Shown here: positions 1-64,000 of the stretch, one piece after another
How the letters are laid out: each line of letters starts with the position of its first letter
Numbering within the stretch: the stretch's first letter is position 1
From: Oceanidesulfovibrio marinus
Lineage (GTDB): Bacteria; Desulfobacterota; Desulfovibrionia; Desulfovibrionales; Desulfovibrionaceae
Length of the DNA stretch: 64,000 bases
Direction: 5' to 3'
Assembly: GCF_013085545.1 (NCBI RefSeq)
Contig: NZ_CP039543.1
Span: 1,488,001 to 1,552,000, forward strand
Translations under genes and position numbers: made by a program
Notes under the pieces: model-generated
Seen by the model: the letters and a program-made list of their open reading frames with translations, nothing else
The model's database searches: none
Told to the model about the DNA's origin: nothing

Positions 1-2
1 TG

Positions 3-1637
3 GACCGCATCGCCCGGACAGCCGATGACATGGAGAAGGAAGGCGTCTTCACCGGCGCGTACTGCGTCAACCCGGTCAACGGCCGGCGTATGCCCATCTG
101 GGTGGGCAACTTCGTGCTCATGGAGTACGGCACCGGCGCGGTCATGGCTGTGCCCGCGCACGACCAGCGCGACTTCGAGTTTGCCCGCAAGTACGACCTG
201 CCCATCGAGGTGGTCATCACCCCGGAAGGCGAGACCCTGGACCCCGCGACCATGGAGGCCGCCTACTCCGATCCCGGCGTGCTGGTGAACTCCGGCGAGT
301 TCGACGGCACTCCCAACGAGGAGGCCAAGCTCAAGATCGTGGATGCCCTGCAGCAGCGCGGCATGGGCGAGAAAGCCATCAACTACCGTCTGCGCGACTG
401 GAACATCTCCCGCCAGCGGTACTGGGGCGCGCCCATCCCCGTGGTTTACTGCGAGGAGTGCGGTTACCAGCCCGAGAAGGAAGAGAACCTGCCGGTGGTC
501 CTGCCCCTGGAGGTGAAGACCAAGGAGGACGGCCGCTCTCCCCTGCCCGAGGACGAAACCTTCACCACCGCCGTCTGCCCGGTCTGCGGCGGCAAGGCCC
601 GGCGCGAGACCGACACCATGGACACCTTCGTGGAGTCCTCCTGGTACTTCCTGCGCTACGCCGACGCCCGCAACGACACGAAGCCCTTTGACAAGGACAT
701 CGTCTCCCAGTGGCTGCCGGTGGATCAATACATCGGCGGCATCGAGCACGCCATCCTCCACCTGCTCTACTCGCGCTTCTTTGTGAAGGTTCTGCGCGAC
801 CTGGGCTACCTGGACTTTGACGAGCCCTTCGCCAACCTGCTCACCCAGGGCATGGTGCTCAAGGAAGGGGCCAAGATGTCCAAGTCCAAGGGCAACGTGG
901 TCTCCCCGGATGACATGACCGCCAAGTACGGCGCCGACACCGTGCGGCTCTTCTGCCTCTTTGCCGCGCCGCCGGAGCGTGATCTCGATTGGTCCGACCA
1001 GGGCATCGAGGGCGCCTACCGCTTTGCCAACCGGCTCTGGCGCCTGGTGCTGGACGCCCAGGAATCCCTGATGACCATGGCCCCCTGCTCGGCCACGGCG
1101 GCGGACTGCGAGACCGCGGGCAACGCCGCCGACACGGCCAAGGAGCTGCGCCAGAAGGAGCACGCCACGGTCAAGAAGGTGGGCGAGGACCTCTCGGACA
1201 AATTCCAGTTCAATACGGCCATCGCCGCGGTCATGGAGCTGGTCAACCTCATGTACACCAGCCGGGACGCGCTGCTGGAATCTGAAGGCGGCCGCAAGGT
1301 CTTTTCCTCGGCCGTTGCCTCCACCGTGCTCGTGCTCTCGCCCATCGTGCCCCACATCTGCGAGGAGCTCTGGGAGCGCATGGGCCACGCCACTCTGCTG
1401 GCCGAGTCCGGCTGGCCGCAGTACGACCCCGACGCCCTGGTGCTCGATACCGTGACCGTGGTCGTCCAGGTGAACGGCAAGCTGCGCGGCCGCATCGACG
1501 TGCCGGCCGACGCCACCAAGGACGCCATCGAGGAGCAGGCCCTGAACGAGAACAACGTGCAGAAACACCTCGAAGGCAAGACCGTGCGCAAGGTCGTGGT
1601 CATCCCCGGCAAGCTGGTCAACGTGGTCGCCACGTAG
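3..1637 (+). CDS. leuS: Leucine--tRNA ligase, C-terminal part (5' end outside window)
   Basis: The reading frame is open from base 3, so the gene starts upstream of the window; 544 residues are visible. The protein charges tRNA-Leu in the cytoplasm. Seen here are part of the editing (CP1) region, Cys-x2-Cys pairs (CEECG and CPVCGG), the class I signature KMSKSKGN near visible residue 290, the anticodon-binding helical domain, and a C-terminal domain with the VQVNGKLRG motif typical of bacterial LeuRS. The stop is followed by a 145-base spacer and then a strong terminator, so leuS is the last gene of its transcript. Confidence 0.97.
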
Positions 1638-1661
1638 TTCACCAATGCAGATGCACATGCG

Positions 1662-1677
1662 AAAGGGGAACCCCTTT
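1662..1677. repeat. Short perfect dyad downstream of leuS
   Basis: AAAGGGG and CCCCTTT are separated by two bases. It lies in the leuS-holA spacer together with a weaker downstream pairing (CCCTTAG...CTTAGGG around 1695-1723). No T-run follows, so it is not a terminator by itself; function unknown. Confidence 0.35.
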
Positions 1678-1781
1678 GAATAAGGACTTCAGCCCTTAGG
1701 CGCGGTTGTTAGCGCTCTTAGGGATGAAGATAGCAGAGCTGTTCTCCCCTCTCGCGCTCTCCCTTTCCCAAACCTTTCATC

Positions 1782-1820
1782 AGGCTGCTTTTGTTCACGA
1801 ACAAGAGCAGCCTGTTTTTT
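1782..1820 (+). terminator. Rho-independent terminator after leuS
   Basis: A 15-bp stem (AGGCTGCTTTTGTTC pairing with GAACAAGAGCAGCCT, one G-T pair), a three-base loop, then a run of six T. Confidence 0.85.
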
Positions 1821-1855
1821 GAGGAAAACTAGATAAAAGTCTTTGGAAAGGGGGG

Positions 1856-1894
1856 CTGGGGGAAAACCTTTCTTCCAGAAAGGTTTTCCCCCAG
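1856..1894. repeat. Perfect 17-bp inverted repeat upstream of holA
   Basis: The arms 1856-1872 and 1878-1894 are perfect reverse complements around a 5-base loop (TTCCA); they carry the GGGGGAAAACC/GGTTTTCCCCC type of sequence. There is no T-run, and the leuS terminator is already upstream. It falls in what would otherwise read as an N-terminal extension of holA, which argues against the longer start. It is probably another dispersed palindromic element. Confidence 0.7.
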
Positions 1895-1974
1895 AGCATT
1901 TGTTAAAAACGGGCTTTTATAATTCCAGGGAGGCGCTTGTCAGCGGCAGGGTTCCCGCCGTATGCTGCCGCTCC

Positions 1975-3111
1975 ATGAGCCCTATGACAGCCCCGCCTTC
2001 CGGTAACGCATCCCGCCCCGGCGCCGACCGGCCCGGTTTTTTCTTCCTCGCCTGCCCGGACTCCAAGATCATTCAGGGAAAAGTCCAGGAGCTGATGAAG
2101 CAGTACGCCCCGGCTGAGGCCGGCGGCGGCCTGTTGGGTGCTTCTGCGACCGGGTTCGACCGCCGTTCCTACTGGGCCGAGGAAGGGCTGCCCCCGCAAT
2201 TCTGGGAAGACCTCACGCTGCAATCGCTCACCGGCCGCGCCAAGTGCATCGTGGTGCGGCATGCCGAAAAGCTCCTGGCTGCGGACTGGAAGGCCCTGGT
2301 CCCGGCCCTGGCCGGGTTCAAGGAGCACGCCTTTCCCATCTTCTGTCTGGAGTCTGCCTGGCAGCGAAACCAGCCCAAGCCCCCGGCGCAGCTGACCAAG
2401 CAGAAGTTCTGGACGCTGGCGCAGGACCGCGGCTGGTACTGGCAGTCCCCGGGCATCACCCGCAACAAGATGGCCGCCGTGCTGGAGCGCGAGGCCCGCA
2501 GGCGCTCCGTTGCCTTTGCGCCCGGCGCGTTGCAGTTTCTGGCGGAATCCCTGCCCCTGGACGCCGCGGCGATCACCGCCGAGATGGACAAGCTGGCTGT
2601 GGCGGCCCAGGCCGTGGAAGGGGACGGACAAGGCGTCATCGACACGGCCCTGGCCAGGGAGACGGCCTATGCTCCGGACATCGACATCTTCGGCTTTATC
2701 CAGGCGCTGCAAAAGGGCACGGCGTCCGTGGCGGTATGGAGACAGGTCTTTGCCGACCGCCTTGGCGGCGAGGGCATGCTCTTTCCGCTGCTCTCCCTGC
2801 TCACGCGGGAGGCGCGCCTGCTCTGGCAGATAGATGCCGGCGAGACCCAGGGCATACGCCTGCCCATGTCCGTGATGCGCGCCAAGGAGAGCCTGGCCCG
2901 CCGGCTGGGCCGCACGCGCATCGCCGTGCTCTTCGACCTTGCCATGGAGGCGGAGTACGGCGTGAAGTCCGGCGAACGCAAGCCGGAGCAGGCTCTGGAG
3001 CGCCTCGTGGCCGGCATGGCCGCGCTCTTTGCCGACGACACCGCGACCGGCCGCGGACCGACGGGTCCTGCGCAGCCACGCCGCGGCGGCCCGCCGAGGC
3101 AGCGACCGTAA
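1975..3111 (+). CDS. holA: DNA polymerase III delta subunit
   Basis: The 378-residue protein is the clamp-loader delta subunit, which opens the sliding clamp during replication. The order fits HolA: a nucleotide-fold start (GFFFLACPDSK near residue 20), a middle region with the ARRRSVAFAPGALQFLAE segment and the EMDKLAVA helix typical of domain II, and a helical C-terminus. The family is weakly conserved, so the call rests on overall layout and size. The start is uncertain between ATG 1975 and ATG 1984; upstream in-frame sequence runs through a perfect palindrome and is unlikely to be coding. The stop overlaps the radC start by one base (TAATG), so the two are translationally coupled. Confidence 0.8.
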   Translation: MSPMTAPPSGNASRPGADRPGFFFLACPDSKIIQGKVQELMKQYAPAEAGGGLLGASATGFDRRSYWAEEGLPPQFWEDLTLQSLTGRAKCIVVRHAEKLLAADWKALVPALAGFKEHAFPIFCLESAWQRNQPKPPAQLTKQKFWTLAQDRGWYWQSPGITRNKMAAVLEREARRRSVAFAPGALQFLAESLPLDAAAITAEMDKLAVAAQAVEGDGQGVIDTALARETAYAPDIDIFGFIQALQKGTASVAVWRQVFADRLGGEGMLFPLLSLLTREARLLWQIDAGETQGIRLPMSVMRAKESLARRLGRTRIAVLFDLAMEAEYGVKSGERKPEQALERLVAGMAALFADDTATGRGPTGPAQPRRGGPPRQRP

Positions 3112-3788
3112 TGGCGGACAAGCCCCATTACCACGGCCACCGGCAGCGACTCAAAGAGCGCCTGACCCAGGACTCGTCGCAGCTTGCCGACTACGAGCTG
3201 CTGGAGCTCTTGCTCGCCCACGTCATTCCCCGCCGGGACACCAAGCCCCTGGCCAAGGAGCTGCTCAGCCGTTACGAGACCCTGCGCGGCGTGCTCCTGG
3301 CCCGGCCGGAGGAGCTCTCCGACGTCAAGGGCCTGGGCCCGTCCGCTGAAATTTTCTTCACGCTGTTCAAGGAGATACGCGCCCGCGTGGAAGAGGAACC
3401 GGCCAGGAAGCGCGAGATCCTGTCCCATCCGTCCAAGGCCGCGCACATGGCCATGAGCCGCCTGGGCCACCTCTCCACCGAGGAGTTCTGGGTGGTGCTG
3501 GTGGATGCCAAAAACCGGCTCATCGGCTGGGAGCGCATCACCTCCGGCACGGTGAACGAGACGGCCGTGTACCCACGGGAGCTTATCGCCAAGGCCCTGC
3601 AGCGCAAGGCCGCAAGCTGCATCATGGTGCACAACCACCCGGGCGGCGACCCCCGCCCCTCGCGCATGGACGACGAGCTCACCGAGCGGATGCAGCGCGC
3701 CTGCCATGAAGTGGGCGTGCGCCTGCTGGACCACATCATCGTCACGGACGACGACTACTACAGCTATCAGATGCAGGGGCAGCTCTGA
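3111..3788 (+). CDS. radC: RadC family JAMM-domain protein
   Basis: The 225-residue protein has an N-terminal helix-hairpin-helix-like region (DYELLELLLAHVIPRRD, then KGLGP) and a C-terminal JAB1/MPN metalloprotease-type domain with the metal-binding signature HNHPGGDPRPS followed by D. RadC proteins were once linked to DNA repair; their real biochemical role is unsettled. The start ATG shares one base with the holA stop. Length and motif order match the family. Confidence 0.92.
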   Translation: MADKPHYHGHRQRLKERLTQDSSQLADYELLELLLAHVIPRRDTKPLAKELLSRYETLRGVLLARPEELSDVKGLGPSAEIFFTLFKEIRARVEEEPARKREILSHPSKAAHMAMSRLGHLSTEEFWVVLVDAKNRLIGWERITSGTVNETAVYPRELIAKALQRKAASCIMVHNHPGGDPRPSRMDDELTERMQRACHEVGVRLLDHIIVTDDDYYSYQMQGQL

Positions 3789-3936
3789 CCCTGGCGGCTT
3801 TTTCGCTCCCGAGCTCGGGACAAAGCCTTGAGTCGCCCCCCGTAGCGCCTTTTTATCCGCCTCCCCAATTCTCCACCTTCATTTCCTCGCATAGCTCCTG
3901 TATCGTATCTGGGTACGCGCTCAACCAGGAGGATAG

Positions 3937-4209
3937 ATGGTCAAAACGCTCCACTGCATTGTTTCCGGCCGCGTCCAGGGAGTCTGGTTTCGCGGCTACA
4001 CCCGGGAAACCGCGCGTTCCCTGGGTGTGTCCGGCTGGGTGCGCAATCTGCGCGACGGCCGGGTGGAAGCCATGGCGCAGGGGGACGACGAGGCCCTGAA
4101 ACTGTTTCGCGAACGGTTCGGCCAGGGGCCGCCCTACTCGCACGTAGACGCCCTGGAATGCACTGAAATCGAGGAGGAAGTCATTTCCGGCTTCTTCATA
4201 GCCCGCTGA
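3937..4209 (+). CDS. acyP: Acylphosphatase
   Basis: The 90-residue protein hydrolyses carboxyl-phosphate bonds of acyl phosphates. The full family signature is present: GRVQGVWFRGYT, with the catalytic Arg, near residue 11, and GWVRNLRDGRVE with the catalytic Asn near residue 38. An AGGAGG ribosome site lies 6 bases before the ATG. It stands alone between radC and lon on the same strand. Confidence 0.95.
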   Translation: MVKTLHCIVSGRVQGVWFRGYTRETARSLGVSGWVRNLRDGRVEAMAQGDDEALKLFRERFGQGPPYSHVDALECTEIEEEVISGFFIAR

Positions 4210-4373
4210 GAACGTGCTTTTGTCCCGAAATGGGGTAGACATTCACGATTATGGCCTTATTTATCCCTACTTGTGGGATTATGCTCAGTTTCCGACACGC
4301 ACGCGGCGGCCGTTGACGCCGCTGCAGGAGATTACAGCATGATTCTTCCGAATACAGGGAGGTTATTACACTG

Positions 4374-6800
<2,427 letters not shown>

Positions 6801-7094
6801 ATGGCCGTTATCCGTACCCTGCTCTCGGCCGGGAAGTTTGCGGCCAGGGGCGTTGCCGAGGTGGCGCTCTCCCGCTCCCACGCCGGCCGCACGGCATTGG
6901 CCGTGGCCGCGCTCATGGGCCGAGCCACACCGCTGGGACGCGCCTTCCTGCTCTACGAGGTGGGCCGGGCCGCCTATGACTGGCGCCGGGAGTACAAGAA
7001 AGCCAAGGCGTTGCAGAAGAGCCTGCGCGCCGAGAAGGCCGGCGCGGACGCCGCAGTCCAGTTCGAGGTGGTCGCACCGGCGCAGACCGGCTAG
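6801..7094 (+). CDS. Small hypothetical protein cotranscribed with lon
   Basis: A 97-residue basic, Ala-rich protein whose ATG directly follows the lon stop codon with no spacer, so it is very likely cotranscribed and translationally coupled. It has one mildly hydrophobic helix (about residues 30-55) and an Arg/Lys-rich, probably helical region (WRREYKKAKALQKSLRAEK). No family was recognised. A terminator follows at 7122, closing the lon transcript. Whether it acts on Lon is unknown. Confidence 0.65.
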   Translation: MAVIRTLLSAGKFAARGVAEVALSRSHAGRTALAVAALMGRATPLGRAFLLYEVGRAAYDWRREYKKAKALQKSLRAEKAGADAAVQFEVVAPAQTG

Positions 7095-7121
7095 CCCCCT
7101 CCTCGCACACCACGATGCACA

Positions 7122-7162
7122 CGCCCCCGGCTCCATGGTTTCATGGCCGGGGGCGTTTTTTT
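7122..7162 (+). terminator. Terminator of the lon transcript
   Basis: CGCCCCCGGC pairs with GCCGGGGGCG around a 14-base loop, followed by seven T. Confidence 0.88.
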
Positions 7163-7363
7163 ATACGAGACGGCGGAGGCTTCGCACGTGCTCTGCGCGG
7201 CCGTCTTTACCACATCCCCCATCTCATGCATGATGTGGAACCACCGTTTTTAACCCAGGGTTCCCGCACGCGCCATCCCTGTGCGAACCCGGCGCGCGCC
7301 GCCATAAACGCAATACGGACTCACCCCGTGACAGCACTCTACACGCCTGAAGCTAGGCAACTC

Positions 7364-7819
7364 ATGGCAATACATCCGTTGTTCAAGCGCCTTTCCGGCC
7401 AGGTCATCTGGGCCCTGCTGGAAGAGGCCGGGCTCGATCCCGACGCCATCGACGCCTTCATGGACCGCTTCGAGAAGCTCAGGGCCGAGACCCTGTCCCT
7501 GCTCGACGAGCTGGACAACGAAGGCGGTGCCCTGGAGATCGTCGCACGCAACGCAACCTGCCCCGCGTGCGAGTCCTGCGCCAGCCTCGTTGGCCGCTGC
7601 ATCCCCGGCGATGTCCCGGCCCCCTACAGCCTCATGCCGCCGTACGGCCTGGGCTGCCGGCTGACGGCGCGCCACCTGCCGCCGGCCACGCTCATGACCA
7701 ACACCGATGCGCGGCTGCTCATAGACCCGGAGGACCTGCCCGTCGGCGGCCCGATGTGCAGTTGCGCCATGGAGCAGGACGACCTGGCGCGCTGGCTGCT
7801 GCCTGACCAGGAGAAGTAG
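7364..7819 (+). CDS. Cys-rich hypothetical protein
   Basis: The 151-residue protein has an N-terminal helical half and a C-terminal half with seven cysteines: a C-x2-C-x2-C cluster at 66, 69 and 72, then 79, 98, and C-x-C at 132/134. This suggests bound metal or an Fe-S centre, but no known family was recognised. The start is ambiguous: ATG 7364 is used; GTG 7328 would add 12 residues. Neither has a strong ribosome site. Longer in-frame starts run through the lon terminator and are rejected. Confidence 0.6.
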   Translation: MAIHPLFKRLSGQVIWALLEEAGLDPDAIDAFMDRFEKLRAETLSLLDELDNEGGALEIVARNATCPACESCASLVGRCIPGDVPAPYSLMPPYGLGCRLTARHLPPATLMTNTDARLLIDPEDLPVGGPMCSCAMEQDDLARWLLPDQEK

Positions 7820-7979
7820 CCCGGCACCGTCATCAGAGCCGGTGACAGTGTATTGCGTCGGATCATGCGGCGAGAGGCCGCTGGCTACTTCGCATGAAGA
7901 AGCAACCGGGTGAATGATTTTCTGGATATGGCTGCGCTGCTGATGTATCGTGGATTGCATCAGCGAATGTCCACAATTT

Positions 7980-8084
7980 TAGAGCATATTAACCTTGAAA
8001 AGGTTTAGATGCTCTTATGCATTTACCTGAAACAATAGTAATTTGTTTCAGATGGGAGTCTTGTTGAAAGACGAAAATGCTCTA
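7980..8084 (+). repeat. Element B copy 1 (105-bp MITE-like repeat)
   Basis: It begins TAGAGCAT and ends ATGCTCTA, an 8-bp perfect terminal inverted repeat. Inside are a CTGAAACAA/TTGTTTCAG hairpin and a GTCTT/AAGAC hairpin. A second copy of exactly the same length lies at 29475-29579, with about 13 differences by hand alignment. The copy ends 18 bases before the ATG of the next gene. Confidence 0.9.
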
Positions 8085-8102
8085 GACACCAGGGAGTATC
8101 GT

Positions 8103-8498
8103 ATGGAACGTTTCGCGCGCATCGCGCTTCGCATGGCCCTGCTTGTTCTGCTGGCCGGCGCCCTGCTGGCCGCCGCATGCTCCGGCGAGCACCCCGCCGA
8201 AACCAACGCGACCAATCAGACTGGCCAGACCGGGGCGATGGACGAAGCCCCCACGGGCGTTCCCGGCATGCCGGACAACATCAACCTTGTCTGCGGCGAC
8301 AACATGCCGGTCACAGCCGAGCCCACCATGCTGCCGCTCCAGCTGCACGTAGGCGAGGACGCCTACGACGTCAGCGCGGAGCAGACGCCGCTGGGCATGG
8401 ATTTCGTGGGCAAGGACATTGTGCTCTCCATGAAGGAAAAGGAGATCACCCTGCTGCTGGGTGAGAGGACCTACAACTGCCGGCAGGTTGAAGAGTAG
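8103..8498 (+). CDS. Lipoprotein with divergent MliC-like domain
   Basis: The 131-residue protein has a signal peptide and lipobox (LLAAAC, lipid-modified Cys26), so it is an envelope lipoprotein. After a Thr/Asn-rich linker the domain runs from a Cys (NLVCGDN) to a terminal Cys (RTYNC), the same two-cysteine frame as the next gene's MliC-like domain but with low similarity. MliC proteins inhibit C-type lysozyme; that role here is inference. AGGGAG lies 6 bases before the ATG, directly behind element B. Confidence 0.7.
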   Translation: MERFARIALRMALLVLLAGALLAAACSGEHPAETNATNQTGQTGAMDEAPTGVPGMPDNINLVCGDNMPVTAEPTMLPLQLHVGEDAYDVSAEQTPLGMDFVGKDIVLSMKEKEITLLLGERTYNCRQVEE

Positions 8499-8514
8499 AA
8501 GCCATCGCAAAAAT

Positions 8515-8616
8515 GTTCTTTGGCCCCGTGGCTGCGTCAGGCTCGCTCCGCCCGAAGGTCCAAATATTATTGGACATACTCCCTCGGGGCAGAACTCGAC
8601 GTCCTTGCCATAGAAC
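8515..8616. repeat. Imperfect long inverted repeat between the two lipoprotein genes
   Basis: The outer arms GTTCTTTGGC (8515-8524) and GCCATAGAAC (8607-8616) differ at one position. Nested inside are GCCCCG/CGGGGC and a GTCCAA/TTGGAC hairpin (8558-8575). It resembles a short non-coding palindromic element; no second copy occurs in the window. Confidence 0.45.
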
Positions 8617-8677
8617 GAAATATCTGCTTTTGAGATGACTTTTAGTCTGAATTTCTACGAGACTGATGGGTTATGCC

Positions 8678-9067
8678 ATGAAACGAATTGCCACGGCCTG
8701 CCTCCTGCTCGCGCTGCTTCTGCCCCTGGGCGGCTGCGGCGACTCCCCCGAAGACACCTCTTCGCAGTCGGCCATCGAAGACTCCCGCGTGGTGGACGAG
8801 GACAACCAGACCTCGCCGGATCTGCCCGACGAGGTCGCCTACATCTGCGAGAACAAGGACGGCGAAGAGGTCATCGAGCTGCTGGCGGATTTCTCGGCCG
8901 AGCCGCTGCTCCTGCGCATCGAGGATTCGACGTTCAAACTCGACCGCGTCGAGTCGGCCTCCGGTTCCAGATACGAGACCGATGGCATAGTCTTCTGGAT
9001 CAAGGGCAGCGAGGCCATGCTCACCATGCGCGGCAGTGATTTCCACTGCAGCACGGCCACGGACTGA
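8678..9067 (+). CDS. MliC-type lysozyme inhibitor-like lipoprotein
   Basis: The 129-residue protein has a short signal peptide and lipobox (LPLGGC, Cys20). The C-terminal domain carries the MliC pattern: a Cys after a short strand (YICENKDG), then ASGSRYETDGIVFWIKG and a closing Cys (FHC). Family members are outer-membrane-anchored inhibitors of C-type lysozymes. The start is ATG 8678, which gives a clean signal peptide; ATG 8666 would add four residues. It lies in tandem with a more diverged copy upstream. Confidence 0.8.
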   Translation: MKRIATACLLLALLLPLGGCGDSPEDTSSQSAIEDSRVVDEDNQTSPDLPDEVAYICENKDGEEVIELLADFSAEPLLLRIEDSTFKLDRVESASGSRYETDGIVFWIKGSEAMLTMRGSDFHCSTATD

Positions 9068-9122
9068 GCCGAGGGGCGCCGCCCTCCCGAGAAGACACGG
9101 CGGCCGGGCCCGATGCTCCGGT

Positions 9123-9497
9123 TCAGGCTTGCGCGCGCTCGGCAGCCCGGCGCACGGACTCCACGAACTCCTTGATCTTGAAGGGCTTGGGGAAGAAGTC
9201 GAAGACCTCGCCGCGTAGCGCCTCGATGGCGGTGTTCAGATGGGCGAACGCCGTGATCATTATGACCTGGCTTTTGGGCGCAAGACTCTTGATCGTCTTG
9301 AGCACCTCCATGCCGTCGATGCCCTTCATCTTCAGGTCCGTCACGACCACCTCGAAGCTCTTTTCCCGGAAACGATCCAGGGCCTTGGCAGGATCGACGA
9401 ACGTCTCCACCTCGAAACCGGCCGCTTCCAGATGATACTTCGACATGTCGCCAACAACCTTCTCGTCGTCAATGATCATAACCGCCGGCTTACTCAT
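9123..9497 (-). CDS. Single-domain response regulator
   Basis: The 124-residue protein is only a receiver domain: acidic pair IIDDE (10-12), phospho-acceptor Asp54 in VVTDLK, the Thr/Ala switch region (MITAF), and Lys in FPKPFK. There is no output domain, so it must act by protein contact or pass phosphate on. Its ATG overlaps the kinase stop by 8 bases. It is the last gene of the four-gene operon 13610-9123 and very likely the partner of the adjacent kinase. Confidence 0.92.
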   Translation of the reverse strand: MSKPAVMIIDDEKVVGDMSKYHLEAAGFEVETFVDPAKALDRFREKSFEVVVTDLKMKGIDGMEVLKTIKSLAPKSQVIMITAFAHLNTAIEALRGEVFDFFPKPFKIKEFVESVRRAAERAQA

Positions 9498-10902
9498 CCG
9501 TGTCCTCCATCTGCGGTGTCGCGGGCAGGTGGATCTCAAAAGTCGTCCCTTTGTCCACCTCGCTGCTCGCGGTAATGGTTCCCGAGTGGTTCTTTACTAT
9601 TCCGTAGCTTACTGAAAGGCCCAGGCCCGTGCCGTCCACCCCCTTGGTGGAGAAGAACGGGTCGAAAATGTGGCTGAGCGTCTCCGGGGACATGCCCTTC
9701 CCGGTGTCCTCGATAACGATATGCACCTCGTCGCGCTTCTCCGTGGTCGTGGTTCGTATCGTCAGGTCCTGCCCCGGCTTCATGGCCTGGATGGCGTTGG
9801 TGATGATGTTCACGAAGACCTGGTTGATCTGGTGCTTGTCCATGTTCACGGTGGGGATGCCGGAGTCGAGGTCGAGGTGCACCTCGATGTCCGAGACGTC
9901 GAGCATGTTCTGGACCAGGCCGAGGGTGCGATTGATGACTTCATTGATGTCGCCCGGGCTGAAGGAGGCCACCTTGGGCTTGGCGAAGTCGAGCAGGTTG
10001 ACCACGATGGCGCGGATGCGCTCGCACTCGCCCAGAACCTGATCCATGAACTCGATGCGCTTCTCCCGCGGCAGCATGTCGTACATCTCCTGGTAGGTCT
10101 GGGCGATCATGGAGATGTTGTTCAGCGGGTTGGTTATCTCGTGCGCCACGCCGGCCGTGAGCACGCCCAGGGAGCCCAGCTTTTTCGACTGCACCAGCTC
10201 GTCCTCGCGCAGGCGCAGCTCCTGGGACATGCTGTTCATGGCTGTGATCACCGTGCCCATCTCGTCGTCCGGTACCTTGCCGTCGATGATCCGGAAGCGC
10301 CCCTTGGAGATGTCCCTGGCCAGCATGGTCACCTTCTTCATGGAAGAGAAGATGCGGCGGTAGATAAGCGGCGTGAGGAATACGGCAAGCACCAGGAATA
10401 TCAGGAAGGACGCCAGCATGCCGCGCTTTGCCTTGGTGATGATCTTGTCGATCTTGGCCCGCTCCTCCCGCGTCAACCGGGTCGAAAGCTCCAGAAGCCG
10501 TCTGCCGAACTCCCGCAGGGTGGTTTCGGCCACGACATCCCGCGTGCCGGACTCGGCAATGAGCTGGGCTTCGTGCTCGTATTGGCTCAGGGAGTTTCGC
10601 AGCGCCTGATACTTGGCCTCGCCGATGGCCGGAATCATCGCGTCGCTGAAACTGTCCAGGGTTTTGCCGGCGGCCTTGATTATGGAGAGTATGTCCCGCA
10701 TGGCCTGGTCGTCCTTGAACAGGAAATAGTTCTTCTCGTACAGGCGCATTTGCAGGAACGAGGCGTTGAGCCCCTCCTGAATCTCCATGTACCGGCTCGA
10801 TGTGGTGAGCGTGCCGACATCGTGCACGGCGAACATGCCCATGAGAGCAAGCAGGCCGATGATGATCACGCCGTGGAGGATGAGGGTGCGTTTAATCGTC
10901 AT
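9490..10902 (-). CDS. Sensor histidine kinase (4-helix-bundle sensor, HAMP)
   Basis: The 470-residue membrane kinase has TM1 at about 8-26, a helical periplasmic sensor (31-160), TM2 at 162-181, HAMP at about 180-232, the H-box VAHEITNPLNN with His254, and an ATPase domain with DTGKGM, FFSTK and GTGLGLS. The sensor has the look of a four-helix bundle as in chemoreceptors. The start overlaps the stop of the upstream DUF202-array gene by 11 bases, and its stop overlaps the regulator. The operon suggests it senses or controls the state of the two array proteins. Confidence 0.92.
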   Translation of the reverse strand: MTIKRTLILHGVIIIGLLALMGMFAVHDVGTLTTSSRYMEIQEGLNASFLQMRLYEKNYFLFKDDQAMRDILSIIKAAGKTLDSFSDAMIPAIGEAKYQALRNSLSQYEHEAQLIAESGTRDVVAETTLREFGRRLLELSTRLTREERAKIDKIITKAKRGMLASFLIFLVLAVFLTPLIYRRIFSSMKKVTMLARDISKGRFRIIDGKVPDDEMGTVITAMNSMSQELRLREDELVQSKKLGSLGVLTAGVAHEITNPLNNISMIAQTYQEMYDMLPREKRIEFMDQVLGECERIRAIVVNLLDFAKPKVASFSPGDINEVINRTLGLVQNMLDVSDIEVHLDLDSGIPTVNMDKHQINQVFVNIITNAIQAMKPGQDLTIRTTTTEKRDEVHIVIEDTGKGMSPETLSHIFDPFFSTKGVDGTGLGLSVSYGIVKNHSGTITASSEVDKGTTFEIHLPATPQMEDTDE

Positions 10903-12127
10903 AGTCTTCGTACCGGAGGCACCGCGGCGTTTCGGAGTACTCCCTGCGCACCGGCCAGTACCAGATGGCGCCGTCGATGAGCATGCCCAGGCCCGCGAGG
11001 ATGAGCAATCCATCCAGAAGACTCAGCGGACTGAGGCCGAAGTATGTTAGCAAACCAAGACCGAACGTGAAAACGGCGGCGCCTGTGCGGAAAAAGGCCA
11101 AGCCGGTCCGCGCTCTTGCGGCCAGGGTCCGGTAGCAGGCCAGGATGGTCCGTTGCGCGGCCAGGACATTGCGCTCCCGAGCCAGGGTGATGCGCTCCCT
11201 GTAGCCGCCGCGTGGTTCGACAACCGTGGAGTACAGGCCCAGGGAGTCGCCTAGCCGGCCGAGCATCGTGCGCTTCATGGGCCGGCCGTTGGCCGGGTCG
11301 TGCAGCTCGATGAAGTGGAACTCCTCCAAAAAGTACACCACGGCCGAGGTGGCCTCCACCAGGTTCTGATCCGAGATGTGCCGCCACGACCGGCGCAGGC
11401 GGGTGTACGAGAAGATGGCCACGGTGGCCAGCGTGGCTCCGGCCACCACAAGGAGCCAAAGCGCCGGCTTGGGGATGATCGGATTGTCCAGACGCAGCAG
11501 GCTGTTGCCCATACCGATGAGACCCAGCCCCCACCGCAGGCTGTTGAGCCAGGTCCGGCCGCAGGCGAGATTGGTGCGCTGGCAGGCCAGCTTGGTCCGC
11601 CACAGGGCCATGGTGTTGCGCCAGTAGGCCATGGTCGTGCGCTGGATGCCCACCGGGCCGTTGGTGTCGCGCATGGCAAAGTCCTGCGCGTACCAGCCAA
11701 TCTCCTCCCGCAGGCAGGCCAGGAACCGTTTGGGCCGGCCCGGGAAGAGCTCTTCGATCTCGGCCTTGGCAGCGCCGTCGTCGAACTCGCTGATGGCGAA
11801 GGTCAGGACATCGTGCACGCGGCAGACAGGAAACCACAGCCCGCGGGCCGGTCCTTCCGCCTGAAAGGCCAAACGGGCCAGATCGTCCGGCACGGGCGGA
11901 CGCTCGTCGTACGTCAGCGTGTCCAGGCCGCTGTACGTTGCCAGAGCGCCGCGCAGGGTGGACCGGGCAAGGCCGAGCTTCTGCCGGAAGTAGACCTCGG
12001 GATGGATGCCGTCGACGCGCCAGGCTGCATCGGCGGCTGCGAGGTCGCCCCGGCTGATGACGCCATCCTCGGCCAGCGAGGCATACGGCGCCGCGGCGGA
12101 AGAAAGCGTTGCGTCAGGGTTGTCCAT
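10892..12127 (-). CDS. Membrane protein: GspE-N/MshEN-like domain plus two DUF202-like heptad arrays
   Basis: 411 residues. Residues 20-130 resemble the N-terminal domain of type II secretion/MshE ATPases (LGLARSTLRGALATYSGL, then a VPV-type strand pair), a fold that can bind c-di-GMP. Array 1 has Arg at 163, 170, 177, 184, 191 and 198; array 2 at 312, 319, 326, 333, 340 and 347, exactly seven apart, with RT-x-LA consensus. Each array leads into hydrophobic, probably membrane segments (about 199-240 and 350-392). This matches DUF202 but with doubled, longer arrays. No ATPase domain is present. It overlaps both neighbours. Function unknown. Confidence 0.75.
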   Translation of the reverse strand: MDNPDATLSSAAAPYASLAEDGVISRGDLAAADAAWRVDGIHPEVYFRQKLGLARSTLRGALATYSGLDTLTYDERPPVPDDLARLAFQAEGPARGLWFPVCRVHDVLTFAISEFDDGAAKAEIEELFPGRPKRFLACLREEIGWYAQDFAMRDTNGPVGIQRTTMAYWRNTMALWRTKLACQRTNLACGRTWLNSLRWGLGLIGMGNSLLRLDNPIIPKPALWLLVVAGATLATVAIFSYTRLRRSWRHISDQNLVEATSAVVYFLEEFHFIELHDPANGRPMKRTMLGRLGDSLGLYSTVVEPRGGYRERITLARERNVLAAQRTILACYRTLAARARTGLAFFRTGAAVFTFGLGLLTYFGLSPLSLLDGLLILAGLGMLIDGAIWYWPVRREYSETPRCLRYEDYDD

Positions 12128-13610
12128 GTTCCAGCTCGAAAGTGGTCCATTGTCCGGGCGGCTTGGTGTAGTCGGGGATGTCGATCTCCATGCCCGGTTC
12201 GCAGTAGGAAAGCTGCCAGCGGTTGCGACGCGCCGTGCGGTGCCAGAGGAAACCGTCGGCGAGCAGCAGCAGGCCGATGCAGAGAATGGTGGAGTCGAAA
12301 ATAATCCAGCCGGGGGTGTGGTGGGGGCTGGTCAGCAGCAGGCCCAGACCCACGGCCACGAAGTTCACACCGGTGCGGATGTAGGCGAACCCGGTTCTGG
12401 AGCAGGCAAGGCTCGTGCGGAAACGGGACATCACGTTGCGGCGTTCTGCCAGCAGCGTGCGTTCCAGAGCCAGACCCGTGGAGCCCCAGATGCCTTCGCT
12501 GCACCCGGGCGAGATCAGAGGAATGGAGCGGCTGCGCAGGCTGTTTTCCTCCAGCACCGGCGGCGTGAGCATGCTCCAGGCGCTGGTCTTCTCGCCTGCG
12601 CGGTGCGCTTCGGTCAGGCTGGTGCGGCCGGCGCCGTGGCCGGAAAGGTACCAGCTCAGCCCTTCCAGAATGAGAATGACGCCCACCACGAGCAGGCCGA
12701 TATCCACCACGTCCATGGGATGGGCGTGGATTCTGCGCATCAGGGCCGTGCCAAGACCGGTAAGGGCGATGCCTGTCCGCACCAGGGCCATGCCCGTGCG
12801 GGACTTGGCCATGACGGTCCGGAAATGGGCCTGCCGGGTGCGCTCCATGGCCAGCTCGGTGCGCTCCAGCGCCAGAAAACGGCGGCGCATGACCGGCGAG
12901 TGGCGCTCGACCTCCTCCATCCACTGCGCCGCGCCAGGAACAGGACCGCTACGGCTGATGCGGATGCGTCCCTGGTCGAAAACCGCCACGGGCACTGTCA
13001 CGTCCGGTCCGGGAGGCTCCGGAGGAGCCAGCCTCTTGCGCGCCAGCTTCCTGGCCGGGAGGTACCAGGTGAGCCCCTCCGAGGCGAGCACCACGCCGCA
13101 GATCGCCAGAACTGCCTCCGGCACGATGATCCAGCCGGCTCCGAAGACCTTGAGCAGCATCATAGCAATGGCGATAAGCGCCAGGCCGGTGCGCAGCATG
13201 GCCAGGCCGGTACGGCCCTTGGCAAGAAGGGTGCGGTAGCTGGAAAGCTGCGAGCGGTGCGCGGCGAGAAAGGTGCGCGTCCGCGCCAGGAAGGTGCGCG
13301 CCGCCACCACAGGAAAGCCGGGGTTGAGATCCTCGGCATGGTCGATGAAACGCTGGATCGCCTCTGCGCCGGCAGCCGAGATGGAGACGTCCGCAACGCC
13401 GCACATCTCTTGCGCCTCGCGGCGTACGGCCTCCTGGTTCTGCCGGCACGTCGCAACCCAGGCCCAGTCGCCGTCCCTTTTGAGCGGCACCCAGCCCTTG
13501 TCGCGCAGCGTTTCGAAATCGAGCGCCTCGGCCAGGGATTCCGGCGGGGCTATCGCCTCGTCGAAGTACACTGTGGCCGGGACCGCGCGCTGGTTTGTAA
13601 CTTGATCCAC
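12114..13610 (-). CDS. Membrane protein: GspE-N/MshEN-like domain plus three DUF202-like heptad arrays
   Basis: 498 residues. The N-terminus (about 15-95) looks like a GspE/MshEN N-domain (KGWVPLKRDGDWAWVAT). Three arrays follow with Arg exactly seven residues apart: 105-112-119-126-133-140, 243-250-257-264-271-278, and 384-391-398-405-412. Each is followed by two hydrophobic segments ending in a W-Y/W-H aromatic pair. It is the first gene of the operon and overlaps the next by 14 bases. It is homologous in architecture to that gene, suggesting duplication and partnership. No catalytic motif was seen. Confidence 0.75.
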   Translation of the reverse strand: MDQVTNQRAVPATVYFDEAIAPPESLAEALDFETLRDKGWVPLKRDGDWAWVATCRQNQEAVRREAQEMCGVADVSISAAGAEAIQRFIDHAEDLNPGFPVVAARTFLARTRTFLAAHRSQLSSYRTLLAKGRTGLAMLRTGLALIAIAMMLLKVFGAGWIIVPEAVLAICGVVLASEGLTWYLPARKLARKRLAPPEPPGPDVTVPVAVFDQGRIRISRSGPVPGAAQWMEEVERHSPVMRRRFLALERTELAMERTRQAHFRTVMAKSRTGMALVRTGIALTGLGTALMRRIHAHPMDVVDIGLLVVGVILILEGLSWYLSGHGAGRTSLTEAHRAGEKTSAWSMLTPPVLEENSLRSRSIPLISPGCSEGIWGSTGLALERTLLAERRNVMSRFRTSLACSRTGFAYIRTGVNFVAVGLGLLLTSPHHTPGWIIFDSTILCIGLLLLADGFLWHRTARRNRWQLSYCEPGMEIDIPDYTKPPGQWTTFELEHGQP

Positions 13611-14227
13611 GTGTTCCTCGATGGGAATGAAAACAGGCTCGAGTCCACGGAGTCCCCAAGGGCAAGGCAGGCGTCGAACCAGGACGCGGACCGTACGAAT
13701 GGGGATATACGGCCCGCGCCGCCGCCATACGGCGGGCTGGGCAGGTTTTGTTGTCTAGACCAAGGCCTGTTGTGCGTCAACGGCGTGACAGGATCTTGCT
13801 CGTACTCTCTATGGGACGGTTCCTCCACCGGCTCCATGCTCAGCTTAAAAGTATCACTATTCCGACAAGATATATAGATGTATACAATTTGTTAATGAAA
13901 TCTGCGAACCGAATACAGGCTGCACAGAACCGCCACCTAACGAAACCGCCGCCAAAGGCAGTGACGCTGCCCGGCTCGGGAGACGCAATTCCGATCAAAG
14001 TAATGGAGGAATCGACTTGAGCTTCCTGGTCGCACAGGATACATGGGGATTTTGCGGAATGGCCAATCCACGTCCGTACGGCGCATTTGAAAGCTCTCCC
14101 CGGCACTGAAACTCCATGTTGCCGCACCCCATACCGGGCTTGCCTTGAAGGAAACGTGGATCGGGGTGGCCTGAAAATCCTGCAGCGGCTTCAGGTTCCG
14201 GTCCGGAAAGTGTGGCAGGCCGACGCC
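13611..14227. other. 617-bp divergent intergenic region
   Basis: It separates the DUF202-array operon (-) from a hybrid kinase (+), so it should hold promoters for both. The stretch 13840-13910 is clearly AT-richer than its surroundings (TATATAGATG, TATACAAT), the likeliest promoter zone. Short ORFs here have poor codon use and no ribosome sites. No riboswitch or tRNA was recognised. Confidence 0.5.
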
Positions 14228-16453
<2,226 letters not shown>

Positions 16454-16579
16454 ATCAGCGGCTGCCGGACACAGCCGGCCTCCGCCCTGCCCCCGGCCGG
16501 GTTGGGCCGGGAGCTCGGACGAAGATTCTGCGCGGCCGGATCGAGACCTCCGCCCCGATCCGCCACATCGCTTCTGAAA

Positions 16580-17383
16580 CTATTGTTCCTCGGACAACTT
16601 TCTGTCGATCTCCTCGGCCACGTGCTCGCCGGATAGGAGCATGCCGCCGAACACAGGGCCCATGCGGTAGGAGCCATACGTGGCGTTGGCCGCCATGCCC
16701 GCCACGAACACGCCCGAGAAGACCTCCTGCGTATTGTGCACGGTGTTGGCCTCGGCGCGCTCGGCCCACAGCGATTTCTCGCCCTCGATCTTGCCGGAAG
16801 ACGTGTTCAGCACCACGTCGTTCTTGGCCACCAGCCGCTTGAGCACCTCGGTGTCGTGCCCGGTGCACTCGATGACGTAGCGCGTGGCGATGGTCACCGG
16901 GTCCACATGCAGGCCGGCGATCTCCACCGGAGAGGAGTTGATGACCAGGCCGGTGACGCGCGTCTGCCCGTTCTCCTCGCGCAGCACCACGTCCTCCACG
17001 GACATGCAGTTGAAGACTTGCGCGCCGGCGATGCAGGCGGTGGAGGCCAGTGTGGTGGTGGCGGCCACGGCGTCCGCCGTCCAGTAGCCGGGCTTGAACT
17101 CCTTGACCGGGATGCCCACCTCTTCCAGCAGGTGCTTGGATTCCTCCTGCACCACCAGGATGTTCCAGGTCATGCCACCGCCCCACATGCCACCGCCCAG
17201 GGAGAGCTTACGCTCGAACAGGGCTACGGAACGTCCCTTTTCCGCAAGCTTGCGCGCAGCTGTCAGTCCGGAAGGGCCGCCGCCCACAATGGCCACGTCC
17301 ACGCTCAGGCAGTTGCGGAACTTGTTGAAGTATTCCGTCGCGATGGCTTCGGTAATTATGATTTCGTCGAGCTCCTGCGCCAT
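16580..17383 (-). CDS. thi4: Sulfide-dependent thiazole synthase (Thi4 family, non-Cys type)
   Basis: The 267-residue protein makes the thiazole moiety of thiamin from NAD, glycine and a sulfur source. It has the FAD/NAD-type GGGPSGL motif at 34-40, FERK, and GGGMWGGGM at 63-71. Where yeast Thi4 has the sulfur-donating Cys, this protein has His159 in AGLHVDP, as in methanogen enzymes that use free sulfide catalytically. AGGAG lies before the ATG. A TPP riboswitch sits 112 bases upstream on the same strand, which confirms thiamin function. No other thiamin gene is adjacent. Confidence 0.95.
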
Positions 17384-17494
17384 ATCGATTCTCCTAAAGG
17401 TGATGAGAGGTTACGCACCCATCATGCAGGAGGGATAATTGCGCGGCGCTCGATGGACCGGCCGAACGGCCGACATACAGGCGTGGTAAGGCGC

Positions 17495-17587
17495 ATCCGA
17501 TTCCCTCCGGCAGGATGAGCTGCATCAGGTTCCATGGGTATGATCTCAGCTCCGCGCCGCCTTGGACACGGAACACCCCAATCGGAT
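17495..17587 (-). ncRNA. TPP riboswitch (THI element) controlling thi4
   Basis: Read on the minus strand: P1 is a perfect ATCCGATT/AATCGGAT pair closing the element; then GGGGTG, the CTGAGA core, the AUACCC segment, and GGAACCTGATGCAGCTCAT matching the conserved GAACCTGATC region. The 111 bases between it and thi4 hold a CGGCC/GGCCG hairpin but no T-run, so control of translation start seems likelier than termination. Confidence 0.96.
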
Positions 17588-17593
17588 AATGAC

Positions 17594-17622
17594 TGCATAC
17601 GGAAAGCGCCTTGCTTTGGCAA
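17594..17622 (-). promoter_or_regulatory. Candidate sigma-70 promoter of the TPP riboswitch
   Basis: On the minus strand, TTGCCA and TATGCA are 17 bases apart, and the start point about 7 bases on would fall at the first base of the P1 stem (17587). The -35 matches 5 of 6; the -10 is weak. Confidence 0.45.
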
Positions 17623-17682
17623 GACACCCCCTTCCCCTCCACCCTTCGCTGGCTTACTATCAGCCGCAACAGAGGAGTGACC

Positions 17683-18471
17683 ATGACCTACGACACCCCA
17701 GCCCAGGTGCGGGCGGCCTGCCGCGACGGCAGACACGCCAGCCCCACGCCGGGCTTTTGCGACGGCTTTGCCCAGGCCAACGTGGTGGTTCTGCCCAAGC
17801 GCTACGCCTGGGATTTCCTGCTGCTGTGCCAGCGCAATCCCACGCCCCTGCCCCTACTGGAGGTCTACGATGCCGGCGATCCCATCTCCCGGAGCATGGC
17901 GCCCGGCTCGGATATCCGCACGGACTGCCCGCGCTATATAGTTCTGGAAAAGGGAAAAACGCGTGAGGTGACCGACATCTCGGACATCTGGCAGGACGAT
18001 CTCGTCACCTTCCTGCTCGGCTGCTCCTTCACCTTCGAGTCCGGCTTGATGGAGGCGGGCGTACCTGTCCGCCACATCGAGGAGAACAGGAACGTGCCCA
18101 TGTACCGCTCCAACATTCAGCTTACGCCGGCCGGCGTCTTCTCCGGCCCCATGGTCGTGTCCATGCGGCCTGTGCCGGCCAGGCTGGTGCCGGCAGCCGT
18201 GCTCTCCACGGCGCGCTTCCCGGCCGTGCATGGCGCACCAGTGTGGGTAGGCGATCCGCACGGTCTCGGCATCGAGGATCTGGACCGGCCGGACTTCGGC
18301 GACGCCGTAACCATGCGCGACGGCGAGCTGCCGGTCTTCTGGGCGTGCGGTGTGTCCGGCCTCTCGGCGGTCACCACCGCCGGCATGGACTTCGCCATCA
18401 CCCATGCGCCCGGCCACATGCTGATGCTGGATGTGCGGGATTCGGAGCTTGGCGCGAACATCTCTATCTAA
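17683..18471 (+). CDS. DUF1445/UPF0317 putative hydro-lyase (D-glutamate cyclase N-terminal-like)
   Basis: The 262-residue protein spans the whole UPF0317 family: PGFCDGFAQANVV near residue 22, the D-I-R-T-D-x-PRY segment, FLLGCSFTFE, NVPMYRS and SGPMVVSMRP near 165, and a final ITHAPGHMLMLD. In animals this domain forms the N-terminal half of D-glutamate cyclase, converting D-glutamate to 5-oxo-D-proline. The start is ATG 17683, with GAGGAG just upstream; the longer frame runs into the thi4 leader. It ends at a terminator and is convergent with a gene matching the other half of that enzyme. Confidence 0.85.
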   Translation: MTYDTPAQVRAACRDGRHASPTPGFCDGFAQANVVVLPKRYAWDFLLLCQRNPTPLPLLEVYDAGDPISRSMAPGSDIRTDCPRYIVLEKGKTREVTDISDIWQDDLVTFLLGCSFTFESGLMEAGVPVRHIEENRNVPMYRSNIQLTPAGVFSGPMVVSMRPVPARLVPAAVLSTARFPAVHGAPVWVGDPHGLGIEDLDRPDFGDAVTMRDGELPVFWACGVSGLSAVTTAGMDFAITHAPGHMLMLDVRDSELGANISI

Positions 18472-18475
18472 AATA

Positions 18476-18500
18476 ATGGACTATATCCGTCCATTTTTTT
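18476..18500 (+). terminator. Terminator after the DUF1445 gene
   Basis: ATGGAC pairs with GTCCAT around a 7-base loop, followed by a run of T. A second small hairpin (AGACA/TGTCT) follows before the convergent gene ends. Confidence 0.7.
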
Positions 18501-18516
18501 AGACATCAAATGTTGT

Positions 18517-19578
18517 CTACCCGTGCTTTTGGCGGCGCCAGTCCCCGCGGAAGTCCGTACCCCGATGGATCATGCCGCGCAGCGTGGTGAGCAGCCCTTC
18601 CCACTCCTCGGCCGGTATGCCGTCCACGGCAGGCACCGGGGAGACATGTACGCCGTCCACGGCTCCGGAGTTGGCGCACAGCTCAATGGCCCGGCGCTCG
18701 CGGTCCGGGTAGTGCAGCACGTCGCTGTTGTGAGTCAGCACGGCCAGCCCGGCGATGATGCCGTCCGCGCCCCAGTTGGAGACACTGGCCACCACCAGGT
18801 AATCCGCGGCAAACACGGCGGCCGTGCCCTGGCCGCACGGGCATCCGCACGAGGTGGCCTGGGGCAGGAACTTGCCCAGATCCTCGCGAATCACGCCCAT
18901 GCCCAGCTCGTTGCCCCCGTCGCCAATGCCCAGGATGGGAATGCCCCTGTCGCGGCCCATCTCGAAGAGCGGCTCGATATCCGCCACAAATCCTGCCAGG
19001 GGACGGCCGTTCATGCCGTGGTACACGCCGGCGGTGTTCTTGCCGGGCCGCTCCACGGCCACGAGCAGGTCGGGCTCCATGTTGGCGAGCACCTGCTCGC
19101 AACGGGTGCGGCACGCCGCCTCCTCCCGCGGGAAGGGCAGGATGTAGACCGGGTTCAGGTAGCTGATGGACTCCAGGCCCTCGGGATCGGCAATGCGCGG
19201 CGACAGGCCGGCGCCGATGCAGGCGGCCTTCACGGCGTCCACGAAATCCTCGTCCGTCACAATGAGCGAACGCGCGCCGCGTGCGACTCGAAGCGCCCGG
19301 GCCAGCATGGCCGCGCCCACAGGGCCGTCCGTCTCCGGTACGCCGCCGCCCATGGGAAAGCCGGTAGCGATGACGGCCAGGCCGCCCTCTTCGGGCAGGG
19401 CGTTGAGCACGAACCGCGCCGCACCCATGCACATGTCGCCAGGCTGTTTGCGTTGCAGCGCTTCATAGAGATGTCCGGCCACGCCGAGGCACGCCAGATC
19501 GAGAACGGCAATATTGTCGAGTGCTTTGGCAAGGGCTTCCTGCCGGGTCTGTTCTGCGCGATCCATTGTTACATCCAT
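18517..19578 (-). CDS. DUF4392 protein (D-glutamate cyclase C-terminal-like)
   Basis: The 353-residue protein carries the signatures of the domain that forms the C-terminal half of animal D-glutamate cyclase: ATGFPMGGGVPETDGP near residue 70, RPGKNTAGVYHGMNG near 185, and GIGDGGNELGMG near 220, followed by a CGCPCG cluster. The enzyme activity is inferred from the family. The start may be the first ATG or the one four codons on. It converges on the DUF1445 gene rather than forming an operon with it. Confidence 0.85.
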   Translation of the reverse strand: MDVTMDRAEQTRQEALAKALDNIAVLDLACLGVAGHLYEALQRKQPGDMCMGAARFVLNALPEEGGLAVIATGFPMGGGVPETDGPVGAAMLARALRVARGARSLIVTDEDFVDAVKAACIGAGLSPRIADPEGLESISYLNPVYILPFPREEAACRTRCEQVLANMEPDLLVAVERPGKNTAGVYHGMNGRPLAGFVADIEPLFEMGRDRGIPILGIGDGGNELGMGVIREDLGKFLPQATSCGCPCGQGTAAVFAADYLVVASVSNWGADGIIAGLAVLTHNSDVLHYPDRERRAIELCANSGAVDGVHVSPVPAVDGIPAEEWEGLLTTLRGMIHRGTDFRGDWRRQKHG

Positions 19579-19679
19579 GGGTTAAAGTGACGGACAAGCT
19601 CCGTTGCATACCGCCGCGGCCATGCCAGCGTCAACCCGGCGCATGTTTCCACAATCTCCGCGGCGTGATACGGTGCGGC

Positions 19680-20240
19680 ATGGATATCGTTGCGCTTGAA
19701 ACTCTGGCCCGCGGCATCCGGCGCTGCCATTCCTGCCGACTGCATGAGAACCGCACGCACGCCGTGCCGGGCAATGGCGACTACCGCCGCCGCGTCGTGC
19801 TTCTGGGTGAGGCCCCTGGAGAGAGGGAGGACGAGCTCGGCCTGTCCTTCATGGGCCGCACCGGGCAGTTCCTGGACGGCTTCCTCGCCCAGAACGGCTT
19901 TGACCGGGACGACTTCTTCATCACCCCGGCAGTCAAGTGCCGGCCGCCCAACAACCGCGACCCCAGGCGGGACGAGCTGGAAACCTGCCGCGACAAGTGG
20001 CTGCTTCCGCAACTGGACGCCCTTGCGCCGGCAATCATCCTGCTGGCCGGCAAAGCGGCTGTGCGCCAGACCCTCGGCAGTAACGAGCCGCTCTCCGGAC
20101 TGCACGGCCGGATGCTTGAGTACTGCGGCGTGCCTGCGCTCGTCACCTACCACCCCACGGCCATGATGCGATTTCCCAAGATACGCAACGCAGCGGCAGA
20201 AGATCTGGCAGCACTGAACAAGGCACTCAAAATCACATAA
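19680..20240 (+). CDS. udg: Family 4 uracil-DNA glycosylase (Fe-S)
   Basis: The 186-residue protein removes uracil from DNA at the start of base-excision repair. Four cysteines for the 4Fe-4S cluster are at 16, 19, 87 and 103. Motif A GEAPGERED lies at 43-51, the VKCRPPNNR block follows, and the C-terminal motif has His in TYHPTAM. Length and layout match the thermophile/anaerobe family 4. The start ATG 19680 gives the standard N-terminus; the in-frame extension is GC-rich spacer. Confidence 0.93.
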   Translation: MDIVALETLARGIRRCHSCRLHENRTHAVPGNGDYRRRVVLLGEAPGEREDELGLSFMGRTGQFLDGFLAQNGFDRDDFFITPAVKCRPPNNRDPRRDELETCRDKWLLPQLDALAPAIILLAGKAAVRQTLGSNEPLSGLHGRMLEYCGVPALVTYHPTAMMRFPKIRNAAAEDLAALNKALKIT

Positions 20241-20255
20241 GGAGACAACCACATC

Positions 20256-20423
20256 ATGACGCGCTTTTCAGCCTCACGCCCATTGCCCGGCAACTGGATG
20301 TGCGGGCCGCTGATTCTGGCAGCAATCTCCGTCTGCCGGCAAGGTATTGAAAAAATACAGAACGCGTTGTATGATACACAACAGTCGTTGCGTTACTCCA
20401 TCATGTTGAGCACACCATCCTGA
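20256..20423 (+). CDS. Possible 55-residue small protein downstream of udg
   Basis: The ATG is preceded by AAGGAG that overlaps the udg stop (TAAGGAG), with 9 bases spacing. It encodes 55 residues, ending TPS, with two Cys and a hydrophobic stretch (GPLILAAISV). No family was recognised. The ribosome site and coupling to udg are the only positive evidence; codon use is unremarkable. Confidence 0.4.
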   Translation: MTRFSASRPLPGNWMCGPLILAAISVCRQGIEKIQNALYDTQQSLRYSIMLSTPS

Positions 20424-20473
20424 CGCTGAAACATGTTCCGCCACAGAGCCGCAGACATGCAACAGAACGGCTG

Positions 20474-20656
20474 CTACAACGCGCCCACAGGCTTTCCGGC
20501 AAGGCCGCAGTACCCCTTGTCGGTGTCGTCCCGTTTTTCAGTTTCCAGGTACCGCCACATCATGCAGCCACTGCCAAGACAAAAGCGGAACTTGTCGTCC
20601 TTGGTGGTCAGCAACGGACAATTTTTAAACTTGGCTTCCTTTTCAGGCATCAACAT
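20474..20656 (-). CDS. 60-residue Cys-containing small protein
   Basis: Short but convincing: AGGAGG sits 7 bases before the ATG. The protein has four cysteines in the pattern NCPLL...FCLGSGCMMW...GYCGLAGKP, which looks like a small metal-binding module. I recall similar short proteins in Desulfovibrio-type genomes, without a known role. It lies alone on the minus strand between udg and the SPOR-like gene. Confidence 0.7.
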   Translation of the reverse strand: MLMPEKEAKFKNCPLLTTKDDKFRFCLGSGCMMWRYLETEKRDDTDKGYCGLAGKPVGAL

Positions 20657-20727
20657 GCAGCCACCTCCTGGGGTTCTTGTATGAGTGAAACGACTTTTTC
20701 AGGAATCGCACGCCGTGGCAAGCAGGC

Positions 20728-20743
20728 TGGCACAAATGCTGCT
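20728..20743 (+). promoter_or_regulatory. Candidate sigma-54 promoter before the SPOR-like gene
   Basis: TGGCACAAATGCTGCT matches TGGCACG-N4-TTGCW at the invariant GG and GC with the right spacing; two positions differ. It lies 63 bases before the ATG at 20806. Confidence 0.4.
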
Positions 20744-20805
20744 TCCATATTCTTTACGATGACTCTGGTCCTGAACAACCACACCGCCATCCACGGGAGA
20801 GTCGC

Positions 20806-21720
20806 ATGAATTCCGTGCGCTTACTCATCATTGCCGCAATCATTCTGTGCCTGCCTGGCATTGCCCACGCCCGTCAATGGGGCGTCCATCTCGCATCGTA
20901 CAAGATGGAAGCAAACGCCCGCAACGGGTGGGCCGAGCTGACGCAAGCCACCCCCGGCCTGCTCGCAGGCCTTGTCCCATACTACTCCGTCGTGGACATC
21001 CCCGGAAAGGGGCGCTTCATCCGCCTCATCGCCGGTCCCCTGCCCAGCCAGCAGGCGGCGGATGCACTGCGTCGAGAATTTGAACGCCACGGCGTGTACG
21101 CCGCCGCCAGGGTTCTGCCCGCCCTGCGCACACCGCCGCATCTTCAGACAGCCTCTCTCGCACCGGCCCAAGCCCGTCCGATAGCGCGCAAGCCGGCCGC
21201 GGCCCCACCTGCCCCAGCCAAATACGTTCCGACCCAATATACTCCGGCCAAGTCGCCGACTCCGAAAAAGCAGCTCGCCAGACAGGTGCGTCCGGCCATC
21301 GATCCCCTGCCCTTTGCCGGCGAAAACCTGCAGGTGCGCATCCGGCCCGTGAGCCGCACCGATCTCGCAGGCATGCAGGCCAATCCGGTATGCGTGAGCA
21401 GTCCGGAGCAGAGCTGCCCCGTTACCTCCGAAGAGCTGGCCGCGATGGCCAGGCCGCGTACCTCCGGGAGCGGCCTCTCCTCCGGAGCCTATGGAGCGTA
21501 TGACGACGCATATCCGCAGCCGGCTGCCTCAATCAGCCTGCACTCCGATTCCCTGGCCAAAAACAGCCGGAACAACTCCGAGCTCGGCCCCGGTGGCGAG
21601 GACACCTCTCCGGAGTTCGCCGGAGTCGCCATCGGCACCAATCGCGTCACCATCACGCCGGGAGTATGCCGCCAGGGCGACGATTTGGGCCCCTACGCCG
21701 GCATTGGCGTCTCCTTCTGA
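20806..21720 (+). CDS. Secreted SPOR-like domain protein
   Basis: The 304-residue protein has a signal peptide cleaved near residue 22 (IAHA-RQ). Residues 23-105 look like a SPOR domain (WGVHLASYKMEANARNGW, then a phase with IPGKGRFIRLIAGP), a fold that binds denuded peptidoglycan. A Pro/Ala-rich linker (about 120-165) follows, then a unique C-terminal region with paired cysteines (VCVSSPEQSCP) and a late Cys in TPGVCRQG. The remainder was not recognised. It probably acts in the periplasm. Confidence 0.65.
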   Translation: MNSVRLLIIAAIILCLPGIAHARQWGVHLASYKMEANARNGWAELTQATPGLLAGLVPYYSVVDIPGKGRFIRLIAGPLPSQQAADALRREFERHGVYAAARVLPALRTPPHLQTASLAPAQARPIARKPAAAPPAPAKYVPTQYTPAKSPTPKKQLARQVRPAIDPLPFAGENLQVRIRPVSRTDLAGMQANPVCVSSPEQSCPVTSEELAAMARPRTSGSGLSSGAYGAYDDAYPQPAASISLHSDSLAKNSRNNSELGPGGEDTSPEFAGVAIGTNRVTITPGVCRQGDDLGPYAGIGVSF

Positions 21721-21823
21721 TTTTTTTCAAAAAAAATTGCGTCCGGACCTAAAGGTCCACCCCTGTGCTGCCGATCAATATCCATGACGAGCCTGAAAAG
21801 TATCCAAAGGATAAGGAGGCGTC

Positions 21824-22051
21824 ATGGACGGTATTTCGGCAGCAGGCGGCATGGGCGGCCTTGCCAATGCCCTGGAAAGCCAAAGGATGGCGACGGAGCT
21901 GATGCAACGGACCCTGAACTCCGGGAATTCGAGCCAGGACGGTCTCGCGAATGCCCAGCTTCGGGTGCAGAACAACCAGAAACCAGCCGCGCCGTTGGCC
22001 ACGGGCCATGCCGTACCCGGCGTGGGGGAACATATCAACATCACTGTTTAG
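21824..22051 (+). CDS. Small protein resembling YjfB-type putative motility proteins
   Basis: The 75-residue protein has an excellent AAGGAGG site 6 bases before the ATG. The N-terminal MDGISAAGGMGG and an amphipathic helix (SQRMATELMQRTLNSG) recall the small YjfB putative motility family; this is a weak resemblance. The C-terminal half is polar and probably disordered. It follows the SPOR-like gene on the same strand after about 100 bases that include a T-rich run but no clean hairpin. Confidence 0.6.
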   Translation: MDGISAAGGMGGLANALESQRMATELMQRTLNSGNSSQDGLANAQLRVQNNQKPAAPLATGHAVPGVGEHINITV

Positions 22052-22219
22052 ATCGTTCTCAACCAGAGACAGGCTGCTCCTTTTTGCCGCGAGTGGCCGC
22101 CGGAAGCCGAAAGGTTTCCTCCTTGAAGGGTCCCGAAAGTCGTCCGTCTGGGGAGAGTCGGACGAGTGACGGGGCCCTCTTCTATTGTCCGGCGCCCGCG
22201 TTCCATATTAGATAGCCGC

Positions 22220-23176
22220 ATGCTTACCGCCGATTCCTGCCGCCCGCAGGTGGCTGTTCTCCCGGCCGCCGGCCTGGGCACGCGCATGCGCGGCGTCGAT
22301 CCCCTGCTGCCGCCGAACCTGCCCAAGGAGCTCTATCCCGTGGCCGGGCTGCCGGCCATCCACCATGCCCTGATGCTCGCCATTGATGCTGGCATTCCGC
22401 ACGCCGTGGTTGTCGTGCGGGAGGATAAGCACGCCCTGCGCCGCGTGCTGGCCGATCCTTGGACAGCCATGGCCGCCTATCCGCAAAGCGCCGAGGTCTC
22501 AGCAGCCATCGCACGCCAGCTCACGGTGCATGTCTGCTTCCAGGACTCGCCGCGGGGCGAGTGCGACGCCCTGGCCGCTGCGTGGCCCGTGACAAAGGGG
22601 CTGGCGCAGGAGCAACCTGTCACCGTGGTCTACCCGGACAATCTCGTCTTTCCCGGACCACATCGGAATGTCCCGCTGTTGTTGCGCCTTGCTGCCGCCG
22701 TGCAACAGACCGGACGCGAGACCGTAGCGCTTATGCCCACGGGCGCAGAGCCTCGCGACGATATCTCGGACTCGGGCCGGGTGAACCTCGCGCCCTGGGT
22801 GGATGATGATCCTGAGCATTCCATGGATGAGGCCCTGTCGGGCCTGCACAGCATCACAGGCTTTCTGCCCAAAGGTCCCGGCATGTTCACACCGCGGTTC
22901 CCGGACGAGCTGCGCACCTGCGGCATCTACGCCGCCACAGCGCGGTGGTTCGAGGCTATTGAAAGCGCCCTGTCCGATGGATTGCCTGCGGCAGGAACCG
23001 AGCTGACCGACGGCGTGGTGCGCAGGCGGATGCTGGATGCCGGCGCGGTGTTCGCCGGGCTGGAGACAGGGGCCGATGTGCTCGACATCGGCAACCCGGC
23101 TGGCTACCGCCGTGCAGTCTCCCTGCTGGGGCGGGGGGAGTGCCGGCCCGAACGGCTCACAGCGGCCGGCGCTTAA
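22220..23176 (+). CDS. Sugar-nucleotide nucleotidyltransferase (GalU-like)
   Basis: The 318-residue protein starts with the nucleotidyltransferase signature LPAAGLGTRMRG and the PKELYPVAG motif, as in UTP--glucose-1-phosphate uridylyltransferases; later VYPDNLV provides the metal-binding Asp, and SGRVNL, a glycine-rich strand, and the CGIYAATARWF segment follow. The substrate sugar cannot be told. The start ATG 22220 puts the motif close to the N-terminus; ATG 22166 is possible. It is a single gene, convergent with the GGDEF-EAL gene. Confidence 0.75.
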   Translation: MLTADSCRPQVAVLPAAGLGTRMRGVDPLLPPNLPKELYPVAGLPAIHHALMLAIDAGIPHAVVVVREDKHALRRVLADPWTAMAAYPQSAEVSAAIARQLTVHVCFQDSPRGECDALAAAWPVTKGLAQEQPVTVVYPDNLVFPGPHRNVPLLLRLAAAVQQTGRETVALMPTGAEPRDDISDSGRVNLAPWVDDDPEHSMDEALSGLHSITGFLPKGPGMFTPRFPDELRTCGIYAATARWFEAIESALSDGLPAAGTELTDGVVRRRMLDAGAVFAGLETGADVLDIGNPAGYRRAVSLLGRGECRPERLTAAGA

Positions 23177-23221
23177 TTGGCGCGTATTATTTGGTAAGGA
23201 CGCCGCAGCGGACCGGAGCGA

Positions 23222-25471
23222 TCACTTGCCCATGGCCTTGGGGGACCAGTCCCGGCCGTGCTGTTGCAGATGCGCAAGGACATCCGTCGCCGGCAGAGGC
23301 TTAGCGTAGTAGTAGCCCTGGGCGAAGTGGCAGCCCATCTTGGAGAGTATCCGAGCCTGCTTGATGTTCTCTATGCCCTCGGCGACCACGCTCAGACCGA
23401 GGCTCTTGCCCATGGCCAGAATCGCATCCACCATGCTCTTGGCGCGCATATCCACCGATCCGTTGGAGGACAGCCGGCTGACAAAGGCGCGGTCGATCTT
23501 GATGACGTCCATGGGGAAGCGGTGCAGGTGCGCCAGTGACGAGTAGCCCGTACCGAAGTCGTCCAGACAGAGATCGATGCCCAGGGCCTTGATGCCGGAG
23601 AGGATGACGCCCACGGTGGTCATGTCCTCCATGAGCACGCTCTCCGTGACCTCCAGCTTGAGGTTGGTGGGCTTGAGGCCGGATGTGGACAGGGCGCCGC
23701 TCACCTCGCCCGGAAACAGGGTGCGCATGGCCTGCTTGCCGGAGATGTTCACGCTGACGAAAATGTCCCGCTCTTCCGGTGCGTCCTGGCAGCAGCCCAG
23801 ATCGATCCACCCGGCAAGGTCGCGCAGGGACTGGTGCAGGATGAACCGGCCAAGATCGTGGATGGTGCCGGTCTCCTCGGCCATCGCGATGAACACGTCC
23901 GGGCCGATAAAGCCGCTCTCCTTATGAATCCACCGCGCCAGGGCCTCGAAGCCGGTGAGCAGGCCGTCGGAGATGCGAACAATGGGCTGGTAGTAGACGG
24001 TAAAGCCCATCTCGCGGGCATTCTTCTCTGTGGTCAGCGCCCTGCGCATCTCCGTTTCCAGGGTGAGCACCTGCCGGGCCTCGTTGTGCATGGCCTGGTC
24101 GTACACGCGGACGTGCCCGTGCGAATCGTGCTTGGCGCGATACATGGCGATGTCCGCATCGCGCATGATGTCCTCGGCCGATGCATACTCCGCCGTGGCG
24201 GCCACAATGCCCACGCTGGCGTTCAGGTAGTACTCGTGCTCTTCAAGGCGGAAGGGCTCGCGGAACTCCCGCAGCAGGCGCCTGGCCACGCGCAGGCCGT
24301 CCCGCGCCGATGCTTCTTCGTCGCGCGTCTTCTCCACGAGAATCGCGAACTCGTCGCCGCCGAACCGCGCCAGGGACTCGCTGGAGCGTACGCACCCATG
24401 CAGCCGCTCCGCAATCTGCTTCAGGAGCTGGTCGCCCACGTAATGGCCCTGGCTGTCTACGACCACCTTGAAGCGGTCTATGTCCAGAAAGAGCACGGAG
24501 AAGGAGTAGCCTTCTTCGCGATGCATCTTCTTGCATGCCGCTTCCAGGCGGTTCATGAACAAGGCGCGGTTGGCCAGGCCGGTCAGCGGGTCTTCGAAGG
24601 CCTGCTTCTCCAGCAGCCGCTCGGCGCGTTTCTGCTCGGTCATGTCGAAAAGCACACCCACGGCGCCCTGTATCACGCCCTGCGCATCTTGAAACGGCCC
24701 CAGGGTGACATGCAGGTCCATGGACTCGTCATCACCTCGTTGCACATTGATGTCGTAGCTGCAGCGGCCCTCGGTGCCGTTGCCGATCCCCGCTCCTTCT
24801 TGCTCGTCGTAGCGGCGCACTATGGACAACAGCTCCCTGGGCATCAGCTCCTCGGACTTCATGCCCACGATGTCCTTGTCGCCAAGGCCGGCGAACTCCC
24901 GAAAGCGCTGGTTGCAGCCCAGGAAGCTGCCCTCGCGATCGCGGTAGTAGACCGGCGTGGGCAGCGAATCGAGCAGCGTCTCCAGAAATGCGGTGTGGTC
25001 CTTCAGGCGCGCGTGGACCTCCTCCAGCTCGACGGTGCGCTCTTCCACAAGCCGCTCCAGCTCTTCGCGGTACAGCTTGTTCTCGCGCCTGAGCCGCGCT
25101 CCTTCCAGGGCATGGTCCACGCAATGGCCCAGAAGCGAAAGGTCGATGATTGGCTTGGTGACGAAGTCGCTGGCGCCCAGGCGCAACGCGCTGATGGCGT
25201 CCTGCATGACACCCGTGCCGGAGACGATGATCACGGGGATGGCCGGGTTCATCTCCCGGAACATGGAAAGGAGCTGCAGCCCACCCATCTCCGGCATGCG
25301 TAGGTCCAGCAACACGATGTCCGGCTCGCTCTCCTGAAAAAGCTTCAGCCCTTGCTTGCCGTTCTCAGCCTCCAGGACCTCATGCTCCATGTCCTCGAAG
25401 TATGCACGCATGGAACGGCGGACGTGTACGTCGTCATCAATAAGAAGCAGCGTGGCCGGCTCAGTGCTCAT
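23222..25471 (-). CDS. Response regulator with PAS, GGDEF and EAL domains
   Basis: 749 residues: receiver domain 7-120 with acceptor Asp56 in VLLDLRMP, a coiled coil (EELERLVEERTVELEE), PAS at about 165-285, GGDEF at about 300-470 with intact RFGGDEF, and EAL at about 490-740 with intact EALARW, the DDFGTGYSSL loop and AEGIE. Both cyclic-di-GMP synthesis and breakdown motifs look intact, so the receiver/PAS input may decide the net direction. The start MSTEPAT follows the usual N-terminus; the longer frame is spacer. No kinase is adjacent. Confidence 0.95.
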   Translation of the reverse strand: MSTEPATLLLIDDDVHVRRSMRAYFEDMEHEVLEAENGKQGLKLFQESEPDIVLLDLRMPEMGGLQLLSMFREMNPAIPVIIVSGTGVMQDAISALRLGASDFVTKPIIDLSLLGHCVDHALEGARLRRENKLYREELERLVEERTVELEEVHARLKDHTAFLETLLDSLPTPVYYRDREGSFLGCNQRFREFAGLGDKDIVGMKSEELMPRELLSIVRRYDEQEGAGIGNGTEGRCSYDINVQRGDDESMDLHVTLGPFQDAQGVIQGAVGVLFDMTEQKRAERLLEKQAFEDPLTGLANRALFMNRLEAACKKMHREEGYSFSVLFLDIDRFKVVVDSQGHYVGDQLLKQIAERLHGCVRSSESLARFGGDEFAILVEKTRDEEASARDGLRVARRLLREFREPFRLEEHEYYLNASVGIVAATAEYASAEDIMRDADIAMYRAKHDSHGHVRVYDQAMHNEARQVLTLETEMRRALTTEKNAREMGFTVYYQPIVRISDGLLTGFEALARWIHKESGFIGPDVFIAMAEETGTIHDLGRFILHQSLRDLAGWIDLGCCQDAPEERDIFVSVNISGKQAMRTLFPGEVSGALSTSGLKPTNLKLEVTESVLMEDMTTVGVILSGIKALGIDLCLDDFGTGYSSLAHLHRFPMDVIKIDRAFVSRLSSNGSVDMRAKSMVDAILAMGKSLGLSVVAEGIENIKQARILSKMGCHFAQGYYYAKPLPATDVLAHLQQHGRDWSPKAMGK

Positions 25472-25979
25472 AGGGGATCTCTCTGCACCGGTAGCGGAGT
25501 GTAGGTTATGCAAAACTGGCAGATGTGCGCCGACTGTATCTTATTAATAACCGTACATGGCCTGTGGCGCAAAGGGGTTATTGAGGCTTTTGCAACGCCA
25601 AACCAATATGCATAACACCGGCGGCATGTTGCGAAAAATGCGTGTCTGGCCAAGCCGAAACCGAGAGGCGGCCGCGCAGGATGGCGGAAACGCAGGCATG
25701 GCTTTTTGCGGCGAGCCCATCCGCATCGCCAGACTCCGCCTGTGGACAACGCCGGCGCGGCGCGGGCACACAATGCTCCGGCCCGCAAGGCAACGATGCC
25801 CGCGGCCAGCACCCACGAACGTTCTGTGCACGGCTCCATGTTGCCGGAGCGCGTGCATCAGACGCCAGCACATGTTTCGTGTGTAAGAAAACAGAGGGAC
25901 CGGGTCAACTCCGGAAGGCGGAGTTCACCCCCGCAAACCATTGGCCCGCGCCGATTTGCGGTGGTCGGGAAGGAAAACG
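25472..25979. other. 508-bp intergenic region without a convincing gene
   Basis: It lies upstream of the GGDEF-EAL gene and downstream of a minus-strand unknown. It contains the dyad TTATTAATAA near 25543-25552, 71 bases before the GGDEF-EAL ATG, a plausible AT-rich promoter zone for that gene. Several overlapping ORFs on both strands have atypical codon use and no ribosome sites. Confidence 0.5.
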
Positions 25980-26363
25980 CTACTGCGCCGGACCGGAGCT
26001 GTCGTCGTCGAACAGGTACGGCGAGCCCTCGCCCTCCTGCTCCAGAATCTGCATCTTGTCTTCGAGCCACTCCGTGAGCGCCCGGGCCGTGTGGTAGCTG
26101 ATGATGACTTTGGTGCGGATCACGCGCTCCACGGCGCGGGTTTCCTCTTCGAGGTCCGGAATTTCCGGCCCCACGCTGCCGTCCGGATGGACCATCTGCT
26201 CGGACTCGGTGGGCAGCTCGTCGCTCTCGGTGTAGAGGTTCAGCTCTATCTCGCCGTGCGCGTTGATCCCGCCCCAGACGCCATGCGCAAGGAAGGTGTT
26301 GCAATCGTTGGAAAGCTTGTACTTGTATCGAATCTTGTCCGGGTACTTATAGTCCTGGCCCAT
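25980..26363 (-). CDS. Hypothetical protein, possibly DUF3467-like
   Basis: The 127-residue protein starts at MGQDYKYP; upstream in-frame sequence reads like spacer. It has a beta-rich front (KIRYKYKLSNDCNTFLAHG, then a GEIELNLYTES strand) and an ILSYHTA-type tail (VIRTKVIISYHTARALTEWL), an order that recalls DUF3467, a small protein family of unknown role. The acidic tail is DDDSSGPAQ. It is probably downstream of the next gene in the same direction. Confidence 0.6.
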   Translation of the reverse strand: MGQDYKYPDKIRYKYKLSNDCNTFLAHGVWGGINAHGEIELNLYTESDELPTESEQMVHPDGSVGPEIPDLEEETRAVERVIRTKVIISYHTARALTEWLEDKMQILEQEGEGSPYLFDDDSSGPAQ

Positions 26364-26472
26364 GGGCGCAGCTCCTTGGCTGCGCGGCCGCCATTGCGCC
26401 GCGCTCCATTGTTCGTGCGAGTTTCTGTACGACGGGTGTGTGTACGCAGGAAGGGCCGATCCTGCAAGTGGG

Positions 26473-26775
26473 CTACGCCACCCTGCTGAGAACCGATCCC
26501 GTGGCCTGCTCCGGGGGGCGGGCGTGCGCCCCGGATGCGCCTGTTTTGAAACCGGCCAGTACGCGTTCGGCAAAGCCGGCCTTCCATTCGGCGTCGCCCT
26601 TTTCGGCAATGGCGCGGGAGATGGCGTCGGAGTCGTCCATCATGGACGTGTACCGCTCCGGCAGATACGGCAAATCCTTGAACGAGAGAAAAGGCGGATC
26701 ACGGTACTGATCCATGAAGTTCTCGATGCCCAGCGCGTAGCTGCTCGTCTCGAATGTGGCGGCGATTATACCCAT
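26473..26775 (-). CDS. Hypothetical 100-residue protein
   Basis: It starts at MGIIAATFE with GGAG 7 bases upstream and ends in a region rich in Ala/Gly. The core (YALGIENFMDQYRDPP, then DLPYLPERYTSMMDDSD) looks like genuine protein with good codon use. No family was recognised. It precedes the DUF3467-like gene by 109 bases on the same strand. Confidence 0.5.
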   Translation of the reverse strand: MGIIAATFETSSYALGIENFMDQYRDPPFLSFKDLPYLPERYTSMMDDSDAISRAIAEKGDAEWKAGFAERVLAGFKTGASGAHARPPEQATGSVLSRVA

Positions 26776-26955
26776 GTGCGCGCTCCCGGGCGAACCCGCG
26801 TTTCGCATGTTCCGGCGTAGCTCCATTGGTACGCCGCTCACGGCGGGAAGTAAAGCCGCCCCAGCCGCGCAATTCGCGCCATTTGAGCTCGCGCCGCTTT
26901 TGCAGTATGCAAGACCGCCTTATCGCATCACGACCAGCACAACCAGGAGCACCCC

Positions 26956-27534
26956 ATGGCCTCTCCGCGGAAGAAAGCAGCCAAGCCTCGCCACACCATA
27001 GAAGTCCTTGAGGCGACCCCCTACCTCGATATGGAGCAGTTCATGCTCCTCAGCCAGTCCAGGCGGCTGGAGACCAAGGACCTGGAGCTTGCCGACCGCA
27101 TGCTCGTCCGTTGGGCCGACTACCTCCACGCCCGGCGCATCAACGCCGCCGGAGAATCGTACCTCCTGATCTGGCTGGACAAGTTCGTGGAGGACGAGGT
27201 CAACGCCACCTGGGAGAGCTCCCCGTCCCAGGCGTTCACCATGAACTCCCTGGCCCAGGCCATACTCATGGCCGCCGTGCGCGAGCACCTGCCCCACGTG
27301 GCCACGGACGGTTGCGCGCCGGTTCCCCGTCCTTCCCGAGCCCTGCGCGAGGCCCTGGACGAGGTGGGCATCCGCTGGGAGGAGCACGCCACCCTTTCCC
27401 GCCAGTACGCCATGCTCACCCCCATGGGCGGCGTCACCGGTTGCGGCGCCTGCTACCTCAAAAAAGAGTGCCCCAGGATGACACTGGGCGAAATTTTTTC
27501 TGAGGACCCCGCAGAGGGCGGTGCAGAAGAGTAG
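26956..27534 (+). CDS. Hypothetical protein with C-terminal Cys cluster
   Basis: The 192-residue protein begins with a basic stretch (MASPRKKAAKPR), is helical through the middle, and carries a late C-x2-C-x5-C cluster (GCGACYLKKECP) followed by an acidic tail. The cluster suggests metal binding. It is not recognised as any named family. A small terminator begins at the base after the stop. Confidence 0.65.
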   Translation: MASPRKKAAKPRHTIEVLEATPYLDMEQFMLLSQSRRLETKDLELADRMLVRWADYLHARRINAAGESYLLIWLDKFVEDEVNATWESSPSQAFTMNSLAQAILMAAVREHLPHVATDGCAPVPRPSRALREALDEVGIRWEEHATLSRQYAMLTPMGGVTGCGACYLKKECPRMTLGEIFSEDPAEGGAEE

Positions 27535-27552
27535 CCCTGACAAGGGTTTTTT
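27535..27552 (+). terminator. Terminator after the Cys-cluster gene
   Basis: A short stem CCCT/AGGG with a four-base loop, followed by six T and then TTCG. Confidence 0.55.
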
Positions 27553-27685
27553 CGTTTTATTCTGACATTTTTCCCATTTTGACCCCCTCCTTGCATAGGG
27601 GTATTTGGGATGTATTGGAATAGTTGGGTCGTCTGGCAGCGGCTCAACCGGCAGCGTCACGTTTGTGGTCTGAACGACAATGTTG

Positions 27686-27707
27686 CGTAGCTGCACAAGC
27701 TACCGCC
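27686..27707 (+). other. Hairpin in the aor leader
   Basis: GTAGCT and AGCTAC are separated by five bases, 31 bases upstream of the aor ATG, inside a leader of up to about 180 bases. It could affect aor expression; no known molybdenum/tungsten-cofactor riboswitch pattern was recognised. Confidence 0.3.
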
Positions 27708-27737
27708 CAATATGTCCCTACATGTAAGGAGGAGGCA

Positions 27738-29477
27738 ATGGACAAGATTCTTCGCATCGACGTCGGTGCTCCCGGCGGTCCGAAAGCCACCGTGGAGGCC
27801 CTTGGCGAGTACGCCGGTCTCGGCGGCCGCGCCATGACCAGCATCGTGGTTTCCAAGGAAGTTCCGGCCGACTGTCACCCGCTCGGCCCCGAGAACAAGC
27901 TCGTCATCGCTCCCGGCATCGCCACCGGCTCTGCCGCGGCGTCGTCCGGCCGGCTTTCCATCGGCTGCAAGAGCCCGCTCACCGGCGGCATCAAGGAATC
28001 CAACGCCGGCGGCCAGCCCGGCATGTATCTCGCCCGCCTGGGTTACGCCGCCATCATCATCGAGGGCGAGCACGACCGTAACGGCGGCTTCTACAAGGTT
28101 GTCATCAATGAAAGCGGCGTGACCTTCGAGGACGCCGGCGACCTGGTGGGCCTGCGCAACTACGCCATGGCCGAGAAGATCAAGGAGCAGTACGGCGACA
28201 AGGTCGGCCTCATCTCCATCGGCACGGCCGGCGAGATGCGCATGCTTGCCGCGTCCATCGCCTGCACCGATCCCGAGTTCCGCCCCACCCGCCACGCGGG
28301 CCGCGGCGGTGTCGGCGCTGTCATGGGCTCCAAGGGCATCAAGTGCATCGTGGTGGATTCCGGCGGCGCCAAGATGCGCCAGCCTGTCGATGCCGAGGCA
28401 TTCAAGGCCGGCAACCGCAAGTTCGTGGAAGGCCTGCGCGGCCACGCCGTGACCGGCGAGGGCCTGCCCGCCTACGGCACCAACATCCTTACCAACATCC
28501 TCTGCGAAGCAGGCGGCTATCCGACCTACAACTTCAAGGAAGGCGTGTACAAGGGCGCGGAGAAGATCTCCGGCGAGACCATGGCCGAGACCGAGAAGGT
28601 GCGCGGCGGCAACCCCACCCACGGCTGCCACCGCGGCTGTGTTATCCAGTGCTCCGGCGTGTTCGTGGACAAAGACGGCAACTACGTCACCAAGCAGCCC
28701 GAGTACGAGACCGTCTGGGCCCACGGCGGCAACTGCGGCATTGACGACCTGGACACCATCGCCAAGCTCGACTTCATGGATGACGACATCGGTCTGGACA
28801 CCATCGAGATGGGCGTGACCATCGGCATCGCCATGGACGCCGGCGTCATCCCCTTTGGTGACGCCGAAGGCGCCGTGAAGCTGCTGGAGGAAGTGGGCCA
28901 GGGCACGCCGCTGGGCCGCATCCTGGGCGCCGGCGCCGGCATCACGGCCAAGTGCTTCGGTCTGGAGCGCGCCCCAGTGGTCAAGAACCAGGCCATGCCT
29001 GCCTACGATCCCCGCGCGGTCAAGGGCGTGGGCGTTACCTACGCCACCACCACCATGGGCGCGGACCACACCGCCGGTTACGCCGTGGCCACCAACATCC
29101 TCAAGGTCGGCGGCGACGTCGATCCCCTGAGCTCCACCGGCCAGGCCGATCTCTCCCGCAACCTGCAGATCGCCACGGCCGCTCTGGACGCCACCGGCTT
29201 CTGCCTGTTCATAGCCTTCGCCATTCTCGACCAGCCCGAGACCTTCCAGGCCATGCTCGACACGCTGAACGGCCTGAACGGCTCGAACCTCACGGCCGAC
29301 GATGTGGTTGAGCTGGGCAAGACCATCCTCCGGGCCGAGCGCGAGTTCAACAAGGAAGCCGGCTTCACCAACGTGCACGACCGCCTGCCGCGCTACTTCC
29401 GCCGCGAAAAGCTGCCGCCGCACGACGTGGTTTTCGATGTGACCGACCAAGAGCTGGACTCCGTCTTCAACTTCTAG
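27738..29477 (+). CDS. aor: Tungsten-containing aldehyde:ferredoxin oxidoreductase
   Basis: The 579-residue enzyme oxidises aldehydes to acids (or runs in reverse) using a bis-pyranopterin tungsten cofactor and one 4Fe-4S cluster. Seen: the N-terminal fold with YAGLGGRAM, cofactor-binding GRLSIGCKSPLTGG near residue 70, the HGCHRGCVIQC cysteine group near 297, the PEYETVWAHGGNCGI block, and the late Cys in ATGFCLF. GGAGGAGG precedes the ATG. Genes for a beta-grasp-like protein, a MoaD-like carrier and an E1-like enzyme follow, consistent with dedicated cofactor supply. The stop codon is the first three bases of element B. Confidence 0.95.
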   Translation: MDKILRIDVGAPGGPKATVEALGEYAGLGGRAMTSIVVSKEVPADCHPLGPENKLVIAPGIATGSAAASSGRLSIGCKSPLTGGIKESNAGGQPGMYLARLGYAAIIIEGEHDRNGGFYKVVINESGVTFEDAGDLVGLRNYAMAEKIKEQYGDKVGLISIGTAGEMRMLAASIACTDPEFRPTRHAGRGGVGAVMGSKGIKCIVVDSGGAKMRQPVDAEAFKAGNRKFVEGLRGHAVTGEGLPAYGTNILTNILCEAGGYPTYNFKEGVYKGAEKISGETMAETEKVRGGNPTHGCHRGCVIQCSGVFVDKDGNYVTKQPEYETVWAHGGNCGIDDLDTIAKLDFMDDDIGLDTIEMGVTIGIAMDAGVIPFGDAEGAVKLLEEVGQGTPLGRILGAGAGITAKCFGLERAPVVKNQAMPAYDPRAVKGVGVTYATTTMGADHTAGYAVATNILKVGGDVDPLSSTGQADLSRNLQIATAALDATGFCLFIAFAILDQPETFQAMLDTLNGLNGSNLTADDVVELGKTILRAEREFNKEAGFTNVHDRLPRYFRREKLPPHDVVFDVTDQELDSVFNF

Positions 29478-29579
29478 AGCATGGTAAGCTTGAAAAGGTT
29501 TAGAGGCTCTTATGCATTTATCTGAAACAACAGCAACTTGTTTCAGATGGGAGTCCTGCTTCAAGACGAAAATGCGCTA
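29475..29579 (+). repeat. Element B copy 2 (105-bp MITE-like repeat)
   Basis: It has the same length and internal hairpins as copy 1 (7980-8084); the right terminal repeat has one change (ATGCGCTA). Its first three bases, TAG, are the stop codon of aor. It separates aor from the rest of its cluster. Confidence 0.9.
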
Positions 29580-29593
29580 GTCACGCACAACCA

Positions 29594-29623
29594 CAAAGGG
29601 GGACCGTTTCCGGCCCCCCTTTG
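29594..29623 (+). terminator. Hairpin downstream of aor
   Basis: CAAAGGGGG pairs with CCCCCTTTG. Only a short T stretch follows, so termination may be partial, letting some transcripts reach the accessory genes. Confidence 0.45.
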
Positions 29624-29635
29624 TTCATCCACGCC

Positions 29636-30256
29636 ATGAACACGACCGCCTCCCAACCCGATCTGAGCGCCGCCATCCAATGCGCGGCCGGCCCCGAGAT
29701 CGTCCCCGCAGTCCTGCCCCTGCTCCAGGGCGGCGTGCTGCTGGACTTCATGCCCGGCTGCACCGTGGAGTCCCTGATGGTGGAGCGCCTCGGCATTGAT
29801 CCCGAGTACGCCTTCGGCCGTGTGCAGACCATATTTCTGGACGGCCACCCCGTGGACAGGCTCGAAGACACGGTCCACGACGGCGCTGTCATTGCCCTGT
29901 CGGCCGCCTTGCCCGGCCTCATCGGCGCCACCATGCGCAAGATGGGCGTGCTCTCCTCGTTCCGCTCCGGTATCAGCCACCGCAACGACGCCTCCATCAC
30001 CACGGGCGGCGACGGCGTTTTCACCCTCAAGCTCTTCAACGTGGTGCTGCCGGAGCTCGGCCCGGAAATCCTCACGCGCGGCGTCTTTCTCACCGCACAA
30101 CGGTTTGCCAGCCGCCTGGCCATGCTGCCCACCGCATTCTTCCAGGACCAACCGTCCATTATTCTGGACGGCCGCGAGGTCCGGCTCACCCCGGATATGA
30201 CCGCCCTGCCCGGCATTGACCCGGCGCAGCTCCTGCGGCTCACCATCCGGCCCTGA
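29636..30256 (+). CDS. Beta-grasp-like protein of the aldehyde oxidoreductase cluster
   Basis: 206 residues. Residues 20-95 align by eye with the MoaD-like protein two genes on: TVESLMVERLGI, then VQTIFLDGHPVD...VHDGAVIALSAALPG against TVASVMARLGL, IIFINGRHT and VSDGDRLGFFPAVGG. It lacks a terminal Gly-Gly and has a further 110-residue domain instead. Such genes accompany AOR clusters, but no function is established to my knowledge. The start is ATG 29636; no clear ribosome site. Confidence 0.65.
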   Translation: MNTTASQPDLSAAIQCAAGPEIVPAVLPLLQGGVLLDFMPGCTVESLMVERLGIDPEYAFGRVQTIFLDGHPVDRLEDTVHDGAVIALSAALPGLIGATMRKMGVLSSFRSGISHRNDASITTGGDGVFTLKLFNVVLPELGPEILTRGVFLTAQRFASRLAMLPTAFFQDQPSIILDGREVRLTPDMTALPGIDPAQLLRLTIRP

Positions 30257-30315
30257 TGCCCTTGTCCTCAACGCCACGACACGATACCCTGCCTTTTCAT
30301 GGAGGATTCCGCGGC

Positions 30316-30543
30316 ATGGCTCTGACTATCAAATGCTTTGCAACGCTCTCGTCCTACCAGCCCGAGGACAACGAGAACTACCCCCACCAGGCGGGCGACA
30401 CCGTTGCCTCGGTCATGGCGCGCCTTGGCCTGCCGGACGACGAGGTCCACATCATCTTCATCAACGGCCGGCATACGAACCGCGAGGCCCCGGTGTCCGA
30501 CGGCGACCGCCTCGGCTTCTTCCCTGCCGTGGGCGGCGGCTAG
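30316..30543 (+). CDS. MoaD/ThiS-type sulfur carrier protein
   Basis: The 75-residue beta-grasp protein ends in the Gly-Gly needed for adenylation and thiocarboxylation (AVGGG). The core has VASVMARLGLPDD, the FINGRH turn and VSDGDRLGFFP. It probably donates sulfur to the pterin dithiolene of the tungsten/molybdenum cofactor. GGAGG lies before ATG 30316; the longer frame is spacer. Its likely activator is the ThiF-like protein downstream. Confidence 0.88.
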   Translation: MALTIKCFATLSSYQPEDNENYPHQAGDTVASVMARLGLPDDEVHIIFINGRHTNREAPVSDGDRLGFFPAVGGG

Positions 30544-30570
30544 AAACAACGTTCGACCAAAGACAAATAC

Positions 30571-30700
30571 GCCTCCGGCGGGCTGGGTGACGCTGTCCCC
30601 CAGCACTCCCTGCCGGGGATCACTGGTCCCCGGACCCCATTTATAGGTCCAGGGAGCTTAGCTCCCTGGTGGGAGCCCGAGGGCAAAGCCCCCGAATCGC
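30571..30700 (-). repeat. Element A copy 1 (about 130 bp, reverse orientation)
   Basis: Its reverse complement matches copies at 36368, 38354 and 40571: a GGGCTTTGCCC hairpin, a CCAGGGA/TCCCTGG hairpin, GGGGTCCGGGGACC, and GGGGGACAGCGTC, then GCCGGAGGC. It lies between the MoaD-like and ThiF-like genes, inside the apparent operon. Confidence 0.9.
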
Positions 30701-30739
30701 ACATGCGAGCGCTACAACCGAAGAAAGGAACAGCCGGCA

Positions 30740-31561
30740 ATGACCGATCCGTCTCCGGACACGATAGCCCGCGCCGCCCTGGAGCCCTTTGCCGGCGGCA
30801 ATCCGCTGCTTCCGGCGGACGAGCACGCCATTGCCGCACAGTCCGGTCTCGGCCTGCGGCAGGTGGAGCGCATCGCGTTGTCCATGGGTGTGCTGCCGGA
30901 GCGCTACCGCCGGAACACGAGCTCCATCAGCGTGCATGAGCAGGCGCGGCTGCTAGGCTCCTGCGTGGCCATGGTCGGCCTGGGCGGATTGGGCGGGTAT
31001 GTGCTGGAGAACCTTGCCCGTCTCGGCGTGGGATGCATCCGCGCGGCCGAGGGCGACGTGTTCGAGGCATCGAACCTGAACCGCCAGCTTTTGGCCGAGG
31101 AGCGTTGGCTGGGCGAGCCCAAAACCGACTCGGCACGGGAGCGCGCGGAGCGCATCAACCCGGCTGTGGAGCTGGAGGTGGTGGACGCCTTCCTGGACGA
31201 GACCACGGTGGCGGATTTTCTGAAGGGTGCGGATCTGGCTGTGGACTGCCTGGGCGGTCTGGACTTCCGCGCGACATTGCAGCACGCCGCGACGGCGGCC
31301 GGCATTCCTATGGTGACGGCGGCTGTGGCCGGTTGGTGCGGCTATGTGGGGTGCGTCGCGCCCGGAGCGCCCGGCCCGGCCGACCTGCTGCCCCACGCCG
31401 GCGGCGTGGAAGATACGCTGGGCACGCCTGCGCCCACGGTGATGCTCGCCGCCTCGCTCCAGGCGCGGGAATGCGTGCGACTCCTTCTGGGCGGCACGGC
31501 CGAGCCCACGGTGCTGCTCTTCGACCTGAGCGACGGCACGTTCGAGACAATCCGCTTCTAG
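30740..31561 (+). CDS. ThiF/MoeB/HesA family adenylyltransferase (E1-like)
   Basis: The 273-residue protein has the ATP-binding GLGGLGGYV at about 75, the DVFEASNLNRQ motif and the conserved DCLGG. It would adenylate the C-terminal Gly of the MoaD-like protein encoded just upstream. The zinc-binding Cys-x2-Cys pairs of MoeB are missing and no clear catalytic Cys is seen, as in HesA-like members. AAAGGA precedes the ATG. Element A is inserted between it and the carrier gene. Confidence 0.85.
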   Translation: MTDPSPDTIARAALEPFAGGNPLLPADEHAIAAQSGLGLRQVERIALSMGVLPERYRRNTSSISVHEQARLLGSCVAMVGLGGLGGYVLENLARLGVGCIRAAEGDVFEASNLNRQLLAEERWLGEPKTDSARERAERINPAVELEVVDAFLDETTVADFLKGADLAVDCLGGLDFRATLQHAATAAGIPMVTAAVAGWCGYVGCVAPGAPGPADLLPHAGGVEDTLGTPAPTVMLAASLQARECVRLLLGGTAEPTVLLFDLSDGTFETIRF

Positions 31562-31671
31562 ACACGCCGCTCCTCGCCGCAAATCACACAACTGAAGGCT
31601 CCCATCCTTTGAATGGGCTAGCGATGATGCGGCCCGGAAGACGGCCTTCGCGGCTGGGAGTGGCCGGAATA

Positions 31672-32250
31672 CTACTCGCTACGGCTCTTGTAGAAGAACT
31701 GGTAGAGCTCGAAGCTCTCGATGGCGTTGGCGCAGTTCTTGAGCACGATGGAGAGGAGCGCCAGGAGGATGGAGGAGATGCTGCGCTCCGTGCGGGTGGT
31801 CAGGCCGATGAACATGCCGCGCACGCGGGAGCTGGTGGCCAGCACGTGGAGCACGAGCCGATGGTTGCCGTCCTGGGAGTACACGGTGATGGGCCGGTTC
31901 TCGCGGATGGCCATGGCAAAGATGCCGGTATCGATGAGGTGGGAGACCTCGCGCCGGATGATCTCCTCATGGATGGAGGGCTCGCACGAGGCGAGGACAA
32001 AATCGTTGTTGTCCTCGTCCACCAGGTAGAAGGCCGTGGCGTGGAAGCTCACGAAACGCGAGATGCGCTCGGCGGTTTCCGCAAGAATCTGGTTCGGTTC
32101 GTGGAGCTTGTTGATGGATGTCTGAAAGTCCCCCAGAGACGACGCCATCTCCAGGATATCCAGAGTCAGCCGGGCTTGCTCCTCGAGGGTCCGTATGCGG
32201 TCTTCGAGTTCCCTGCGGCTCGCGGAGGATTTTGTGTGCTCAGGCATCAC
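31672..32250 (-). CDS. GAF-like sensor domain protein
   Basis: The 192-residue protein has an N-terminal coiled coil (RRELEDRIRTLEEQARL) and then a GAF-like domain (about 50-185): AERISRFVSFHATAFYLVDED, a FVLASCEP strand and an RPITVYSQDG segment. There is no output domain. The start overlaps the end of the HDOD gene by about 11 bases, so the two are coupled and probably work together in a signalling path. Confidence 0.7.
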   Translation of the reverse strand: MMPEHTKSSASRRELEDRIRTLEEQARLTLDILEMASSLGDFQTSINKLHEPNQILAETAERISRFVSFHATAFYLVDEDNNDFVLASCEPSIHEEIIRREVSHLIDTGIFAMAIRENRPITVYSQDGNHRLVLHVLATSSRVRGMFIGLTTRTERSISSILLALLSIVLKNCANAIESFELYQFFYKSRSE

Positions 32251-33502
32251 TCAAAAAGAACCTCAGAATCTGGTCCGCTTGATGGTGCATTTGCTTCGCA
32301 ATCTCAGAAAGAGAGGAGAGCGGTATATCAAGCCGTTCCCAGGCGCTTTCGGGATACCGGGGCATGTAGCGTTCTCCACTGGTACCGAGTTCCATTCCAT
32401 GGGCAAGCCAGTCCGCGGTGAGCAGGATGGACGCCTCCTGCGGGTTGGCAGAGCGTTCGATGTTGTGGTGACAACCCACGTTACGTTCCAACGATACCGG
32501 TAGACGCCATTCCTTGAACAGTGCCGCAGCCAGCTGTGGATGGCCGAAACCAAGCAGCTCCTTTTCGGCATCTATCAACAGACGACCCGCCTGGTCAGCC
32601 CAGTCCAGAGCATCGTGCATGGGTCCTGGGAGGTGCTTGTACATCAGGAGCCGGCCAACGTCATGCAACAATCCGGCTACGAAAAAGCGCTCCGTATTCG
32701 GCGTCTTGTGGTAACTGGCCAACAGACGCGCGCCGATTCCCACGGCGATGCTGTGCCGCCAGAACCCCTCCATGCTGATGTGACGGCTGGAAATTCCGCG
32801 GAAATGCGTCACCACGGAAATGCCCATGGCCAGGGCCACCAGCTGGTTGGAGCCCAGGATGGCCACAGCGCGGGAGACCGTATCGATGGGCACGGAGAGG
32901 CCGTAGAACGGGCTGTTGACCACCTTGAGCACGCGCATTGCCAGATCCGGATCATTGGAGATGATCTCGGCGACGTCCGAGGCAGAGCTGCGCGAGTCGT
33001 TCACCACGTCCACCAGCTTGTGGAAGACCACCGGCAGCGAGCCGAGCTTCACATCCTCAAGTATCAGCTCCGCCGGCGAGAGTCTGAGCGGCGGCACGTG
33101 CGGCGGCGTCTTCTCCTTCGGAGGAGTCGGAGGCATGCTGGCAAGCAGGTCCTCCGGGGTATAGCCGCGCGTCTCCGCATCCCGCGCCTTGCGCAGCAGC
33201 AGAAAGTTCAGGAACTCTTTCACCGGACGCAGGGTGACGTCATCAAACACGAAGCGCGCCAACAGGTACTGCCTGGCGGCTTTCACGAGCTTGGAGTCAA
33301 TTTGCGAAAGGTCTTTGATATTTTCCTGTTCCTGACTGACCCCTTTGACGTCCGCCTCGGTCACGCCCCATATCTTCAATATACGCAAATGCTTTTCATT
33401 AATAACCGTTCCGCAGCCAATAATCTTGCGGCCGTTGCCGTCAAGAATATCAGAAGCGAGCTCCATGCCGCTGCGGAGGGCTGTTATGCTGACGATACCC
33501 AT
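32240..33502 (-). CDS. HDOD domain protein
   Basis: 420 residues. The N-terminal part (1-140) begins MGIVSITALRSGM and looks like a short beta domain plus helices; a Pro-rich linker (PPTPPKEKTPP) leads to the HDOD domain (about 150-350) with LPVVFHKLVDVVND, a degenerate HD motif (LLHDVGRLLM) and LGFGHPQLAA. HDOD proteins are signalling adaptors without proven enzyme activity. The start ATG 33502 is used; codon use upstream is poor. It overlaps the GAF-like gene. Confidence 0.85.
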   Translation of the reverse strand: MGIVSITALRSGMELASDILDGNGRKIIGCGTVINEKHLRILKIWGVTEADVKGVSQEQENIKDLSQIDSKLVKAARQYLLARFVFDDVTLRPVKEFLNFLLLRKARDAETRGYTPEDLLASMPPTPPKEKTPPHVPPLRLSPAELILEDVKLGSLPVVFHKLVDVVNDSRSSASDVAEIISNDPDLAMRVLKVVNSPFYGLSVPIDTVSRAVAILGSNQLVALAMGISVVTHFRGISSRHISMEGFWRHSIAVGIGARLLASYHKTPNTERFFVAGLLHDVGRLLMYKHLPGPMHDALDWADQAGRLLIDAEKELLGFGHPQLAAALFKEWRLPVSLERNVGCHHNIERSANPQEASILLTADWLAHGMELGTSGERYMPRYPESAWERLDIPLSSLSEIAKQMHHQADQILRFFLSDA

Positions 33503-33619
33503 GTATTGCTTCTTGGAAGGAAGTGTGGCCCGGAAAAGAAGTACCTCAACCAATATCTCTTCTCCAGCAAACACTTGTACTCTTAGAAGGAAGCTAGGGC
33601 AAGCAGGATCAGGCATCGC

Positions 33620-34369
33620 CTAGAGGTACCACCGCCAGCTCCGACCGGCCAGATAGAGGTCGTGCAGGGTGTGGATGCCTCCCTGCCGAAGCTTCCGCAC
33701 CAGGAAGAGGAACAGATACGCCGTCTGCAACGCGTCCTGCAGGGCGTCGTGCCGGCCAAAGGCCGGCAGCCCGTAGCGCGTGGTCAGGTCGTTGAGATGA
33801 TACGAGATGTTCAGGTCGTAGCGGTCGTAGTACGACTCCCAGAGCTCGGCCTCGTACACCTGGGCCAGACGCATGGTGTCCACGCCCGGATTCTTCAGCG
33901 CCGCCCCCAACGCCTTGCGGCAGGCGCGGTTCAGAAAGCGCATGTCCAGGCCCACGTGGTGGCCCACCATAAAGCTCGTCCCCAGCCATACCACGAAATC
34001 CGGCAGCACATCCTCCAGCAGCGGCCGGTCCCGGACCTGCTGTGGCGTGATGCGGTGGATCAGTGTGGACGTCTTGGGCAGATCGCCGTGCGGCCGCACG
34101 ATGGCGCTGAATGTGTCGGAGGGATCGAGCTCCATGCTACGGATGCGCACCCCCCCGATGGAGACGATCTCGTCGCGTCTGACGTCCAGGCCGGTCAGCT
34201 CCGTGTCCACCACGGCGAACTCGTACTCCTCCAGAGGCTTGTGCTGATCAATCTCCCGAAAGCACTCGTGGTTCCTCGCCAGCAATTGATTCGACGGCGA
34301 CGGCGCGAGCAGCCCGCCCATGAACTTTGCAAAGCGCTCGGGCAATGTCTGATTGCGAATCATGACCAC
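33620..34369 (-). CDS. DnaQ-like DEDDh 3'-5' exonuclease
   Basis: The 249-residue protein has the three Exo motifs: DTELTGLD with Asp55/Glu57, the middle Asp in GHHVGLDMRFL, and HDALQDAL (His-x4-Asp). Such proteins act as proofreading-type exonucleases; those beside DUF294 proteins are of unknown role. It begins one or a few bases after the cNMP/CBS gene ends, so it is cotranscribed with it. Confidence 0.88.
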   Translation of the reverse strand: MVMIRNQTLPERFAKFMGGLLAPSPSNQLLARNHECFREIDQHKPLEEYEFAVVDTELTGLDVRRDEIVSIGGVRIRSMELDPSDTFSAIVRPHGDLPKTSTLIHRITPQQVRDRPLLEDVLPDFVVWLGTSFMVGHHVGLDMRFLNRACRKALGAALKNPGVDTMRLAQVYEAELWESYYDRYDLNISYHLNDLTTRYGLPAFGRHDALQDALQTAYLFLFLVRKLRQGGIHTLHDLYLAGRSWRWYL

Positions 34370-34370
34370 C

Positions 34371-36308
34371 TCAAGCGATGTTCAGTTTGTACAGATCCTT
34401 GAGAAACGACTGGATACGTCCGATGACGTGGAACGCCTCCTTGAGCGTGCGCTTCTCCAGCTCGGAGAGGATGTCCGGAGCCACGTGGTTGTGCGGTTCC
34501 TCGCCCCGCTCCCACTGGGCCAGCTGATGTACCAGCCGCAGCTGCATGAGGAATTCGTACGCCTCGCGGACCTCGGAGACGAGATCGCGCGAGACAATGC
34601 CGTCCTCGCCCACGGCCTCCAGCCGCGCCAGGGTGTTGGTCTCGGCAATGCCCAGCCGCAGGGCCAGAACCCGCGCAAAGTCCGCAATGGGGGCGATGCC
34701 GCGCTCCTTGAGGTCCAGCTTGTTCTTGTGCTCGCCGTTCTTCTCCACGATGAAGCCGCGGAAAAAGGAGAGCGGCGGACGCGCCTGCAGGCAGTTGGCC
34801 GCCAGATAGCGCTGGAAGACCTCCTGGCGCTGGATGAGCGGCAGAAGGTGCCGCTTCAGCTCCTCGGCAAAGGCGCTCTGCCCCGGACCGGCCCGGAAGT
34901 CGAAAAAGATGGCCGCATGCATGACCTCCTCGGGCTCGGGCTTGAGTATCCAGCGCTCGAAGGTCTCCTTCCACTGGGACAGAGTAAGCCGCCACTTGGG
35001 ATTGCTGGCCATGATCCCGCCAGGACACGACGGGAACCCCGCCTTCACGAGGTGCTCGATGACGCGGGTGGTGAACGCCTCGAAGTAGACAGCCGCGGCC
35101 CTGGCGATGACCGGATCCTCCACGTCCCGGATGATGATGGCGTTGTCCTGGTCGGTCTTGAAGGTCTGCTCGCGGCGGCCCTCGCTGCCCATCATCATCC
35201 AGCAGAACTCCACCGGCGGCGGCCCCAGCGACTTGAGCAGCAGCTTGATCACCTGGCCCAGCAGACAGTCATTGATCACGGTGATCATGCTCGTGATGTG
35301 GCCGGCCTTGGCGCCCTCCTCCACCAGCGCGCGGATGACCTGCGGCGTCCTGTGGGAGTGGTCGTAGAGCCCCTCTATCTCGCGCTGGGCCATGATCTCC
35401 CGGAACAGCGCCATGGGCGACTTGCCCTGCATGACCACGATGTCGTGCGCCGTGATCATGCCGGCCACGCGGCCGTCCCGCGTCACGGCCAGGTGGTGGA
35501 GCTCCCTGTTCATCATGGTCATCAGCGCGTCGAAGCAGGTGACGCGCTCGTCCACCGTGGCCAGGGGCGAGGACATGATGATCTCCACTGGCGCTTCGGG
35601 CGGCATGCCCACGGCTATGGTCTTGCGCAGATCCTTGTCCGTGACGATGCCCAGGTGCTCGCCGGAGGGGTCGGCCACCAGCACCGAACCCACGCGGTTG
35701 CGCTCCATGAGCTGCGCCGCCTGCTGGATGGTCGCCCCCATGGGGATGTCCACCGGCGGCCCGTGCATGATCTGCCCCACGCGGGAGCCCATGAGGTAGA
35801 GCGCCCCAGGCTCCGGCAATGCGCCGCTGCGCTCCTTCAGCTCCTCAAAGGCCAGGGCCGTATACTCGTCGGCAAACGCCTTGGCATAGAATCGCGCCAC
35901 CTGGGGATGCTTCTCCACGATGGAGAGGAAGGTCTCCTTGGGTACCTTGATGAAGAAGGTGTCCTCCACGGTCTCGGCGCTCAGGCGCGCCCGGCCGCCC
36001 TGAACCAGGGCCATGCCGCCCACGGCCCCGCCTTCCCCGCGGAAGTCCACCAGCGTCTCCCGGCCAGTCTCGTCCTTTGCATAGAGGCGCACGCCGCCCT
36101 TCTGCACCAGATACAGCGCCTCCACCTCGCTCTCGCCCTGGATCAGGAACCGTGAGCCGGACGGCAGGAAGTCAATGCGCGCATGGGAGGCCAGCATCTC
36201 CAGACTGCGCGACTCCAAACCGCTGAACGGCAGCGTCCGCCTGAAGAAGGACAACACCATCTCCGGCTGCGCGCCGGGATCGCTTCTGTTGCCGTCACGG
36301 ATTCCCAT
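34371..36308 (-). CDS. cNMP-binding, CBS pair and DUF294 nucleotidyltransferase-like protein
   Basis: 645 residues: a cyclic-nucleotide-binding domain (about 20-140), a CBS pair (about 175-300, with VTDKDLRKTIA and MITAHDIVV), a GlnD-type nucleotidyltransferase domain with GSEGRREQTFKTDQDNA, and a C-terminal helical domain. GlnD-like enzymes modify partner proteins with nucleotides. The gene sits directly downstream of an SSS symporter, a common pairing that suggests control of that transporter in response to nucleotides; this is inference. Confidence 0.88.
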   Translation of the reverse strand: MGIRDGNRSDPGAQPEMVLSFFRRTLPFSGLESRSLEMLASHARIDFLPSGSRFLIQGESEVEALYLVQKGGVRLYAKDETGRETLVDFRGEGGAVGGMALVQGGRARLSAETVEDTFFIKVPKETFLSIVEKHPQVARFYAKAFADEYTALAFEELKERSGALPEPGALYLMGSRVGQIMHGPPVDIPMGATIQQAAQLMERNRVGSVLVADPSGEHLGIVTDKDLRKTIAVGMPPEAPVEIIMSSPLATVDERVTCFDALMTMMNRELHHLAVTRDGRVAGMITAHDIVVMQGKSPMALFREIMAQREIEGLYDHSHRTPQVIRALVEEGAKAGHITSMITVINDCLLGQVIKLLLKSLGPPPVEFCWMMMGSEGRREQTFKTDQDNAIIIRDVEDPVIARAAAVYFEAFTTRVIEHLVKAGFPSCPGGIMASNPKWRLTLSQWKETFERWILKPEPEEVMHAAIFFDFRAGPGQSAFAEELKRHLLPLIQRQEVFQRYLAANCLQARPPLSFFRGFIVEKNGEHKNKLDLKERGIAPIADFARVLALRLGIAETNTLARLEAVGEDGIVSRDLVSEVREAYEFLMQLRLVHQLAQWERGEEPHNHVAPDILSELEKRTLKEAFHVIGRIQSFLKDLYKLNIA

Positions 36309-36367
36309 GGATTCAGTGTACCTTGCTCTGCCCTTTCCCTACACAAGTTATTTCACTTGCACCGGCC

Positions 36368-36503
36368 GTGATCCGAGGGCCTTGCCCTCGGACTCCCACC
36401 AGGGAGTACGGCTCCCTGGACCCATTTCTGGGGTTCAGGGGAACCATGTTCCCCTGGCAGGGGGCGTGGGGGACAGCGTCCCCCACACCGGCCTGCCGGA
36501 GGC
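36368..36503 (+). repeat. Element A copy 2
   Basis: It has the same order of hairpins as the other copies (GAGGGCCTTGCCCTC, CCAGGGA/TCCCTGG, GGGGAACC/GTTCCCC, GGGGGACAGCGTCCCCC, GCCGGAGGC). It ends four bases from the 3' end of the symporter gene, between it and the cNMP/CBS gene. Confidence 0.9.
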
Positions 36504-36506
36504 GTA

Positions 36507-38282
36507 TCAATGATCCACGGCCGCACCAGCCCCACGGGGGATGCGCACGGAGTCGACGAGCTCCTGGATGTCGTCCGGCGGCGGCGCGGTGAGCTTGGAG
36601 ACCACGATGGTCACGATGAAGTTGATGACCATGCCGACAGCGCCGATGCCTTCCGGGCTGATGCTGAAGAACCAGGGCTTCACGCCGAGGAACTTGGTCT
36701 GGATGATATACAGCATGGTGAAGCCGATGCCGCAGATCATGCCGGCGATGGCGCCTTCGCGGTTTGCCCGCTTCCAGAACACGCCCAGCACAAGAATGGG
36801 GAAGAAGCTGGACGCGCCCAGTCCGAAGGCCAGCGCAACGACCTGGGCCACGAACCCCGGCGGATTGATGCCGAAGTAGCCGGCGATGACAACGGCCACG
36901 CCGATCATGATCCGGCCCAGCAGCAGGCGCTGCTTTTCCGAGGCCTGGCGGTTGATGACGCGGTAGTAGAGGTCGTGCGAGATGGACGAGGCAATGACCA
37001 GCAGCAATCCGGACGCCGTGGAGAGCGCCGCGGCCAGGCCGCCGGCAGCGACCAGGGCGATGACCCAGGCGGGCAGCTTGGCGATCTCCGGGTTGGCCAG
37101 AACCATGATGTCGCGATCCACATACAGCTCGTTGGGGCTGTCCGTGGGCGCGTTGGCGAGCTCCAGCTGGCCCATGGCACCCTTCGCGCCCGTAAACTCC
37201 GGCTTGCCCTGGAAGGCGGCGCCGGCCCGGTACTCGATGATGCCGTCGCCGTTCTTGTCCATCCAGGCGACCAGCCCGGTCTCCTCCCAGTTCTTGAACC
37301 ACGAGGGCGCCTCGGCGTACGGCACGTTGTTCACGGTCTTGATCATGTTATACCGCGCGAACCCGGCCACGGCAGGCGCCGTGGTGTACAGAATCGCGAT
37401 GAACAGCAGCGCATAGCCGGCCGAGAGGCGCGCGGCCCGGACGCTGGGGACCGTGTAGAAGCGGATGATGACGTGTGGCAGACCAGCCGTGCCGACCATC
37501 AGCGCAAAGGTCATGGCAAAGACGTCGAGCATGGACTTCTGCCCGGCTCCGAAGGCCGAGGTGTACTCCGCAAACCCCAGGTCCGTACTTATCTTGTTCA
37601 GTGTCTCCATGAGGTACTGGCCGGCGTCCTGGCCCTGGGCGATGGTCCCGCCGAAACCGAGCTGCGGAATGGGGTTGCCCGTGACCTTCATGCTGATGGC
37701 CACGGCCGGGATGAGGAAGGCGATGATCAGCGTGATGTACTGCGCCACCTGCGTCCAGGTGATGCCCTTCATCCCGCCCAGGCCGGCGTAGAAGAACACA
37801 ATGAACATGCCGATGACCACGCCGGTGGTCACGTCCACGCCCAGGAACCGGCTGAAGACGATGCCCACGCCGCGCATCTGGCCGGCAACATAGGTGAGCG
37901 AGACAAAAATGGCGCAGACCAGAGCCACGATGCGCGCGGCCGTGGAGTAGTAGCGGTCGCCCACAAAGTCCGGCACGGTGAACTTGCCGAACTTGCGCAG
38001 GTATGGAGCCAACAGCAATGCCAGCAGCACGTAGCCGCCAGTCCAGCCCATGAGGTAGACGCAGCCCTGGTAGCCCATGAAGGAGATGAGGCCGGCCATG
38101 GAGATGAACGAGGCCGCGCTCATCCAGTCCGCGGCCGTGGCCAGACCGTTGGCAATGGGCGGCACGCCGCCGCCGGCCACGTAGAACCCGCGTGTGTCTT
38201 TCACTCGCGAGCTCCACGCGATGAATATGTAGATGCCGAAGGTGAGACCCACCATGATGTAGGTCCAGACTTGTATGGACAT
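36507..38282 (-). CDS. actP: Sodium:solute symporter (acetate permease-like)
   Basis: The 591-residue integral membrane protein of the SSS family has about 13 transmembrane segments. N-terminal FYVAGGGVPPIANGLATAADWMSAASFI is the family's substrate and Na+ site region, and GLGGMKGITWTQVAQ the later signature. Preceded by a DUF4212 small subunit, it probably imports acetate or a related small acid with sodium. Residues about 330-390 are an unusually long polar loop for the family. Expression may be affected by element A copies on both sides. Confidence 0.88.
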   Translation of the reverse strand: MSIQVWTYIMVGLTFGIYIFIAWSSRVKDTRGFYVAGGGVPPIANGLATAADWMSAASFISMAGLISFMGYQGCVYLMGWTGGYVLLALLLAPYLRKFGKFTVPDFVGDRYYSTAARIVALVCAIFVSLTYVAGQMRGVGIVFSRFLGVDVTTGVVIGMFIVFFYAGLGGMKGITWTQVAQYITLIIAFLIPAVAISMKVTGNPIPQLGFGGTIAQGQDAGQYLMETLNKISTDLGFAEYTSAFGAGQKSMLDVFAMTFALMVGTAGLPHVIIRFYTVPSVRAARLSAGYALLFIAILYTTAPAVAGFARYNMIKTVNNVPYAEAPSWFKNWEETGLVAWMDKNGDGIIEYRAGAAFQGKPEFTGAKGAMGQLELANAPTDSPNELYVDRDIMVLANPEIAKLPAWVIALVAAGGLAAALSTASGLLLVIASSISHDLYYRVINRQASEKQRLLLGRIMIGVAVVIAGYFGINPPGFVAQVVALAFGLGASSFFPILVLGVFWKRANREGAIAGMICGIGFTMLYIIQTKFLGVKPWFFSISPEGIGAVGMVINFIVTIVVSKLTAPPPDDIQELVDSVRIPRGAGAAVDH

Positions 38283-38353
38283 GGTCGATGCTCCTTCAAA
38301 AGGATAAATATGACTTTTGGCGTCTTCGAAGCAGCTAGACTTGTTGCTCGTGC

Positions 38354-38470
38354 GTTCGAGGGCTTTGCCCTCGAGCTCCCACCAGGGAACAATGTTCCCT
38401 GGACCCTATTCTGGGGTCCGGGGACCAGTGATCCCCGGCAGGGGCTTGGGGGACGGCGTCCCCCAAAAAC
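38354..38470 (+). repeat. Element A copy 3
   Basis: It has GAGGGCTTTGCCCTC, CCAGGGAAC/GTTCCCTGG, GGGGTCCGGGGACC and GGGGGACGGCGTCCCCC; the distal GCCGGAGGC is missing. It lies between the symporter small-subunit gene and the symporter gene, splitting the operon. Confidence 0.9.
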
Positions 38471-38497
38471 CACCGCTACCTCGATGTTGCGCTGCGC

Positions 38498-38749
38498 TTA
38501 CTCGTGAACGTCGAACTCCCTGTCCAGCCGGGACATGAGGAAGAAGTAGACGAAGATGAGCGCCACGAAGACGTAGATGGCTCCCTGTTGGGCGAACCAG
38601 AACCCGAGGGGGAAGCCGGCGATGTGGATTGTGTTGAGCGGTTCCACGAGCAGGATTCCGCATACGTACGAGACCAGGAACCATATCGAGAGCAGCACGA
38701 TCATGTAGCGCACGTTGCGCCGCCAGTAGGCTTTGAGATCCTTGGCCAT
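38498..38749 (-). CDS. DUF4212 symporter small subunit
   Basis: The 83-residue protein has two transmembrane helices (about 16-34 and 50-72), with basic N-terminus (MAKDLKAYWRRN) and PLGFWFAQQG between them, as in the DUF4212 family that accompanies SSS symporters. AAGGAGG lies 6-7 bases before the ATG. The longer in-frame extension is not coding. Confidence 0.9.
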   Translation of the reverse strand: MAKDLKAYWRRNVRYMIVLLSIWFLVSYVCGILLVEPLNTIHIAGFPLGFWFAQQGAIYVFVALIFVYFFLMSRLDREFDVHE

Positions 38750-39127
38750 GGGCGTCCTCCTTGGGGTTTGGGGTGATCGCGTATCCCTTTGTACGGCGGC
38801 TGCAATCCACAATGCATGCGCTTTCCGGTGGATGGCGGGAAACCCCGCCATGAACGGGGAGAACTGGCAGGGCCTGCCGTTCACCGCGCACCAGCGACCG
38901 TTCGTCCCGGACCGGCCTCGATCCGGACGCGCCGCCCGCATTGTTCGGCGCATGGGCTCGCGTTCCGAAAACGCATCCGCCGTCCGCAGCACGGTACAAA
39001 CCGTTTACCGGCCGAAACGCGACATCACCTTTCAGGATTCCGGGCACTTCCCCTTACCCGATACTTTTGGTACCCCTGTCTCCATTGCTGCGTCTGACTC
39101 TTCAACCTCCCTCGGGGACGCCCTGGC
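38750..39127. other. 378-bp divergent intergenic region
   Basis: It lies between the symporter operon (-) and cvpA (+) and must hold both promoters. It is GC-rich, with ORFs open on both strands by composition only; no ribosome sites, hairpins with T-runs or riboswitch patterns were recognised. Confidence 0.5.
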
Positions 39128-39727
39128 ATGAACATGCTCGACATCATTTTTGTGGTCGTACTGGCTTACACCGCCATCCGGGGGCTGTTCCGGGGCCTCA
39201 TTCTCGAAGTCGCCTCTCTGGGCGGCGTCGTTCTCGGCATCTACCTGGCCATGCACTACCACGAGGAGCTCGGCGAACCCCTCTCCCACGTGATCTCCAA
39301 TCCGGACTGGGTCGTCATCGCCTCCTATCTGATCATCTTCATCGCCACGATCCTGCTCGTCTCCTTCGCGGCCGGGCTCACCCGCGCCATCGTCAAGAAG
39401 ACCGTGGCCGCATGGCTGGACTATCTGGGCGGCTTCGCCTTCGGCATCCTCAAGGGCGGGCTGGTCTGCGCCATTGTTTTCTGGCTGTTCGTCTCGGTCA
39501 TGCCGAACTCGTCCATGGCCGAGAACTCTCGCGCCGCGCCGTACATCATGGAGTACAGCCGCATCCTGTCGCGCTACGTGCCCGACTCCGTGCGGTCCAT
39601 GATCCCCGGCCACAACTCCGGCGACGTGCACCCGGGGCCCCAAGGCTCCGGCGACAAGCCCCGGCAACCCGGCTACGAGCCCTACGGCCCCACCGGGCCT
39701 TCCGACGGCAGCACGTCCGACATCTGA
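39128..39727 (+). CDS. cvpA: CvpA family membrane protein
   Basis: The 199-residue protein has four hydrophobic segments in the first 125 residues, beginning LDIIFVVVLAYTAIRGLFRGL, the CvpA signature with RGLFRG. The tail (about 150-199) is polar and rich in Gly/Pro. Family members affect colicin V production, biofilm or envelope homeostasis. It precedes mazG by 36 bases and is probably cotranscribed. Confidence 0.88.
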   Translation: MNMLDIIFVVVLAYTAIRGLFRGLILEVASLGGVVLGIYLAMHYHEELGEPLSHVISNPDWVVIASYLIIFIATILLVSFAAGLTRAIVKKTVAAWLDYLGGFAFGILKGGLVCAIVFWLFVSVMPNSSMAENSRAAPYIMEYSRILSRYVPDSVRSMIPGHNSGDVHPGPQGSGDKPRQPGYEPYGPTGPSDGSTSDI

Positions 39728-39763
39728 TCCTTTGCAACCGACAACTTTTGAGGCCGTATTCCC

Positions 39764-40558
39764 ATGAGTCGATCCTTCGACAAGCTGCTTGACGTCATCG
39801 ATGCCCTGCTCGGACCCGAGGGCTGCCCCTGGGACAGGGAGCAGACCCCGCACACACTGTGCGACTACGTGATCGAGGAAGCCTTCGAGATGGTGGAAGC
39901 CATCCGCGCCGGGGACCCGGTGGAGGCGGCCGAAGAAATGGGCGACCTCCTCTTCCTGCTCTGCTTCATCAACCGCTGCTACCTGAAGCAAGGCTCCGAC
40001 ATATCCATGGACGACACCCTGGACATGATCCGGCGCAAGATGATCCGCCGCCATCCCCACGTTTTTGGCGAGGAATCCGTCAACGGCGCCGGCGATGTGA
40101 TCACCAACTGGGAGAAGATCAAACGCGAGGAAAAGGCCGAAGCCGCCAATGGCGACGAGCCGCCCAAGGGCGTGTTCTCATCCCTGCCCAAAGGCCTGCC
40201 GCCGCTCCTGCGCGCCTACCGCATCCACTCCAAAGCGGCGCGCAACGGCTTTACCTGGGCAACGGACGCCGACCTCGAAGGCCAGCTCGCATCGGAATGG
40301 AAAGAATGGCAGGAGGCCGCCGCCTCCGGCGACCAGCAGCGCAAAGAAGAAGAGTTCGGCGACTACCTCTTCACCCTCGTGGAGCTGGGCCGGCGTCACT
40401 CCATCAAGGCCAACTCGGCCCTGCACGACGCCAACACCAAGTTCCTCACACGCTTCGACCGCATGGAACACGCCGTCCAGACCCAGGGCAAGGACGTGGC
40501 CGATGTGGACCTGGATACGCTGAATTCGTTGTGGGATACGGCGAAGAAAGAAGAGTAA
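39764..40558 (+). CDS. mazG: MazG nucleotide pyrophosphohydrolase
   Basis: The 264-residue protein hydrolyses nucleoside triphosphates to monophosphates and pyrophosphate. Two MazG repeats are seen: CPWDREQTPHTLCDYVIEE with EEMGDLLF (about 20-70), and the second near 165-200 (EWKEWQEA...EEEFGDYLF). Length matches the E. coli protein. It is closed by element A before the convergent cmk. Confidence 0.95.
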   Translation: MSRSFDKLLDVIDALLGPEGCPWDREQTPHTLCDYVIEEAFEMVEAIRAGDPVEAAEEMGDLLFLLCFINRCYLKQGSDISMDDTLDMIRRKMIRRHPHVFGEESVNGAGDVITNWEKIKREEKAEAANGDEPPKGVFSSLPKGLPPLLRAYRIHSKAARNGFTWATDADLEGQLASEWKEWQEAAASGDQQRKEEEFGDYLFTLVELGRRHSIKANSALHDANTKFLTRFDRMEHAVQTQGKDVADVDLDTLNSLWDTAKKEE

Positions 40559-40570
40559 CGGCTATTGAAC

Positions 40571-40700
40571 GTGATCCGAGGGCTTTGCCCTCGAACTCCC
40601 ACCAGGGAGCTAAGCTCCCTGGACCCATAAATGGGGTCCGGGGACTAGTGGTCCCCGGCAGGGGGCTTGGGGGACGGCGTCCCCCAGCCGCCGGAGGCAT
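40571..40700 (+). repeat. Element A copy 4
   Basis: It has the full set of hairpins (GAGGGCTTTGCCCTC, CCAGGGAG/CTCCCTGG, GGGGTCCGGGGAC, GGGGGACGGCGTCCCCC, GCCGGAGGC). It fills the space between convergent mazG and cmk and may end transcription from both sides. Confidence 0.92.
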
Positions 40701-40706
40701 AAAAAA

Positions 40707-41387
40707 TCAGCCCGCAGCCTTGATTTCCTGCATCAGGCGTTTGAAAACGCCATCCACATCAAGTTTTCCAGTATCAATAAGGATAGCGTCCTCGGCTGGT
40801 TTGAGGGGCGCTTCTTTGCGGGTGCGGTCCTGGTGATCGCGGGCCGCGATCTGCGCGGCGAGGTCGTCGAGGCTGGGCAGGTCGGAAGCGCCCATTTCCT
40901 TGAGCTGATCGAGCCGGCGTTGCGCGCGGATCTCCGGGGCGGCTTCGAGGAAGAACTTGTACGCGGCCCTGGGGAAGACCACGGTGCCCATGTCCCGGCC
41001 TTCGGCCACCAGGGGCGTTGCCACCCCGAGCCCCTGCTGCGCCTCGCGGCAGTAGGCGCGGACTGACGGCAGCGTGCCCACGGTGGACGCGAGCATGCCC
41101 ACGCGCTCCGTGCGAATCTCGTCGCCCATGGGAACATCGTCCACCAGGAGGCGGGTGCCCTCGCCGGAGCCGTCCAGGGAGAAGTGGATGGCGCGGAGCG
41201 TTTGCAGAATATCCGCCTCGGACATTGCCGTGGCTTCTTCGCCCAGGCGCATGCCGCAGACGCGGTACATGGCGCCGGTATCCATGTAGGGAATGCGCAA
41301 CGCGCCGGCCAGCCGCTTGGCCATGGTAGTTTTGCCCACGCCGGCCGGGCCGTCCAGAGTCACGATATGGCGGAAGGGGTCTGCCAT
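40707..41387 (-). CDS. cmk: Cytidylate kinase
   Basis: The 226-residue enzyme phosphorylates CMP/dCMP. P-loop GPAGVGKTT at 13-21, DTGAMYR near 36, the EGRDMGTVVFP block and the ARDHQDRTR lid are all present. Its ATG shares one base with the hisC stop (TAATG), so start and coupling are clear. Confidence 0.95.
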   Translation of the reverse strand: MADPFRHIVTLDGPAGVGKTTMAKRLAGALRIPYMDTGAMYRVCGMRLGEEATAMSEADILQTLRAIHFSLDGSGEGTRLLVDDVPMGDEIRTERVGMLASTVGTLPSVRAYCREAQQGLGVATPLVAEGRDMGTVVFPRAAYKFFLEAAPEIRAQRRLDQLKEMGASDLPSLDDLAAQIAARDHQDRTRKEAPLKPAEDAILIDTGKLDVDGVFKRLMQEIKAAG

Positions 41388-42520
41388 TACGCCAGCACCT
41401 CTTTCAGGTTGTCGATGAAGGCCTGGTTCTCGCGCTCCGCGCCGATGGAGACGCGCAGGCTGTCCGGCAGGCCGTAGCTGCCCAGCGGCCGGATGATGAT
41501 GCCGCGCTCCAGCAGCTTCTCGAAGACATCCTTGGCCGACAAGGGGCAGCCTTCGGGCAGGGCAAAGAGAATGAAGTTGGCCTGGGTGGGCTTGGGCGTA
41601 CAGCCCAGGGCCGAGAGCTGCGCCGCGAGCCATTCCCGGCCGGTGTGCACGGCCTTCAGCGTGGCCTCATAGAAGCAGGTGTCCTCGATGGCCGCGATGC
41701 CGGCCTCCTCGGCCATCAGGTTCACGCTGAACGGCAGGCGCACCCGCCAGAGGTAGTCGGCCAGAGCCGGGTGCATCATGCCGTAGCCGAGCCGCAAGCC
41801 GGCCAGGCCGTAAACCTTGGAGAAGGTCCGCAGGATCACCAGGTTGTCCAGCTCGCCCAGCAGGTTGCGGATGGAGTACTCCTCTTCCGGCACGGCAAAG
41901 TCCATGTACGCCTCGTCCACCACCAGAATGCACGTCTCCGGCAGGGAGCGCGCGAACTTTTCCAGCAGGGACGCCTTGGGCGCGTAGCCCGAGGGGTTGT
42001 CCGGCGAGGTGACGAAGACCAGGGCCGTGTGTTCGTCCACGGCCGCGGCGAGCTTGTCGAGGTCATAGGTAAAGTCCGCCTCCACCGGCACCTGTCGGAA
42101 CTCCACGCCCAGGAACTTGGACTGGAGCTTGTACATGGAGAAGCACGGCTTGAAGGCCAGCACATTGTCCCGGCCCGGCACGGCGCGTACGCGGATGAGG
42201 ATGTCGATGATCTCGTCGGAGCCGTTGCCTACCACCACGCGGGAGGGGTCCACGCCCATGCGGTGGGCAATGGCCTTGCACAGCCGCGGCGTGTCCGGCT
42301 TGGGATAGCGGAAGGCGAATCCCACCGACGCCTTGAGGCGCTTCTGCACCAGGGGCGGCACCCCCAGCGGGTTCTCGTTGCTCGCGAGCTTGATGACGCA
42401 TTCGAGGCCGTAGCGCTCGCGGATTTCCTCGATGGAGAGCCCGGCCGCGTAGGGCTCGAAATCGAGCACCTCGGGCCGCAGGGCCTGGACTAAAGCGGGG
42501 AGTTTCTGTTGGTCTGCCAT
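41387..42520 (-). CDS. hisC: Histidinol-phosphate aminotransferase
   Basis: The 377-residue PLP enzyme of histidine biosynthesis. Motifs: IKLASNENPLG near 44, the GNGSDEIID segment, TSPDNPSGY, DEAYMDF, and FSKVYGLAGLRLGYG with the PLP lysine. Start ATG 42520 (MADQQKLP) gives a standard N-terminus; the ribosome site is weak. It overlaps cmk by one base. Confidence 0.92.
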   Translation of the reverse strand: MADQQKLPALVQALRPEVLDFEPYAAGLSIEEIRERYGLECVIKLASNENPLGVPPLVQKRLKASVGFAFRYPKPDTPRLCKAIAHRMGVDPSRVVVGNGSDEIIDILIRVRAVPGRDNVLAFKPCFSMYKLQSKFLGVEFRQVPVEADFTYDLDKLAAAVDEHTALVFVTSPDNPSGYAPKASLLEKFARSLPETCILVVDEAYMDFAVPEEEYSIRNLLGELDNLVILRTFSKVYGLAGLRLGYGMMHPALADYLWRVRLPFSVNLMAEEAGIAAIEDTCFYEATLKAVHTGREWLAAQLSALGCTPKPTQANFILFALPEGCPLSAKDVFEKLLERGIIIRPLGSYGLPDSLRVSIGAERENQAFIDNLKEVLA

Positions 42521-42581
42521 TGTCTTTTCGAGAGTGTTCGTGTGGAGGTCGGGGCCATGCCCCGCCATCTGCAAATGCAAG

Positions 42582-42614
42582 AAAAAAGGCCCGACCGGGT
42601 GAGCGGCCGGGCCG
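42582..42614 (-). terminator. Terminator after the universal stress protein gene
   Basis: On the minus strand GGCCCGGCC pairs with the complementary GGTCGGGCC arm, followed by TTTTTTC. Confidence 0.82.
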
Positions 42615-42657
42615 TCAATGCATACTTCCGAACGGCGTGGGAATCAACCTGGCGGTA

Positions 42658-43101
42658 CTACTTGCCGGGCCGGACCGTGAGCACGGGGATGGGAGAGCTC
42701 TTGACGACCTTCTCGGCCACGGAACCGAAAAGGATGAGGTCGATGCCGGTGCGGCCATGAGTGCCCATGACGATCATGTCGGCCTTCTCGTCCTTGGCGA
42801 CCTTGAGGATCTCCTCGGCGGCGTAGCCGGTGGCGACCTTGCCGGTGGCCTTGACGCCTTCGAAGTGCTCGGACAGGAAGTTGTCCATGCTCTTTTCCGC
42901 GCCGGTCACGATCTCGCCCACAAAGTTCTCGATGGACGTGGGCGGCACGTGGAAACCGACATACTGGGACAGCGAGGGCGCCGCATAGAGCACCACGATC
43001 TCGGCGCCGAATGCGTTGGCCATGGTCTTGGCCGTTTCGGCGACGGACGGGCTGAACTCGGAAAAGTCGACGGCGCAAAGAATTTTTTGGACCTGTTTCA
43101 T
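42658..43101 (-). CDS. Universal stress protein (UspA family)
   Basis: The 147-residue protein has the Usp fold: ILCAVDFSEFS at the start and GTHGRTGIDLILFGSVAEKVV with the ATP-binding G-x2-G-x9-G-[ST]-type motif near the end. Start ATG 43101 (GTG 43104 also possible) with AAGGGG upstream. It is a single-gene unit with its own promoter and terminator. Confidence 0.94.
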   Translation of the reverse strand: MKQVQKILCAVDFSEFSPSVAETAKTMANAFGAEIVVLYAAPSLSQYVGFHVPPTSIENFVGEIVTGAEKSMDNFLSEHFEGVKATGKVATGYAAEEILKVAKDEKADMIVMGTHGRTGIDLILFGSVAEKVVKSSPIPVLTVRPGK

Positions 43102-43151
43102 CACAATCCCCTTTTGATACGCTGGAGCGGCGGTGTCGGGGCCGCTTGTTC

Positions 43152-43157
43152 ATTATA
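43152..43157 (-). promoter_or_regulatory. -10 box (TATAAT) of the universal stress protein gene
   Basis: A perfect TATAAT lies on the minus strand about 50 bases before the start codon; the -35 region is weak. Confidence 0.55.
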
Positions 43158-43380
43158 AAGTCATTACTTCATCTTGTGCCAGATGCGGGTATGATAGACA
43201 AGGCATTTCTTCTGTTTTACAGAGGCAGTACGGTCGGAACACGGCGCAAAGAAACGTTTTTTGGCTTGATCGTTCCCGGCCGGACACCGGAGCAGATCCT
43301 TTGGCCGCCATACGGCAAAAAGTTCCGGGCCTCCAGGAAATTTATTCTACCATTTCATAATGTTGCAAATATCACACGAT

Positions 43381-43396
43381 TGGCAAGCTTATTGCT
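43381..43396 (+). promoter_or_regulatory. Sigma-54 promoter of the 43428 gene
   Basis: TGGCAAGCTTATTGCT fits TGGCACG-N4-TTGCW with one change and exact GG-to-GC spacing. Transcription would start about 20 bases before the start codon at 43428, just ahead of the ribosome site. Confidence 0.7.
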
Positions 43397-43427
43397 TCGT
43401 CCTGATGCAAACCAGTAGGGGGAGCCT

Positions 43428-43922
43428 ATGAAGATCAGACCGGAACAACTCGAATCACTGAGGCGAGAGGAAGAGCTCCGGTCCCGCTCCCAGCCCGACA
43501 AGACAGGGAAGTTCGGGGACATGCTCGCACAGGAAGTGCGGAAGGGTAAATCCCCCGAGGCTGCGGAAGGGGCCACGCCCCCCGGACGCACCGAGGCCGC
43601 GCAAGCAGCCGAGGACGTCCAGAATGTGGACCGGGCCGAGGCAGTGCAACCGCCTACCACAGAGCGTGAGGTAATGGAAACACTAGACCACGTCTTCAAC
43701 AAATGGGAGCAGTACGCCGACAGCCTGAGCAGCAACCAGGAAGAAGGCGACCTGCGTCACGCGTACGGGGTCCTGGAGGACATTTCGAGCGATGTGGAGG
43801 GACTCAAGGCCGCCGCCGGCGGTCTGGAGGAGCAAAACCCCTCCCTGCAATCCATGGTGGATTCTCTTGAGATCCTCACCGTTACCGAACGGTTCAAGTT
43901 CAATCGCGGAGACTACCTCTAG
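43428..43922 (+). CDS. Hypothetical protein under sigma-54 control
   Basis: The 164-residue soluble, acidic, mostly helical protein has a Gly-rich ribosome site (AGGGGGAG) before the ATG. The N-terminal third is polar and probably disordered; the rest (about 75-164) is predicted helical (REVMETLDHVFNKWEQYADSL). No family was recognised. The sigma-54 promoter suggests a role in motility or a stress/nutrient response, as sigma-54 drives many flagellar genes in these bacteria; this is inference. Confidence 0.7.
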   Translation: MKIRPEQLESLRREEELRSRSQPDKTGKFGDMLAQEVRKGKSPEAAEGATPPGRTEAAQAAEDVQNVDRAEAVQPPTTEREVMETLDHVFNKWEQYADSLSSNQEEGDLRHAYGVLEDISSDVEGLKAAAGGLEEQNPSLQSMVDSLEILTVTERFKFNRGDYL

Positions 43923-44137
43923 GGGCAACCGGCAGGGACCTTGTTCCACCGTGCCGGCGGCTCCTGCAGTTACCACAACCTTTGTCCGATACGGCGGGTC
44001 GCACACTCCCCCGGCCCGCCGTGTGGGGCATCGCCCCACGCACCGAATCCAATCGTCCGGCGCTTTTTTCCGCGCCAACTCGTTTCTCGTTACCGAATAC
44101 AACGCCTGACCGCGCTGTCGCCTCTTGCATTCCACTG

Positions 44138-44776
44138 CTAACCATTGCTGGACTCGCTCGTCGCTCCAAAGCTCGCCAAGGGCTCGTAGCGCGGACCGGC
44201 CTCGCTCAGGTGGCTGCGCCAGAGGATGAACGAATCCATGGTGACGGGCGGCCACTCCACGCGGCCCAGGCCGGCAATGCATTCCTGCCAGGCGTTGGCG
44301 TCCGGGATTTTCTGGAACGATTCGTCCCCTGCTCCGCGCTTCGCACCGGTGTGCTTGTGGCGTTTGGATTTGCCGCGCTTGGCCCGCGCCAGGGTCAGAT
44401 GGGTGGTGAATGGCCGGTCGTCCGACTCGAAGCCAAGCGGAATGAGCGACTGCTGCACTTCGCTTGCCAGGGCGGCAACTGCCTGCTCGCCGTACAGCGC
44501 GCCCACCCACAGCACCTTGGGCCTGCCCTGGGGCGGAAAGACCCCAGCCCCGCCAGCCTGGAAGGTGAACGGCGCAAAGGCCACGGCCGACAGCGCTTGC
44601 TCCAGGTCCGGCTGTTGGGATTCCTCCACCTCGCCCAGAAACGCCAGAGTGATGTGCCAGTTGCCGGGTCGCGTCCAGGTAAGCGGCGGCGCAAAGCGTG
44701 GCCCCCATTGCCTGCGCACGCGTTCCAGCCCGTCCTGATAGCTCTCGGGCAGCGGCAGTCCGACAAAGCAGCGCAT
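44138..44776 (-). CDS. thpR: RNA 2',3'-cyclic phosphodiesterase
   Basis: The 212-residue 2H-superfamily protein has MRCFVGLPLPE at the start and two HxTx motifs, HITLAFLGE near residue 41 and HLTLAR near 125. Members open 2',3'-cyclic phosphates on RNA. It is longer than E. coli ThpR, with a basic insertion (RGKSKRHKHTGAKRG) after the second motif. It follows pncC by 31 bases. Confidence 0.92.
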   Translation of the reverse strand: MRCFVGLPLPESYQDGLERVRRQWGPRFAPPLTWTRPGNWHITLAFLGEVEESQQPDLEQALSAVAFAPFTFQAGGAGVFPPQGRPKVLWVGALYGEQAVAALASEVQQSLIPLGFESDDRPFTTHLTLARAKRGKSKRHKHTGAKRGAGDESFQKIPDANAWQECIAGLGRVEWPPVTMDSFILWRSHLSEAGPRYEPLASFGATSESSNG

Positions 44777-44807
44777 GAAGGCCCCTCCTTGCGAGTCTAC
44801 CCGTGAT

Positions 44808-45302
44808 TTAGGGTGTTTGCCCCCGGACCATTCTGAGCATGCCGCGCAGGGCCCGGCGCACCGAGGCCAGGCGCACGGCCTCGCGGTCGCCCTCCAGATG
44901 CTCGGTGCACGCCGTAGTCTCGCCGTTCAGATGCCAGCCAAAGCAGACCATGCCCACGGGCTTGTCCGGCGTGCCGCCGGTGGGGCCGGCAACGCCGGAT
45001 ATGGAAAGAGCGGCCTGTGTTTTCAAGAGCTGTGCCGCACCGTAGGCCATGGCCAGCACGGTCTCCTCGCTCACGGCGCCTTTGGTGTTCAGGATGGCGG
45101 CATCGACGCCCAGCAGTTGCTCCTTCACCTCGTTGTGGTAGGCGATGACGCCGCCCATGAACCAGTCCGAGCTGCCGGAAATGGCCGTGAGCGCGCCGCC
45201 CACGAGCCCGCCGGTGCAGGACTCGGCCACGGCAAGGGTCAGGCTCTGCGCCAGGAGCGCCTCGCCGAGCTCTCGGGAAAGCTTCTCGATATCATCAATC
45301 AT
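44808..45302 (-). CDS. pncC: Nicotinamide-nucleotide amidase (CinA C-terminal type)
   Basis: The 164-residue protein deamidates NMN to nicotinate mononucleotide. Signature AESCTGGLVGGALTAI near 26 with the catalytic Ser, GGVIAYHNEVK, and GVAGPTGGTPDKPVG are all present. It is the stand-alone CinA C-terminal domain. In an operon with thpR. Confidence 0.94.
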   Translation of the reverse strand: MIDDIEKLSRELGEALLAQSLTLAVAESCTGGLVGGALTAISGSSDWFMGGVIAYHNEVKEQLLGVDAAILNTKGAVSEETVLAMAYGAAQLLKTQAALSISGVAGPTGGTPDKPVGMVCFGWHLNGETTACTEHLEGDREAVRLASVRRALRGMLRMVRGQTP

Positions 45303-45467
45303 AGTGTGGTATGTGATTGTTATTGGTTGGCGCGGGAATGCATCGAACGCGCGGGGTAACGTTCACTATACCGCTTCGCCCTGTGCACGCAAACCCTCGC
45401 CAGTACGCATCGCACCTTGATTTCCCTTTCGGAAGGCGGCACAATCCGAAACGTTAAGGAATAGCCC

Positions 45468-46250
45468 ATGACCGTTCTTGAAGAATTTTCCAAAGGACTC
45501 GCCGACGAGGTACTGGCCGAAGCTGCGGACAGCTTCTTCAGTGCGCGTGTACGCATCGACCGGGAAGAGGAACTGCTGCGCGAGCGGGCCGCCGCGCTCA
45601 ACCGCAAGGTGGAACACGTGCTGGACGCCGTGGCCCTGCTGCACGCCATGCTGCTGGACAAATCCACGGTCCTCTCCTTTTACAAGGCCGTGGGCCTGGA
45701 TCCGTACGCCGGCGAGGAGCTGTGCAATCACGCCTGCGGACGGACGCCGGTGCTCTCCCTGGGCCGGCCCTTCGGCCTGACCGCTGCCTCCCGTTTCTCC
45801 AGGCTCATGAAGCTGGCGTATGAACGCGCCCAGCGCGAGCTCAACGCGTATATCAACGGCAGCTACGCCAAGGACCAGGAAGGCCGGCAGCGGTTGTCCG
45901 TGAACTATGTTTCCGTGATGAACCAGTGCGAGGAGCTCAACGAGGCCATCCGCAAGGTGAACAAGAACCACGCCCCGTCGTGCGTCATGAACTTCTGCAA
46001 GTGCCTGGACCCGGACACCATGCAGAAAGAGCGCGTGACCGGAGCCGTCGAGGGCGGCTCCCTCTGCGACCTGGACCACGACCTGATGATGTTGCCCGTG
46101 GACTGCTCCACCCTGCACCTGACGCCGCTCCCGGAGCTGCCGCCGCTGGCGGCGGTCGCCGACGCCGTCACGCGGTTCGCCAAAGAGCTGTATGCAAAGC
46201 GCGGCGAAGAAATCAGCCGGGCGCTTGAATCACTGCCACATCCATCCTGA
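45468..46250 (+). CDS. Hypothetical protein
   Basis: The 260-residue soluble protein is helical with a cluster of cysteines in two places: ELCNHACGRTP (about 85) and SCVMNFCKCLDPD (about 170). An N-terminal coiled coil (REEELLRERAAALNRKVEHVLDA) is likely. No family was recognised. The gene starts at ATG 45468 and is followed after 41 bases by the binding-protein fusion on the same strand. Confidence 0.7.
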   Translation: MTVLEEFSKGLADEVLAEAADSFFSARVRIDREEELLRERAAALNRKVEHVLDAVALLHAMLLDKSTVLSFYKAVGLDPYAGEELCNHACGRTPVLSLGRPFGLTAASRFSRLMKLAYERAQRELNAYINGSYAKDQEGRQRLSVNYVSVMNQCEELNEAIRKVNKNHAPSCVMNFCKCLDPDTMQKERVTGAVEGGSLCDLDHDLMMLPVDCSTLHLTPLPELPPLAAVADAVTRFAKELYAKRGEEISRALESLPHPS

Positions 46251-46291
46251 ACGAACACCCCTAGCGAATAACCGACACAAGGAATCCACCC

Positions 46292-47467
46292 ATGCTCCGC
46301 GCCTTTCCCCCCCGCGTTCTCCTGCTCCTGTTCATAAGCATGGCGTTGTTCCCGGTTGCAGCCGCGGCGCAACCCGGGAGTCTGCCCCCAATCCAGGCCG
46401 TATACGGCTTCGACCGCGAGTTCCCGCCTTTTTCCTACGAGATAGACGGAAAACCGGCCGGCTTCGAGGTAGAGCTGCTGAACGCCGCCCTGGAGGGCCG
46501 CAACGTCCAGCTCAAGATGGTTCCCATGGACTGGCAGCGAGTCCAGCTCGACCTCTCCGGCGGCTCCATCCAGATAACATCCGGCATGGCCAGAACGCCC
46601 CAGCGCGAGCTCCTGTTCGACTTCAGCCAGCTCCCCACGGCCCCGCTCAAGGTGCGGCTCTACACCCGCAACGAGAACCGCGTGGGCAACGTGATCCAGC
46701 TGCGTGGCAAGGCCGTGTCCGTGCAGGAAGGGTCGCTCTACGAGCGTATCCTCCAGGACTTCGGTGGCCTGAACATCAAGGGTTACAAGAGTGAGCACGA
46801 GGCCCTGCGCGCCCTGGCCAACGGCCAGGTGGACGCCTTTGGCGGCGCGGACAAGACCGCGGCCTACTACGTGCAGAAGCTCGGCCTGGCCAACGTGACG
46901 CCCGTGGGCACGCCGCTGGAGGTTACGCGGATCTACTACGCTATTTCCAAGGAAACACCCGAGCTGAAGAAACGGCTCGACCAGGGGTTGTGGGAGCTCA
47001 TGGAGAACGGCGGCTATGTGGACTTGTTCCGCAAGTGGTTCGTGCGCGACCTGACGCAGGAGCAGATCGACCGGATGGTCCAGTCGGCCTCATCCTCGCT
47101 GGTCAACGCCTATGCGCCCTATTCCCAGGACCCGCAGGGCGCGGCCGTGCTCGGCGCGTCCGGCACCATCTACACCGGCGTGAACGTGGAGAACCGCCAG
47201 CCGGCCCTCACCGGCTCGGCCCTGCGCGTGGCCATCTACAACGCCATTGCCAACGGCGAGACGGTCCTGCGCGGCGTGGTCATGATGGACGCCAAGGGCA
47301 ACATCATCACTCCCGCGGGTGACGACCTCCAGGTGCTCTACGAGTTCGGCCAGGAAGTGCTCATCGTCACGCGCCCTGCTCCGGACCGCATGCGCATCGC
47401 CTCCATCCTGGAGATGATGCCCTACCCCTACGGCTCCACGCCGCCGCCCTTGCCCCTCGACGAGTAG
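46292..47467 (+). CDS. Periplasmic solute-binding protein fused to an inactivated cytidine deaminase domain
   Basis: 391 residues. A signal peptide (about 1-26) leads to a family 3 solute-binding domain (30-255: FDREFPPFSYEIDGKPAGFEVELL, then QVDAFGGADKTAAYYV). Residues about 260-381 align with bacterial cytidine deaminase: AYAPYSQDPQGAAVL, IYTGVNVEN, ALRVAIYNAI, then MMPYPYG where Cdd has LLPGAF. Every catalytic position is changed: Cys-Ala-Glu is Ser309-Ala-Leu311, and Pro-Cys-Gly-x-Cys is Pro-Ala342-Gly-Asp-Asp345. So it should not bind zinc or deaminate; a ligand-binding role in the periplasm is likely. No permease genes are adjacent. Confidence 0.85.
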   Translation: MLRAFPPRVLLLLFISMALFPVAAAAQPGSLPPIQAVYGFDREFPPFSYEIDGKPAGFEVELLNAALEGRNVQLKMVPMDWQRVQLDLSGGSIQITSGMARTPQRELLFDFSQLPTAPLKVRLYTRNENRVGNVIQLRGKAVSVQEGSLYERILQDFGGLNIKGYKSEHEALRALANGQVDAFGGADKTAAYYVQKLGLANVTPVGTPLEVTRIYYAISKETPELKKRLDQGLWELMENGGYVDLFRKWFVRDLTQEQIDRMVQSASSSLVNAYAPYSQDPQGAAVLGASGTIYTGVNVENRQPALTGSALRVAIYNAIANGETVLRGVVMMDAKGNIITPAGDDLQVLYEFGQEVLIVTRPAPDRMRIASILEMMPYPYGSTPPPLPLDE

Positions 47468-47478
47468 AGGAACCAGCC

Positions 47479-47853
47479 ATGCCCCATCGCCGCCGCAGCC
47501 GTGTTGAAGCACACTTCCGCGCCCTGGTTACCTGCCGGGGTCAGGAGTTCGAGGTCTGGATGCACAACCTCAGCCTGACCGGCATGAAGTTCCGCCAGCC
47601 GGATGAAACGATCCTGAGCGCCGGCGATGTCTGCAAGGTGCGCATTCCCCTGGCCGATGACGTGGTGGTCAGGGCGGAGGCTACTGTGGCACGCACGGAC
47701 GAGCATCTGGCGGCGCTGGACTTCACGGCCATCGACCCGGACAGCTACCCCCACCTGCTGAACATGGTGCGGTATGCATCCGAGAACCCGGACGCCATCG
47801 AGAAAGAGCAGCTTCACATCCCCTTTGACGAGTCGGCGTCCAAGGACATCTGA
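47479..47853 (+). CDS. PilZ domain protein
   Basis: The 124-residue single-domain protein has the c-di-GMP-binding RRRSR motif near residue 4 and NLSLTGMKF at 30 (D/N-x-S-x2-G). It starts 11 bases after the binding-protein fusion ends and is likely cotranscribed. It could be an effector for the GGDEF-EAL protein, though nothing in the sequence links them directly. Confidence 0.9.
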   Translation: MPHRRRSRVEAHFRALVTCRGQEFEVWMHNLSLTGMKFRQPDETILSAGDVCKVRIPLADDVVVRAEATVARTDEHLAALDFTAIDPDSYPHLLNMVRYASENPDAIEKEQLHIPFDESASKDI

Positions 47854-47907
47854 TCCGGCCTGAATGACCCGGCCGGCGCGGTATCTGACGAGTACTACCG
47901 GACGCGC

Positions 47908-48264
47908 CTAGCCGCACTCCCGGGCAAGGGCGTCGTAGCCCTTGTCGGTGAGCACGAGGCCCTTGACCTTGCCCTCGCCCGTCTCCAGGCTGACGAAGGC
48001 CACGTAGCCCAGGCTGAAGGCCTGATCCACCACATCGCTCGCCTGCTTGCCCATGTGCTTGGGCAGCAAGCCGCCGTTGGTGCGGCTCAGGGCATAGGTG
48101 CGGGCTGTGGAGAGCAGCGACAGAACCGGGTTTTCCGAATCGAGGTCCAGCTCGTCCTGCCAGACCGGCGCGTCCCCTGATTGCTCCTCCTCGGGCTGTT
48201 CCTCGCCTGCCTGCTCACGGGACTCCATCATTTCCTCGCGTTCTTCCATATCGTGCGGATCCAC
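47908..48264 (-). CDS. Hypothetical acidic protein
   Basis: The 118-residue protein starts at GTG 48264, chosen because AAGGAG sits 8 bases upstream. Residues 1-45 are very acidic (Glu-rich); the remaining domain ends GLVLTDKGYDALAREC. It looks like a small adaptor; no family was recognised. Confidence 0.6.
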   Translation of the reverse strand: MDPHDMEEREEMMESREQAGEEQPEEEQSGDAPVWQDELDLDSENPVLSLLSTARTYALSRTNGGLLPKHMGKQASDVVDQAFSLGYVAFVSLETGEGKVKGLVLTDKGYDALARECG

Positions 48265-48618
48265 AGCGCTTGCTCCTTGTCGTTCGATTCATGGTTCGTT
48301 CGGTTCGCGGGGTGGCGCGCAACAAGACGCGCAGCCTATAAGGTACCACAGCCGCGCGGCCGCTGTCAGGGAAATGGCCGGGCAGAGCCGAATTGTCACA
48401 TGCGCGAAGGATTGTGAAAACAGCGCGTCAGCCAGCAGAGCATTTCGAGGAGAAAAAACGCGCATTGGCGAAACAGCCCATGTGTAATCATACCGGGGAA
48501 GCGCACACGCCCTGCCATGAAAAAAGGCGGACGCCCCGCGCGAACCGACACATGGCCGGCCAGCGGAGCGTCCGCCTGACATCCGGAAGCCGCGAAGCCT
48601 CCGTCACAGTATTTTTCG
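48265..48618. other. 354-bp intergenic region with the tyrS terminator
   Basis: Apart from the tyrS terminator at 48520 and the leader of the acidic-protein gene, nothing was recognised; ORFs on both strands look like chance reading frames. Confidence 0.5.
48520..48577 (-). terminator. Terminator after tyrS
   Basis: On the minus strand GGCGGACGC pairs with GCGTCCGCC across a long loop, followed by TTTTTT. Confidence 0.75.
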
Positions 48619-49806
48619 CTACTGCACGGTAAGCCGCAGAAAGCGCCGCTTGCCCAGCTTCACTGTGTACTCGCCGGGCTGCAGCACGTACTCGCCGTCG
48701 CTGTACTTCTCGCCGTCAATGGAGAGCGCGCCCTGCTTGATCAGGCGCTTGGCCTCGCCGCGGGATTCCGTGAGGCCGGAGTCGGCCAGGAAGGCGATGG
48801 GCCGGCTGTTCTCGCCGGTCTCCACGGTGTACGCGGGCATGTCGTCGGGGTTCTCGCCCTTGGCAAATACCTGGCGGAAGTTCTCCTCGGCGTGCTTGGC
48901 CGCACTCTCGGAGTGGAACCGCGCGGTGATCTCCCAGGCCAGCAGCTCCTTGGCCTTCTTAGGGTGCAGCGTGCAGCAGTCCACGTCCTTCTTCAGCGTC
49001 TCGATCTCGCTCAGGCTCCTGTCCGAAAGGAGCTCGTAGTAGCGCCACATCAGCTCGTCCGAGATGGACATGATCTTGCCGTACATATTGGTGGGATCTT
49101 CCTCGATGCCCACGTAGTTGTTCAGCGATTTGGACATCTTCTTCACGCCGTCCAGCCCTTCGAGGATAGGCACCGTGAGGATGATCTGCGGCTCCTGGCC
49201 GTACTGCTGCTGCAGGTGGCGACCCATAAGCAGATTGAACTTCTGGTCCGTGCCGCCCAGCTCCACGTCGGCCTTCAGGGCCACGGAGTCGTACCCCTGC
49301 ACCAGGGGGTAGAGGAACTCGTGGATGGCGATGGAACGGTTCTCGGCATAACGGTTGTGGAAGTCGTCACGCTCCAGCATGCGCGCCACGGTGTAGCGTG
49401 AGCACAGGGACACGAAGTCCGCGGATGTGAAGGCGTCCATCCAGGTGGAGTTGAAGGCGATCTCGGTGCGCTCCTCGTCGAGGATCTTGAAGATCTGGCG
49501 CTTGTACGTCTCCGCGTTCTCCATGACCTGCTCGCGCGTGAGCGGCGGCCGGGTCTCGGACTTGCCGCTGGGGTCGCCGATCATCCCGGTGAAGTCGCCG
49601 ATCAGGAAGATGACCTGGTGGCCGAGGTCCTGAAAGTGCTTCAGCTTCTGGATAAGCACCGTGTGGCCGAGGTGCAGGTCCGGCGCGGTGGGGTCGAACC
49701 CGGCCTTGATGCGCAGAGGTCTGCCCTTGGCGAGTTTTTTCTGCAACTCCTCGGTATTGATGATCTCGACAGCGCCACGTTCGATCTGGGCCATGTCTTG
49801 GCTCAC
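48619..49806 (-). CDS. tyrS: Tyrosine--tRNA ligase
   Basis: The 395-residue class I synthetase has the HLGHT (HIGH) motif near 60, [34 protein letters not shown], and [11 protein letters not shown]. The C-terminal S4 domain ends the protein. The start is GTG 49806 with GAGGAG 8 bases upstream; ATG 49794 would lose four residues. It is the last gene of the long minus-strand run. Confidence 0.95.
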
Positions 49807-49861
49807 GGGAAATACTCCTCTCTGGTCGTCAATATGAAATGAATCCTTGGAATATGCTGCA

Positions 49862-50638
49862 TCACGAGACAAGGCCCACGTCCAGGGCCCTGCCAGTCTC
49901 TGGGTCCACGTCCACCCAGACGCCGGAAACCAGCTCCTCGCCGCTTGCTACGGTGAATCGCTTGGGCAGCCCGGTAATGAACCGCTCGATGATGGCCCGC
50001 GGGTCCATGCCCAGGGCCGAGTCGCGCACGCCGCACATGCCGGCGTCGGTCAGCGCGGCCGTTCCGCCGGGCAGGATGCGCGCATCGTTTGTCTGGACGT
50101 GGGTGTGCGTCCCGAGCACTGCGCTTACCCGACCGGCAAGGTGGTAGGCAAGGGCTATCTTCTCCGATGTGGCCTCGGCATGGATATCCACCAGCCTCAC
50201 AGGCACAGGCGTATCCCGTGCATCCAGCCTGTCCAGCAGCGCATCTACAGTGCGGAACGGGCAGTCGATGTCGTCCATGAAGGTGCGGCCCATGAGGTTG
50301 ATGACCGCCACCTCAACGCCGCCGGCGGCGTACACGCCCATGCCGCGGCCGGGCGCGCCGGGCGGGTAGTTGGCCGGCCGCAGGATGCGCGGCTCCGTGT
50401 CCAGGGTGGGGTAGAAATCCTTGATCTTCCAGACGTGGTTGCCCGAGGTAAGCACCTGGACGCCGGCATCGAAGAGTTGGCGCGCGGTCTTGAAGTCCAT
50501 GCCCAGGCCGCCTGCGGCGTTCTCGCCGTTGGCCACCACCAGGGCCGGGTCGTGCTCCCGAATCAGCGCCGGCAGGAGCGCTGCAACAGCGCGGCGGCCG
50601 GGGCGACCGACAACGTCGCCCAGGAAGAGAATTCTCAC
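49862..50638 (-). CDS. ymdB: YmdB-type metallophosphoesterase
   Basis: The 258-residue protein begins [16 protein letters not shown] and has [31 protein letters not shown] and [10 protein letters not shown], the full metal-binding set of the TIGR00282 family; B. subtilis YmdB is a phosphodiesterase affecting biofilm and motility. It starts at GTG within the moeA stop (GTGA overlap). Confidence 0.93.
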
Positions 50639-51945
50639 GAAAGGCCCTCCGGCTCCTCCCCCGGATGCCACAGGGGGCAGACCGCGACCTTGCGGCCCTC
50701 GTACAGCCCCTCGTCCCCGGCCGGGATGCGCACTAGGCCGTCGGCCTCCACCAGGGTGCGCAGCAGTCCCGATGGTCCGAGCACCGGCTGCGCCACCGGA
50801 AGCTCCTGCTTGGATGAACGCTCCAGCCGGATGCGCACGTAGTCCTCGCGGCCCTGCCTGGAGGCTACGTTGCGGCCCATCACCGCCGGCACGAATGCAC
50901 GACGGCTCCAGGAGAAGGACGCCGTGTCGCCCATGAGGCCGCGCAAAAACGGCAGGCCGAGCACGTGCATGACCACCTGGGCCGAGGTCACCTGGCCGGG
51001 CAGGCCGAATATTGCCTTGGCCGAGCCGCCCTGCTCCACCCGCGCCAGCACCAGGGGCTTGCCGGGCCGCATGGCCACGCCGTGCGCCAGGATCTCCGCC
51101 CCGGGCAGCCGGGAAACCACAGCAAGGGTCAGGTCGCGTACGCCGATGGAGCTGCCGCCGGAAAGAAAGAGCGCGTCGCACTGCTCCAGCCCCTCGCGCA
51201 GGGCCTTTTCCAATGCAGCTTCCTGGTCCGGCACCAGGCCCAGAGAAATGGGCGTTGCTCCGGCGCGGGCGATCATCGCGGCCAGAGCCGGGCTGTTCAC
51301 GTCACGCACCTGGCCGGGCCGCGGCTTCTGATCGATGGGGATGACCTCGTCGCCCGTGGAGAGCACGGCCGCGCGGGGCAGACGCCCCACCGGGACCTCG
51401 GTCTTGCCCAGCGCGGCAAGCAGGCCGATCTCCTGCGGCCGCAGCCGGATTCCTGCGGAAAGCGCCTCGCTGCCGGACTCGGCGTCCTCGCCGCGGAGCA
51501 TCACGTGCTCGCCAGGAGCCACGGCGCGGCGCACCTCGATAGTGCCGGTTACGACGCCGCCGGACTCGTCGCCCTCCAGGGCCGAGGTGTGCTCCACCAT
51601 GACCACGGCGTCCGCGCCCTCTGGCAGAATGCCGCCGGTAACGATGGAGGCGCACTCACCGGGTCCGATGGCGCGCTCGGTGGGCTTGTCCACGGACACC
51701 TGGGCCACGCACTCGATATACGCCGGGGAAAGCTCGCCCGCACCGAAGAGGTCCTCGGCGCGCACGGCATAGCCGTCCATGGAGGAACGCGCGGCCAGGG
51801 GCAAATCCTCGTCGGCCGTTACGCCGGCGGCGAGAACCCGGCCCAGCGCATCGCTGAGGGGCACGGTTTCAACGGGCAGCGGCGGGAAGGAAGTGAGCTT
51901 CAGAACAACTTCCGCAACAGAGAGGACCTGGAAGAATGAACGCAT
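50635..51945 (-). CDS. moeA: Molybdopterin molybdenumtransferase
   Basis: The 436-residue enzyme inserts the metal into molybdopterin. DLPLAARSSMDGYAVR (about 49), TGGILPEGADAVV, LSTGDEV, SGGSSIGVRD and GLPGQVTSAQV are all present in order. It could serve molybdenum or tungsten cofactor for the aor gene in this window. The start at ATG 51945 is preferred over an in-frame TTG; it lies 6 bases after the mobB stop. Confidence 0.95.
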   Translation of the reverse strand: MRSFFQVLSVAEVVLKLTSFPPLPVETVPLSDALGRVLAAGVTADEDLPLAARSSMDGYAVRAEDLFGAGELSPAYIECVAQVSVDKPTERAIGPGECASIVTGGILPEGADAVVMVEHTSALEGDESGGVVTGTIEVRRAVAPGEHVMLRGEDAESGSEALSAGIRLRPQEIGLLAALGKTEVPVGRLPRAAVLSTGDEVIPIDQKPRPGQVRDVNSPALAAMIARAGATPISLGLVPDQEAALEKALREGLEQCDALFLSGGSSIGVRDLTLAVVSRLPGAEILAHGVAMRPGKPLVLARVEQGGSAKAIFGLPGQVTSAQVVMHVLGLPFLRGLMGDTASFSWSRRAFVPAVMGRNVASRQGREDYVRIRLERSSKQELPVAQPVLGPSGLLRTLVEADGLVRIPAGDEGLYEGRKVAVCPLWHPGEEPEGLS

Positions 51946-51951
51946 GAGCAA

Positions 51952-52650
51952 TCAGTCAAGTTTGATAGTGACAGGGCCTGGAGTGTAGCCCTTGAGCTCG
52001 GAAAGCAGGCCGCGGATGGTGGAGCCCACGATGCCGGCCACGAACGGCCCCAGCGGCAGCACCTTGCCGTCGCACTCTACGCGAAGATTCTCGGGGAAGG
52101 CGCGGCAGTCGCCGGGTTCGGCGTCGCCCGCCACGATCTCGGCCGCCATGTCGTGGCAGCTCTCCCTGCCGCAGGCCTCGCAGTTCAGCCCGGGCAGTAA
52201 AAAACCCTTGTCGAGAACCGCATCGGCCACCGCGTCCACATCGGCAAGCTGCCCCAGCCCGGAAGCCGTGACAGCGCCATACGCGCCAAGGGCCAGCTCC
52301 GGCTTCAGTGTTTCCGCCTCGGCCGGCTCGCGCAGCACCAGCACCCGTGGCAGCACGTCCAGGCTCTTGCCCCCTTCCACCAGCAGGAAGTCAGCGCGCA
52401 TCAGCGGCAGCAAGTCTTCCAACCGCCGGCGGCCCGGCCAGATGAGCATGGAGGTCTCGTCCGACAAGCCGGCAACGGCCGTGCAGTACTTGCCCAGGCG
52501 GTCCGTGTCCCGGCCGGCCACGTCCAGCCCATGATGGGCGAACTTCACGGCGGCCACGGAGAGCCCCCGCGCCTGCAGCGTCCTGGCCAGCTCCACTGTA
52601 AGCGTGGTCTTGCCCGAGTTCTTGTACCCTACGATGGCTGCGGCTTTCAT
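51952..52650 (-). CDS. mobB: MobB GTP-binding protein with C-terminal Fe-S domain
   Basis: 232 residues. The N-terminal MobB domain has the P-loop YKNSGKTTL near 9-17 and VKFAHHG, and ends near residue 165. Beyond it lies C-x2-C-x4-C-x16-C (NCEACGRESCHD...DC), the spacing of a known 4Fe-4S domain type, then about 40 residues more. Stand-alone MobB is usually about 170 residues, so this is a fusion. It overlaps the upstream NlpC/P60 gene by 4 bases. Confidence 0.88.
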   Translation of the reverse strand: MKAAAIVGYKNSGKTTLTVELARTLQARGLSVAAVKFAHHGLDVAGRDTDRLGKYCTAVAGLSDETSMLIWPGRRRLEDLLPLMRADFLLVEGGKSLDVLPRVLVLREPAEAETLKPELALGAYGAVTASGLGQLADVDAVADAVLDKGFLLPGLNCEACGRESCHDMAAEIVAGDAEPGDCRAFPENLRVECDGKVLPLGPFVAGIVGSTIRGLLSELKGYTPGPVTIKLD

Positions 52651-54089
52651 TGCCCGTCCTTTCCTGCCGTCGCATCCTGCTCCGTTTTGGGAGCGCGCCT
52701 GGCAAGGGGGTCATTCATGATGTCGATGCGCGTGAGCAGATCGTAGCCGGAGCGTTGTACAAGCTCCAGCTCCATGCCCGGGCTCGTGGTAGTGATGGCG
52801 GCGCGGCCGATGATCTTGCGGCCTTCGGCACCCTCCTCGCTCTTGGTGCGCAGGCCCCACACGGCGTGCAGCACGATGGGCTCGCCCTCGCGCTCGCCCA
52901 GATAGAGCATGATGTGGCCGGGCATGTGCAGCAGCGAGCGAAACGGCAAGCCCTCTGCGATGATGCGCTCTTTCTTGGCCTCGCGGTCCAGGTCTTTGAG
53001 CTCGGTCGCCACGCCCACCTTGGACTGCTGCCTGGAGTTGCGCGGCAGCCACACGCCGAAGGGGGTGAACAGATCCTTGAGCAGCGAGGAGCAGTCGCGG
53101 TCTTCATACAGCCCGCCCCAGCCATACTCCCGGCCCACCATGACCCTGGCGACCTCGGCCATGTTGCGGCTGGTAAAGGTCAGCGGCATGACCACGGCGT
53201 CCGTGGGCTTCAGCCGGGCCATTTTGATGACGGCATTGCCCTCGGTGTCGGCCACGGGCACCATCACGTCATACCCGCCAGCAGACGCGGCGTCCTCATG
53301 GCCGAAACGCGGGAACACCGCCCCCACATGCGCCGTGAACACATAGCGTCCGCCCGGATCGGTCACGGGCACGTCGTCCTCCACCAGGGCCGCATAGTCG
53401 CCGGTCTGGTACTCGTCCACAAAGGAGTCGCTCACAAAGGCCACGTCCTCGGCCGGAACCCAGCCCGAGGCAAAGGCCGTTTCCGCATAGAGCCACGCCT
53501 TGGAGGCCGAAACGTGCGAGATGAACACGGGCGTGCCGACCCAGACCGCCGTGTTCTGGAAGTAATCGAAGGGGAAGCCCTCGCCGGCTTTGTCGAAGTC
53601 CTCGAAGTACGGGCGATTGGTGGGCAGCACCCGCATGCTGGTGTTGCGCAGGGTAATGGCCCGCCGGGCCTCGCTGGGGAATGCCTCGGGCCGGCTCTCC
53701 CGGCGCAGCTCGTCCATGAACTCCGGGCCGCGGCGCAGGGTGTTCTCGCCGTAGCCGGGCTGACTGCCGTAGCGTTCCAGCCCCCAGAGCGCCTCCCGCG
53801 CGGTGTGGGCGGATTTGGTCATGCGCCAGGGGCCGAAGAATCGCGTCAGGTACTTTTCATAAAGCTCGTGCTGGCGTTCCGATCCCAGGGACGTGGAGGC
53901 GTCGTTGGATACGTAGTCGCGCGGGTCCTGGGAGAGCTCCAGCAGATCGGCAACAGGCGCACCGGCGATGCGCTGGCCCGGGAGCGGCCCCTTCGGCGCG
54001 CAACCGGCGGCCAGAATCAGGAGCATCGCAGCCATGCAGACGAGAAAACGCGTGGCAAAGGTTCTGGAAGAGCTTTTTTCGGATGTCAT
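52647..54089 (-). CDS. NlpC/P60 family cell-wall hydrolase lipoprotein
   Basis: The 480-residue lipoprotein (lipobox LLILAAGC, Cys30) has an N-terminal helical region, an SH3-like part (about 190-270) and a C-terminal NlpC/P60 domain with catalytic Cys in EDRDCSSLL and His in PGHIMLYLG. Such enzymes cleave the gamma-D-glutamyl bond in peptidoglycan stem peptides in the periplasm. The start ATG 54089 overlaps nothing; its stop overlaps mobB. It is an unlikely functional partner for its neighbours, so the operon is of mixed role. Confidence 0.85.
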   Translation of the reverse strand: MTSEKSSSRTFATRFLVCMAAMLLILAAGCAPKGPLPGQRIAGAPVADLLELSQDPRDYVSNDASTSLGSERQHELYEKYLTRFFGPWRMTKSAHTAREALWGLERYGSQPGYGENTLRRGPEFMDELRRESRPEAFPSEARRAITLRNTSMRVLPTNRPYFEDFDKAGEGFPFDYFQNTAVWVGTPVFISHVSASKAWLYAETAFASGWVPAEDVAFVSDSFVDEYQTGDYAALVEDDVPVTDPGGRYVFTAHVGAVFPRFGHEDAASAGGYDVMVPVADTEGNAVIKMARLKPTDAVVMPLTFTSRNMAEVARVMVGREYGWGGLYEDRDCSSLLKDLFTPFGVWLPRNSRQQSKVGVATELKDLDREAKKERIIAEGLPFRSLLHMPGHIMLYLGEREGEPIVLHAVWGLRTKSEEGAEGRKIIGRAAITTTSPGMELELVQRSGYDLLTRIDIMNDPLARRAPKTEQDATAGKDGQ

Positions 54090-54146
54090 GATCTCACTCT
54101 GCAAAAGGGGTGAGAGGTTTGGGAGACGCGGCGGCCGGATCGTTCG

Positions 54147-55827
<1,681 letters not shown>

Positions 55828-55835
<8 letters not shown>

Positions 55836-58086
55836 TGTCGGCTCCCTTGGCCAGGCGCTGGGCAAGGCGGGTATGCCGGCGGCGGATGGCATTATTGCGC
55901 ACGGCTATGGCCAGGGCCTTCTTGGAGCCCACGACCACGACGAGACGGCGACCGCGCGTGACGGCAGTATACAGCAGGTTGCGTTGCAGCAGAACGTAAT
56001 GTTCCAGCAGCACGGGCACAACAACGGCCGGGTACTCCGAGCCTTGGGACTTGTGCACGGACACGGCGTACGCCGTGACCACGTCCTCCAGGTCGGCGTC
56101 GTCCAGCTCCACATCGCGGTCGTCAAAACGCACCGTAAGGGCGGTGTGCTCCTGGTCCAGCTTTACGATGCGGCCAATATCGCCGTTGAAGACGTCTTTT
56201 TCATAGTTATTGCGAACCTGCATGACCTTGTCCCCGAGCCGGAAGATCCGCTTGCCGCGTTTGAGCGTGGCGGTCTCCCGATTAAGCGCGTCCTGCAGGC
56301 GTTCGTTGAGCCGCGCCGCGCCGCAGGCGCCCTTGTGCATGGGCGAGAGCACCTGCACGTCCTCCACGGGGTCGAGGTTGAAGCGCTGGGGAATGCGCTC
56401 GCGCACCAGCTCCACCACCATGTCGGCGGCCATCTCCGGGTCCTCCTGCCGCACGAAGTAGAAGTCGGACAAGGAACCGTCAGCCGGAGGCTCCATATTG
56501 GGCAGCCGCCCCTCGTTGATGGCGTGGGCGCTCATGACGATCTCGCTGCGCTGAGCCTGGCGGAAGATCTCGTCCAGCTCCACCACGGGCACGGCGTTCG
56601 ACTCGATGATGTCCGAGAGCACGTTGCCCGGCCCCACCGAGGGCAGCTGGTTGCCGTCGCCCACCAGGACCACGGTGGCGCCCAGGGGAATGGCCATGAG
56701 CAGGTGGTGCATCAGCGAGATGTCCACCATGGAGGCCTCGTCCACAATGATGAGCTGGCAGGACAAGGGGTTGGCCTCGTTGCGGTGGAAGCCGTTGTTC
56801 TGCGGACCGTACTCCAGCAGGCGGTGGATGGTCTTGGCCTCGTGGCGGCAGGTCTCTGCCATGCGCTTGGCCGCCCGGCCCGTGGGCGCGGCCAGCAGCG
56901 CCTTGGCGCCCATGGCCGAGAATATGCGCAGGATGGCGCGGATGATGGTGGTCTTGCCTGTGCCGGGTCCGCCCGTGACCACGAGCACCTTCTCCCGCGC
57001 GGCCATGCGGATGGCGTCGGCCTGCTTGGGGGCCAGGGTGATGCGCTGCTTCTCCTGCACCCAGGCGATGGCCTTTTCCGCATCCACGGCCCGCAGCGAC
57101 TTGGGCGCGGCGCACAGCGCCAGCAGCCGGTGGGCCACGATCTTCTCCGCGGTGTGCAGCCGCGGCAGGTAGATGGCGGGCTCCTCCTCGCCGCGGAAGT
57201 ACTCGGCCGTGAGCCGGTCCTGCTGGCACAGGGAGCGCAGGGGCTCCTCCAGCGCCTCGAACTCGGCCTGCAATATCTCGGATGCGCGCTTCAGCAGCTC
57301 GTGCGACGGCATGTAGACGTGGCCCTGGTTGACGGACTCCGACATGACGTAGTGCAGGCCGGCCTCCAGGCGCAGGGGCGAGTCTTTCGGAAAGCCCAGC
57401 TTTTCGGCAATGGCGTCCGCCGTGAGAAAGCCGATGCCGCTGATCTCCTCGGCCAGGCGGTACGGATTCTCCCGCACCAGGTCGAGGGCGGCGCGGCCGT
57501 AGGCGCGAAAGATGCGCACAGACAGGCCTGGCCCAACACCGTGGGATTGCAGGAAAAGCATCAGGTCGCGGGACTCGCGCTGCTCCTGCCAGCCCTCCAC
57601 GATCTTCTTCAGCCGGCCGGCGCCGATGCCGTCCACGGAGAGCAGCTTCTTGGGCTCGTGTTCGATGACGTCCAGGGTCTTGGCCCCGAAGGCGTCCACA
57701 ATGCGTTGGGCGTAGGTGGGGCCGATGCCCTTGATCTGGCCGGAGCCGAGGTAGAGCCGGATGCCCGTAATGCTGGTGGGCAGTGCGGCGGACGAGGACT
57801 CCACACGGAACTGCTCGCCGTAGCGCTTGTCCACAACCCAGCGGCCGGCCATGGTCACTGCCTGGCCGGGCATGGGCTGGGCCATGGGCCCCACGGCGGT
57901 AACCAAGCCGCGCTGGCCCTGCACCCGGACCTTGGCCACGGTAAAGCCGTCGTCCTCGCTGGTGAAGGTGATGGACTCGATGTGGCCGGTAAGCTCTTCC
58001 CTATCCGGGTCCACGCTCGGTTTTTCCACACCATCCAGCAACAGCGGTTCGCCCTGCTGCTGCCCCATATATCTGTCTGCGCTCAT
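55828..58086 (-). CDS. recD2: RecD2-type ATP-dependent DNA helicase
   Basis: The 752-residue superfamily 1B 5'-3' helicase carries the long N-terminal extension that defines RecD2, found where RecBC is absent. Walker A GGPGTGKTT is near residue 355, VDEASMVD is motif II, GDGNQLPSVGPG is motif III, and the C-terminal UvrD-like domain ends with YAVSVHKSQGSEYP and YTAVTRGR. The start shares a base with the stop of the upstream receiver gene, and the stop overlaps the kinase: recD2 is embedded in a two-component gene set. Confidence 0.95.
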
Positions 58087-58508
58087 CAGCGCGCTCTCCC
58101 GGACATGACGGCCGCAACCTCATCGTGCAAGAGCTGGGCGACCACTGGCTTGGTGATGATGGCGGTGACGCCGCACTCCACGCACTCAGCGTACACGTCC
58201 GCCTTGTCGTGCCCTGTGAGCACGATGGCCGGAATATCCGCATCGATGTCCCGCACGCCGCGGCGGATGGCCCGCAGCATCTCGATACCACCCATGATGG
58301 GCATGGAGAGATCGACCACCAGCAGGTCAGGTTGTTCGCGTTCCGCCATTCCCAACGCCATATCCCCGTCCTCTGCAAGCAGGACTGTGTGACCGCGCTT
58401 CTCCAGGATGCGCTGGAGCAGCGAGCGGTTCACCACATCGTCGTCGGCCACCAGGATGTGGAATGGACCGTTGGTTCCTTGGAGTTCCTCAGCAGACGCG
58501 GCCATCAT
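58086..58508 (-). CDS. Single-domain response regulator upstream of recD2
   Basis: The 140-residue protein is a bare receiver: VADDD at 20-24, phospho-acceptor Asp66 in LVVDLSMPIMGG, the switch region (IVLTGHD) and Lys in ITKPVV. The start is not backed by a clear ribosome site (ATG 58508 or 58505). It shares one base with recD2 and is probably paired with the hybrid kinase downstream. Confidence 0.9.
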   Translation of the reverse strand: MMAASAEELQGTNGPFHILVADDDVVNRSLLQRILEKRGHTVLLAEDGDMALGMAEREQPDLLVVDLSMPIMGGIEMLRAIRRGVRDIDADIPAIVLTGHDKADVYAECVECGVTAIITKPVVAQLLHDEVAAVMSGRAR

Positions 58509-58630
58509 GATGATCGTCGTATAGAGTAACGTGAGAAAATTGGCGAGTGGAGAAGCGCATGTGCGTCTCAAAGTTTGTCAAACAGTATTCCCACGTACGC
58601 GATGGACATCAAGGTCTTTCTTTCTCGTCG

Positions 58631-59710
58631 TTATGGCCGGCCGCCCATGCGCCGCTGCAGGAGCACGAAATCCGCCGTCACCAGGGAGGCCATGGCCTCC
58701 AGCACGGGCACAATGCGCGGTATGGCCGAAACGTCGTGCCGGCCGCCCATGGAGATGGTCGTGGCTTCACCGCTGCTATTCACTGTGCGCTGCTCCTTGA
58801 AGATGGACGGAATGGGCTTGACCGCCACCCGTGCCACCACGGGCCGTCCATCCGAGATACCGCCCAGGATGCCGCCAGCGTTGTTGCTCGACTGCTCCAT
58901 GCCTATGGGGACAAGGGGATCGTTGTTGACGCTGCCCAGGGACCGCGCCGCCGCAAACCCGGAGCCAATCTCCACGCCCTTCACCGCGCCCACGCCCATC
59001 AAGGCGTAGGCAAGACGGGCGTCCAGCTTGTCGAAAACAGGCTCGCCCAGGCCGGTAGGCATGCCGTGGATCTCCACCTGCACGACGCCGCCGATGGAGT
59101 CGCCGTCCTTTTTCACCTCGGCCACGCGCTCCTTCCACGCTTCCACGGCGTCCGGATGCGGCGCAAAGAACGGCCGTTCCTGCGCGCTGGCCAGGTCCGC
59201 CTCGCTGAAAGCCGGCGCGGCCACGCCGCCCAGCTCCACCGGAAAGACCCGAAAGGAGACACCCAACCCGGCCAGAAACGCCTGGGCCACGGCGCCGCCA
59301 ACTACGCGGCTCACGGTCTCCCGCGCCGAGGAGCGGCCGCCGCCGCGGTAGTCGCGCACGCCGTACTTGGCGTCGTAGGTGATGTCCGCATGGCCGGGCC
59401 GGTAGACGTCCTTGACCTTGGAGTAATCGCGGGAGCGCTGGTCCTGGTTCTCAATGAGGAAGCCGATGGCCGTGCCTGTGGTCGCGCCTTCCAACACACC
59501 GGAGTAAAGCTGCACGCGGTCCGGTTCCTTGCGCGTTGTGGAGGCGCCGCCGGGCTGGCCGGGCTTGCGCTTGTCGAGTTTTTCTTGGATGGCCTCTTCG
59601 GAAAGGGGCACGCCGGCCGGACAGCCTTCCACCACACCGCCCAGGCCGCGGCCATGGGATTCGCCGAATGTTGTGAGACGAAAGAGACGGCCAAAGCTAT
59701 CGCCGCTCAT
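58631..59710 (-). CDS. aroC: Chorismate synthase
   Basis: The 359-residue enzyme is the last step of the shikimate pathway. FGESHGRGLGGVVEGCPAG at the start, DIRPGHAD-type segment (VYRPGHADITY), RGGGRSSARET and the C-terminal RHDVSAIPR match the family. The ATG overlaps the aroK stop by 4 bases, so they form one unit. Confidence 0.97.
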   Translation of the reverse strand: MSGDSFGRLFRLTTFGESHGRGLGGVVEGCPAGVPLSEEAIQEKLDKRKPGQPGGASTTRKEPDRVQLYSGVLEGATTGTAIGFLIENQDQRSRDYSKVKDVYRPGHADITYDAKYGVRDYRGGGRSSARETVSRVVGGAVAQAFLAGLGVSFRVFPVELGGVAAPAFSEADLASAQERPFFAPHPDAVEAWKERVAEVKKDGDSIGGVVQVEIHGMPTGLGEPVFDKLDARLAYALMGVGAVKGVEIGSGFAAARSLGSVNNDPLVPIGMEQSSNNAGGILGGISDGRPVVARVAVKPIPSIFKEQRTVNSSGEATTISMGGRHDVSAIPRIVPVLEAMASLVTADFVLLQRRMGGRP

Positions 59711-60255
59711 GAATCCACTCCTTCTTGTTGCGGGTCCGCCTCCAGTCTGGCGGCAAGGTCGGCCGCCAGCTGATCCAGCGGCATTTCTCCGTTCACAACG
59801 ATATGCGCCGTGTCTTTGTACAGTGATTCGCGTTCCGCCAGCACCTGGGCCACCTCTTCCACCGGCGAACAGCCTGTGAGCGACGGCCGCTGCCCGGGCT
59901 GCAGGTCTGAGCAAAGCCTGTCCGCCAGCACCTCTGCCGAGGCTTCTATGTAGACCACGATACCGGCCTCGCGCATCCTTTCGCGGTTTGCCGGGTCCAG
60001 CACCACGCCGCCGCCGGTGGCGATGACGAGGGGGCCGGGACGCGTGGCGATCTCGTCCAGAATTGTGGTCTCCAACTCACGAAATGCGGGCCATCCTTCG
60101 CGCTCCACCAAATCCGATATCGGACAACTAAGACAGTCCACGGCCACCACGTCGGCATCCACGAACGCCGCGCTCATGTGCTCTGCCAGCAGTTTACCTA
60201 GGCTTGATTTGCCGGACGCTCGCAGGCCGATGAGAAAGACGCGCTCATGAAGCAT
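59707..60255 (-). CDS. aroK: Shikimate kinase
   Basis: The 182-residue kinase has the P-loop GLRASGKSSLG (near residue 9), DADVVAVD and the late ATGGGVVL. It supplies shikimate-3-phosphate two steps before AroC. Start ATG 60255 is a standard N-terminus (MLHERVFLIG). It overlaps aroC. Confidence 0.92.
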   Translation of the reverse strand: MLHERVFLIGLRASGKSSLGKLLAEHMSAAFVDADVVAVDCLSCPISDLVEREGWPAFRELETTILDEIATRPGPLVIATGGGVVLDPANRERMREAGIVVYIEASAEVLADRLCSDLQPGQRPSLTGCSPVEEVAQVLAERESLYKDTAHIVVNGEMPLDQLAADLAARLEADPQQEGVDS

Positions 60256-60274
60256 TGTTCTTGCTATCCCCAGT

Positions 60275-60314
60275 AAAAGAAACGCCCCACATCGCCGCAA
60301 GGCGAGTGGAGCGT
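60275..60314 (-). terminator. Terminator after uvrA
   Basis: On the minus strand an ACGC-CCAC-CGCC type stem with three mismatches, then TTTCTTTT. It separates uvrA from aroK, which therefore needs its own promoter or read-through. Confidence 0.6.
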
Positions 60315-60355
60315 GTTGCGATATTTCGAGGTTCATTCACCATGCGTTCGATGTC

Positions 60356-63139
60356 TTATGCGATAGCTTCGGTCGCTTCCGCAACAAGGAAACTGCCTGT
60401 TACGGAATCCGGGTCGTTCATGATCTCCTCGGGCGTTCCCTTGGAGACGATGCAGCCGCCGGCCTCGCCGCCGCCGGGCCCCAGGTCGATCACGTGGTCG
60501 GCCGCGCGGATAACGTCGATGTTGTGCTCGATGACCACAACGCTGGCGCCGCGGTCCACCAGCTTGTGCAGCACCTGGATGAGCTTGCCCACCTCGTGCA
60601 TGTGCAGGCCGGTGGTGGGCTCGTCCAGAATATACAGCGCTCCGGGCAGGCTGCGCTTGCCCAGCTCCCTGGATATCTTGATGCGCTGGGCCTCGCCGCC
60701 GGAAAGCGTGGTGGCAGGCTGGCCCAGGGCCAGATACTCCAACCCCACCTCCTTGAGCACGGTGAGCCGTCGTTCAAGCGCCGGATAATTTTCGAAGAAA
60801 GCTAGCGCCTCGCGTACGGTCATGTCCAGTACATCAGCGATGTTTTTACCTTTATACGTGACTTCCAGGGTCTCGCGGTTGTAGCGCTTCCCCTTGCACA
60901 CGTCGCAGGTCACGTAGATATCCGGCAGAAAATGCATCTCCACGCGGATCTGGCCGTCGCCCTGGCAATTCTCGCAGCGGCCGCCCTTGACGTTGAAGCT
61001 GAAGCGGCCGGGTTTGTAGCCCCTGGCCTTGGCCTCCGGCGTCTGGGCGAAGATGTTGCGTATCTCGTCGAAAATCTTGGTGTACGTGGCCGGATTGGAG
61101 CGCGGGGTGCGGCCGATGGGCGTCTGGTCGATCTCGATGATCTTCTCCACCTGCTCCGCGCCTTCGATGCCGCGGATGAGACCGGGATTGTCCACCTTGA
61201 TGCCCCGCGCCAGGGCCAGGTGCTTATATAAGGTATCCACCACCAGGGACGACTTGCCCGAGCCGGACACGCCGGTGACGCAGACAAGGTTGCCCAGGGG
61301 GATCTCGCAGTTCACGTTCTTGAGATTGTTGGTCTGCGCGCCCATGAGCTTAAGCGCGCCTTTAGACTCGCGCCTGGTTGTGGGCGGAATGATCGCCAGG
61401 TCGCCGCGCAGGTACTTGGCCGTGAGCGAGTCCGGGTTGGTCAGCAGCCCTCCTTCACCGCGCACTGGTCCGGTATGTACCAGCTCGCCGCCCAGGCGGC
61501 CGGAGCCGGGACCAAGCTCCAGCACATGGTCGGCGCTGCGAATCGTTGCCTCGTCGTGCTCCACCACCAGCACCGTGTTGCCGCGGCTCTGCAGGTTGCG
61601 CAGGGTGTCCAGCAAGCGCTGGTTATCCCGCGGATGCAGGCCGATGGAGGGCTCGTCCAGCACGTAGGTCACGCCCACCAGGCCGGAGCCCAGCTGCCCG
61701 GCCAGCCGGATGCGTTGCGCCTCGCCGCCCGAGAGCGTGGACATGTTCCGCGCCAGGCTCAGGTAGTCCAGCCCCACGTTGGCCAGGAACGAGAGCCTGT
61801 GGATGAGTTCCTTGAGCAGAGGCTCGGCAATGAAGCTCTTGTGGCCGGAGAACTCCTGCGTTTCCAGCCAGGTGAGCGCCCGCGATATGGGCAGGGAGCA
61901 GAACTGGTAGATATTCAGGTCGCCCACGCGCACTGCCAGGGCCGCCGGCTTGAGCCGCGCCCCGTCGCACTCCGGGCAGGGCCGGCTCTGCCGGTAGCGG
62001 GAAAGCTCGTCCCGCCAGACACTGCCAAAGCCCATGCCCATCTCCAGAACGTTCACCACCCCTTCCCAGCCAGCGCCGGCGTCGCCAAAGAACAGCGCTT
62101 CCCACGCTTCCTGCGAATAATCCTCGAACGGCGTCTTCAGCGTAAACTTGTGGCGCTTGCCCAGCTTCTTCAACCGCTCCTCGTACCGGCCGAACACGGA
62201 CTCCCGCCGCCACGGCAGCAGCCCGCCTCCTTCCAGGGAAAGGCCCTTGTTGGGCGCCAGCAGGTTGGGCTCGAAGTACTCCACGCTGCCGATGCCGGAG
62301 CAACGCGGGCACGCGCCCTGCGGCGAGTTGAAGGAGAAAAGCTGCGGCGTGAGCTCCGGCAGGCTGATCTTGCACGTGGGGCAGACAGACTGCGTGGAAA
62401 AGACGCGGTCTTTGTCCTCGCCCACGACCTGCACCTGCAACCGGCCGCCACCGTAGGAGAGCGCGAGCTCCACGGAGTCCGCCAGCCGGGTGCGCAGCCC
62501 GTCCTTGCTCACCAGCCGGTCCACCACTAGGTCGATGGTGTGCTTCTTGTTCTTCTCCAACTGCGGCAACGGCTCCAGCGGCGTGACCTCGCCGTTGATG
62601 CGCACGCGGGCAAAGCCCTGGGCCTTCAGCTTCTTGAGCCGGTCCAGGTGCGTGCCCTTCTGATGGTCCACCAGCGGGGCCATGAGAATGAACTTGGTGC
62701 CCTCGGGCAGATCGAGAATCTGGTCGATGATCTGGTCCGAGGTCTGGGCCTCGATGGGCCGGCCGCACTCCGGGCAGTAGAACGTGCCCAGCCGGGCGAA
62801 AAAGACGCGCAAAAAGTCGTAGACCTCGGTGACCGTTCCGACCGTGGACCGCGGGTTGCGCGAGGCAGTCTGCTGCTCCAGGCTGATGGCCGGAGACAGG
62901 CCCTCGATCTTGTCCACCTGGGGCTTGTCCATCTGCGGCAGGAACTGCCGCGCGTAGGCCGAGAGGGACTCCACGTAGCGGCGCTGGCCCTCGGCATACA
63001 CGATGTCGAACGCCAGGGTGGACTTGCCGGAACCGGAGGGCCCGCAGATGACCACGAGCTGGTCGCGGGGGATCTCCAGGGTGAGATCTTTGAGGTTGTG
63101 CTGCTTTGCGCCTTCTATGCGTATAACCTGATGTTTCAC
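60356..63139 (-). CDS. uvrA: UvrABC excinuclease subunit A
   Basis: The 927-residue ABC-type ATPase recognises DNA damage in nucleotide-excision repair. Two P-loops are seen (GPSGSGKST at 33-41 and GVSGSGKSS near 625), two zinc-finger Cys sets, the LSGGEAQRI signatures, and the C-terminal DEPTTGLHMHEV. The start is GTG 63139 with GGAG upstream. Single gene, with its own terminator. Confidence 0.97.
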   Translation of the reverse strand: MKHQVIRIEGAKQHNLKDLTLEIPRDQLVVICGPSGSGKSTLAFDIVYAEGQRRYVESLSAYARQFLPQMDKPQVDKIEGLSPAISLEQQTASRNPRSTVGTVTEVYDFLRVFFARLGTFYCPECGRPIEAQTSDQIIDQILDLPEGTKFILMAPLVDHQKGTHLDRLKKLKAQGFARVRINGEVTPLEPLPQLEKNKKHTIDLVVDRLVSKDGLRTRLADSVELALSYGGGRLQVQVVGEDKDRVFSTQSVCPTCKISLPELTPQLFSFNSPQGACPRCSGIGSVEYFEPNLLAPNKGLSLEGGGLLPWRRESVFGRYEERLKKLGKRHKFTLKTPFEDYSQEAWEALFFGDAGAGWEGVVNVLEMGMGFGSVWRDELSRYRQSRPCPECDGARLKPAALAVRVGDLNIYQFCSLPISRALTWLETQEFSGHKSFIAEPLLKELIHRLSFLANVGLDYLSLARNMSTLSGGEAQRIRLAGQLGSGLVGVTYVLDEPSIGLHPRDNQRLLDTLRNLQSRGNTVLVVEHDEATIRSADHVLELGPGSGRLGGELVHTGPVRGEGGLLTNPDSLTAKYLRGDLAIIPPTTRRESKGALKLMGAQTNNLKNVNCEIPLGNLVCVTGVSGSGKSSLVVDTLYKHLALARGIKVDNPGLIRGIEGAEQVEKIIEIDQTPIGRTPRSNPATYTKIFDEIRNIFAQTPEAKARGYKPGRFSFNVKGGRCENCQGDGQIRVEMHFLPDIYVTCDVCKGKRYNRETLEVTYKGKNIADVLDMTVREALAFFENYPALERRLTVLKEVGLEYLALGQPATTLSGGEAQRIKISRELGKRSLPGALYILDEPTTGLHMHEVGKLIQVLHKLVDRGASVVVIEHNIDVIRAADHVIDLGPGGGEAGGCIVSKGTPEEIMNDPDSVTGSFLVAEATEAIA

Positions 63140-63268
63140 AAGAACTCCAACATATTCGGGGGAATGGATAGCTGTTTGGGATGCGGGCCGTACATGCCAG
63201 CATAACCAGTCAAGTTAGCCATCCCCGGCGAAAAAACAAGACCGTTTCGGCCTAAAATTCGAAAAGTG

Positions 63269-63955
63269 TCAGGCTCCCAGCGCCATGGTGATGAGGACGA
63301 CGATGACCAAGGCAGGCAGGAGATTGGACAGGCGGATACGCGCCAGCTCCAGCAGGTTGATGCCAATGCCCAGGATAAGCGTGCCGCCCGTGGCCGTGAG
63401 CGCGGTGATCACGGGATCGGAAAATATCGTCTGCAGACTGGAGGCGAAGAACGTGAGCCCGAACTGGTAGATGGCCAGCGGGATGATGGAAAACAGGACG
63501 CCCACGCCGTAGGTGGAGGCCAGGGCGATGGAGGCGAAGCCGTCCAGCATGGACTTGGTGAGCAAAAGCGCCGGGTCGCCGCGCAGGCCCTCGTCGAATG
63601 CGCCCAGGATGGTCAACGGCCCAACGCAGAAGATGAGGAAGGCGGTGATCATGCCGTCGGTGAAGTGATCGGACTTGGAGCCCACTTTTTTCTTGAGCTT
63701 TTCCGCCAGCGCCATGAAGCGATCTTCGAGGTTCAACAGCTCGCCGGCGATGGCGCCCAGCACAACGCTGAAGATGAGCACAAGTGGGTTGGGCACCTTG
63801 AACGCCATCTGCATGCCGATGACAAGGGTGCACAGGCCGAGGCCCTGGAACACGATGGTGCGCACGCGGTCGGGCATGCGGCCGTGGGCTACGAGGCCGA
63901 TTGATCCGCCGGCGATGACAGCGGCTATATTGACGATGGTGCCGATGGGAAGCAT
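63269..63955 (-). CDS. DUF554 membrane protein
   Basis: The 228-residue integral membrane protein has six to seven hydrophobic helices. It begins MLPIGTIVNIAAVIAGGSIGL and has FCVGPLTILGAFDEGL and KSMLDGFASIALAS, matching DUF554 (YdfK-like); the family resembles small-solute transporters but its substrate is unknown. No clear ribosome site precedes the start; it lies 6 bases after the stop of a partly seen gene. Confidence 0.9.
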   Translation of the reverse strand: MLPIGTIVNIAAVIAGGSIGLVAHGRMPDRVRTIVFQGLGLCTLVIGMQMAFKVPNPLVLIFSVVLGAIAGELLNLEDRFMALAEKLKKKVGSKSDHFTDGMITAFLIFCVGPLTILGAFDEGLRGDPALLLTKSMLDGFASIALASTYGVGVLFSIIPLAIYQFGLTFFASSLQTIFSDPVITALTATGGTLILGIGINLLELARIRLSNLLPALVIVVLITMALGA

Positions 63956-63961
63956 GGAAAT

Positions 63962-64000
63962 CTAGGCGGCGCCGGCCAGAGGCGTCGGTTTCAGGGAGCT
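63962..64000 (-). CDS. 3' end of a gene running in from the right edge
   Basis: Only twelve codons (SSLKPTPLAGAA) and a TAG stop are visible on the minus strand, 6 bases before the DUF554 start. The short spacing is typical of an operon, but so little is visible that it cannot be told from a chance frame. Confidence 0.3.
   Translation of the reverse strand, partial: SSLKPTPLAGAA

Follow-up and report, generated by a model that had tools for sequence, protein, structure and literature searches.

P1 and P2, the products of two adjacent genes in the window (the whole 64-kb stretch of DNA analysed), together carry five arginine-array DUF202 modules, three in P1 and two in P2, and share an operon with a sensor kinase and a receiver. 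Five modules with a dedicated sensor and switch suggest an undescribed five-part membrane channel that would be opened or closed by signalling. Our preferred reading, to which we give a probability of about 0.4, is a receiver-gated channel built from P1 and P2 as a pseudo-pentamer, with an arginine lining and most likely a small oxyanion as cargo. If this is true, two-component signalling would be tied here to a membrane pore instead of to DNA. The five ordered modules, their near-invariant arginines and the receiver, as neighbour or fusion partner, provide a concrete and testable model for a bacterial role of DUF202, for which no established function outside VTC was found in the accessible parts of the open-licence literature.

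Operon layout and arginine arrays

All four genes lie on the minus strand and overlap consecutively by 14, 11 and 8 bases. P1 (12114-13610, 498 aa, GTG start) consists of an MshEN_C-like N-domain and three DUF202 array modules, and P2 (10892-12127, 411 aa) of a full MshEN-like N-domain and two. They are followed by a sensor histidine kinase (9490-10902; HAMP, HisKA and HATPase by Pfam) and a stand-alone receiver (9123-9497, 124 aa; Response_reg, 90 bits), in which Pfam found no output domain. These overlaps and Pfam matches agree with the first-pass annotation, which had described a single overlapping operon that includes a kinase and a receiver without output domain, and its five arrays of arginines exactly seven apart in two adjacent proteins are likewise confirmed, with 5-7 arginines each.

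In P1, module 1 (residues 105-190, 13041-13298) contains six such arginines (105/112/119/126/133/140) and is predicted to form a hairpin of helices 105-156 and 162-190; module 2 (residues 236-340, 12591-12905) contains seven (236/243/250/257/264/271/278; predicted helices 239-293 and 300-340) and module 3 (residues 372-466, 12213-12497) five (384/391/398/405/412; predicted helices 372-427 and 433-466). Both P2 modules have six: 163/170/177/184/191/198 in module 1 (residues 159-248, 11384-11653; predicted helices 159-211 and 220-248) and 312/319/326/333/340/347 in module 2 (residues 309-397, 10937-11203; predicted helices 309-363 and 369-397). A run of at least five occurred in only 48 (P1) and 63 (P2) of 20,000 composition-keeping shuffles per protein, against the three and two runs observed. 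In the aligned relatives of P1 and P2, array arginines are 99% conserved, compared with 39% for other arginines; the 17 array columns of P1 range from 0.96 to 1.00 (54 sequences), and array positions hold Arg in 1506 of 1518 cells and Lys in one.

The modules belong to DUF202 (PF02656), as had been proposed from the first reading: P1 scores 47.9 bits over three stretches, P2 21.7 bits over two, just below the cut-off of 23.4, and at E 0.01 the domain is matched by 73 of 78 modules of relatives. The feared absence of a DUF202 match did not occur, and profile comparison with ordinary DUF202 gave a probability of 99.1%. At E 0.1, DUF202 is matched exactly five times in the whole genome of origin, each time in this operon. 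Single-module DUF202 proteins of the type of E. coli YidH, which we take to be a DUF202 protein, are numerous in the window's order and have the same domain; unlike P1 and P2, they possess one module, and no MshEN domain was seen in them. Like the P1 and P2 modules, 19 of 20 distinct proteins of this kind have 3-7 consecutive Arg heptads ahead of TM1 (L013 has none); the sample is biased to array-like members since it was chosen by module-profile match, and L012 (a repeat of L034) and L083 (a cut-off long array) were dropped from it. This corrects the earlier view that known DUF202 proteins carry about three repeats and that the present arrays are longer: what is distinctive is the multi-array make-up, and the length of the arrays is not. 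Among single-array relatives up to 38 heptads occur; L059, a gene in pieces from a genome 43% complete, is only a weak example of a long array. The long soluble arrays were selected as Arg runs, so their arginine conservation arises by construction, which leaves the figures for P1 and P2 unaffected.

The conserved face of the array helix is centred 10-25 degrees from the arginines, which lie near its middle, flanked by Leu, Ala and Thr. In the structure models of P1 and P2, both monomers, each module is modelled as two long helices, and the array and TM1 are predicted to form one unbroken helix of 52-56 residues. This geometry fits an inward arginine face better than a helix lying at the membrane surface, as had first been suggested, though the arrays may still bind lipid.

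Module number across genomes and two-component partners

Exactly 3+2 modules are found in 74 of 80 loci (the best 80 of 154, retrieved by a three-module query that cannot reveal P2 without P1), from Desulfobacterota, Nitrospirota, Acidithiobacillus and others. The other six comprise one 3+3+2, two 3+1 (one by frameshift) and three cut by the locus end. Module order is equally constant, as the nearest relative in another genome has the same module number for 370 of the 370 modules in the 74 loci. A single-module profile, which presupposes no architecture, detected multi-module loci in 17 genomes when applied to 297 genomes of the order and 395 of the phylum, two overlapping sets. Fifteen of these have 3+2 in one locus; G301, with its modules on two contigs and an extra module piece, was left out of the 3+2 count, and G006 (locus L122) has 3+1, which counts against the channel reading. 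The 80-locus and 17-genome sets overlap (for example G006/L122 and G292/L170), so their counts are not independent. The operon is patchy, being absent from the one same-genus genome, a further point against that reading; the feared restriction to this strain did not occur.

A kinase and then a receiver follow P2 directly in 58 of the 74 3+2 loci (within the best 80 of 154) and in all 17 multi-module genomes; 10 of the 74 lack a kinase at this position even though the locus continues, which counts against the channel reading. The kinase has two hydrophobic stretches, judged by eye to be transmembrane helices, flanking an N-terminal segment without a Pfam match, and the H-box is present in 61 of 62 neighbours. 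The receiver of the window has D10, D11, D54, T82 and K104; in its alignment with 60 neighbours the three aspartates are present in 61 of 61 sequences, T82 in 60 and K104 in 57, the remainder being gaps. In three genomes a receiver is fused to a 12-heptad DUF202 protein. These fusions, together with the 17/17 downstream order, make it the best reading of the sequences that the receiver would be the output partner of the array proteins; against it stands L113, where the fused receiver has Asn at the phospho-Asp site. Kinase and receiver share the key residues of NtrB/AtoS-type kinases and CheY-like stand-alone receivers; the likely target here, however, would be a membrane complex, not DNA or the flagellar motor.

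Relation to VTC and proposed mechanism

DUF202 proteins are recorded in bacteria, archaea and eukaryotes, in the last as the pore part of VTC; the domain is listed in Vtc subunits and is the pore domain of the yeast complex. Passages of PMC9911596 describe yeast VTC as a 3:1:1 pentamer, with three transmembrane helices per subunit, in which five TM1 helices form a channel whose lining includes K24 and R31 of Vtc1 and K622 and R629 of Vtc4, seven apart in each pair. P1-P2 resembles this complex in the domain, in a total of five modules and in heptad-spaced basic residues on the first helix, which would be the pore helix here. Here, by contrast, the modules are distributed 3+2 over two chains, have two long helices each in the models against three, carry arrays of 5-7 Arg heptads that lead up to and into TM1 and are accompanied by two-component partners, and neither the VTC polymerase nor the SPX domain is among the Pfam matches of the four proteins. 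According to the same passages, the K24A/R31A exchange raised in-vitro activity and abolished the vacuolar store; we counted the rise in activity against the channel reading.

At the sequence level, no match to VTC reaches significance (E 0.32-2.1). A small module profile searched against the PDB up to E 10 retrieved only four matches, all to Vtc1 and below significance (E 0.54-0.84), with the second-last array arginine placed onto R31 in an alignment that the larger profile A7 lost; A7 gave no VTC and one chance match, and P1 alone one chance match only. No VTC chain is among the Foldseek matches listed (the best 50 of 501 for P1 and of 467 for P2) or the 50 listed by VIA. Helical hairpins draw many unrelated bundles in fold searches, and the absence of VTC there is evidence neither way.

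Based on the above data, we propose that one P1, with three modules, and one P2, with two, would assemble into a pseudo-pentamer of predicted helical hairpins, one per module. The first helices of all five would bundle into a coiled-coil vestibule, which we infer to be cytoplasmic, lined by 5-7 rings of arginine, and this bundle may run on into the membrane as a pore, like the five TM1 helices of yeast VTC. What is bound or conducted would most likely be a small oxyanion, and not polyphosphate. The kinase is envisaged to sense an extracytoplasmic cue and to phosphorylate the receiver, which could then dock on the complex from the cytoplasm and either open or close the channel. A wider proposal, which we put forward more tentatively, is that such assemblies represent a new class of bacterial signal output, in which a phosphorylated receiver would directly gate an arginine-lined DUF202 channel, a pseudo-pentamer made of two chains with 3+2 modules. 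Its cytoplasmic vestibule would comprise up to 38 heptads in relatives, and VTC would be its polymerase-bearing eukaryotic cousin.

Alternative readings

P1 and P2 may instead act upstream, as a sensor or scaffold whose arginine coiled coils bind an oxyanion, a nucleotide or anionic lipid and signal to the kinase without conduction. In most loci the kinase is the next gene downstream, MshEN-like domains are regulatory in other systems according to passages of PMC5013675, and the 12-38-heptad arrays of relatives resemble cytoplasmic rods more than pores. We nevertheless regard this role as unlikely, although it is the strongest competitor, since array proteins are fused to the receiver and not to the kinase, and the five-module count would call for a closed assembly. 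An apparent P2-kinase fusion in L182 has its second module out of frame and was set aside as a frameshift.

More improbable is a stress-response membrane machine with a PEP-synthase-like dikinase that would modify the substrate of the channel or carrier, or the complex itself. A PPDK_N/PEP-utilizers protein of this type clusters in 46 of the 80 loci (best 80 of 154), in which Alph_Pro_TM (25), TauE (24) and Usp (20) are further neighbours; it also adjoins the three receiver-fused DUF202 genes, and Pfam found no PEP-binding barrel in three dikinase-like proteins scanned. Deletion of yidH in E. coli is reported in passages of PMC4054840 to make the cells sensitive to H2O2, low in NADPH and high in iron; those of PMC10299036 name YidH as a former D-alanine exporter candidate, with which D-alanine levels were like the host's. 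The loci are variable, however, and tblastn of the 64-kb window gave no PPDK-like, TauE or Alph_Pro_TM relative and a sole Usp relative about 29 kb away.

Polyphosphate, which the first-pass annotation had named as a possible partner of the arrays, is very unlikely to be the cargo. A bacterial conduit moving it across the membrane would accord with the domain, module number and heptad-spaced basic residues shared with VTC, but the carriers nearly all lack the enzymes: PPK1 and PPK2 are each missing in 16 of the 17 multi-module genomes (G292, 81% complete, included), both being present in G351, and the VTC polymerase domain PF09359 in all 17. None of the three was found in the genome of origin. 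Few genomes of the order have PPK1 at all (15 of 101), so its absence is not specific to operon carriers. The nearly exclusive use of arginine, with a single lysine cell, also argues against such a conduit.

The N-domains were first read as GspE/MshEN-like without any ATPase, and this holds. The P1 domain (residues 11-93, 13332-13580) matches Pfam MshEN at 28.4 bits (cut-off 23.1) and aligns solely to MshEN residues 64-145, the C-terminal half (MshEN_C) of the MshEN/GspE-N fold (5htl_A; VIA Z 9.8, rmsd 2.4, 82 residues). For P2 (residues 13-151, 11675-12091) a Pfam MshEN match was not found, and its model contains the whole fold (5htl_B; VIA Z 13.5, rmsd 3.4, 137 residues; Foldseek E 2.4e-4). 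Both resemble MshEN, GspE-N and XpsE-N in fold and differ from them in that Pfam found no ATPase domain in either protein and the c-di-GMP residues are missing. Passages of PMC5013675 describe a tandem 24-residue motif in the c-di-GMP receptor MshEN, with contacts chiefly in MshEN_N (residues 1-64). Control of the complex by c-di-GMP through these domains, a binding first suggested with the MshEN likeness, is therefore scarcely credible despite the shared fold, as the motif, strict or relaxed (a pattern devised in this analysis), is absent from all 54 P1 and 50 P2 sequences and P1 of the window has MshEN_C only.

As the first-pass annotation had supposed, no description of a P1-P2-kinase-receiver system was found in the accessible open-licence literature, including passages of PMC9911596, PMC5013675, PMC7283521, PMC12388464, PMC4400040, PMC10299036, PMC4602095 and PMC4054840; the matching passages of PMC10434189 and PMC6393860 concern other DUF numbers only. 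The fixed number of five, the link to VTC and the receiver fusion go beyond that annotation.

The arginine-array operon

On the minus strand of the window, four genes overlap head to tail in the order P1 (12114-13610), P2 (10892-12127), histidine kinase (9490-10902) and a receiver of 124 residues (9123-9497). P1 and P2 (498 and 411 residues) combine an MshEN-like N-domain with DUF202 modules, predicted helical hairpins each led by an array of arginines exactly seven residues apart; Pfam finds three DUF202 stretches and one MshEN match in P1, and two DUF202 stretches, slightly below cut-off, in P2. On the most likely reading, these proteins would form a two-chain, five-module, Arg-lined membrane complex whose state would be set by the dedicated receiver; its pentameric organization, flux and ligand are putative.

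The arginine runs span residues 105-140, 236-278 and 384-412 of P1 and 163-198 and 312-347 of P2. At least one run of five or more arginines arose in 48 of 20,000 shuffles of P1 and in 63 of 20,000 of P2. Mean conservation is 0.995 for the 17 array arginines of P1, 0.388 for its other arginines and 0.414 for all columns (54 sequences); the corresponding values for P2 are 0.988, 0.389 and 0.406 (50 sequences). Beyond the modules of the operon, no DUF202 match was obtained in the same genome at E 0.1.

Directly downstream of the operon, a small lipoprotein-like gene on the other strand (8666-9067) matches MliC, a lysozyme inhibitor. A second such gene on that strand, farther downstream (8043-8498), resembles it by eye and gave zero matches in a Pfam scan. 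Upstream of P1, and divergent from it, lies a hybrid histidine kinase that carries a receiver domain (14087-16453).

Recurrence of the five-module arrangement

Searching two overlapping genome sets, 297 from the order and 395 from the phylum, with a module profile revealed multi-module loci in 17 genomes, the source genome included. Fifteen carry three modules in P1 and two in P2 (3+2) within one locus, while G006 is 3+1 and G301 is split over contigs; a kinase and then a receiver lie directly 3' of P2 in all 17. The operon is missing from the single same-genus genome searched, and its distribution close to the source organism is patchy.

A named-genome scan yielded 154 relatives, of which the best 80 were used for counts. 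Judged by record title, these comprise Desulfobacterota (including the cable bacterium Electronema), many Nitrospirota, one Acidithiobacillus, a gammaproteobacterial MAG and MAGs labelled Thermoleophilia and Actinomycetes. The multi-array architecture reported in the first-pass annotation is correct and wider than could be told at that stage, 74 of these best 80 loci being 3+2. One other is 3+3+2, with a tandem pair of P1 genes ahead of P2 (L141:5821-10476), three stop right after P1, and two are 3+1: the frameshifted L182, and L122, the G006 locus (L018:7654-8628), whose P2 is missing module 1 entirely and the second array in part, for which deletion and assembly collapse are both possible. 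Kinase and receiver directly follow P2 in 58 of the 74 3+2 loci; two stop after the kinase, four stop within 1.2 kb, and ten show no kinase directly downstream despite continuing sequence, the kinase lying about 2 kb further in L169 and upstream in L187 and L193.

Across the 74 3+2 loci, the closest module in another genome has the same module number for 370 of 370 modules, with mean identities of 53-64% within a position versus 28-42% between positions.

Predicted structure and comparison with yeast VTC

Models of P1 (pLDDT 83.6, pTM 0.80) and P2 (pLDDT 85.5, pTM 0.68), built with alignments of relatives, are of fairly good confidence. Every module is predicted to be a hairpin, with a first helix of 52-56 residues in which the array and the first membrane helix (TM1) would be unbroken; the membrane part was assigned by eye from sequence. 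The conserved face of this helix is centred 10-25 degrees off the arginines, with Leu, Ala and Thr alongside; where relatives have long arrays, the side opposite Arg is mostly E/D, E/N and K/G. By general coiled-coil principles, such an interface, four residues wide and polar at its centre, would fit a barrel of at least five helices better than a dimer. In structure comparison of the models, the N-domain of P1 corresponds to the C-terminal half of the MshEN fold, and that of P2 covers the fold in full; neither contains a c-di-GMP motif (54 P1 and 50 P2 sequences).

DUF202 is among the domains listed for Vtc subunits. Yeast VTC is described as a Vtc1:Vtc3:Vtc4 pentamer (3:1:1) whose channel is formed by five TM1 helices and lined by K24/R31 (Vtc1), K694/K698/R705/R709 (Vtc3) and K622/R629 (Vtc4), with R31, R709 and R629 at the narrowest point (PMC9911596). 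A small module profile searched against the PDB up to E 10 matched only four Vtc1 sequences, below significance (E 0.54-0.84); in this sub-significant alignment, which a larger profile loses, the second-last array Arg falls on R31. The larger profile gave zero VTC matches. With an ordinary-DUF202 profile, Vtc accounted for 7 of 29 matches, also below significance (E 0.32-2.1), the top match being a cytochrome bd subunit (E 0.024). The proposed link to VTC thus rests on the DUF202 assignment together with matching number and spacing, rather than on a significant direct match. A polymerase domain and an SPX domain were looked for and not found, and the modelled modules lack the three helices that each VTC subunit has; the proteins are therefore filed as a variant within the DUF202 kind and not as a VTC member.

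Receiver, neighbours and possible cargo

That the stand-alone receiver may act on the DUF202 complex is best supported by three genomes in which a receiver is fused C-terminally to a DUF202 protein with 12 heptads (L107:5726-6778, L112:6436-7470 and L113:2645-3697); in L113 the fused receiver has Asn in place of the phospho-Asp. In seven further loci, the same kinase and receiver come after a single module that stands behind a long array. The array measures 22-38 heptads in L019, L060, L102, L103, L108 and L110, and is in two pieces of 14 and 18 heptads in the frameshifted L059. Uninterrupted before the membrane hairpin, 36, 38 and 30 Arg heptads, mostly RT-x-LA, occur in the DUF202 proteins of L019 (6984-8087), L108 (3287-4393) and L110 (6864-7805), with the same kinase and receiver adjoining. 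Across relatives, Arg spacing stays constant at seven while array length differs widely. No such kinase adjoins the single-module arrays of 11-17 heptads in L099, L104, L105, L106, L109 and L111. A second genomic context places single-module arrays close to a cytidylate-kinase-like/BON protein (L099:12172-12894, L105, L109, L115).

Polyphosphate is the species described as moved by VTC. PPK1 occurs in one of the 17 multi-module genomes (G351, also the only one with PPK2) and in 15 of 101 genomes across the order; VTC polymerase was found in none of the 17. We infer that a small oxyanion is a likelier partner than polyphosphate. Among the best 80 of 154 loci, a PEP-synthase-like dikinase in which no PEP barrel is recognised is near 46, Alph_Pro_TM near 25, TauE near 24 and Usp near 20, neighbours that would point to stress, perhaps sulfur. 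For E. coli, yidH deletion is described as causing H2O2 sensitivity, low NADPH and high iron (PMC4054840). By tblastn, the 64 kb of the window contain no dikinase, TauE or Alph_Pro_TM relative, and the sole Usp relative (42670-43095) is distant from the operon. The dikinase, the commonest neighbour after kinase and receiver (for example, L145:10485-13055), consists of PPDK_N, a mobile His domain and a C-terminal stretch of about 300 residues that Pfam does not match; L145 carries it in three copies.
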